A stretch of 41,499 bases of DNA from a bacterium (GTDB lineage Bacteria > Patescibacteriota > Microgenomatia > UBA8517), in assembly GCA_021790215.1 (NCBI GenBank), contig JAJYIG010000004.1, positions 1 to 41,499 on the forward strand. Direction: 5' to 3'. Under the pieces are notes generated by a model. It did no database searches. It was not told the origin of the DNA and saw nothing but the letters and a program-made list of their open reading frames with translations. The position numbers were made by a program, and so were the translations under genes. Positions 1-41,499 of this stretch are shown one piece after another (position 1 is the first letter of the stretch; every line of letters starts with the position of its first letter).

Positions 1-81
1 ACATTGGTATACACAGTGGCTTAAATGAATTAAATCCATCCTCCAATTTTAACACCAACAAAAAGCTGCAGGGATAACTCC

Positions 82-106
82 ATCCCACGACCTTACGGTC
101 GGGGAT
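82..106 (+). other. Stem-loop just upstream of the homing endonuclease-like ORF
   Basis: ATCCC-a-CGACC-TTAC-GGTCG-GGGAT: 10 paired bases with one bulged A, ending 4 nt before the GTG start. Confidence 0.6.
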
Positions 107-110
107 CTAA

Positions 111-752
111 GTGAGGATCTTTAGAGAAACTCCGGAAGAAAAAGCTTACATGATTGGATTTCGCTTAGGCGATCTTGGAGTTAGACAGTCGAGTAAAAAA
201 ACAAAAATGATTGTGGTTGGATCAAGTACAACTAAAAAGGAACAGGTAACTCTAATCAAAAACCTATTTAATAAATACTCAAAAGTATGGATTAGCAAAC
301 CAAATAACGTTGGCGTTATCAACGTTTCTACCATCCTCCACCCTTCGTTTTCCTTTTTGTTACCAAAAAGTATAAATATCGAAAAATGGATTGTATCGAA
401 CGATACAAACATGGCGGCTTTTGTTGGTGGGTACATAGATGCTGAAGGAAGCTTTGGAGTTTACAATAAAAGATCCAGATTTCGGTTGGGGTCGTATGAT
501 AATAAGATACTCAAACAAATTCATACATGGCTCCGAAAATTCAACATAAAATCAATATACATTCTCGAGAGGCAGAAAAAGGTGGGCCAGAACTGTGATT
601 TCTGGAGAATTACCGTTAATGAAGCTAGGTCTCTAATGAAATTATATAGAATAATCTTCTCATATCTCAAACACTCAAAAAGGAAAGCTGACTTTATAAA
701 AGTTATTAAAAATATAAATTTGAGGGCACAAAATGGTACAATTCAGCTATGA
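111..752 (+). CDS. LAGLIDADG-type homing endonuclease-like protein, GTG start
   Basis: Two LAGLIDADG-like motifs: 'YMIGFRLGDLGV' near the N-terminus and 'FVGGYIDAEGSFGV' mid-protein. An in-frame TAA (108-110) directly precedes the GTG start. Confidence 0.85.
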   Translation: MRIFRETPEEKAYMIGFRLGDLGVRQSSKKTKMIVVGSSTTKKEQVTLIKNLFNKYSKVWISKPNNVGVINVSTILHPSFSFLLPKSINIEKWIVSNDTNMAAFVGGYIDAEGSFGVYNKRSRFRLGSYDNKILKQIHTWLRKFNIKSIYILERQKKVGQNCDFWRITVNEARSLMKLYRIIFSYLKHSKRKADFIKVIKNINLRAQNGTIQL

Positions 753-2164
753 AGAAAAATTTTTATATTACCACAACCTTACCATACGTGAATTCAGACC
801 CGCACGTGGGATTCGCATTGGAAATTGTGCAGGCAGATGCACTGGCACGGTATCACAAGCTTCTGGGTGAAAATGTCGTTTTTAATTTCGGCACAGATGA
901 ACATGGCCAAAAGATTTACGAAAAGGCTCTAAAAGAAGGAAAAGATTTGCAAAAATATTGCGACGAATATGCTGTCAAATTCGATGCTCTAAAAAAAGCC
1001 CTCAATCTTAGCTATACAAACTTTATCAGAACCACGGATCCCAAACACATCAAGGCGGCTCAGGAATTTTGGAAGCTTTGCGACAAAAACGGAGATATCT
1101 ATAAGAAACTTTACAAAACCAAGTATTGTGTGGGTTGCGAACTGGAAAAAACTGATTCAGAACTCGTCGATAGCCGCTGTCCGCTCCATCCAAATCAGGA
1201 GCTCGAGATAATTGAGGAGGAAAACTACTTCTTTAAATTTAGTAAATACCAAAAGCCTCTTTTGGAATTTTATGAAAAAAATCCGGATTTTGTAGTTCCT
1301 GCCGGAAAATTCAATGAAATCAAAACTTTTGTGGAAAACGGTATTTCCGATTTCTCTATCTCAAGACTTAAATCCAAGTTGCCATGGGGAATTCCCGTTC
1401 CTGGAGACGACACGCAAGTAATGTATGTTTGGTTTGATGCCTTGATCAACTATATTTCAACGTTAGGTTGGCCGGGAGATAAGAAAAACTTTGAAGATTT
1501 TTGGCCCGGAATTCAAGTCGCCGGAAAGGATAATCTAAGGCAGCAGACAGCCATTTGGCAGGCGATGCTTCTTTCCGCCGGAATTCCGAATTCCAAGCAG
1601 GTTTTTATCCATGGATTTATTACTATTAACGGACAAAAGATCAGTAAGAGTCTGGGTAATACAATTAACCCGATTGAAGTTGCGGAAAAATACGGGACGG
1701 ATGCTTTGCGTTATTATCTTCTTGCAAAAATTAATCCATACGAGGATTCAGATTTTGCATTCGAAAAATTTGAGGAAACTTACAACGGAGAACTTGCCAA
1801 CGGTCTCGGAAACCTAACTTCAAGAGTTGCTAAACTCTGCGAAAAACCAGGCTTTGAATTTCACTATATTGATATATATCAATATAGTGAACAAATCGGG
1901 AAGCAATTGGAGCAATATAGATTTGACCAGGCGCTTAAAATAATCTGGGAAGATGTCACTGAAACCGATAAATATATTAATGAAAAGGAACCGTGGAAAT
2001 TGGAAGGAGAAAACCTAAAAGAGGTTTTGGATAAGTCAGTTAAATCCATACGGCAAATAGCACACAACCTGAAGCCCTTCCTTCCAAAAACAGCCGAAAA
2101 AATCGAAGGGCAATTTGCAGGACCTGAGATAAAATCTCAGCCAGCTCTTTTCCCCAGGTTGTAA
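749..2164 (+). CDS. metG: Methionyl-tRNA synthetase (short form)
   Basis: 'TTTLPYVNSDPHVGFALEIVQADALARY', 'FGTDEHGQKI', 'YCVGCELEKTDSELVDSRCP', 'GKDNLRQQTAIWQAMLL', 'KISKSLGNTINP'. Confidence 0.97.
   Translation: MKKNFYITTTLPYVNSDPHVGFALEIVQADALARYHKLLGENVVFNFGTDEHGQKIYEKALKEGKDLQKYCDEYAVKFDALKKALNLSYTNFIRTTDPKHIKAAQEFWKLCDKNGDIYKKLYKTKYCVGCELEKTDSELVDSRCPLHPNQELEIIEEENYFFKFSKYQKPLLEFYEKNPDFVVPAGKFNEIKTFVENGISDFSISRLKSKLPWGIPVPGDDTQVMYVWFDALINYISTLGWPGDKKNFEDFWPGIQVAGKDNLRQQTAIWQAMLLSAGIPNSKQVFIHGFITINGQKISKSLGNTINPIEVAEKYGTDALRYYLLAKINPYEDSDFAFEKFEETYNGELANGLGNLTSRVAKLCEKPGFEFHYIDIYQYSEQIGKQLEQYRFDQALKIIWEDVTETDKYINEKEPWKLEGENLKEVLDKSVKSIRQIAHNLKPFLPKTAEKIEGQFAGPEIKSQPALFPRL
1860..1891. repeat. 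Perfect 32-bp palindrome inside metG
   Basis: TTCACTATATTGATATATATCAATATAGTGAA equals its own reverse complement. Confidence 0.95.
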
Positions 2165-2211
2165 GCTAATACTACAGTATTTGCGGGCAGGTCCGACTGT
2201 AAAATATAAAA

Positions 2212-3699
2212 ATGCGAAAATTTATTGAAAAACATCAAGACGGAATTCAACGGGGGTTAGAAATTTTACCAGGTTTTGTCTCATGGAATTTGATCCTATT
2301 CCCTTATTGGGGAATAATAGTTATGCCGGTTGTTGTAGCCTATTTTATATTAATTTTCAATGTCTATTGGTTCTATCAATCACTCCAAATCGCTATCACT
2401 TCCATTATTTCCCATATTAAAATCCAGGCCGCAAAAATTTATGATTGGATGGGAGACGTCAGAGGGTTCCCCGACTGGCAAAGGGTGCGACATGTTGTAA
2501 TCATAACAACCTACAAGGAACCGGAGCATATTTTGGAAAGAACACTTAAATCTCTCGCTGATCAGGAACTTCCAACCAAACAAATAATTCCAGTTCTTGC
2601 TATGGAGGAAAAAGAATCCGAGGAAGAAAGGCTCAAAAAGTTTAAATCATTAAATGCAAAATTCGGAAAAGTTTTTGGGCATCTTTACATAACAACTCAT
2701 CCTTTACTTACCGGTGAGGTTGCGGGAAAAGCTTCTAACGAAAGATATGCCGCCATTTGGATCAAGAAAAATTATATCGACAAAAATAAAATTGACATCA
2801 ATTATGTAACCGTTACAAGCTGCGACGCTGACCACAAATTTCACCCAAAACACTTTGCAAACCTGACTTATAAATTCCTGGATAATCCTGACAGATATAA
2901 AACTTTTTGGCAGCCATCTGTCATGTTCTACAACAATATTTGGGAAATTCCAGCAATTACCCGAGTTCCCAATACCCTAATGACCATTTGGAATCTTTCC
3001 CAGTTATCACGGCGCGACAGGCTCATAAATTGCCAAAATTATTCACTTTCTTTTAAACTTTTGGACGAAACCGGCTATTGGGATGCTGATAAAATTCCGG
3101 AGGACTGGGGAATATTTTTTAAGGCATTTTATAAAACCAGAGGGGTTGAGGTGGAACCAATTTATTTACCACTCCTTGCTGATGCGGCCCAATCAACTTC
3201 ATTCTGGAAAACTATCAAAAATCAATACCAGCAAATTCAGAGGTGGGCTTGGGGCGTATCCGACGATCCTTGGATAATCAAAAGTTATTTTCTGACACGC
3301 GATGTTCCTTTTTGGGACAAGACTTTGCGTCTGATTCAAGTAACTTGGGCTCACTTCTCCTGGCCGGTAAATTGGTTTATTATTACGGTCGGACTAACCC
3401 TTCCGACTCTTCTTAACCCCGCCTTCGGCAGAACAGTTCTTGGTTATACGGTACCCAAACTTTCATCTTTTATTCTCACAATCTCGCTCGTATTTTTGGG
3501 TATAACAATCATCATTGATAGTTTACAAAAACCGGCAAGACCAAAAAACGTCCCCTTCTGGCGCCAGCTTCTGATTCCTTTTGAATTTGTCCTGATGCCA
3601 ATCTCGGGATTTTTCTTTTCAGCTCTTCCCGGAATCGACGCTCATACCAGATTAATGTTGGGTAAGTATATGGAATACAAAGTTACCGAGAAAGTCTAA
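2212..3699 (+). CDS. Family 2 glycosyltransferase, membrane-associated, processive type
   Basis: 'HVVIITTYKEPEHILERTLKSLADQ', DxD-like 'SCDADHKF', 'EDWGIFFKAF', 'QQIQRW' (QxxRW), N- and C-terminal hydrophobic segments. Confidence 0.85.
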   Translation: MRKFIEKHQDGIQRGLEILPGFVSWNLILFPYWGIIVMPVVVAYFILIFNVYWFYQSLQIAITSIISHIKIQAAKIYDWMGDVRGFPDWQRVRHVVIITTYKEPEHILERTLKSLADQELPTKQIIPVLAMEEKESEEERLKKFKSLNAKFGKVFGHLYITTHPLLTGEVAGKASNERYAAIWIKKNYIDKNKIDINYVTVTSCDADHKFHPKHFANLTYKFLDNPDRYKTFWQPSVMFYNNIWEIPAITRVPNTLMTIWNLSQLSRRDRLINCQNYSLSFKLLDETGYWDADKIPEDWGIFFKAFYKTRGVEVEPIYLPLLADAAQSTSFWKTIKNQYQQIQRWAWGVSDDPWIIKSYFLTRDVPFWDKTLRLIQVTWAHFSWPVNWFIITVGLTLPTLLNPAFGRTVLGYTVPKLSSFILTISLVFLGITIIIDSLQKPARPKNVPFWRQLLIPFEFVLMPISGFFFSALPGIDAHTRLMLGKYMEYKVTEKV

Positions 3700-4640
3700 G
3701 AAGATTTGTAAAATTTGATTGTTTTTTGAAGTCCTTCGTCTAAATTTACTTTTGGTTTCCAGTTTAAAACATTTTCAGCTTTACCAATATCCGGTTTTCT
3801 TCTCATGGGATCATCCTTCCTAAAAGTTCCGGAAAATTTAATTTCTGACTCGGAATTAGTCAATCTGATAATCTTATCTGCCAACTCGGCAATCGAATGT
3901 TCATCAGGGTTCCCCAAATTGAAGACTTCTCCTTTTGTACTGTCAGAAAACATTGCTTTCATTATCCCTTCAATTAAATCACTTACATAACAAAAAGATC
4001 TCGTTTGGCTTCCATCCCCATCAATATTTATTTGATCACCGGCAATGGCCGCCGTTATGAAATTGGAGATTACCCTGCCATCGTCCTTCTGCATTTTAGG
4101 TCCATAAGTATTAAAAATTCTGACAATTCTTGCATCGATACCGTATTTATGAATAAAGACATAAGTTGACGCTTCGGCAAAGCGTTTGCTTTCGTCATAA
4201 CAAGACCTCGGACCAAAGGAGTTTACATTCCCCCAATATGTCTCCTTCTGAGGGTGTTCCAAAGGATCACCGTAAACTTCAGAGGTGGAGGCAATTAATA
4301 CCTTGGAAGAGTCCTTTTTTGCTAATTCAAGTATATTTAAAGTGCCCATTGAATTGGCCAAAAGCGTCTCTTCCGAATAATTTTGGTAGTCAATAGGGGA
4401 CGCCGGAGAGGCAAGGTGAAAGATATGACTAAACGCACCTTTTTTTACTTCGTCAGATAGTTTAACTACATCGTTATCTATAAATTCAAAATTTTCATTG
4501 CCGATTAGATTTTCAATATTTTTTTGGGAACCGGTAATGAAATTGTCCAAACAGACAACTTTATACCCCCCATTGATTAATTTCTCGCATAGATGAGAAC
4601 CAACAAATCCGGCGCCGCCCGTAACCAATACTCTTTGCAT
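3696..4640 (-). CDS. NAD-dependent epimerase/dehydratase, UDP-glucuronate decarboxylase (UDP-xylose synthase)-like
   Basis: 'RVLVTGGAGFVGSHL', 'HLASPASP', 'STSEVYGDP', 'GPRSCYDESKRFAEA' (YxxxK), 'RIFNTYGP'. Start moved from 4676 to the ATG at 4640, before MQRVLVTGG and behind a -10-like hexamer. Confidence 0.88.
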   Translation of the reverse strand: MQRVLVTGGAGFVGSHLCEKLINGGYKVVCLDNFITGSQKNIENLIGNENFEFIDNDVVKLSDEVKKGAFSHIFHLASPASPIDYQNYSEETLLANSMGTLNILELAKKDSSKVLIASTSEVYGDPLEHPQKETYWGNVNSFGPRSCYDESKRFAEASTYVFIHKYGIDARIVRIFNTYGPKMQKDDGRVISNFITAAIAGDQINIDGDGSQTRSFCYVSDLIEGIMKAMFSDSTKGEVFNLGNPDEHSIAELADKIIRLTNSESEIKFSGTFRKDDPMRRKPDIGKAENVLNWKPKVNLDEGLQKTIKFYKSS

Positions 4641-4699
4641 AGCCAAAGTATACCAGCTCTGCTTTGCCATTTCCAAATGAAATGATAAACTAAATTAGT

Positions 4700-6211
4700 A
4701 TGAAGTCTGTCTGGCAAAAACTACACAAGATTGGTGCAATACTTCACCTTCCGGACATGCCAAATTGGGTTGTTGGAATTCTTGCTTTAGTTTTAATTCT
4801 CAGAATTCCCTCTTTTTTTGAACCTTATTATTACGGTGATGAAATGGTTTATCTAACCCTTGGTCAAGGAATCCACCAGGGATTAACTCTTTATAAAGAC
4901 ATCCACGACAACAAACCCCCGCTTCTCTACTTTACTGCCGCCATCGCAGGAAATCTTTTTTGGTTCAAGGTAATTTTGGCTTTTTGGAGTTTCGCAACAA
5001 TCTTTATTTTTTATAAGCTTTCGGAACGTCTCTTTGCGGGTAGGGTAAATGCTCAAAAAATCTCTACACTGATTTTTGCACTTCTAACCACGCTCCCTCT
5101 TTTGGAAGGAAATATTGCCAACGCTGAACTTTTTATGATCGGGCCGAGTATTTTGGCCATTCTCCTTTTATTAAGTGACAAATTAAATATTAAAAAGGTG
5201 TTTATGGCGGGAATCCTTTTCGGATTTGCCACACTTTTCAAAGTTCCCGCCGCATTTGATCTGCCGGTAATAATCATCTTTTGGCTGATTACAAAAAACT
5301 TGCGCAGCAACTGGAAGGAAATTATCAAAAACTCTTTTGTGCTGACTGCCGGATTTGCGCTGCCAATAATTCTAACTTTTGTCTGGTATTTTTCAAAAGG
5401 AGCTCTTTCTGAATATATAAGGGCGGCTTTCCTGCAAAATATTGGATATCTGAGCAGTTTCAGACCCGGTGACATACAAAAGCCATTCTTAGTCCGAAAC
5501 GGACCGCTTCTAATACGCGCAGCGGTTGTGGCGGTATCTTTTATCATTCTTTATGTTTTCAGAAGAAAGCTTTCTAGAAATCTTATATTGTTTAGCGTAT
5601 GGACTTTTCTGGCTCTTTTTGCGATTACACTTTCGGAAAGACCATACCCGCATTACTTCATTCAGGCAGTTGCACCAGTTTCCTTTCTTTTAACGATGCT
5701 GTTTTCTGAAAAAAGTATTGAGCAGTCTTTGTCTATTATTCCGCTAACCGTTGCCTTTTTAGTTCCTGTCGTATACAAGTTTTACTACTACCCCACGACA
5801 AGTTACTATACAAGGTTTATCGAGTTTGCCACACAAAAAATTGATAAGAAAACATACTTCAGTATGTTTTCGGCAAATACGAATAGAAATTATGAGATTG
5901 CCGAGTTTCTTGTAAACTCGAGTCTTCCAAGCGACAAAGTCTTTATGTGGGACTCCGATTCTGCCGCCGTCTATGCCCTTTCAAGACGTCTTCCCCCAAT
6001 AAAATACGTTGTTCCATATCATGTTTACGATTACTCAAGTACAGCTATTGTGGCAAAGGAAATAGAAAAAGACCTCCCCAAATTTATAATTCTCACTTCC
6101 GGAAATCCCTACCCGGAACTTACAGGACTTATTAGAAGTAAGTACTTATTGGTTAGAGAAATCGGAAATGCAAGTATTTATTCAGAAATCAATTTGGCTT
6201 CGGGAAGATAA
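4700..6211 (+). CDS. Glycosyltransferase family 39/ArnT-like integral membrane protein
   Basis: N-terminal 'FFEPYYYGDEMVYLTLGQGIHQGLTLYKDIHDNKPPLLYF' resembles the GT39/PMT first-loop pattern; many hydrophobic segments. Confidence 0.75.
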   Translation: MKSVWQKLHKIGAILHLPDMPNWVVGILALVLILRIPSFFEPYYYGDEMVYLTLGQGIHQGLTLYKDIHDNKPPLLYFTAAIAGNLFWFKVILAFWSFATIFIFYKLSERLFAGRVNAQKISTLIFALLTTLPLLEGNIANAELFMIGPSILAILLLLSDKLNIKKVFMAGILFGFATLFKVPAAFDLPVIIIFWLITKNLRSNWKEIIKNSFVLTAGFALPIILTFVWYFSKGALSEYIRAAFLQNIGYLSSFRPGDIQKPFLVRNGPLLIRAAVVAVSFIILYVFRRKLSRNLILFSVWTFLALFAITLSERPYPHYFIQAVAPVSFLLTMLFSEKSIEQSLSIIPLTVAFLVPVVYKFYYYPTTSYYTRFIEFATQKIDKKTYFSMFSANTNRNYEIAEFLVNSSLPSDKVFMWDSDSAAVYALSRRLPPIKYVVPYHVYDYSSTAIVAKEIEKDLPKFIILTSGNPYPELTGLIRSKYLLVREIGNASIYSEINLASGR

Positions 6212-6229
6212 CTGGTGTAAAATCTCCCT

Positions 6230-6571
6230 ATGGACGCCAGGTGGAAAAGTCTTCCTTTGAGAAATCTCTATTATCTTGCATTAATTATAGATATAGGTAC
6301 AGGAGTGGCGATTGTCACTCTGGGAAACTATCTTCCCCCGGTTGTTCCTCTTTTTTATGGGTTGCCTGTCGGACAAGATCAACTGACATCCACATTCGGA
6401 CTTCTAATTGCCCCCGCCGTCTCAGCCTTAATTGCGGTCATAAATTTTTTAATCAGCTTCTGGGTTAGAGATTCATTCCTGAGAAAAGTTCTGGCAATTT
6501 CCTCCATCATTCTCTCCATTCTAACAACCATTACAGTTATAAAAATAATATTCTTGGTTGGTTTTTTCTAA
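6230..6571 (+). CDS. Small membrane protein of unknown function
   Basis: 113 aa with about three hydrophobic segments, between envelope genes, with a -10-like hexamer 6 nt upstream. Confidence 0.6.
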   Translation: MDARWKSLPLRNLYYLALIIDIGTGVAIVTLGNYLPPVVPLFYGLPVGQDQLTSTFGLLIAPAVSALIAVINFLISFWVRDSFLRKVLAISSIILSILTTITVIKIIFLVGFF

Positions 6572-6582
6572 AATCATCTTTT

Positions 6583-7665
6583 ATGGAAACTTTGCGGAAT
6601 CTTTTTTTACTACCATGGCTAGCTTCCGCTATTATTGCCTTCGCGGCCACACCGATAGTAATTAAATTTGCAGGGAAGTTTGGAATAATAGACGACCCAA
6701 AAAAAAATAAACACCCAAAGGTAATTCACACCTATCCAATTCCCCGTGGCGGCGGAATTCCAATTTTTTTAGCAATCCTTTCTTGTATTCTAATTTTCCT
6801 ACCCCTCGATAAACATGCCGTAGGAATTCTGATTGGAGCAGCTATCTTGGTAGTTATGGGAACGCTCGACGATAAATACAATTTAAATCCTTATTTGAGG
6901 CTTGCATTGGGCTTTGTCGCGGCGGCAGCTCCAATTGCTGCCGGAATAGGGATTGCCTTTGTTTCAAATCCTTTCGGAGGAATAATTGACCTGAGTCATC
7001 CTCAATTAACATTTTCGCTTTTTGGGAACATTCATAACATTTGGGTTGTTTCAGACATCTTTGCTTTGATTTGGATAACCTTCTTGATGAATATCGTCAA
7101 TATGGGTGCCAAAGGCGTTGATGGACAATTGAGTGGTGTTACAGTAATTGCCGCTCTCACTATTGCTTTACTTTCATTAAAATATTCTGCTGATATTGCA
7201 CAATGGCCGGTAATAATCCTGGCAGGTATTACTGCCGGAGCTTATCTCGGTTTTTTACCCTGGCATATCTTTCCGCAAAAAATCATGCCAGGTTACGGAG
7301 GAAGCACCTTGGCAGGATACCTTCTGGCAATTCTTTCAATTCTTTCTACAACCAAGGTTGGTGCCTTGATGGTAGTTTTGGGAGTCCCTCTTATCGACAC
7401 AGGCTACACAATTGTTAGAAGGATCATGAACGGAAAATCCCCCGTCTGGGGAGATAGAGGACATTTGCATCATAGACTTCTAGATGCAGGATTCAGCAAA
7501 ACTCAGGTAGCTGCCCTCTATTGGGGAATGACGGCAATCCTCGGAGTTCTAGCTCTAAATTTGAATACAAAGACAAAGCTGTATACAATGATTGGCATAG
7601 CATTTGGAATCGGGGGACTAATTTTGTGGCTAACTTACCAATCGAAAGACAAAAAAATAATTTAA
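6583..7665 (+). CDS. Undecaprenyl-phosphate sugar-1-phosphate transferase, WecA/TagO/MraY-like
   Basis: 'IPRGGGIPIF', 'GTLDDKYNLNPYLRL', 'NIVNMGAKGVDGQLSGVTVI', 'GDRGHLHHRLLDAGFS'. Confidence 0.92.
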   Translation: METLRNLFLLPWLASAIIAFAATPIVIKFAGKFGIIDDPKKNKHPKVIHTYPIPRGGGIPIFLAILSCILIFLPLDKHAVGILIGAAILVVMGTLDDKYNLNPYLRLALGFVAAAAPIAAGIGIAFVSNPFGGIIDLSHPQLTFSLFGNIHNIWVVSDIFALIWITFLMNIVNMGAKGVDGQLSGVTVIAALTIALLSLKYSADIAQWPVIILAGITAGAYLGFLPWHIFPQKIMPGYGGSTLAGYLLAILSILSTTKVGALMVVLGVPLIDTGYTIVRRIMNGKSPVWGDRGHLHHRLLDAGFSKTQVAALYWGMTAILGVLALNLNTKTKLYTMIGIAFGIGGLILWLTYQSKDKKII

Positions 7666-8597
7666 TCGTTGCGTTAGTTAAGTCAGCGCGGCCTGTGCAT
7701 TGGATCAAAAATCTGGCCGTTTTTGCGGCGCTACTTCTTTCCGGACTTCTTCTAAAAAAAGGCCTTTTCGTTGATACTTTTTGGGCATTTATTGCGTTTG
7801 ACTTTGCTACATCGGCAACTTATGTAGTGAACGATCTTTTTGACATCGAGCTTGATCGACTACATCCGATTAAAAAATTTCGGCCAATTGCTTCCGGCGA
7901 CCTTCCGAAAGGATTAGCTGTTATGGAAGCTCTATTACTAGCAATGGTTGCACTTACAATATCAGGAACTTTAAGTTATCTATTCTTTTTAATAATTATC
8001 GGGTATTTGGTTTTGCAATTCTTCTACAGCGCTGGCCTAAAAAATATTGCAATTTTGGACATACTGATTATCGCAACAGGGTTTATCTTGAGAGTCTATG
8101 CAGGAGCTTTCGTCATTAATGCCCATCTTTCCGTCTGGTTTCTTCTTTGTGTAATCTCGACCGCTCTTTTCCTGGCATCAGGAAAAAGGAGATCTGAGCT
8201 TAATTTAATTCAGCAGTCATCTCAAATTACGAGGAAAAGTCTTATCAGCTACAAAAAAGACCTTTTGAACTCATATGTCACAATGTTTGGAAATGCATCA
8301 TGGCTTAGCTGGTCGCTTTATACATTCTTCGAAAGCCCCAGGACGGATACTGGCTTTTGGCTTACATTAGCAGAGATATCGAGAACAGCCACTATCAGCA
8401 AACTTCTTATGGTCACAATCCCTGTGGTCATTTTTGGCATTATGAGATATGAATCCCTCATCTTTGAGGGTAGAAGCGAGGCACCGGAAAAAATACTTCT
8501 TAGCGACAAAGCCCTGATTTTTGCAGTAATCATCTGGGTAATAATGGTTCTATTAATCGTATACGCCGGGGTATCATCAAACACCCCCGTTTACTAA
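7626..8597 (+). CDS. UbiA-family prenyltransferase, decaprenyl-phosphate phosphoribosyltransferase-like
   Basis: 'SARPVHWIKNLAVFAALL', 'NDLFDIELDRLHPIKKFRPIASGDLP', polytopic. Start moved from 7521 to the in-frame GTG at 7626 to reduce overlap with the previous gene. Confidence 0.82.
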   Translation: MANLPIERQKNNLIVALVKSARPVHWIKNLAVFAALLLSGLLLKKGLFVDTFWAFIAFDFATSATYVVNDLFDIELDRLHPIKKFRPIASGDLPKGLAVMEALLLAMVALTISGTLSYLFFLIIIGYLVLQFFYSAGLKNIAILDILIIATGFILRVYAGAFVINAHLSVWFLLCVISTALFLASGKRRSELNLIQQSSQITRKSLISYKKDLLNSYVTMFGNASWLSWSLYTFFESPRTDTGFWLTLAEISRTATISKLLMVTIPVVIFGIMRYESLIFEGRSEAPEKILLSDKALIFAVIIWVIMVLLIVYAGVSSNTPVY

Positions 8598-8619
8598 AAG
8601 TCCATATGTTTCTAAAGTG

Positions 8620-9501
8620 TTATGGAGTCGGCGTCAGTAAGGTGGCACTCTGGGTAGAAATTTGAGAATACTCATTAGAGACCCAACCGACAATTCCATT
8701 CGGAAGCCCAGCCACAGGCTCCTGATACTGAATTTCATACCATCCGGAAGCCACGTCTTGGTCAAGGTATGGATATTCACTTCCCGGTTTTACTTCAGCG
8801 ATCTCCTCTCCTGCATTCCCAGGCAGAGTCCTAACCCTCAAATACCCGGTTGGCGTTTTTAAAATTTTGACATATTTTTTTGGCTGATTTTGGGAGGAAG
8901 GAACCGTCTCGGAAGACGTCTCTGTTTTAATGTCCTTGCCCAACTTGGCAAAAACAGTAAGTCTATAACCGCTAAACGCTTGGACAGTCATTACCCTATC
9001 AACATATCCGGGAGCCTTAACTGTAATCCTATGTTGGGCAGGGGAAATGTTCGAAAGTTTAAGAGGAGCAAAGCCCTGGGGTGTTCCGTCAATCGAAACC
9101 TGCGCGTTATCCGGGGTCGAAATAACAATAAGTCCAGCCCCTCTTCCTCCTTCTCTATTAAAAGAAAGAACATCTCCCGAGGATTCATCCTCGGATGTAG
9201 CAAACTCCCTTCTGATAACCGTTTGTATCCCTGAAACAAGTGTAATTCTAGTCTCATAAGGCACCAAATTTTGATCGGTTACTTTCGGAACCAATTTAAG
9301 AGTTATTTCACCAGCAGGGAAAGATCCTGTAAATGGTGTTGAACCGACCAAATTGCTATTAACGTACACGCTTGCAGAAGGAGTTGTATCTATCAAAATT
9401 CCACCAGGTTTTTCTTTAAAATAACCAAGTAAAAAATAGAGCGTAGTAATAAAAATGCCAATCGAGATTATTAATATAACTATTGTTCTGAAGACTTTCA
9501 T
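8620..9501 (-). CDS. PEGA-domain membrane-anchored protein with C-terminal SH3-like domain
   Basis: Two PEGA-like units ('GILIDTTPSASVYVNSNLVGSTPF', 'GLIVISTPDNAQVSIDGTPQGFAPL'), C-terminal 'YLRVRTLPGNAGEEIAEVKPGSEYPYLDQ...GIVGWVSNEY'. Start set to the ATG before 'KVFRTIVILIISIG'. Confidence 0.82.
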   Translation of the reverse strand: MKVFRTIVILIISIGIFITTLYFLLGYFKEKPGGILIDTTPSASVYVNSNLVGSTPFTGSFPAGEITLKLVPKVTDQNLVPYETRITLVSGIQTVIRREFATSEDESSGDVLSFNREGGRGAGLIVISTPDNAQVSIDGTPQGFAPLKLSNISPAQHRITVKAPGYVDRVMTVQAFSGYRLTVFAKLGKDIKTETSSETVPSSQNQPKKYVKILKTPTGYLRVRTLPGNAGEEIAEVKPGSEYPYLDQDVASGWYEIQYQEPVAGLPNGIVGWVSNEYSQISTQSATLLTPTP

Positions 9502-9584
9502 TACTGGCGAGTGTAGCATATGATAAGCAAGGCTTACCACTCGGCTTACTGCAAGCCTCGTGGTAGAATACAAGAGACCTCAGC

Positions 9585-9655
9585 GACCGGATGCTCGAGT
9601 GGCTAGAGAGCGGTCTGCAAAACCGCGTACACGGGTTCGAATCCCGTTCCGGTCT
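9585..9655 (+). tRNA. tRNA-Cys(GCA)
   Basis: Acceptor GACCGGA/TCCGGTC, anticodon arm GCGGT-CTGCAAA-ACCGC, T arm ACGGG-TTCGAAT-CCCGT, discriminator T; no encoded CCA. Confidence 0.93.
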
Positions 9656-9720
9656 CTCACAAAGTTCAATCCCGTCTCGGGACCCGAAAGTGCCAAGTAA
9701 AGTGTTTGATATTTTGCACA

Positions 9721-9739
9721 CGAATCCCGTTCCGGTCTC
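9721..9739 (+). repeat. 19-bp direct repeat of the tRNA-Cys 3' end
   Basis: CGAATCCCGTTCCGGTCTC at 9638-9656 recurs exactly at 9721-9739. Confidence 0.9.
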
Positions 9740-9822
9740 AAACCAAATCTCTCACAACCATATCCATTTAATATACGATACTATGAATATGTGTTGCTAA
9801 ACTGTTTCAGGTAATAAGAAAT

Positions 9823-9852
9823 TTGACTTTCCGGGTTTTCATGGGTTAAAAT
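9823..9852 (+). promoter_or_regulatory. Putative sigma70-type promoter
   Basis: TTGACT (9823-9828), 18-nt spacer, TAAAAT (9847-9852). Confidence 0.55.
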
Positions 9853-9860
9853 TGCGATTC

Positions 9861-9883
9861 ATCCCGCATAAAGCGGGATTTTT
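9861..9883 (+). terminator. Hairpin plus T-tract, intrinsic-terminator or attenuator-like
   Basis: ATCCCGC-ATAAA-GCGGGAT followed by TTTT. Confidence 0.65.
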
Positions 9884-9946
9884 ATTGACTCACGTAGCTT
9901 CAAAACTAGCTGTGAGGTTTTACCCGGAGCTCCCTCCCCGGTATCT

Positions 9947-10627
9947 ATGAGAAAAGTAACTCTCGAACTGCCCAAGTATCGCCTGCAGCTCCATATGAAG
10001 CTTACAAAAAGGCGTGAGCCTCTATTGGAAGAGCCCATTATCCCCACAACGTCTCTCATTAGGAAGAAATACAGAAAAGGGACGCTGCCTGGCAGGTTCG
10101 CAAGATATATGGCTGACCACAGAAATATCAGAAAGTTCTTTGCGGTCAATTTTGCAGCAGTAGCCATAACAGCCTCGTTAATGCCGTCCAAAAGCACAAA
10201 CATCTATGCTGCACCAAGCGATGACACAGTAATTCAATCTCAATATACCTTAGAAACACAAAAAACAACCATTTTTCCCCTCAACCAGTTCAGATTGAAC
10301 CAAGGATTTAGCTTTTTCCATCCGGGAGTTGATCTGGGAGCTGAAATTGGCGATCCTGTTAAACCAATGAGGGCGGGAGAAATTCAATTTGCCGGTTATA
10401 CAGATGACGGCTACGGCAACCTGATTATCGTCGATCACGGTAATGGGCTTACCACACGCTATGCTCATCTTTCAAAAATTTTTGTTTCCCTGGGACAAGA
10501 AGTGAATATTAATACAATTATCGGTCTAGTCGGAGTAACAGGGCACACTACCGGCCCGCATCTTCATTTTGAAGTCAGAATAAATGAAGCTCCTCAAAAC
10601 CCTCTTGATTACCTTCCGCTAAGATAA
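9947..10627 (+). CDS. M23-family metallopeptidase, envelope targeted
   Basis: 'FFHPGVDLGAEIGDPV', 'AGYTDDGYGNLIIVDHGNGLTTRYAHLS', 'GHTTGPHLHFEVR' (HxxxD and HxH). Confidence 0.92.
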   Translation: MRKVTLELPKYRLQLHMKLTKRREPLLEEPIIPTTSLIRKKYRKGTLPGRFARYMADHRNIRKFFAVNFAAVAITASLMPSKSTNIYAAPSDDTVIQSQYTLETQKTTIFPLNQFRLNQGFSFFHPGVDLGAEIGDPVKPMRAGEIQFAGYTDDGYGNLIIVDHGNGLTTRYAHLSKIFVSLGQEVNINTIIGLVGVTGHTTGPHLHFEVRINEAPQNPLDYLPLR

Positions 10628-10634
10628 AGTCTAA

Positions 10635-11396
10635 CTATTTTGATACAGAGAAGATAAGTGGTTCCAGGAAAGAGGTGGTCATTCCTTTCCACATTTCTGG
10701 CACAACAAAAGGTTCAGCACCACAAAGCTCTGCCCTCTTTTTATATTCCTCCTGAACCTCGGACGGCCAAGATTCAGCGATAAAGAGCGTTGTTGGCCTT
10801 ATAGTAGTCACGATACTACGGTAATACTCATTAGAGTAATTAAGCCCCTCAGTCATGCCTAAAGTATTAACCAGACAAGAATTTATGAACATATTTTTTC
10901 TCTGGTCATCAGTTAACTCAAGTCTTCTTCCTTTAAACTTTGTGGTTCTTTCCCCGCTTTCTATTATCAAAATCAAATGATCACAACAACGTCTCACAGC
11001 CGCCAATTCAAGAATTTGGACGGGTGTCAGTCTTCGATAATGACCAAATTTCAAACCTACGTCCAGTCCTTTTTCTTTAAGAGATTGAGCCTTCTTCCCA
11101 ATTTCATCAATAGGTAGAAACTCTCCATAACCACCATCCGGAAGCGTTGTCAAAAGCTCGTAAACCTCCCCTTGAGTAATTTTTCCAGATTTTACTGCTG
11201 CCTCGCGGATAATGCTAAAGTTGCGGGAGTCAAATTTCTTGCCGCTTGTAACCCACATTGAATAAAATCCGGCAATTATTCTTGCTATGTCCAACTTTTT
11301 GAGAGTCGGCCCAGAAAATCTCTCCGTAAATATTGTAGCCAAACGGCTTGCAACCCAATCGGAAAGAGCTGCCTCAAATTCAAATTCTCTAGACAC
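10635..11396 (-). CDS. Uncharacterised protein, possibly a divergent nucleotidylyltransferase-fold protein
   Basis: 'GLKFGHYRRLTPVQILELAAVRRCCDHLILIIESGERTTKFKGRRLELTDDQRKNMFINS' loosely follows the cytidylyltransferase-like layout but lacks a canonical HxGH. Confidence 0.4.
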   Translation of the reverse strand: MSREFEFEAALSDWVASRLATIFTERFSGPTLKKLDIARIIAGFYSMWVTSGKKFDSRNFSIIREAAVKSGKITQGEVYELLTTLPDGGYGEFLPIDEIGKKAQSLKEKGLDVGLKFGHYRRLTPVQILELAAVRRCCDHLILIIESGERTTKFKGRRLELTDDQRKNMFINSCLVNTLGMTEGLNYSNEYYRSIVTTIRPTTLFIAESWPSEVQEEYKKRAELCGAEPFVVPEMWKGMTTSFLEPLIFSVSK

Positions 11397-11433
11397 TAAG
11401 GAAATTTAACACCGAGAGGTCGTGAAGTCAAAA

Positions 11434-13062
11434 TTAATAATCCATTCCGCCCATGCCGGGCGCAGGCATAGTGGGCTCTTTCTTTTCCTCAGGAATATCA
11501 GTCACAAGGCCTTCTGTTGTCAAAACCATCATAGCAACAGAAGAGGCGTTTTGAAGGGCCGAACGGGTAACTTTAACTGGATCCAAAACTCCAAACTTAG
11601 TCATGGAACCAAACTCGGAAGTTAGAGCATTGTAACCAAAATCCTTATCTTTACTTGCCAAAACCTTCTTAAGAACAATATCGTCATCATCACCTGCATT
11701 TTTGACAAGCCATCTAATGGGTTCCTCGAGGGATTCGTAAATAATATCCAACCCCACCTGTTCATCAGAATTTCCGGCCTTAATGGATTTAACAACCTCT
11801 CTGGCCCTAAGAAGCGCAGTTTCGCCCCCGGGAACAATTCCTTCTTCAATTGCCGCTTTGGTTGCTCCTACCGCGTCTTTAACTCTTTCCTTCTTGTCAT
11901 TAAGTTCAATCTCTGTTGCAGCCCCAACATTAATTTGGGCAACTCCTCCCGAAAGCTTTGCCAACCTTTCCTCAAGTTTATCGCGGTCAAAATCAGAATC
12001 CGTTGCTTTGATTTGTTTTTTGATAGATTCCACTCTAGCGTCAATTGCCGCCTTTTCCCCTTTGCCACCGATAACTCTTGCATTATCTTTATCCGCCCAA
12101 ATTTTATCTGCCCTACCCAAGTCTGTTACTTCAATTGATTCAAAAGTTCTCCCAGTATCCTCACTTATAACCGTTCCTCCAGTAAGAATGGCGATATCCT
12201 CAAGCATCTCTTTGCGCCTATCACCAAATCCGGGTGATTTAATTGCCAGCACATTGAAAGTGCCGCGAAGTTTATTTACAACCAGTGTGGCAAGCGCCTC
12301 TCCTTCAATCTCGTCAGCAATAATTACCAAATTCTTACTTACTTTAACGAACTTCTCCAGAAAAGGAAGAAGGTCTGCAATTGCTGAAATCTTTTTGTCT
12401 GTCAAAAGAATGTAGGCGTCTTCCATTTCAGCCTCCATCCTGTCTGCGTTGGTTACAAAATAAGCTGACGCATATCCTCTATCAAATTCCATCCCCTCTT
12501 TATATTCGATATCTATTGTCAAACCTTTTCCTTCCTCAACAGTAACAACTCCATCCCGTCCGACTTTATCTAGTGCCTCGGCAATTTTAGCTCCTATTTC
12601 AGAGTCTCCCGCCGAAATCGTCGCAACTTGAGATATCTCCGAATGGTTTTTTATGGGTTTGGCCATTCTCTTTAATTCTGCTACAACTGCCTCAGTAGCC
12701 TTCTCAATTCCCTTTTTAACAATCATCGGGTTTGCCCCGGCATCAATCTTGACCATCCCTTTTTGGGTAATTACCTGAGCCAAAAGAGTAGATGTTGTTG
12801 TACCGTCCCCCGCATTATCATTGGTTTTACTTGCAGCTTCCTTAACAAGCTGTGCCCCCATATTTTCAAACGGGTCGGCAAGATCAATTTCCTTGGCTAC
12901 ACTTACTCCATCGTGAACAATATTGGGCGCTCCCCATTTTTTGTCCAAAGCAATATTCCTCCCTTTGGGTCCAAGGGTGGTCACAACAGCTTTGGCAACA
13001 GTATCAATTCCTTTTAATAACGATTCCCTTGCGTCTTTAGAAAACTTTAGTTGTTTTGCCAT
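11434..13062 (-). CDS. groEL: 60-kDa chaperonin GroEL
   Basis: '[31 protein letters not shown]', '[14 protein letters not shown]', '[22 protein letters not shown]', C-terminal '[10 protein letters not shown]'. Confidence 0.99.
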
Positions 13063-13089
13063 AAAATGTATATCGGAACAATAAATATT

Positions 13090-13386
13090 TTATCCCTCAA
13101 TAGCTAAAATATCTTCGAATTTAACAAAAAGATATTCTTTACCGCTAATTTTAACCTCATTCCCTCCCCATTTTTTATAGATAACAACATCTCCCACTTT
13201 TACAGGAGATATTTTTTTGGCACCCGAATCGGTGATCTCATCAGTCCCAGCCGCCAGCACCTTTCCCTTTTGGGGTTTTTCCGAAACATTTTCGGGAAGA
13301 TAAATACCGGAAGCGGTTTTGGTTTCCGCCTCAAGAGGCTCAATAAGAAGATATCCTGCGGTAGGTTTTAGATTTAATTTAGTCAT
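13090..13386 (-). CDS. groES: 10-kDa co-chaperonin GroES
   Basis: 'GYLLIEPLEAETKTASGIYLPENVSEKPQKGKVLAAG', 'VKVGDVVIYKKWGGNEVKISGKEYLFVKFEDILAI'; directly upstream of groEL. Confidence 0.98.
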   Translation of the reverse strand: MTKLNLKPTAGYLLIEPLEAETKTASGIYLPENVSEKPQKGKVLAAGTDEITDSGAKKISPVKVGDVVIYKKWGGNEVKISGKEYLFVKFEDILAIEG

Positions 13387-13416
13387 TTTTTTATTTTAGA
13401 AAAAAACAGCATCTGG

Positions 13417-13443
13417 TTAGCATTCCAGACACCTGAGTGCTAT
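13417..13443 (-). promoter_or_regulatory. CIRCE-type inverted repeat (HrcA operator) upstream of groES
   Basis: TTAGCATTC-N9-GAGTGCTAT against the CIRCE consensus TTAGCACTC-N9-GAGTGCTAA, one mismatch per half-site. Confidence 0.92.
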
Positions 13444-13470
13444 TGTAAAAATACTAAAATCTATTGTCAA
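13442..13470 (-). promoter_or_regulatory. Putative sigma70 promoter of groESL
   Basis: On the minus strand: TTGACA (13470-13465), 17-nt spacer, TACAAT (13447-13442). Confidence 0.85.
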
Positions 13471-13505
13471 GTGCCACTTCTTATTTTTGAACACATTAAG
13501 AGAAA

Positions 13506-14387
13506 TTATGTTAGAAGAGAAAGTTGTTTTGATACTAATTTTCCCCAATCGTTCGGATGAAAAAGAGCCCTCGTGGGGGTAATTGTCTCATGTGTAATTT
13601 TTTTCTTCATGTAAGAATATTGAAAATTAAACGCCAACTTTTCAAAAAGAACTGTGAGATAAGATCTTGATAACTGACGTAATTTTTTTATCTGCCCACT
13701 TTTTTCCTTTATCCTTACCGAACCGGGCCAATAAGAAAGAATCCATTTGTTTTCCCAGAGAAATTTTTCGTAGGTCTTGCCCTTATTTACAAGCGGTACT
13801 ATTTGGGCAATCTCGTGCGCCGTATAGAAGTTTCTCTTTCCCTTATTCCAAACCAAGTCGCTTTCGTCAAGCCACACATTTAAACAGAGTTTGTCCTTTT
13901 GTTCCTGAACGCTCGGCCTACGTAACGAAAATCGCGTGGGTAAAAGCATTAGATAAACAAATAGACGTGTCATCCAGAGGGTTCCTTTTTTCGTCACCAA
14001 CATCAAATCAATATCGCTTTCCTCACTCGAATTTCCCATTGCCAAAGACCCTGTTACAGCCACCATTTTGATTGAGGGAACAAGAGTCAAAAGTTTTGAG
14101 ACTCTCTCCGCAATTCTCATCTTTCTTTCAGAAATCCTGCCTCTTAGTATTCTTTTATAAACCAGTCCTTCTCTGCCGTTCAGAAACCAGTAACCGTTTC
14201 TGTCGACAACCTCTATTGAGCGATCATGTCCCAAAATTTTATTTTCTCCCGCGCGCCAGCGGACAATCTCGTAAAAACTAAGAGGGTAATCAAAAATATT
14301 ATGATAAAGAACTGAAAATCTCTCACCCGGGGTTAATGCGTCATGGCTGGAACTATTTATTGTAGAAATTGTATAAAGATTCTGCAT
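13506..14387 (-). CDS. Nucleotidyltransferase-domain protein (Pol beta/MNT-like)
   Basis: 'VAVTGSLAMGNSSEESDIDLMLVTK' matches the GSxxxG...DxD signature. Confidence 0.75.
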   Translation of the reverse strand: MQNLYTISTINSSSHDALTPGERFSVLYHNIFDYPLSFYEIVRWRAGENKILGHDRSIEVVDRNGYWFLNGREGLVYKRILRGRISERKMRIAERVSKLLTLVPSIKMVAVTGSLAMGNSSEESDIDLMLVTKKGTLWMTRLFVYLMLLPTRFSLRRPSVQEQKDKLCLNVWLDESDLVWNKGKRNFYTAHEIAQIVPLVNKGKTYEKFLWENKWILSYWPGSVRIKEKSGQIKKLRQLSRSYLTVLFEKLAFNFQYSYMKKKITHETITPTRALFHPNDWGKLVSKQLSLLT

Positions 14388-14395
14388 TACAACTA

Positions 14396-15841
14396 TTATT
14401 TGGTAGAAAGCCCATACTGGGAAAGAACCTGTTTAACCCCTTGGGCACATGTAGCCAAAGCGGCAGACGCACTTTCTTTGCCATCAGCTACAGCGTTAAC
14501 TGCGTCCCCAAAGTAATTAATAAGCTGTGTGTTAATTCCTGTCGGCCCGTCAAAAGTACGGCTATCAAGATACCAACTGCGGGCTCCTACCGCCTGGCTA
14601 ACTATTGACCCGAGAATGGGTTGACCGCTCAAAAGAGATGCCATATCCGTTCTTGGATATGGCTCGCCAAAACTTCTTATCGCTGATTCGTTTTTATAAA
14701 GCTTCTGTAAAGAATCCTGGGTACTTAAAAACTTTAAGAAATCCCAAGCAATGGTCTTGTTGGAGCTTTTAGACCAGACCCCTTGAGCCCAATATGTTGC
14801 GTAGGTAATATCGGGATCGTTTGGGTTGTCTTTTGGAAGTTGTGGGACAGGAACTGTTTCAAACTTTAAATTAGGATTTTGTTGTTCGATTTCAAAAGCT
14901 CTCCAGCTAGGTCCAAAATACATCGCCAAATTGCCTGAAGCAAAAGCTTGAGTTGAAGAAGGAAGTGTGGTGTCCCATTCATCATAAACTGTGGAAAAAT
15001 TAGTAAAGAAAGTCAAAGCACCCTCAGCCGCTGGTCCAGTGGGGTTACTCAAGTCTACCCCATTTTGAATCATCATTAAGGCCAAAATTTCCGGCCACTG
15101 ATCTACATTTTCTGTTCTTCCAAGTGCTATTTCCGACTGGGTAATAACTCCCTGATCATTCTTTTTAGTAAGAGCCAAATACTGCGGACTCGTAAGCTGA
15201 TTCCAATCGGTGGGTGGTTTTAGCCCAGCTGAATTTAAAATGTCCGTATTAACAAAAAGTGTTAAAGCATCATATTCCAAAGGAATCCCTACAATGGAAT
15301 TTCCTAAGGTTAAATCGGATGAGGCAATGGGATAAAACGTTTTTGCGTAATCCGCCGGATTCATGACAGATGCAGGAAGACTATCCAAGTCATTTTTAAA
15401 CATCGGTACCCAGCTATTGTGGAATGCAAAAATATCCGGGCCATCTCCTTTAGCCAAAGCGCTTGTCAACCTCTCCCTGTAATCTTGCTGGGATTGGGCA
15501 ACATAGGTAATCTTAACTCCCGGGTGGGAAGATTCGTACGCAGAAATAAGTGGAATAACTACAGATTTATCTTCCCAAAGTCCCCACCAGGTAATTTCAC
15601 CGGAATTGGCACTCTTTTGTCCTAGAAATTTATATGCAAGCCCTATGAATAGCACAAGAACGAAAAATCCCACCACCCCAAGAAGTATCGCTTTAGGAAA
15701 CTTCCTTTTTATCGGAGGTTGAACATTTGATGGTGATGAAGAAGCAGAAGCGGTTGGTACAACAGGTTGTTGTACCGGAATTTGTGGGGCCGGGGGAACT
15801 GGCAGCGGGTTGGTACTTTCAAAGATGTTTTTGGGCGGCAT
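14396..15841 (-). CDS. Extracellular solute-binding protein (family 1-like) with N-terminal membrane anchor
   Basis: 'WWGLWEDKSVVIPLISAYESSHPGVKITYVAQSQQDYRERLTSALAKGDGPDIFAFHNSWVPMF', 'AWDFLKFLS'; Pro-rich N-terminus then one TM segment. Confidence 0.85.
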   Translation of the reverse strand: MPPKNIFESTNPLPVPPAPQIPVQQPVVPTASASSSPSNVQPPIKRKFPKAILLGVVGFFVLVLFIGLAYKFLGQKSANSGEITWWGLWEDKSVVIPLISAYESSHPGVKITYVAQSQQDYRERLTSALAKGDGPDIFAFHNSWVPMFKNDLDSLPASVMNPADYAKTFYPIASSDLTLGNSIVGIPLEYDALTLFVNTDILNSAGLKPPTDWNQLTSPQYLALTKKNDQGVITQSEIALGRTENVDQWPEILALMMIQNGVDLSNPTGPAAEGALTFFTNFSTVYDEWDTTLPSSTQAFASGNLAMYFGPSWRAFEIEQQNPNLKFETVPVPQLPKDNPNDPDITYATYWAQGVWSKSSNKTIAWDFLKFLSTQDSLQKLYKNESAIRSFGEPYPRTDMASLLSGQPILGSIVSQAVGARSWYLDSRTFDGPTGINTQLINYFGDAVNAVADGKESASAALATCAQGVKQVLSQYGLSTK

Positions 15842-15864
15842 TTTTGGCTTTTGATCCTATCTAA

Positions 15865-16968
15865 ATGGTATCATATACGTTGTCCGACTTAAATATGTTA
15901 CCAGAAAAAGTAGTTAAACCCGGCAAAAATGGTGTTTTAAAGGCAGTCGATGTCTTTAATAAAGGAGGCTTGGTAATTTATCCTACAGAGACCCTTTATG
16001 GGATAGGGGCTGACGCAACTAACCCCGAAGCCATCAAGAAGCTAACAGAATATAAAAATCGCTCTTTTGGCAAGCCATATTCCATTGCAGTAATTAATCA
16101 AGAAATGGCAGAAGAATATGTGCAGTTGAATAATACTGCCAAGAATCTGTATAGACAGTTTCTTCCCGGACCTCTCACTATAATTTCCAAAGGGAAACAT
16201 CGGGTGGCTCCTGGTGTAGAAAGTGAAGAGGGAACGTTGGGAATAAGAATTCCTGATTACAAACTGGTTATTGATATTGTAAAAACACTTGGGAGACCAA
16301 TCACAGCGACCTCAGCAAACGCTAGCTATAAGAAGCGTCCTTACAAAATTTCAGATATTCTAAACAGTCTAAGCCGAAAGCAAATAGGGTTAATAGATTT
16401 AATCATTGACGCCGGAGAGTTACCAAAAAATGATCCGTCAACTGTCATTGACACATCCCTTGACTACAAGGTTACTCTACGACAAGGCAAAATCAAATTT
16501 TCCGATAAAAATGAAATTCTCAGTAGAAGTGAGGAAAATACACAAAATCTTGCAAAAGAAATCTGGCAAAAATACGAACACAATTACAAACACCGGGCTA
16601 TTATATTCGCACTTCAGGGGGAAATGGGTGCTGGTAAAACTATTTTTACTAAGGGTCTGGGTAAAGCAATGGAGATAACGGAATTAATCACCTCCCCCAC
16701 CTTTGCCCTGGAAAACGAATATAGTAAAGGTGGCAAAAAGCTTTATCACTTTGATGCATGGAGAATGAAAAATTCGGAAGAACTTAAAGTCCTGGGGTTC
16801 GATAAATTGATAAAGAATAAATCTGTAATTTCTATTGAGTGGGCCGAAAGAGTTGGTGATATTATCCACAAGTTTGATGATGAAGCAATAATTATTTGGA
16901 TAAAAATAGAAAATCCACAAGCCGGCGGAGAAAACGAAAGAATTATCTCATGGGGAATCACAAAATGA
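15865..16968 (+). CDS. Fusion of threonylcarbamoyl-AMP synthase (TsaC/YrdC/Sua5 family) and TsaE ATPase
   Basis: N-terminal 'GGLVIYPTETLYGIGADATN', 'LPGPLTII', 'ITATSANAS', 'STVIDTS'; C-terminal 'IIFALQGEMGAGKTIFTKGLGKAMEI...SPTFALENEY...LYHFDAWRM...SIEWAERVGD'. Alternative start at 15895. Confidence 0.93.
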   Translation: MVSYTLSDLNMLPEKVVKPGKNGVLKAVDVFNKGGLVIYPTETLYGIGADATNPEAIKKLTEYKNRSFGKPYSIAVINQEMAEEYVQLNNTAKNLYRQFLPGPLTIISKGKHRVAPGVESEEGTLGIRIPDYKLVIDIVKTLGRPITATSANASYKKRPYKISDILNSLSRKQIGLIDLIIDAGELPKNDPSTVIDTSLDYKVTLRQGKIKFSDKNEILSRSEENTQNLAKEIWQKYEHNYKHRAIIFALQGEMGAGKTIFTKGLGKAMEITELITSPTFALENEYSKGGKKLYHFDAWRMKNSEELKVLGFDKLIKNKSVISIEWAERVGDIIHKFDDEAIIIWIKIENPQAGGENERIISWGITK

Positions 16969-18002
16969 AAATATTAGCCATCGATACGAGTTGTGATGAG
17001 ACAGCCGCTGCGATAACTGAAAATACTCGGATTTTATCGAATGTGATTTGGTCACAAGCTTCTGCTCACGCAAAATTTGGCGGTGTTATGCCATCTCTCG
17101 CCCAGAGAATGCATGAGGAAAGAATTGATTGGGTAATTGAACAGGCAATCAAAAGGTCAAAATTAAAAATTCAGAATTTAGACTATCTCGCAGTAACCAT
17201 TGGTCCAGGCCTTTCAATTGCTTTGGGAGTAGGAATAGACAGGGCCAGAAAACTTGCTGAAAAATACGGAAAGCCATTGATTGCTGTAAATCATCTCGAG
17301 GGACATCTTTTAAGTCCTTTGGCAAACTCAGATATCTTGAATCTAAAATTCCCAAATTTGGGTTTAGTAATTTCCGGTGGAAACACTATCTTTATAAAAA
17401 TGAACCAGCTTGGCTCATATGAAATTTTAGCTCAAACAACAGACGATGCATTGGGGGAAGCACTGGATAAAGCTGCCAGGATGCTTGGGCTTGGTTATCC
17501 CGGCGGAGCCATTTTGGAAAAATTGGCCCGGCTCGGCAATCCAAAAAAGTTCTCTCTACCAATTCCTCTGATAGGCCAAGAAAACAGGCAAATTTTTAGC
17601 TATTCCGGTTTAAAAACTTCTTTCTATAGATTGATAGAAGCAAACAAATTAAAGGATTTACATTTCCCTTCAAAACACGATGTGTATGACTTGGCAGCAA
17701 CTTTTCAAAATGTAGCTTTTACACACTTAATTCGTATCATTTCCTACATATTAAAAAATGATGACACCACGTACCGCGACTTTTTTGTGGGGGGCGGAGT
17801 CTCAGCAAACATCGAAATCCGAAAACGTCTTCGTAATCTTGCAAAAGAGAATGGTCTCCAAACACACTTTCCTTATACACAAAGGTTGTGTGGCGATAAT
17901 GCCGCAATGATCGGTATAGCCGGCTATTTCTATGTTACTACGGGAAATTTAACCAAGAACCCTAAAGAAATCGACAGAGACCCCAACCTAAAATTATCGT
18001 AA
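16965..18002 (+). CDS. tsaD: tRNA N6-threonylcarbamoyladenosine biosynthesis protein TsaD
   Basis: 'MKILAIDTSCDETAAAI', 'VNHLEGHLLSP', 'TTDDALGEALDKAARMLGLGYPGG', 'FVGGGVSAN'. Start moved from 16896 to the ATG overlapping the previous stop (ATGA). Confidence 0.96.
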   Translation: MKILAIDTSCDETAAAITENTRILSNVIWSQASAHAKFGGVMPSLAQRMHEERIDWVIEQAIKRSKLKIQNLDYLAVTIGPGLSIALGVGIDRARKLAEKYGKPLIAVNHLEGHLLSPLANSDILNLKFPNLGLVISGGNTIFIKMNQLGSYEILAQTTDDALGEALDKAARMLGLGYPGGAILEKLARLGNPKKFSLPIPLIGQENRQIFSYSGLKTSFYRLIEANKLKDLHFPSKHDVYDLAATFQNVAFTHLIRIISYILKNDDTTYRDFFVGGGVSANIEIRKRLRNLAKENGLQTHFPYTQRLCGDNAAMIGIAGYFYVTTGNLTKNPKEIDRDPNLKLS

Positions 18003-18022
18003 TATCATGCTAAAATAAACTC

Positions 18023-20230
18023 ATGGACAAAATTTACGATCATAAGAAAGAGAGAGAAATCTACAACCTCTGGGAAAAATCCGGCGCGTTTAAAGAAAAA
18101 CCAGGGGCCAAACCCTACACAATTTTAATGCCACCCCCAAATGCAAATGCCTCTCTTCATGCCGGGCATGCCATGTACACAGTCGATGATATTATGATCC
18201 GCTATAAAAGGATGCAGGGCTACTCTGCCCTTTGGATTCCCGGAATGGATCATGCCGGTTTTGAAACACAGTATGTTTACGAAAAACAACTCGCTAAAGA
18301 AGGTAAATCGCGAATGGATTTTGACCGCGAAACTTTATACAAAAATATTTTCGATTTTGTAAAGGGTAACTCAGGACTAATCTTTGAACAATTTAAAAGG
18401 TTGGCATTTTCCGCCGATTGGGATAGAGCGGTTTTTACTTTGGATAAAAATGTTACTGATAGTGTTTTTGAAACATTTAAGAGAATGGAATCCGAAGGGT
18501 TGGTCTACAGGGACGACTACATTGTTAATTATTGTGTCCATGATGGCACTTCCCTGGCAGAACTCGAGGTAAAACACGTAGAAAGAACCGACCCGCTTTA
18601 CTATATCAAATATCCTACCCTCAACGACAAAGATTACATTATTGTTGCCACAACTAGACCCGAGCCGATTTTTGTCGACACTCATTTAGCGGTAAATCCT
18701 GCGGACAAAAAGAATAGTCACTTAATTGGAACGAGAGTGAAAAACCCTCTAACCGAGACTGAAATGGAGATAATAGGAGATGAATTTGTAGATCCTGACT
18801 TTGGAACCGGAATTGTGAAATTAACACCAGCGCACGATGCTAATGACTATCTGGTAGCTAAAAAACACAACCTTCCCATCATTTCGGCAATTGATTGGAA
18901 TGGAAGGGTTCGGGAGATCGGCGGTAAATATGCGGGGATGAAAGTTAAAGAAGCGCGAGAGGCAATTTTGAAAGATCTTAAAGAAAAAGGGTTGGTTGAC
19001 CATATTGACGAAAGCTACGTCCACTCAGTACTTACCTGCTACAAATGCGGACACGACCTGGAACCCATGACTACACCAAATTGGTTTATTAAAGTAAAAG
19101 ATCTAAAAGAGAAGGTAAGACAAGTTGTTGAAGATGACAAGGTTAGATTTTATCCACCGAAATTTAAGCGGCACATACTTGCCTGGCTCGACATAATGCA
19201 TGATTGGCCTATCTCACGACAGATTGTTTGGGGTATTAAAATCCCCGTTTGGTATAAAGTTGATAAAAATTCGGATCTGCAGGTTTCCTTCATTGACAAA
19301 AATAGAGTGAAAAAGTTTGGAAATATAAATGATTTTGATTTTAAGGAGGTGGAAAGAGGTCTTCAATCTGTCAGGGCATCAGCTAACGCTCAATATGTTG
19401 TCAGTAATCAAAAACCTGATGGCAAGTATCTTCCAGAGACAGATACTTTTGATACATGGTTCTCGTCCGGACAATGGCCCATGGTTACTTTGAAGGAAGA
19501 GGAATTTACAACACGCTTCCCGACAAACTTCATGGCCACTCTTTCCGATATTTTGAAGTTTTGGATAAGCAGGATGATTCTTTTTTCGCTTTATCTTAAA
19601 AATGAGATTCCTTTTAAAGACGTATATCTTTGGAGCATGGTGGCTGATGCTAAGGGAGTAAAAATGAGTAAATCAAAAGGAAACGTGGTTAATCCGATTG
19701 AACTAGTCGATAAATACGGGGCGGATGCCCTAAGAATCTCCCTTCTTTACGGGACACCGGCTGGAAGTAAAGTAATTCTTTCAGATAATAAAGTCCGAGG
19801 AATGAGAAATTTCTGTAATAAAATTTGGAATTTGGGAAGATATCTACAAATATCATTCCAAGAAACAAACATCTCACTCGATAAACCAAAATCCTTTAGT
19901 AAAGAGGATGAGGAAATTTTGTCAGAACTTAGCAATCTGATAAAAACAGTTACCCAATCTTTAGATAAATATCAATTTAATTTTGCGATCGAGGCCCTCT
20001 ATGAATTTGTGTGGCATCGTTTAGCTGATGTATATGTAGAAAAAACTAAACAAAGAATCTCAGAAAAAGATCCTGCAGCTCTTTACACCCTAAGACATAC
20101 ATTCTTTACATCTCTTATTCTTCTGCACCCTTTTGCCCCGTTTGTTACAGAAGCGATTTGGAAGGAGCTTAAAGATCTGAGAAATCACCCTGATGAGAAC
20201 CTTATTACATCAAGCTGGCCCATTGTATAA
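18023..20230 (+). CDS. valS: Valyl-tRNA synthetase (short form)
   Basis: 'MPPPNANASLHAGHAMYTVDDIMIRYKRMQGYSALWIPGMDHAGFETQ', 'WFIKVKDLK', 'DTWFSSGQWP', 'KMSKSKGNVVNPIELVDKYGADALR'. Confidence 0.93.
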   Translation: MDKIYDHKKEREIYNLWEKSGAFKEKPGAKPYTILMPPPNANASLHAGHAMYTVDDIMIRYKRMQGYSALWIPGMDHAGFETQYVYEKQLAKEGKSRMDFDRETLYKNIFDFVKGNSGLIFEQFKRLAFSADWDRAVFTLDKNVTDSVFETFKRMESEGLVYRDDYIVNYCVHDGTSLAELEVKHVERTDPLYYIKYPTLNDKDYIIVATTRPEPIFVDTHLAVNPADKKNSHLIGTRVKNPLTETEMEIIGDEFVDPDFGTGIVKLTPAHDANDYLVAKKHNLPIISAIDWNGRVREIGGKYAGMKVKEAREAILKDLKEKGLVDHIDESYVHSVLTCYKCGHDLEPMTTPNWFIKVKDLKEKVRQVVEDDKVRFYPPKFKRHILAWLDIMHDWPISRQIVWGIKIPVWYKVDKNSDLQVSFIDKNRVKKFGNINDFDFKEVERGLQSVRASANAQYVVSNQKPDGKYLPETDTFDTWFSSGQWPMVTLKEEEFTTRFPTNFMATLSDILKFWISRMILFSLYLKNEIPFKDVYLWSMVADAKGVKMSKSKGNVVNPIELVDKYGADALRISLLYGTPAGSKVILSDNKVRGMRNFCNKIWNLGRYLQISFQETNISLDKPKSFSKEDEEILSELSNLIKTVTQSLDKYQFNFAIEALYEFVWHRLADVYVEKTKQRISEKDPAALYTLRHTFFTSLILLHPFAPFVTEAIWKELKDLRNHPDENLITSSWPIV

Positions 20231-20238
20231 TAACCTAC

Positions 20239-20514
20239 ATGCCCAAAACTGCCCAAAATAGAAAAGAAAACTATACCGAGTTGCTACTTTATTTCTTTCT
20301 ACTCCTAATACTTTTTCTGACAGCACTAAATATAGACAGTTATCTAAAAGAAAATAAAGTCTTGGGAGCATCTACACAAAATACACAAAACATCCAACAA
20401 CAATATCGTCACAAATTCTGGAATGATTTTCTTTCTAAAAATCCTGACTACATCCCCGGTTGGGTTGAAATAGGAAGAGAAGATCAGGTAAAACAAATAG
20501 ATCCAAATTATTGA
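20239..20514 (+). CDS. Small single-pass membrane protein of unknown function
   Basis: 91 aa, one TM segment, then 'FWNDFLSKNPDYIPGWVEIGR'; TATAAT 7 nt upstream of ATG. Confidence 0.6.
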   Translation: MPKTAQNRKENYTELLLYFFLLLILFLTALNIDSYLKENKVLGASTQNTQNIQQQYRHKFWNDFLSKNPDYIPGWVEIGREDQVKQIDPNY

Positions 20515-20529
20515 AGGTAAATCAAAAAA

Positions 20530-21219
20530 TTATTTGGAAGATTCTTCGCTGGGTTTTCCCTCTGACTGTTGACCAGTGGTGGTTGGTGTTTCTCCGGTTG
20601 GGGCTACTCCTTCGACTGGAACCTCACCCTCAGCAACAGGGGACGGGATAACAACTTCTTCTTTTTGAGGAGGCTCAACTTTAGCAATGATCGCGTCCGG
20701 GTCTGCCTTAAGTTCAACTTTTGTTTTGTCTACTTTCAAATCTTTAACAAAGATAGCTTGATCGACTTCCATTAAACCTTCAACACTAACCTGAAATTTT
20801 TCAGGAAGATCTGTAGGCAAGGCTTCCACTTCTATCTCATTAAGCTGCTGAACAACAGTTCCGATTGCCTGTTTTTCGGCCGGAGACTCCCCCGTAAGTT
20901 CTACGGGAACCTCAGCTGAAACCTTTTCTTTAAGATCAACTTGGAGAAAATCCACATGAATCAATGAGCCTGTGACAGGATTCAATTGAAGATTGTGAAT
21001 CAAGACTGGGCGCTCACCACTCCCTACCTGTAGCATTAAAAGTCCTGTCTCCCCAACTTCCTTATAAACTTTCTCAAAATCCTTCAAAGAAACCTGCACA
21101 GCTTCGGACTTAATTTTCTTACCAGAAACATTGGCCGGTAGGATCCCCTCCTTACGGAGATTTTTTACCTTCCTCCCTGAAACTTTCCTCACTTCAGCTT
21201 TTAGTACTTGTTTATCCAT
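20530..21219 (-). CDS. rplY: 50S ribosomal protein L25 (Ctc form)
   Basis: 'RKVSGRKVKNLRKEGILPANVSGK', 'HVDFLQVDLKEKVSAEVPVELTGESPA', acidic/Pro-rich tail. Confidence 0.92.
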   Translation of the reverse strand: MDKQVLKAEVRKVSGRKVKNLRKEGILPANVSGKKIKSEAVQVSLKDFEKVYKEVGETGLLMLQVGSGERPVLIHNLQLNPVTGSLIHVDFLQVDLKEKVSAEVPVELTGESPAEKQAIGTVVQQLNEIEVEALPTDLPEKFQVSVEGLMEVDQAIFVKDLKVDKTKVELKADPDAIIAKVEPPQKEEVVIPSPVAEGEVPVEGVAPTGETPTTTGQQSEGKPSEESSK

Positions 21220-23969
21220 AGTTTTGCAAACAAATCTTGTATTAGATTTGTATTATAACTGTAACCCCCCGACCTGGTCAAGGTAAATCTGGAATCCGTA
21301 CTAGCAGAAAGGCCTTCTGTATTTACCAACACGCTCAATGGGTCACTATCTATTCCAGCTTGCTTACGAACATAAAGACCGTACGAGGAATAAGAACCTA
21401 GTGAAATGATATTCTTCCAGTCAAAAATAAAACTTCTTGTATCCCCATTCAAAACCTGTACCCAAACACCTACCTCTTGCCGACCTTCCGTGACACTTAT
21501 TTCAGGAGAAAGATTCACTTGGTTTTGCCCATTAATTGCAGAGATTCTGGTAAGTTCCGAGTCCGCTGGAATCAAAAGTCTTATATAAACCTTATAAACT
21601 CCACTCGGACCAAGTGCCTGATTCGCGGAGTCTTTTAAAGTAAGTATTAGTTTTCTGTCTATTTCGCCAGGTTTTAGATCAACCTGCAAACTCGTCTGTC
21701 TCTGAATAAAATAATTTGCTTTATTATCTCCCAGGTTTGCCTCAACAACACCAATTAAATCAGGGTAGCACCCCTGCCCACAATCAGGGTAAGACACCGA
21801 ACCATTCCAACCAAGCGCTGCAATTGCCGCCTGAGAGGCATCGTCATGAAGAAAGATTTGAAAGTGACGTTGGACTAATGCAAGGTATAAAGATTTTAAT
21901 ACACCAATTTTTTGCTGAGTATTCAATTTACCTATATCAGATATTAAATTTCTAGACAGCGCAGTAAGGAAACTCGCCTTAGCACGGGAACCCGGAAAGA
22001 AATTGTCTTGAGCTTCAGCTTGAGTATTCGTATAAAGATTGTCAGAGGTAATGTTCATGTTAAAGTCTGATAAAAATATCGGACCTGTATATTTGAGAAT
22101 GTCTTTGACAGGAGAAAGGTCTATTGCCACAACACCATCCACTTCTTTGCTAATTTCCTTATCCAAGAACCATTCTGCTCTTTTTGCAGAAGTTGGAAAA
22201 TCAGGGTCCCAGTTAGAATCTCTTAACCACCAATTCGCTTCGTTTAGATATTTCTTTATTGGTGCAGGAGGTTCAACATGACCGTTCAGCTGCCCGTCTG
22301 CTGAATAAACATCACTTACCACCATATCACTCAACCTGCCATCATCAAAAGTCAGAAGGCCATAAGAGCCGATAAAACCCCCCGTGGGTCGGAGTTCCAT
22401 ATTGTTTTGGAAAAGAACTAAATAGGTCTTACTTTGGCCGACACCCAAAATTTTCGGCAAATTAGAAAATAGGACAATAACTTGCCTCGTATCATTTTTA
22501 ATTTTTTCAAAATCAACCTTTTGCGATACTATGTCTGCAAGGTAAATATTTTGAGAAGACGCATTAAATGTCTCCTGTTCTATATTAGAAATCTGTTGAT
22601 AGAAAACAGATAAAGAAGATGCGATTGCTGATGAATCTCCTGTTATATCATAACCATCATGTCCTAATATTCCCTGGGCAATATTAATAGAATCCCTAGA
22701 GGCAGGAATAAGATTTAAAAACACATCAGACACTTTCTCTCCCACCTGAGCGACAAAGGATAACTCGCTGTATACCCTACCAATAACAGGAATATATGTT
22801 AGACCCAAACTTTCCTTATCAGAAATCACAGCAAACGTTTTTGCCACCAACACCATACTACCCGCAGAAGAGGTTTTCCCCAGAAGAAATTGCTTATATG
22901 AAATATAACTAAAACCAAAAAATATTGATATCGTTATAAACGGAAAAATTAAAATCAAAAACAAAAGGATTAAAAATGGTCTAAGTTTTCTGGATAACGT
23001 GGAGGTTTTTTTCTTATTCGTCTTAGAAAACGAGCTTGAATGCAAGTCTGGGGTGGAATGCGAAACGCTTTTTATTTCTACATTGTGTTTCTCACTAAAA
23101 AATAGCGAAAGAGGATTCGCGAATAGCGGGTTTGCAGGTGACTCGATTTTTACATCAGGTTTTTCTATAACCAACCTCTGGTTTTTGGATCCAACGGTGT
23201 TATTCCTTAACCAACCATAAGTTTCAGATAAGACAAATTGCAAATTGCAACTCAAATTCTCCACGTCATATCCCTTAGGAACTGTCCTTACCTCTAGAGT
23301 TTTGTCGTATTTAATTTTCAGCTCACCCAGTAGCTTTTGATTGATTTTCCAAAAATCACTACCCGAAACTTGTGTACCAAGAACGAAAGTTTCTTTACCA
23401 TATGGTCCAAAAGAAAAAAGCCATTTTAAAATTAAATTGGAAGTATCAGCAACAAACACCGGATAGAAAATTTCACCGATCCCTAATGTCAATTGTTTCT
23501 TAAAAATCATTTCGGAAAGAAAATTTGGCAGTGAAAGGTCGCTGTCCATATCAATCCGCGGACCAATCAAATCTCCAATATATATAACGGCGGTGTTATC
23601 TCCAATATTGCCAATAGAAAATTTTTTTCTGTTAAAAATTTCAAAAGGAAAAATTACTAAATTTTTAGATCCTGAAAAATCTCCCTTAGAAGAAAATTCC
23701 TGATATTCTTTAAGTGCGTTATGCTTATTCAAAAAGCCGCAGCAGAAAATAGAATAGTCACTTACTAGAGGTTCATGTATTTCTTTTTTACTAATTATAG
23801 AAAACCTAGACTTATCTGATAAATTTACGGTTCTTGCCTTCCAATGGTCCATATGTGATGTAACAACATTGACTACACAGTTTTTGGAAAGAAGATTTTC
23901 AAGAATATTTACGGAAAGAAAATTTGGCTCTGAAAAAAGGCATATACTTAATTTTTTGTCGGAGTTCAT
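21201..23969 (-). CDS. DUF4012-type envelope protein with N-terminal Rossmann/SDR-like region and one TM segment
   Basis: N-terminal 'LSICLFSEPNFLSVNILENLLSKNCVVNVVTSH', TM 'PFLILLFLILIFPFITISIFFGF', then 'YLVLFQNNMELRPTGGFIGSYGLLTFDDGRL', typical of DUF4012. Confidence 0.78.
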   Translation of the reverse strand: MNSDKKLSICLFSEPNFLSVNILENLLSKNCVVNVVTSHMDHWKARTVNLSDKSRFSIISKKEIHEPLVSDYSIFCCGFLNKHNALKEYQEFSSKGDFSGSKNLVIFPFEIFNRKKFSIGNIGDNTAVIYIGDLIGPRIDMDSDLSLPNFLSEMIFKKQLTLGIGEIFYPVFVADTSNLILKWLFSFGPYGKETFVLGTQVSGSDFWKINQKLLGELKIKYDKTLEVRTVPKGYDVENLSCNLQFVLSETYGWLRNNTVGSKNQRLVIEKPDVKIESPANPLFANPLSLFFSEKHNVEIKSVSHSTPDLHSSSFSKTNKKKTSTLSRKLRPFLILLFLILIFPFITISIFFGFSYISYKQFLLGKTSSAGSMVLVAKTFAVISDKESLGLTYIPVIGRVYSELSFVAQVGEKVSDVFLNLIPASRDSINIAQGILGHDGYDITGDSSAIASSLSVFYQQISNIEQETFNASSQNIYLADIVSQKVDFEKIKNDTRQVIVLFSNLPKILGVGQSKTYLVLFQNNMELRPTGGFIGSYGLLTFDDGRLSDMVVSDVYSADGQLNGHVEPPAPIKKYLNEANWWLRDSNWDPDFPTSAKRAEWFLDKEISKEVDGVVAIDLSPVKDILKYTGPIFLSDFNMNITSDNLYTNTQAEAQDNFFPGSRAKASFLTALSRNLISDIGKLNTQQKIGVLKSLYLALVQRHFQIFLHDDASQAAIAALGWNGSVSYPDCGQGCYPDLIGVVEANLGDNKANYFIQRQTSLQVDLKPGEIDRKLILTLKDSANQALGPSGVYKVYIRLLIPADSELTRISAINGQNQVNLSPEISVTEGRQEVGVWVQVLNGDTRSFIFDWKNIISLGSYSSYGLYVRKQAGIDSDPLSVLVNTEGLSASTDSRFTLTRSGGYSYNTNLIQDLFAKLWINKY

Positions 23970-24101
23970 GTTGAATATGTTTTTCCCGCAATATACTTTT
24001 ACTTAAAATGCTGGAAATGTTTTTCGGATAAAATTTCTATAACATTCTATAGCGTAAACAGGCCGGAAAAACGTGAAATTTTCATAATAAATTTTCCCGA
24101 A

Positions 24102-24533
24102 TTATTTTTTCAGACTATTGTCTAATTCCTTATTAACCAAAAGGTCTGCTTCTTTATTTCTCTCCCTCGGCACGTTCCTAAAATAAATCTTTTGTTTTGT
24201 CTTACTAATTAAGTCAACTGTTTCTAAATACAAACTTCTTAGAGATTCACTTTTAACTTTGTATCTTCCTGTTAGTTGCATAGCTATGAGTTCTGAGTCT
24301 AAGTAAAAGATAGCGTCATTCCCTAATTTGTTATCTGGTTTTTTATCTAAAAGATATTTAAGAGCTAAAATAACACCCTGGTATTCTGCAAAATTGTTTG
24401 TTTGTCTACCTAAATATTTCGACTGCTTAAAAACCTCTTTCCCATTGATATTAATTACAAAAGCACACGCGGCGGGACCAGGATTTCCTCTTGAACCCCC
24501 ATCTGTATAAATAACAATTTGGCTATCTTTCAT
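24102..24533 (-). CDS. Ribonuclease HI-like protein
   Basis: 'IYTDGGSRGNPGPAACAFVI', 'NNFAEYQGVILAL', 'YLDSELIAMQLTGRYKVKS', 'VPRERNKEADLLVN' supply the D-E-D-D catalytic set. Confidence 0.92.
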   Translation of the reverse strand: MKDSQIVIYTDGGSRGNPGPAACAFVININGKEVFKQSKYLGRQTNNFAEYQGVILALKYLLDKKPDNKLGNDAIFYLDSELIAMQLTGRYKVKSESLRSLYLETVDLISKTKQKIYFRNVPRERNKEADLLVNKELDNSLKK

Positions 24534-24580
24534 GCTAACAGTTTAACACATTTTTGTATGAAGTTAGGAAGGGTATATAC

Positions 24581-25825
24581 CTAAATACAACTACCTACAA
24601 TAAAACTAAAGAGTAAAATATTTTGTTGCAAAGTCAACCAATAATGGTCGAAAAGCCCAGTGATTAAAATAAATGAAATTACCATTAAAAGTATTGGTCT
24701 GTTTTTTAAAAGTACATTATTAAAACATAAATAAAATAGTATGAAGAGAAATACTAATCCAAAAATACCTGTTTCCGAAAAAGCCAAAAGATATATGTTA
24801 TGTACCGGCTGTAAAATCCATTCAAAAGAACCAGTACCTATAAATTTCGTCTCCATAATTGTAAAGGTGTTGAGTCCCTCCCCTATTAAAAACTTTTGGG
24901 AAATCATTTTGCCAGAAACAGAAGAGAGTCCAAGTCTTTGTGACACACTTTGTGAAAAATTAACTTTATAAGAAAGTAGTTTGTTGGAAAAGACAGACAA
25001 AAATAAACTTAGAGCAAAGGCGGTAATTGGTAGAAATAAAACATTTTTGCTCAAAAGAAATTTGTTCTTATACAAAAGATAAATTATTAAACAGCCAATG
25101 AGCGCAACAAGGGACGCTAATGAAAAAGCGAGGACAATTCCTGTTGATATAATTAGAAATCCAAACAGACGAATGTTCTTTCTTTTCTTGAAAATATAAG
25201 GAATCAATAAAAGTAATCCAACAGACATATACCCTGCTAGTGAATTGGGGTGGGAAAATGTTGAATATGCTCTCAAAAAATTTTGTCCAAATAATGTAAA
25301 AAGAGCAATCCCGGGTGTAGAAGTTCCAAAACTTCTTTCTCCAAGAAAGTAGAGAACCCCACCAATTGTGTGTCCCAATATTACCTGGAAAATACCTATT
25401 AGGGAAAATGCGACAAGAGATGTAAAAAGCGTCCTATTTATCTTCCAAGCCTTTAAGAGATTTTTTCTTAAAAACACGTAAACTCCAAAAAAAGATACTT
25501 CAATAATTTTGATCCATCTGTAAATAGTAGGAAAGGTTGATGTAGAAAATATTGTGTTAATAAAAATAAAAGTTACAAACAATAATATTATGTATCTATA
25601 TTTTCTAAGTATTTTGTAAAAATCCGAACGGTCGTTTATAAGATAGACAATAAAAAGAACAAAAAACAAAACATCTGTAAAATAGATTGTGGGTGATAAA
25701 TAATCAACTCTTATTCCGAAAACCAAAGACCAGGATGGCCAAATATGAAGAGCTAACTGCGTCGGAAGCAAGAAAATAAGAAGGTTAAATAATATTCTTT
25801 CAAATTTCTTAAAATCTAAGGTCAC
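24581..25825 (-). CDS. O-antigen ligase/polymerase-like polytopic membrane protein
   Basis: About ten or more hydrophobic segments with 'TFSHPNSLAGYMSVGLLLLIPYIF' and 'PVHNIYLLAFSETGIFGLVFLF'. Confidence 0.82.
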   Translation of the reverse strand: MTLDFKKFERILFNLLIFLLPTQLALHIWPSWSLVFGIRVDYLSPTIYFTDVLFFVLFIVYLINDRSDFYKILRKYRYIILLFVTFIFINTIFSTSTFPTIYRWIKIIEVSFFGVYVFLRKNLLKAWKINRTLFTSLVAFSLIGIFQVILGHTIGGVLYFLGERSFGTSTPGIALFTLFGQNFLRAYSTFSHPNSLAGYMSVGLLLLIPYIFKKRKNIRLFGFLIISTGIVLAFSLASLVALIGCLIIYLLYKNKFLLSKNVLFLPITAFALSLFLSVFSNKLLSYKVNFSQSVSQRLGLSSVSGKMISQKFLIGEGLNTFTIMETKFIGTGSFEWILQPVHNIYLLAFSETGIFGLVFLFILFYLCFNNVLLKNRPILLMVISFILITGLFDHYWLTLQQNILLFSFIVGSCI

Positions 25826-26283
25826 TTCTTAATTTTAACTATCAAGTATCTTTCCTCCCCTTCCCCTTGAGATTCGGTAACTATTTCTGAATCCTCGGAA
25901 AGTGCCAAATGAACAACCCTCCTTTGCCAGGGTTTAAGATTATAAAGACTTTGCGGTTCACCTGTTTCCTTAACTCTTTGCGCTGTAGAGATAGCAAGGT
26001 TTTTTAAATAATCCTCTTCCTTTTGTCTGTAATCCCCTACATTAACAACGACCCTTCCCCACTCACCCGTCTCCTTTTTCAGAAGAAATCCCAAAATAGT
26101 TTGGATACTTGTTAGCGTCTCCCCTTTTTTACCAATAAGAAGTCCCGTCTCGTCTCCTGCGTCTATGTTTACACTAAAGACTTGGTTTTCCTCATCAAAA
26201 GAAACTTCAACCGAACCTTTGGTAGACATTAAAGCTAAAAGCTCTTCAGAAAGTCTCTGTAATACCTTCGTATCTTTTTTCAT
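25822..26283 (-). CDS. jag: Jag/KhpB-like KH-R3H RNA-binding protein
   Basis: 'GLLIGKKGETLTSIQTIL' (KH GxxG), R3H-like 'KPWQRRVVHLALSEDSEIVTESQGEGEERYLIV'; directly downstream of yidC. Confidence 0.92.
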   Translation of the reverse strand: MKKDTKVLQRLSEELLALMSTKGSVEVSFDEENQVFSVNIDAGDETGLLIGKKGETLTSIQTILGFLLKKETGEWGRVVVNVGDYRQKEEDYLKNLAISTAQRVKETGEPQSLYNLKPWQRRVVHLALSEDSEIVTESQGEGEERYLIVKIKK

Positions 26284-27113
26284 TTATTTTTGTTGTTACC
26301 TGCGGATTTTACCAAACCCAGACGCCGAATTAAAGGGGTAAGGCTTCCCCACCCGTTTATTGAGGCCTGCATCCAAACATTGCCCAACGAAAATATTAAC
26401 CAATAAAGAACCAACCCTGACGGGAATTTGTATCCAAAATAAAGTGTCATTAAAGGAACAAAATACATTGTTGATTGTTGCATAGCAAGCTGAATATCAT
26501 CGGTCTCGGATTTTGTTTTTTTGGCTATTTTTTCTTCAGCAGTAACATAAGGAACCATAATTTTTGCCGACAAAAATTGCGCCACAATGGCTAAAACCAA
26601 AAATACTCCAGGAACAGCAAGTGGGACTCCCGGGATATTAAAAAGGTCAGGTTTGCTTACATCAAGATATAAAAATCCTGTATTAAGACTTACACCTTGT
26701 GTGATCTTAAGGGGCTCGTATAAAAGTGCATTAAGCTTTGCAATTGATGCTGCGTTGTTAGACAAAGATGATGCAAAAACTTGATAGAATGTGATCAATA
26801 TTACAAGCTGTAAGATCTGAAAAATACATCCAGTACTGGGATTAATTTTATTTTGTTTATAAAGTTCTGCTTGTGCTTGCGAAAATTTAAGTTTGTCATT
26901 TTTATATTTCTTTTTAAGTTTATCCACCTGTGGTTGAATTGCTCGAATTTTCTTCATCGACTCAATTTGGGGTTTACTTAGCGGGCGGGTTATAAGAAAC
27001 AAAAAAGAGCTGAAAAGAAGGATCGCAATACCTAGATTGTGACCAAAGAAATTATAAAAAAGGATCAAACCGTTTGCTAAAGGTTGTGTAAGAATTATTG
27101 CAAAAATATTCAT
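26280..27113 (-). CDS. yidC: YidC/Oxa1 membrane protein insertase
   Basis: '[81 protein letters not shown]'. Confidence 0.96.
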
Positions 27114-27340
27114 ATTTTTTCAGGAACCGGATCATACCCGGATCCTCCCCAAGGATTACATTTGGAAAGACGCTTTGCCCCCATTGTCAACCCTTTAATA
27201 ACACCGTATTTTTCCAAAGCGTCAATTGTATATTGAGAACATGTGGGAGTAAATCTGCAACCACCCCCAAAAGATCCCTGTAAAATTGGTGAAACAAACT
27301 TTTTGTAAAACTTAATTAAACCGATAAATATTGATTTCAT
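27110..27340 (-). CDS. yidD: YidD membrane protein insertion efficiency factor
   Basis: '[36 protein letters not shown]...[18 protein letters not shown]'. Confidence 0.97.
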
Positions 27341-27681
27341 TTATATAATCCGCTTTCTTTAAGAGCAACCCTGACTTCCTTCATCACCTCAGCCGTGGAA
27401 ACTCTGATTATTGAAGTTTTGGCAAGGAAAATCACATCAAACCCCCTATTAAGATCTACTGACGACGTTCTTACGGCTTCGCTTAAAGCTCTTCTATATC
27501 TATTTCTGTCTGCAGCGTCCTTTGAAATCTTGGTAGAAACCACAAACGCGAACCTACTAGGATTAGTGTCTTCCCTTTTTAAGTAGGCAATACCAAAATT
27601 TACCGATTGGTACATCATCCCTTTTTCCTGAACACGTTCAAAGTCTTTTTTCTCTGTCAGTCTGGACTCTTTTGCAAGCAT
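27337..27681 (-). CDS. rnpA: Ribonuclease P protein component
   Basis: '[14 protein letters not shown]', '[28 protein letters not shown]'; position between rpmH and yidD. Confidence 0.95.
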
Positions 27682-27692
27682 TTTTGAAGAAG

Positions 27693-27833
27693 CTAAACAG
27701 TAAGGCTCTTTCTGCCTTTTAACCTCCTTCTCGCTAAAACCTTTTTACCATTCTTACTCTCCATTCTCCTACGGAATCCATGATTCCTCACTCTTTTAAT
27801 CTTGCTCGGTTGATATGTTCGCTTTGTAGACAT
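27693..27833 (-). CDS. rpmH: 50S ribosomal protein L34, absent from the supplied ORF track
   Basis: Manual minus-strand translation: [46 protein letters not shown] (46 aa); TATAAT 6 nt upstream of ATG. Confidence 0.97.
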
Positions 27834-27955
27834 GGCGTAATTATACTACAAAAAATAGACAATGTGGAAATAGATCTTGAATTTCCTAATAGAATTATAG
27901 AAAACACTCATAACATCCAAGTTTCGAGCCTCAAAAAATTTTGACCCTTGACGAA

Positions 27956-27965
27956 TTGTGGATAA
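27956..27965 (-). promoter_or_regulatory. DnaA box upstream of dnaA
   Basis: TTGTGGATAA, reverse complement of TTATCCACAA. Confidence 0.85.
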
Positions 27966-28011
27966 CTCATTAAAAAATACGGTACGGATAGATTTATTCT
28001 TTTATAATAAA

Positions 28012-29373
28012 ATGGATACAAAACAAGCCTGGAAAGATTCTTTGGAAATTATTAAGATTTCGGTCTCCCCCGCTATATTTTCCACTTGGTTTCTACAAAC
28101 ACATCTTTCTTCTTTAAAAGATCTGGGTGAAAGGGTAACAGCTGAGGTCGGATGCCCCACATCTTTTGCCAAAAATACAATTGAATCCAGATATTTTGGT
28201 TTGGTGCAGGATTCTCTTATCAAAGTTCTTGGTAAAAACTGCGACCTTATATTTGCTGTTAAGGAAAACCCTGACAAAATAAAACATACCGATGGTGTCG
28301 TAAGCCCGCTTTTCACAGAAGAAAAAGAAGATGAAGGCTTTTTAGAAAGACTGCAAAGAGCAAGGATACGACCAAGTTTCACCTTTGAAAATTTCGCAGT
28401 CTCGTCAAGTAACCAGATGGCTCACGCCGCAGCCCAGGCTGTATCACAAAGTCTAGGTTCTGCTTATAATCCGCTTTTTATTTGGGGTGGTGTGGGAGTA
28501 GGTAAGACTCATCTTATGGTTTCCGTAGGGAACCACACTTTAAAAATTAATCCTAATAAAAAAGTTCTTTTTTGCACGGGTGAGGATTTTACAAACGACA
28601 TTGTCGAAGGGATTAGAAACAAAACAACTCAAGCTTTCAGAAATAAATACAGAAGGCTGGACTTACTACTAATTGACGATATTCAATTCATTGCAGGTAA
28701 AGACACTGTGCAAGAAGAGTTCTTTCATACCTTCAATGCAGTAACTTCGGCCGGTGGCCAAATAATATTAACCTCAGACAGACCTCCGTCAGAGATATCA
28801 AAACTTGAAGAAAGACTTAGAAGTAGGTTCGAAGCAGGACTTATTGTAGATGTTGCTCCTCCAGATTTTGAGCTTAGATGTGCCATCACACAAATCAAAG
28901 CCAAAGAAAAGGGACTGGATATCACCAGCGATCAGGCACAAATGATAGCAGCCAACATTGAATCGGCCAGAAAAATCGAAGGTATATTAACAAGACTTTT
29001 AACTGAAGTTCATATTAAAAAATCCCCAATTACAAACGATTCTATAGAATCCGCGCTTGGCAAAGATTCTGATGCCGGAGCCCAAATTGTCAGAAAATCT
29101 CCCCAAGAAGTCACAGATGCTGTTTCAAAATATTACCAAGTCGGGAAAAGGTTAATTTTAGGGGAGAGTAGGGCACGCCCAATAGCAAGACCAAGACAAA
29201 TTTTAATGTATCTCCTAAGAACACAACTTGGAATTCCTCTTGAAGAGGTTGGAAGACTGGTTGGAGGAAGGGATCACACAACAGTTATGCACGCTGTGGA
29301 GAAAGTTACACAACTAGCCACAAACGATGTGCAAATCAGGGAGGATATTTTGAAGATAAAACAGACAATTTGA
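28012..29373 (+). CDS. dnaA: Chromosomal replication initiator protein DnaA
   Basis: 'NPLFIWGGVGVGKTHLMVSVGNH', 'DLLLIDDIQFIAGKDTVQEEFFHTFN', 'GIPLEEVGRLVGGRDHTTVMHAVEKV'. Start moved from the GTG at 27958, which lies in the DnaA box, to the ATG at 28012. Confidence 0.98.
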   Translation: MDTKQAWKDSLEIIKISVSPAIFSTWFLQTHLSSLKDLGERVTAEVGCPTSFAKNTIESRYFGLVQDSLIKVLGKNCDLIFAVKENPDKIKHTDGVVSPLFTEEKEDEGFLERLQRARIRPSFTFENFAVSSSNQMAHAAAQAVSQSLGSAYNPLFIWGGVGVGKTHLMVSVGNHTLKINPNKKVLFCTGEDFTNDIVEGIRNKTTQAFRNKYRRLDLLLIDDIQFIAGKDTVQEEFFHTFNAVTSAGGQIILTSDRPPSEISKLEERLRSRFEAGLIVDVAPPDFELRCAITQIKAKEKGLDITSDQAQMIAANIESARKIEGILTRLLTEVHIKKSPITNDSIESALGKDSDAGAQIVRKSPQEVTDAVSKYYQVGKRLILGESRARPIARPRQILMYLLRTQLGIPLEEVGRLVGGRDHTTVMHAVEKVTQLATNDVQIREDILKIKQTI

Positions 29374-29595
29374 GGATAATAATGAAGGGTATTGCACTTA
29401 TCAACACTGAAGCTAGAATTATCCACAATTTTATTAACAATTGGGTAAGCACAATATCAACACGAATATGTCCCGAATCTCAGAATCAAAACGATAAAAT
29501 TTTCAACTTATAAACACTGCCTACTACTAGAACTACTAGTTAATATATGATAATAAGAGAGAAGACAAAAAGAACCTTTTTAAATTATTAATAAA
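29374..29595 (+). other. oriC: Predicted replication origin (oriC) in the dnaA-dnaN intergenic region
   Basis: TTATCAACA (29398-29406), TTATCCACA (29419-29427), TTATTAACA (29431-29439), TTATAAACA (29508-29516), then CTA repeats and an AT-rich stretch. Confidence 0.85.
29521..29541 (+). promoter_or_regulatory. DnaA-trio-like basal unwinding element
   Basis: CTA CTA CTA GAA CTA CTA GTT begins 4 nt after the last DnaA-box-like 9-mer; the opposite strand reads 3'-GAT-GAT-GAT-CTT-GAT-GAT. Confidence 0.75.
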
Positions 29596-30723
29596 ATGAA
29601 ATTTCAGATTCTTCAGGAAAATTTATCAAAAGCGGTTGGGGTTGCTTCAAGGTTTGCTAGCACAAAAGCGCAACTCCCAATTTTAGGAAACATTCTTTTA
29701 TCAACCAAAAAAAGTAAAGTTTATGTTTCATCTACAAACTTGGAAATTTCAGCTTCGGTACAGGTCGGAGCAAAAATAGAAGAAGAGGGGGAGATAAGTA
29801 TTCCTGCAAAGGTTATCTCTGAGTTAGTTTCTAATTTACCCAAAGAAACTATTTTTCTTTCTGCTGAAAAGGAACAATTAAAAATTTCCACCACAGGTTT
29901 TTCTTCCAAGATTTTGGGTATAAACTCATCCGATTTTCCAAAAATTCCTACAAGTATTAATCAAGAAAAAGCTGTGAAACTTTCACAAGAAGCTTTGTCT
30001 GCCGCCTTGTCTCAGGTTCTTTTTGCTACATCTGTAGATGAGACAAGGCCGATTCTAACCGGAGTTTTGTTTTTATTTTCTAGTAATTCACTTTCGCTGA
30101 TAGCGACGGATGGGTTTAGACTTTCTAGAAAAATTATTACATTTGATATAAAGAAAGAAGATGTTGGAAAGGTGATTATTCCTAAAGGAGTTCTGGGAGA
30201 AATAGTGAGAGTAGATTCTTCTGTAGGGGAGATTTTGATGCTCAGAGAAGATAGGGAAAAACAGGTTATTTTTGGAATGGGGAATACAATTTTAACTTCG
30301 AGATTATTGGAGGGTGAATATCCGGACTTTGAGAAAATAATTCCTAAAAGCTCAATAGTAAAGGTATTACTCGATAAAGAAGAGTTTTTAAGGGCAATAA
30401 AGCTGGCGTCGATTTTTGCAAGAGAATCGGCTAATATTGTCAAAATTAAAGTTTTAGAGGATTCTGTTAGAGTTTCGGCGGAAAGTGGTTCTGCCGGAAG
30501 TCAGGAGGCAAAAGTGGATGCAAAAGTGGATTTGGGTGGGGGCGAATATACTGAACCATTTGAAATCGCCTTCAACTATAAATTTTTGGAAGATTTCCTT
30601 CACTCAGTTACCGGAGAGGAAGTAGAAATGAGATTTTCCGGAGTTTCTTCCGCTGGAGTTTTTCTTGATCCTAAAGATTCATCTTATCTTCACTTGATAA
30701 TGCCGGTTAAGATTCAGGATTAA
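29596..30723 (+). CDS. dnaN: DNA polymerase III beta sliding clamp
   Basis: 'MKFQILQENLSKAVGVASRFASTKAQLPILGNILL', 'ETRPILTGVLF', 'LIATDGFRLS', C-terminal 'HLIMPVKI'. Confidence 0.98.
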   Translation: MKFQILQENLSKAVGVASRFASTKAQLPILGNILLSTKKSKVYVSSTNLEISASVQVGAKIEEEGEISIPAKVISELVSNLPKETIFLSAEKEQLKISTTGFSSKILGINSSDFPKIPTSINQEKAVKLSQEALSAALSQVLFATSVDETRPILTGVLFLFSSNSLSLIATDGFRLSRKIITFDIKKEDVGKVIIPKGVLGEIVRVDSSVGEILMLREDREKQVIFGMGNTILTSRLLEGEYPDFEKIIPKSSIVKVLLDKEEFLRAIKLASIFARESANIVKIKVLEDSVRVSAESGSAGSQEAKVDAKVDLGGGEYTEPFEIAFNYKFLEDFLHSVTGEEVEMRFSGVSSAGVFLDPKDSSYLHLIMPVKIQD

Positions 30724-31295
30724 TATCCACTCGGGGAAGGGGGGGTGAGGGAATATCCATCCGCCCAGGTTTTGACAAAGTCGTCAATTGTAGTTGGTTG
30801 AAAATACCAAATTTCAAGTAATGTTCCATCTGTGTGTCCCAAATAGGCTATGCCGTTTTGAGGATAAACATACAGGTTAAAGTGATTGTTACTAAGAGTG
30901 TTATAAAACATATACGGTGCTACTCCGTAGACATTTGTCACGTAATCTGCATTGATATTGTCATTTGAATTTACAATTTCTTTAATTAATTGAGCGGAAC
31001 CGTTTGTATAAATCACCTCGTTAAATCTATATTGATTTGTGGATTTATATTGAGAGATAGTTTCTCCGTTTACTGTTTTGGTGCTGACCGGTTTTCCAAG
31101 TTGCTCAGCAACCTGATCCGGAGTGCTTATTCCTGGTACTAATGATTTAAAAGTGGCAGATGGTGGGGTATTTGTGTGTGTTTTATTTGTTTGTGTGGGA
31201 CTTTTAATAAACAAATTAGCAACATAGAGAATAAATGCGATAACAACTAAAAGTAGTATCCAATACTTTCTGATAAACATAAATATTTTTCTCAT
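30720..31295 (-). CDS. Single-pass membrane protein of unknown function
   Basis: N-terminal TM 'YWILLLVVIAFILYVANLF', Thr/Pro linker, then a predicted extracellular domain. Confidence 0.65.
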   Translation of the reverse strand: MRKIFMFIRKYWILLLVVIAFILYVANLFIKSPTQTNKTHTNTPPSATFKSLVPGISTPDQVAEQLGKPVSTKTVNGETISQYKSTNQYRFNEVIYTNGSAQLIKEIVNSNDNINADYVTNVYGVAPYMFYNTLSNNHFNLYVYPQNGIAYLGHTDGTLLEIWYFQPTTIDDFVKTWADGYSLTPPSPSGY

Positions 31296-31324
31296 TATTT
31301 AATTATATCAATTTTAAACTAAAC

Positions 31325-34213
31325 CTATGGCGCAAACATCACACTTTTAGCAAACAAATAATGTTTGGGGTACTGATTAATGTAATTGGTAATACAATTA
31401 TTCCATGACGGTCTTCCAACATATAAAGCATCACCCTCAGCCATACTTTCAGCATCATTTCCGGCTGTGGCATTGTATGTACACAAAGACCACTCAGATT
31501 GAGGTACTTGCTCATTAAATAATTGCTGATAACTACCGTTTATGGCTTGTATATGATGTGTGGTTTCGTGGGTGAGAATATAAAGAGCATCACTTGTTGA
31601 ACGTATACCACATTGATTAAAGTTGATATTACAATTTGATTGCTCAATATCTCTTGCATAGAATGTACCATTACAAGTTCCTCCTGTTCCCACAGGTGAA
31701 GGGTCACTTGTTGTGTAGCAGAGTTTAACAACACCTTTAGCGCAAACTTTGGATGCAAAATTTGGATACTGAGCGGCCAGTTGTGCTGCTGCTTGAGTTA
31801 GATTTGATTTTAGGCTGGGAACGGCACTCCACGAAGTGTCATTCAGATCAAAACAGTTTAGAGGACAGTCTCCGAAACACACTGAAGCAGAGCCTGTCTC
31901 AGAAACTTTTCCTCCGCTTTCCGATGTGGCGGAAACGTTAATATTATCCGTTATAAGTGAATTTTGATAATTTGAACCATAATTGGATGTAAAGGTAAAT
32001 ACAAATGGGTTAGATGGTGTGATTGTTAAGGGTGTTGAAGGAATGTTTTCCAGGCCTTTGCAATCGATTTTTGTATTATCTTTTTTAATTGCCTGACAAT
32101 CATTTTTGAAGGTGATATTGGTTAGGGTGTCTTTTTTGGCAGTTATCGTAATTGTATAGGTAATTGTGGTGGGAGAGGCAACTTGTCCGGAGGGGTTAGC
32201 TGATTTTTGGACATCAATGTATGGATTGGAACTGCTAAGCAAACTTCCTGTTGGGGGAACAACATAAGCTCCAGAGTTAATAATAAAAAGCATTAGGGCA
32301 ACAACAACAGGGAAGGAAACGAGAATTATCATAATGGGAAGTCCGACAGCTCCCAAAAAAGCTGACCCTAAAACTTTAAATAACGAACCAATACTCCCAA
32401 ATAGCGATGTGGTTGCTGATCTCAAACCTCCACCCGCACCGATAAAAGATGAGGCTCCTGCTATGGTTATTGGTGTTCCTACTAAAACCAACGGGACTGA
32501 ACCGGTTAGAAGTCCAGCAAGTAGTGTACCGATACCACCAAAGAGGAGAAGATCTTTATGGTCTTCTATAAACTTTTTAATTTTTGGCAAAGTAGAGACT
32601 ACTAGTCCTACGATTGCCCCTATAATTAATCCCGGAACGTTTCCAATTAAGGCACCCAACCCTGTAGCAGTTGCTGCTTCCCCGGCACCTATTCCTGTGC
32701 CGACAGCAGCTATTCCAGTTTCTGCTCCGATAGCGGCACCACCTACTGTTGCACCAGCCTCAGTTCCAATTGCGCTGCCGGCCGTTGCTAAAACCCCAGT
32801 TTCAACACCTGTGGTAACCGTGGCGGCTTCAACTGCTGTGACTCCTTCTGTCGCTGCAATTGTTGTACTAGCCATCTCTGTAACAGGTGCAGCAGCTGTG
32901 AAGCCAAAGTCTATTTCAAGAGTATTTCCTAAACCTTCAAAAAATCCTGTTGCGCCGGGAATTTGCTGTATAAATCCTCCAAGAAAACTTTCACCAAGAG
33001 GGACTGTCTCTTCAAGTCCGACAAAAGAGAGTATTTGTTGACCAAAAGCACTATTGTAAACCCCTGAAATTACACTATCGGCAGGCAGTTTTGCGATTTG
33101 GGAATTTAGGAATGTGCGTGCTTGACCAAGTAGAATTTTTTTTGCTCCGTCAGTGGCAAGAGAATTTATACTGTCAAAAACTCCTGATTGGTTTTGAAGG
33201 AGGTTTATGTAGCCATGATTTAATTGATCCAGGTGCACCTCGTTTGTGTAACCCTCCATTGGTTGAGAAGAAAGACTAACTTTAATATCACTTGGGTCGG
33301 GGCCAAATACTGTGAGAGCTAAATCATTATCTACAGATGATAGTACTCTACGGCTCAACTCCATAGAGTCTTTGAAAAAGACAAGTTCTTTAGATGCGTC
33401 TCGAATAAGATTTAGAGTGTCTTTGTTTGGAATAGCAGCAGGAACGACGGAAGCATCTTTTGATATAGAACTCAAAATTGCTGCTTGTGTGTTTGATGAA
33501 ACAGTAGCCCGGGGATTATTTATTGTATAGACTGTGTCGAAGGCAACTTTATCTGCCAAGAAGTCTATTTCCTCATTTGTTAGTGTTTTTGCATATATAG
33601 GAGAAATCTTTTCTCTGATGTTTTTAGCAAGATCCTGTCTGAACGATTGAGGATGATTTTTGGCTTCGTTAATAAATACTTTAACGTTAGAACTTGGCTC
33701 CGGACTGGGAGGTGCTTCCACTTTTGCATACACCTTCTTATCTTTTAGAGATTCTTGAATTTGCTCTTGTTTCCTGATTTTGTCAGCAATCTCTTTTTTT
33801 GCTTTTTGTGCCGCTTGGATTTCCTGCTGTTTTGCAATTGCAGCCTTGACTGCAGCGTCAGATTCCACCTTGGCTTTAGCTTTGGCAGATTCCCTTTGTT
33901 CTCTTTCTTTTTCTTGAGCCTCACGAGTTTCTTTCCCTGGAATGTTTGCTTCGGGATTTTGAGTTTCAACCCCCGCCAGTTTTATGACAGCTTGTTCGGC
34001 ATTTTTAATATTTTTGAAATCTTTATCTGATGTGATTTTTATGCCGGTTAGACGGAAAACAAATTCAATAAAACCTTTACGATTGTTCCAATTAAATTCT
34101 CCGGAAACGTATGGTTTGTCTACGGAATAAATTATTCCTTCCGGAAAAAAGTGGGAGAAAGCATCAATTATAAATTTGATATTTTCTTTGGTGAGACTTA
34201 CTTTATCTGTCAT
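31325..34213 (-). CDS. 962-aa multi-domain membrane protein with C-terminal HExxH metallopeptidase-like domain, in a T4SS-like cluster
   Basis: Lys/Glu/Ala-rich helical N-terminal segment, Ala/Gly/Thr-rich centre with TM segments, predicted external repeat-like region, C-terminal 'ALYILTHETTHHIQ...NDAESMAEGDALYVG'. Confidence 0.75.
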   Translation of the reverse strand: MTDKVSLTKENIKFIIDAFSHFFPEGIIYSVDKPYVSGEFNWNNRKGFIEFVFRLTGIKITSDKDFKNIKNAEQAVIKLAGVETQNPEANIPGKETREAQEKEREQRESAKAKAKVESDAAVKAAIAKQQEIQAAQKAKKEIADKIRKQEQIQESLKDKKVYAKVEAPPSPEPSSNVKVFINEAKNHPQSFRQDLAKNIREKISPIYAKTLTNEEIDFLADKVAFDTVYTINNPRATVSSNTQAAILSSISKDASVVPAAIPNKDTLNLIRDASKELVFFKDSMELSRRVLSSVDNDLALTVFGPDPSDIKVSLSSQPMEGYTNEVHLDQLNHGYINLLQNQSGVFDSINSLATDGAKKILLGQARTFLNSQIAKLPADSVISGVYNSAFGQQILSFVGLEETVPLGESFLGGFIQQIPGATGFFEGLGNTLEIDFGFTAAAPVTEMASTTIAATEGVTAVEAATVTTGVETGVLATAGSAIGTEAGATVGGAAIGAETGIAAVGTGIGAGEAATATGLGALIGNVPGLIIGAIVGLVVSTLPKIKKFIEDHKDLLLFGGIGTLLAGLLTGSVPLVLVGTPITIAGASSFIGAGGGLRSATTSLFGSIGSLFKVLGSAFLGAVGLPIMIILVSFPVVVALMLFIINSGAYVVPPTGSLLSSSNPYIDVQKSANPSGQVASPTTITYTITITAKKDTLTNITFKNDCQAIKKDNTKIDCKGLENIPSTPLTITPSNPFVFTFTSNYGSNYQNSLITDNINVSATSESGGKVSETGSASVCFGDCPLNCFDLNDTSWSAVPSLKSNLTQAAAQLAAQYPNFASKVCAKGVVKLCYTTSDPSPVGTGGTCNGTFYARDIEQSNCNINFNQCGIRSTSDALYILTHETTHHIQAINGSYQQLFNEQVPQSEWSLCTYNATAGNDAESMAEGDALYVGRPSWNNCITNYINQYPKHYLFAKSVMFAP

Positions 34214-34214
34214 T

Positions 34215-36125
34215 TTATTTTACTTCGTAAGGGCTTGGACTTGCTTTAGTAATCATCTCTTGCGGTTTGGTTGTTATTAATCTATTTTCGGCCTCAGAGG
34301 CGACGATTCTTATCGGAGCGTGGTGCGGCCCTGCAAAAAATATTCCCTCTCCGACATTTGCAGCGAGAAGTAGTTGTTTTTCCCCCTGAGAGAGGTAAAA
34401 AATTTCACCGATTTTATCAATTGCTGCGGGGGATTGTTTCAAAAGAACCTGCATGGCACTATTTGTCACAATTGCCTTACCAATGTCCTGAGCCAGGAAG
34501 TCTTCTACGTCTTGTGTAATGGTTGTTAGGCCCAGGAAGTACTTGCGGGCCCTTTTAACAACACTCCATAAAAATTGCGCCGTATCTGGATATCTCATCA
34601 TGTGCCAGGCCTCATCAACTATAAGAATCCTTCTTTTGAGATCTTTTTTAACTCTAGTCCAGATATAGTCAAGAATAATAAACATAGCGATGGGGCGGAG
34701 GGTGTCCTGTAAATCTTTAACTGAAAAAACCGTAAAGGGATTGGTGATGTTTATATTTGTTTGCTTATCAAAAATTCCCACGAAGCTTCCTCTGACAAAT
34801 TTTTCTATTCTGGCTGCAAGGTCGAGTGCTTCCGGAACTTCCATTCCCACAAGAGTTTTATAAAGATCTTCCATGAGTGGTGGTTCTTTTCCTTGAGTTT
34901 CTGGGTCCATAGTGATTCCCTTGGCTCTATAAGTTGCTACAAGAGCCCTATCAAGAAGTGCCTCTTGGATTGGGGTGATGGCCCCCATTATTATTTTCAT
35001 CAAAGAATGGAGCGACAAAATTTTAAGTCCGAGTTGGTTTTCCCCCTTCTCCCTGATTTGGGAAAGGTCAAAAGGATTAATCTTGGCAGGAGAATTAAAA
35101 GAAAAGGAAATAAATTCTCCTCCGACCGCTTCGGCAAGGGGTTTATACTCGCTTTCAGGATCAATTATTATCGATTCCGTTCCAAGCATCAAGGAACGAA
35201 GCGCTTCAAGTTTAACAAAATAACTTTTTCCGGCACCTGAGGTGGCAAAAATTGTCATATTGCCGTTTTCCAGACTAAACCTGTCAAAAATTATGAATGA
35301 TTCGTTTTGGGAGTTAATTCCGTATAAAACTCCGCGGTCACTGGAAAGCTCTGTTGAGGTCAAGGGAAAAGTTGTGGCCACGGAGGTAGTGTCCATATTC
35401 CTGGTGATATTTAGTCTGTCTATTCCAAGTGGAGCTGTTGAAATAAAACCACTTTCCATATCAAGCGATGAATGTTTACTGACAATCATCAAAGATCCGA
35501 GTTGAGATTCTATCTGTTTTGTGATGTGATTAAGTTCTTCCGGTGAATTGGCTGGTATAGTTATATAGAAACTAAATTCGTAGAATCTCTCGATACCCTT
35601 TACAAGTTGCTCTTGGAGCGCCCTAGCGTCTTCCAGCTTGGCTTGAGTTGATGGGTCGACTATCTTACCTCTTTCAAGGTCGGTTGAAATCTCAGCCTCC
35701 ATTTCAGCGATCTTTCTCCTAAGATCATCAAGTACGCTTTTCCCATCAACTGGATAAATATAAAAAGAAATATCCAGAGATGTATCAAAGTTAACAATCG
35801 GTTCGAGCCATCCCGGAGCTACAAATCTCGGATATGCGGAAACAAAGATAGTGCGGAAGTAAATATCATTAATTTTTATATAATCAAAGTCTTCCTCGAT
35901 CGATTGTGGCGCAATTGTATCCAGTAAATTTTCACCCCGACCCACAGAAAAACTTGCAGAAGCGACTCCTGGTTTAATCTCTGGAGTAGGGGGCGGATTG
36001 GGTACTGTTAGGGCAGGTTGATTACTTGCAGGTACTTTTGTCTGGGTTGGCAGATTTTGCGGTGGGCTTTCTACACTGACGGCTTTACCGTCCATCTTTT
36101 TTGATTTCAGAATATTAAATATCAT
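34215..36125 (-). CDS. VirB4/TraC-family type IV secretion ATPase
   Basis: Walker A 'TSGAGKSYFVKLEALRSLMLGTESIIIDPESEY', Walker B 'RRILIVDEAWHMM', 'LGLTTITQDVEDFL', 'IVTNSAMQVLLKQSP'. Confidence 0.93.
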   Translation of the reverse strand: MIFNILKSKKMDGKAVSVESPPQNLPTQTKVPASNQPALTVPNPPPTPEIKPGVASASFSVGRGENLLDTIAPQSIEEDFDYIKINDIYFRTIFVSAYPRFVAPGWLEPIVNFDTSLDISFYIYPVDGKSVLDDLRRKIAEMEAEISTDLERGKIVDPSTQAKLEDARALQEQLVKGIERFYEFSFYITIPANSPEELNHITKQIESQLGSLMIVSKHSSLDMESGFISTAPLGIDRLNITRNMDTTSVATTFPLTSTELSSDRGVLYGINSQNESFIIFDRFSLENGNMTIFATSGAGKSYFVKLEALRSLMLGTESIIIDPESEYKPLAEAVGGEFISFSFNSPAKINPFDLSQIREKGENQLGLKILSLHSLMKIIMGAITPIQEALLDRALVATYRAKGITMDPETQGKEPPLMEDLYKTLVGMEVPEALDLAARIEKFVRGSFVGIFDKQTNINITNPFTVFSVKDLQDTLRPIAMFIILDYIWTRVKKDLKRRILIVDEAWHMMRYPDTAQFLWSVVKRARKYFLGLTTITQDVEDFLAQDIGKAIVTNSAMQVLLKQSPAAIDKIGEIFYLSQGEKQLLLAANVGEGIFFAGPHHAPIRIVASEAENRLITTKPQEMITKASPSPYEVK

Positions 36126-36813
36126 TGGCTTTTTTTTCTAATATTACCTCCGGCTCTTTTTTAACGGCCGGTTTTTCTGAGTTATATACAGAATAATAAA
36201 GGTCTATTAGTTCATCTGTAGAAAGTTGTCTGAATTTAATTCCTAATCTTCCTGCCTGGCGAATTAAGTGGTCGCGTCTTGGGTAGAGGGCAATCTTGGC
36301 CTTTTTAATGACATAGGATTTGGAAAAAGGCAGGGGACCTTCTCTCTTTTTGGTTATTATTGCGACAGACTTTCCTACTCCCAGTTCCAGGGGGCTTAGG
36401 TATAAAACCACAAAAAACCTTTTCCCTAAAACGTTTTTCTTTTTGACAGATTCTGTAATAAAACCTCGGTAATCTTGCATTAATTGGGAAAGAAGAGGTT
36501 GAGTAATTATTTTGGCTTGTTTGTCAAGATAACTTAAATAAGAGCTGATATCTTTCCTTTGAGTAAGAACAACTATCTGAATGGAAAAGGTTAAGGAATT
36601 AATTAAAGCTGCGTAAGCGGCAATCACCGCCTCTTGTTCCTTTTCGGACAAAAGCCCAAAGTTAAGAGAGGTGGATTCCATAACAAGAGTTGCACCACCG
36701 TCTTTATAAAGAACAATATCGTTTGTAATGTCGGCAATTGGTAGGTGATTCTGGGTTGTTGATACGATTGGTTTATCGGGAATTGATAAAAATGGAATTA
36801 CAGGAATTTTCAT
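36115..36813 (-). CDS. VirB4/TraC N-terminal-domain-like protein, separate ORF upstream of the ATPase
   Basis: 'HLPIADITNDIVLYKDGGATLVMESTSLNFGLLSEKEQEAVIAAYAALINSLTFSIQIVVLTQRKDISSYLSYL' resembles VirB4/TraC N-terminal regions; overlaps the ATPase ORF by 11 nt. Confidence 0.65.
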   Translation of the reverse strand: MKIPVIPFLSIPDKPIVSTTQNHLPIADITNDIVLYKDGGATLVMESTSLNFGLLSEKEQEAVIAAYAALINSLTFSIQIVVLTQRKDISSYLSYLDKQAKIITQPLLSQLMQDYRGFITESVKKKNVLGKRFFVVLYLSPLELGVGKSVAIITKKREGPLPFSKSYVIKKAKIALYPRRDHLIRQAGRLGIKFRQLSTDELIDLYYSVYNSEKPAVKKEPEVILEKKANDI

Positions 36814-36817
36814 AAAT

Positions 36818-37894
36818 TTATAAACCGCCAGCTACAGCTTGTTGAGGGTTGTAGGCAGTAGGTTGTTGGATTTGGGACATTTCATCTTGAGACACCCTTC
36901 TTCCTTGGACGAGAATTGGTGGAATAATATCTCCGACTGCTTCGAATGTGATTGGGGTAAATTCATAACCGTCCTTTTCCGTTACGATATCGTATCTTCC
37001 GCTATCAAGGGGGGTAACAATTATAAAATGCCCCACCTTATTGCTTCTTAAGGCTCTAATTGGACGTCCCGAGGAATCTCTTATTTCCATTATTGCTCCC
37101 TCTATAATTTTTCTGTCTTGATTTACTACCTGACCAACAATAACATTAGGAATAGTCGGGGGGTTGGGTGGGGCTGCGTCAATGGAAAAAAGTGCCTGCT
37201 TGGTTGAAATAATTTCTTCTCCGGCAATAATTGGATTTATGTGATGAGTAGTAACCTTGGTAGAAGGAACTACCACTGAGGGCTTTTCTTCTACTACTAA
37301 GTGTGGCGAATTTGGCTGACCAATTTTGATGGGATTATTGGTGGGGACCTCCAATTTGTGTGCCGACGGGGTCGTGGTTTGTAAAGGTTGGGAGGCAGGG
37401 ACAGGGGACGTAGGGGCTTTGGTAATATTTGAGAAAAGACCTGTGAGTTTTCTCAAAAAACCAGCTTCTGCTTGATCGAGAGTGTTCAGTTCTCCTGGTT
37501 TTTTGATAGAGGAGGATAGGTATTGATTTAGTGCTGCTTCCTGCTGCGGAGATGCAGATGTTGGGGTAGGCATGGCTGCTTCATCCTGAAAAAACCTTGG
37601 AGGATTAACGGTTTTTTTCCAAAAAAACTCGGTTGGGGTATAAATTGCTCTGAAAAAGGCGAAAATCCACCTTTCCAAAGGACGACCCTCAAGGGGCATA
37701 AAAGCCATACCAACTCCAAGAAGTGCCGAAATAGCAGCTAAGGGTATCTTAATAATTCCCATAATAGGAAGAGAATAGAAGGTTAGAGCAACCAAAAATC
37801 CCCCTGCAAGTTGAAAAAACTGCTTGAGGGTCATGTCTCCTACCAATCTAAATTGATATGAAGAAATCTGTTGCGGTATTGGATGTTGTTCCAT
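36818..37894 (-). CDS. PrgI-family (VirB3-like) membrane protein fused to a carboxypeptidase-regulatory-like beta domain
   Basis: N-terminal 'IPQQISSYQFRLVGDMTLKQFFQLAGGFLVALTFY...PLERWIFAFFRAIYTPTEFFWKK'; C-terminal 'NVIVGQVVNQDRKIIEGAIMEIRDSSGRPIRALRSNKVGHFIIVTPLDSGRYDIVTEKDGYEF'. Confidence 0.82.
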   Translation of the reverse strand: MEQHPIPQQISSYQFRLVGDMTLKQFFQLAGGFLVALTFYSLPIMGIIKIPLAAISALLGVGMAFMPLEGRPLERWIFAFFRAIYTPTEFFWKKTVNPPRFFQDEAAMPTPTSASPQQEAALNQYLSSSIKKPGELNTLDQAEAGFLRKLTGLFSNITKAPTSPVPASQPLQTTTPSAHKLEVPTNNPIKIGQPNSPHLVVEEKPSVVVPSTKVTTHHINPIIAGEEIISTKQALFSIDAAPPNPPTIPNVIVGQVVNQDRKIIEGAIMEIRDSSGRPIRALRSNKVGHFIIVTPLDSGRYDIVTEKDGYEFTPITFEAVGDIIPPILVQGRRVSQDEMSQIQQPTAYNPQQAVAGGL

Positions 37895-38056
37895 GTTAGG
37901 GTAGGTAAAAAGACATCAAAACATAGCTTTTTGATCTCTTTCCTACATTCATGTTACAGCGTGAACAAGCTGTTTCAACTAGCGGAGTTTTTCACAAGTT
38001 GTGGATTGACTACACAGTAGTTTACCTTTTTCCCAACTCCGTGATAAAATCTGAGT

Positions 38057-40369
38057 ATGGCTGAACTTTTAACAGGTGGCCGCGACCGGATGGTTAATTA
38101 TGCTGCAAGTAATGATAATCCTGAAGGCTCTTCTGGTTCTGAGGACTCAAAGGATAAAGAAGAGGATTACAGGAAACACCACCAGTATCGTGAGGGACAA
38201 ACCCAGCTCGAAATCATATCCACAGGTACAGAGAGATATCAGTTAATAGACGCTGGAAGAACTTTCATGAACGGTTTTGAAGATATGTCGCTTCATCCGG
38301 ACGGCTCCGTTAGTGAATATAGGTTAGAAGACGCAATTGCCCTTGTGGGAAACAGGAAGGCAGACATGTCCTACTCCCGCCAGGATTTACTAGATCTTGG
38401 TTATCTTCTGCTGAGAAAAGAATTGAAACGGAACGAGGACACAAGAGAGATTGAAGAAACAGGTAAAATAGTGGAAACACTAACCTACCCTGGTTTTGCA
38501 TATACTTCTAAGATTGAGACGCTTGAACACGAAAAAAAGATATTAACGCCTCAAAGAACCCTACATCACATTGAAGTTGAGGAAGAGCCAATACAAGTCT
38601 TTGTTGCTGGGACGGATTCACAGAGAAAAGAATTATATAGAAACCTTGACAAGATTCAGTCTGAGATGACATCTAGAGAAGATTTGGTAAAAAAGCTTCG
38701 TTGGGTATGGAATCAGACAGAAAATCTTGAGGGTTTAGTGCAGTTTTATTTCATGGGTAGTTTAACTCAGGAAGCGATGGATGCTCTTTGCAACTCCGAA
38801 GGTAGGACTGTACCGGATAGGATGATCGAAGGCAAGAGAACCCCAGCACTAATGAAAACTGAGGGTGGTGCTGAATATAGAGAAGGATGCGAGCTTGGAG
38901 ACGCAATTGGTGTTGCTCTACAGTGTTTTGAAATAGCAGCACTTTCTGAAAAGCCCGGCGAATTTGAAGCCCTGCTTAAAAGACCTGGCATAAAGTTTTT
39001 GTTTAAAGTGAAAGATCAAGAGATTGATGATTTGTTTATTCCACCAGATAAACGTCCTGACAGGGTACTTAACCCATCGCTGGTAAAATGGATAGGAGAA
39101 CCGTGGACCTGGAATAAGGGGGTGGGTGTTGATAGGAATGACAATTTAGCTAAAGGTGGAAAGCCTGCAGAGCTGAATATAAGAGGCCGCTTAACTGAGA
39201 GGGGTAATGTTCTAGTCGAGCCCAAACCGGGCGACTTGGAATATATCTATCAGCAAATTGAGAGGTTTTTGGGTGGTGGGGACGCTGCCCCGAATCTTGC
39301 TGCCAAGGATGCTAGGGATGCACGCTTTATAGCCTGGGGTCTTTTGAGAGTGACTGGGGAGGCATCAGATATCGGGAATCAGTGGTATCGAGCAAGAAAA
39401 GACAATTATTATTTAGGGGTTAAAAAGGATACTATTTACCCACACCACGACATGGGAGGGATGACCTCTTGTGATAGAGTAAAGGTGATTGCCCCAAATA
39501 TTTTTAGAAAAATATACAGATATGTGAAGACGGAAATAAGAGGTTTCGGGCCGGACGGTTCACTTGACAAGTACCCGGATAGATTTACGGTTCCATATCT
39601 TAAAAACTGGTCTGTAGATGTCGAAACCGATAAGTTTGGTGGAAAAGATGTGATTCACCACTTGTATGACACTAAGTGGCTTAAAACTAATTCTAATGGG
39701 GAAAAGATTTTGAGTAAAAGAACTTTTGACGAGATGCGTTGGGGTTATAGAGCAGGTGTGGTAAAAGACAGATTGGCAATAGAAGATGGAGTTACAAAGA
39801 AACTGCCTGAGGAGCCAGCATACCGTCTGGGCGAGTTGCCATGGAAACTGTTGTCTCCCAAAACTTTCAACTCTGCTGCTTTGGGACCATTTATCGCTGG
39901 AAGGGAAAAGGTTGGACTTTTTCAGTTGATGATGAGAACTGATTGGGATATTCACGAGTTAAAAGAGAAGTCTTTTTTTGAGAGGCTTGGTCAATATATG
40001 GGTATAGCTATGAACAAACAAACTGTTTTCGATGGTAGGTTTAGGGGAGTCAATGATATTGTTATGCATCCGGATGGTGTAATTGAAAAGATCCAAAATG
40101 ATGGGACAATAAACGAAGATGAGGTTGTTAGAAATTATAAGAAAAAGTATCTCTTGGCTTTTTGGGATGGTATAAGATCCCTTCCCCAATATAGAGAGTG
40201 GATTGCGGCGCCCCTTGATAGTGTTAAGGATAAGCCTGGTTTCGGTAATCCTCAATCCAGGGAAGCTATTAAAAGAATGAAGTATAGAATTGGACGAACT
40301 GGAATAATATCACCAGAAGAAGCTAGAAATCTTCCCGAAGAGTCATTGGTTAAAGATGACTTTGCTTAA
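38057..40369 (+). CDS. 770-aa predicted soluble protein of unknown family inside the T4SS-like cluster
   Basis: Long intact ORF without obvious TM segments, with TAAAAT 6 nt upstream of ATG; no family recognised by eye. Confidence 0.75.
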   Translation: MAELLTGGRDRMVNYAASNDNPEGSSGSEDSKDKEEDYRKHHQYREGQTQLEIISTGTERYQLIDAGRTFMNGFEDMSLHPDGSVSEYRLEDAIALVGNRKADMSYSRQDLLDLGYLLLRKELKRNEDTREIEETGKIVETLTYPGFAYTSKIETLEHEKKILTPQRTLHHIEVEEEPIQVFVAGTDSQRKELYRNLDKIQSEMTSREDLVKKLRWVWNQTENLEGLVQFYFMGSLTQEAMDALCNSEGRTVPDRMIEGKRTPALMKTEGGAEYREGCELGDAIGVALQCFEIAALSEKPGEFEALLKRPGIKFLFKVKDQEIDDLFIPPDKRPDRVLNPSLVKWIGEPWTWNKGVGVDRNDNLAKGGKPAELNIRGRLTERGNVLVEPKPGDLEYIYQQIERFLGGGDAAPNLAAKDARDARFIAWGLLRVTGEASDIGNQWYRARKDNYYLGVKKDTIYPHHDMGGMTSCDRVKVIAPNIFRKIYRYVKTEIRGFGPDGSLDKYPDRFTVPYLKNWSVDVETDKFGGKDVIHHLYDTKWLKTNSNGEKILSKRTFDEMRWGYRAGVVKDRLAIEDGVTKKLPEEPAYRLGELPWKLLSPKTFNSAALGPFIAGREKVGLFQLMMRTDWDIHELKEKSFFERLGQYMGIAMNKQTVFDGRFRGVNDIVMHPDGVIEKIQNDGTINEDEVVRNYKKKYLLAFWDGIRSLPQYREWIAAPLDSVKDKPGFGNPQSREAIKRMKYRIGRTGIISPEEARNLPEESLVKDDFA

Positions 40370-41499
40370 TGACCACCTCTTCTACGGGCTAATGATAGCC
40401 AACTGAGGTAATCTGCAATCTTTTGAGTGGTGGGATTAGAAGGAAACCTGCCTTTCGCCACCCCTTCTTTATAAGTTCCGGCAAGCTCGCCAGTTGCAGC
40501 TATTGGTCCAACCGCCTCGCCAACCGCACTTCCATATGCAAATGGTTTACCAGATAGGAATGACTGGACAAGGTCGTTTGCCTTTGGAATCATCGTAAAT
40601 ATTACAAAGCTGACAATGGCAAAAAGTAAACCCATTACAGCCCCGCCGTTTCCAACACCACCCCCCAGGAGCGGGGGCCACGCAGCATTTCCTCCCCCAA
40701 GAAGAGTGCCAGCCGCGCTGCTACCAAGTAGAGTTTTCACTGTAACTTGTAAGAATGACATAACAGAAACTGAAGACATTGCATAAGTAGTTTTAAGGCC
40801 AATCTCTAGTCCTCCCACAAGAAAAACAAAAGAGAATAAAAGTAAGGTTCCTGTTACTACAAAAACTGCTAGGTTTGATATGAAACTTTTGACCCAAGAT
40901 CCAAAACCCAGACTAGGGATAAAAATGCCGAGAGTTAACTGGATAGGTGCAAATATTGTTAGGAGAATAATGTTTACAAAAGCCTTTAAAAGGTTCCAGA
41001 TTGTTCTAACAAACATCCATATTAATATGATAATAACAATCACATAGAGTATTGCAAAAATTATGACGATAAAAGGAAGGATTGTGCCCCCGGTTAATAC
41101 TATAGGGGCAACGACAGCGGTTACGGTCAGGGCCATCGCAATAGACCCGAGGTTTATCACTGCCAATACCAATAATGAGATGGCAAAAAGGACAATATAT
41201 AGCGCACCGCCCACCAAGATGCCAAATTGTATATTAATTCCCCAAGGTTGGCCCACTGTCATGATGTTGAACCAGTTTGTTGAGTTTAGTCCTAATATAT
41301 TCATCTGACCTCCGGCAATGCTTATAATTCCAATAACAACATACATTAAGTCAATTAGAAATCCGGCAATGGCGTAAGAAAATGTGACCAATATCAAAGA
41401 AATGATAATTTTAGGGAGGGCGGATTGAACGGATACAACTGTTTGGGGTGAAAGTTTTACCCTAAACATTATTAGAAACGCAAATACGATGGCGACTAT
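40366..41499 (-). CDS. VirB6/TrbL-like polytopic membrane protein, 5' end outside the window
   Basis: Many hydrophobic segments and a Gly-rich region; the frame stays open past 41469 to the window edge ('IVAIVFAFLIMFRVKL...'). Confidence 0.65.
   Translation of the reverse strand: MVAIVFAFLIMFRVKLSPQTVVSVQSALPKIIISLILVTFSYAIAGFLIDLMYVVIGIISIAGGQMNILGLNSTNWFNIMTVGQPWGINIQFGILVGGALYIVLFAISLLVLAVINLGSIAMALTVTAVVAPIVLTGGTILPFIVIIFAILYVIVIIILIWMFVRTIWNLLKAFVNIILLTIFAPIQLTLGIFIPSLGFGSWVKSFISNLAVFVVTGTLLLFSFVFLVGGLEIGLKTTYAMSSVSVMSFLQVTVKTLLGSSAAGTLLGGGNAAWPPLLGGGVGNGGAVMGLLFAIVSFVIFTMIPKANDLVQSFLSGKPFAYGSAVGEAVGPIAATGELAGTYKEGVAKGRFPSNPTTQKIADYLSWLSLARRRGGH

Follow-up and report, generated by a model that had tools for sequence, protein, structure and literature searches.

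Our computational analysis demonstrates that the 962-residue protein encoded directly after VirB4 in the genome of an ultrasmall bacterium of the Patescibacteria (Microgenomatia) carries a conserved HExxH domain at its C-terminus, that the same position is occupied by other enzymes in close relatives, and that this domain is paired with a cognate partner gene. We consider it probable, at somewhat better than even odds, that the protein combines a membrane component of a type IV secretion system (T4SS) with a wall-opening enzyme of the VirB1 type, the latter being an exchangeable module of the Pro-Pro endopeptidase (PPEP)/lethal factor (LF) type, and that it has a cognate regulator or inhibitor. 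An initial annotation, made from the letters alone, had described a membrane-tethered, metallopeptidase-like protein at this place; the exchangeability of its C-terminal slot and the co-inherited partner gene are additional to those observations.

The secretion locus and its membrane protein

The window, that is, the whole stretch of 41,499 nucleotides that was analyzed, comes from a genome of 0.99 Mb and 99% completeness, and the nearest named matches of its VirB4 are from Candidatus Woesebacteria and related Microgenomates; the sequences compared are mostly metagenome assemblies. dnaA and dnaN lie on the plus strand, and the minus strand reads, 5' to 3', PrgI, a TrsD/TraD-like protein, VirB4, the 962-residue protein and a partner of about 190 residues (Table 1). 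The 962-residue ORF starts 1 nt past that of VirB4, and the order PrgI, TrsD-like protein, VirB4 and homologue of the 962-residue protein is kept in nearly every relative examined, in agreement with the secretion-linked role first suggested for it. The PrgI of the window has an unusual length for this family and ends in a carboxypeptidase-regulatory-like beta domain (PF13620, E 8e-4). Beyond it are two conserved ORFs (38057-40369 and 40366-41469; 770 and 367 aa) that match no Pfam or NCBIfam family and have homologues near the T4SS locus in several relatives, and a separate M23 peptidase ORF (PF01551, E 4e-31) is found at 9947-10627. Three relatives have VirB4 ORFs of about 1170-1200 aa (L047:1730-5326, L056:4496-8083 and L060:5701-9216), in which some 550 aa come between two VirB4 parts near residue 300; these inserts sit at the nucleotide-binding loop and are intein-like.

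Table 1. Features of the secretion locus (positions in the window; residues of the 962-aa protein unless stated otherwise)
Feature	Positions	Strand	Basis or remark
dnaN	29596..30723	+	Together with dnaA (27958-29373), a marker of the chromosomal position, which most relatives share
Cognate partner, 191 aa; one predicted N-terminal membrane helix (its residues 12-30), then a predicted external tandem of two (helix + 4 strands) units, BLIP/DUF4309-like	30720..31295	-	Model; co-occurrence
T4SS membrane protein of 962 aa, ending in the metallopeptidase module	31325..34213	-	ORF; homologues right after VirB4 in relatives
Charged, cysteine-free residues 1-500, cytoplasmic by prediction	32714..34213	-	Hydropathy, charge and Cys counts; predicted topology
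Membrane core, residues 521-645, three predicted membrane segments, then family signature FIINSGAYVVPP	32279..32653	-	Hydropathy; alignment
External Ser/Thr-rich beta domain (predicted), residues 661-785	31859..32233	-	Conservation profile; DUF7507 match
Metallopeptidase module, residues 783-962	31328..31867	-	Alignment; AlphaFold2 model; PDB profile search
HETTH (HExxH), residues 882-886; two putative zinc His ligands and putative catalytic Glu	31556..31570	-	Conserved in 37/37
Tyr 913, candidate transition-state Tyr	31475..31477	-	Conserved in 36/37
ESMAE, residues 922-926; E922 candidate third zinc ligand	31436..31450	-	E922 37/37; E926 36/37, once Asp
VirB4 ATPase	34215..36125	-	PF19044, E 9e-28; NF045971 (CD1110-family), E 2e-112
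TrsD/TraD-like T4SS protein, 232 aa	36115..36813	-	NF041427, E 6e-7
PrgI (VirB3-like), 358 aa	36818..37894	-	PF12666, E 2e-6

Charge, hydropathy and cysteine distribution reproduced the order of regions described at the outset, namely a charged N-terminus, a Gly/Ala-rich membrane core and an external part. Residues 1-500 contain 53 Lys and Arg against 64 Asp and Glu, and about three hydrophobic segments (521-539, 555-584 and 627-645, from hydropathy only) make up the core. All 12 cysteines lie past residue 705, as would be expected if only that part were outside; judged from hydropathy and cysteines only, three passes would place the N-terminus inside and the C-terminus outside, which agrees with the external location proposed in the initial annotation. 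The best conserved part across the module classes consists of FIINSGAYVVPP, directly after the last membrane segment, and the beta domain. The likeness of this Ser/Thr-rich domain to DUF11 is weakly supported: its alignment found DUF7507 as the best match (E 0.0011) and did not match DUF11. Searches of Pfam, NCBIfam and the PDB with the whole 962-residue protein gave nothing useful, and only alignment profiles reached the gluzincins. The searches did not support an identity with VirB6, the VirB6, TrbL and PrgH profiles in Pfam or the PDB being matched by neither the whole protein nor the membrane core; the profile of the core gave Gly-zipper-like matches only, and no VirB1 homology of the core was found in profile searches.

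A predicted metallopeptidase of the gluzincin type

HETTH and the downstream ESMAE are present precisely where they were first noticed. No substitution of H882, E883, H886 or E922 occurs among 37 non-identical homologous domains, and Y913 and E926 are each conserved in 36; the motif and a downstream glutamate, both pointed out in the initial annotation, are kept in all homologues compared. The AlphaFold2 model of the module (14 sequences; pLDDT 89, pTM 0.89) places HExxH in one helix (91-109, module numbering) and ExxxE in a second (138-150), giving the metallopeptidase-type active-site helix that the initial annotation had anticipated. We infer that the two histidines and E922 bind zinc, and Tyr 913 is presumably the transition-state Tyr, by analogy with the PPEP and LF enzymes; catalysis by the module, as predicted from the conserved residues and the model, looks sound. 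An HExxH arose by chance in 14 of 5000 shuffles of the 962-residue protein; an accidental motif is rejected on this frequency and, more strongly, on the 37/37 conservation. A related reading is that the domain is catalytically dead and merely binds the wall, and inactive VirB1 proteins have indeed been proposed as adhesins in some Gram-positive systems (PMC12857230); however, all catalytic positions are invariant while the rest of the domain diverges to 25% identity with the window module, and we regard an accidental or dead domain as highly improbable.

The module is claimed by no Pfam or NCBIfam family. A profile search against PDB chains reached the Pro-Pro endopeptidase PPEP/Zmp1 (E 0.0014) and lethal factor (E 0.0085), with HExxH and ExxAE aligned, and Foldseek gave weak matches to a Bacteroides putative zinc peptidase, LF and PPEP-2 (E 0.1-0.4, TM 0.43-0.49). 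Shared with PPEP-1/Zmp1 and the LF-type gluzincins (M34-like) are the HExxH motif, a third Glu in ExxAE some 40 residues downstream and a conserved Tyr just before it; the identity is about 9-16% in the Foldseek alignments, whose scores are borderline, and the PPEP and LF enzymes are free secreted proteins, whereas the window module is tethered to a secretion-system membrane protein. From the conserved residues, the model and these matches we conclude that the module is, by prediction, a divergent gluzincin of the PPEP/LF type, a statement of likeness rather than of formal membership. A phage or plasmid origin of the module was also considered and rejected: tblastn in phages or plasmids gave no match, and PHROG matches were weak only.

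An exchangeable C-terminal slot

In the relatives, the gene after virB4 keeps the membrane core and, in part, the N-terminal region, and differs in its C-terminal module, which is of the HExxH, canonical M23, degenerate M23-like, CHAP, SLT/lysozyme-like or NAGPA type (Pfam E values of 2e-13 for M23, 3e-6 for CHAP, 1e-4 to 3e-4 for SLT/SLT_3 and 1e-9 for NAGPA). In the sister pair L070/L071, the membrane cores are about 80-88% identical while the C-terminal modules are without meaningful similarity. The VirB4 tree of 59 classifiable loci requires at least 27 changes of module class, against a mean of 31 after shuffling, and the classes are thus nearly unclustered; this count leaves out about 30 truncated or unclassifiable loci, uses classes that depend on profiles derived from these loci themselves (representatives were confirmed by Pfam) and comes from parsimony without direction, which does not tell gain from loss, on a tree of VirB4, which could itself be transferred. 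The distances between HExxH modules correlate with those between VirB4 proteins (0.72), and much of the scatter over the tree may therefore reflect old alleles that were repeatedly lost or replaced. In L203 and L204 the HExxH domain is encoded on its own, as a secreted protein, with the partner still alongside. Two further arrangements were observed: a NAGPA-type phosphodiester glycosidase domain is appended after the degenerate M23-like module in L081, L085 and L111 (Pfam E 1e-9 in L111), and a homologue with an M23 module (L089:11923-14889) has an N-terminal DnaJ domain (Pfam E 5e-17).

Because sister genomes carry wall hydrolases (M23, CHAP and SLT) in the same slot, the HExxH module would by analogy also act on the wall, which lends indirect support to the wall-active role proposed earlier; the genome of the window encodes Mur ligases, and the cell therefore has a wall to open or cross. 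It could be argued instead that the module is a true PPEP-like surface protease that cuts proteins (S-layer, adhesins or pilins) of the epibiont or its host and not peptidoglycan, in a slot that hosts many kinds of external enzymes. Its nearest solved relatives, the PPEP and LF enzymes, cut proteins; to our knowledge, those with known substrates do not cut peptidoglycan, which counts against wall opening, and NAGPA, another module of the slot, is not a peptidoglycan peptidase. However, most of the other slot modules are peptidoglycan hydrolases, M74-like murein endopeptidases can adjoin the same partner family, and the HExxH module co-occurs with SLT, being fused to an SLT-like module in L214 (E 0.018) and encoded beside an SLT protein in L204. 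We consider a protein-cutting surface protease unlikely and favor a module that opens the wall.

Wall opening at a secretion system is known from the VirB1 proteins of Gram-positive T4SSs, which are membrane-anchored and use external CHAP, SLT, MUR or LytM domains (PMC12857230). The VirB1-type proteins TraG of pIP501, PrgK of pCF10 and Orf14 of Tn916 resemble the window protein in having a membrane anchor and an external catalytic domain and in being encoded with the T4SS (PMC12857230). In contrast to these CHAP, SLT, MUR and LytM hydrolases, none of whose domains gave a Pfam match in the window module, the window protein is a long membrane protein, encoded next to VirB4, that ends in an HExxH peptidase and has a dedicated partner. 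In Ca. Southlakia epibionticum, a member of the Saccharimonadia and thus of another class, peptidase and lysozyme genes lie right after virB4 and are reported to be essential for epibiotic growth, and the available part of that report describes neither module exchange nor a partner (PMC12102498). We found no description of the module exchange or of the partner in the open-access literature.

A cognate partner and its possible role

The partner was modeled as a tandem helix plus four-strand repeat (pLDDT 87), with DUF4309 YjgB as the top PDB match (4ygt; E 2.2e-4, prob 1.0) and BLIP-like proteins lower. In sequence, the family matches BamE best (E 0.0014), weakly and in 6 of 14 members, and DUF4309 at E 0.003, the window member lying below curated cut-offs. 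The two helix-plus-four-strand repeats are its likeness to the BLIP/BamE/DUF4309 fold, whereas its predicted membrane anchor and its being claimed by no curated family set it apart.

The partner is present at 15/15 HExxH loci versus 0/44 loci with other modules, and the two changed together in all 11 phylogenetically independent contrasts on the VirB4 tree (p 0.001). It adjoins 35 of the 37 HExxH genes, one exception being a contig edge; the HExxH protein of L215 has no partner and no contig edge, and L213 and L214, weaker HExxH matches, are also without one. The pair is still together upstream of prgI in L222-L224, and in a second class the partner accompanies HExxH in 7/7 strong loci, six of which have no VirB4 within the stretch retrieved. 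Module and partner distances are correlated beyond VirB4 (partial rank correlation 0.32, p 0.004, 27 pairs). Other modules have companions of their own: canonical M23 is accompanied by an unrelated, membrane-anchored protein of 335 aa (23/24 versus 0/35 loci), the two changing together in 12 of 13 independent contrasts (p 0.0005), and the degenerate M23-like module has a Big_5 protein alongside in 7/7 cases. A partner restricted to HExxH was ruled out, as family members also follow M74-like murein endopeptidases in L206, L209 and L210 (Pfam shown for L210 only). These M74-like genes (L206:8492-9782, L209:3060-4417 and L210:8098-9398) have a lysozyme/SLT-like gene upstream at the same loci. In L084 (13265-13963) the partner adjoins the HExxH gene on the opposite strand.

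The partner may help to position the module, as a chaperone, anchor or activator, rather than inhibit it, a reading to which we give appreciable but less than even weight: the partner is adjacent, usually on the same strand and in one copy per module, and BLIP-like folds are also known from assembly factors, for example BamE, which six members match weakly. The unrelated partner folds across module classes are compatible with an activator as well as with an inhibitor. Another possibility likens the locus to polymorphic toxin systems, which also combine a constant N-terminal part with an exchangeable C-terminal enzyme and a cognate downstream gene, according to the available part of their description (PMC3482391). 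The module would then be a weapon or drill against a neighbor or host cell, selected according to the type of wall of the host, with the partner as the immunity protein of the producer, as suggested by the near-random spread of modules on the VirB4 tree and by the external, membrane-anchored position and inhibitor-like fold predicted for the partner. However, the module, known here from genes alone, differs from polymorphic toxins in staying part of the apparatus; it is tethered in most homologues, and the tracking of VirB4 by HExxH module distances indicates an exchange less free than that of classical polymorphic toxins. We judge an effector with immunity to be rather doubtful.

Our preferred model is a wall-opening enzyme within the apparatus. 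We propose that the 962-residue protein is a membrane component of the Patescibacteria T4SS, in which the N-terminal half would lie in the cytoplasm near VirB4, the short core would span the membrane, the beta domain would act as a spacer and the exchangeable zinc-peptidase module would work outside. The HExxH...Y...ExxAE module would be an active gluzincin of the Pro-Pro endopeptidase/lethal-factor type and would most likely do the work of the M23, CHAP or SLT of sister species, namely local wall opening, most simply by cleavage of wall peptide bonds; the opened wall would let the machine reach through the cell's own wall and possibly through that of the host. The partner, putatively a membrane-anchored external BLIP-like protein dedicated to the HExxH module, would most likely regulate or inhibit the enzyme, so that the cell's own wall is spared.

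Most classes of Patescibacteria seldom have a VirB1 homologue encoded in linkage with virB4, and few VirB6 homologues are reported from Microgenomatia (PMC12102498). The 962-residue protein fits this gap as a candidate that unites carrier and wall enzyme in one chain, HExxH being one of the enzymes that the slot admits, and its catalytic type lies outside the known VirB1 domains. The matched partner points to a cutting tip that can be exchanged and that brings its own regulator or safety catch. More tentatively, the T4SS of Patescibacteria could have an exchangeable external 'drill bit', in which a conserved membrane carrier holds a C-terminal wall enzyme (zinc gluzincin, M23, CHAP, SLT or others) and close relatives exchange this enzyme along with a membrane-anchored immunity or inhibitor protein specific to it, perhaps in keeping with the wall chemistry of the epibiont's host cell. 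The pairing of module and partner makes an enzyme-inhibitor hypothesis directly testable and may give a genomic hint of the host wall that an uncultivated epibiont faces.
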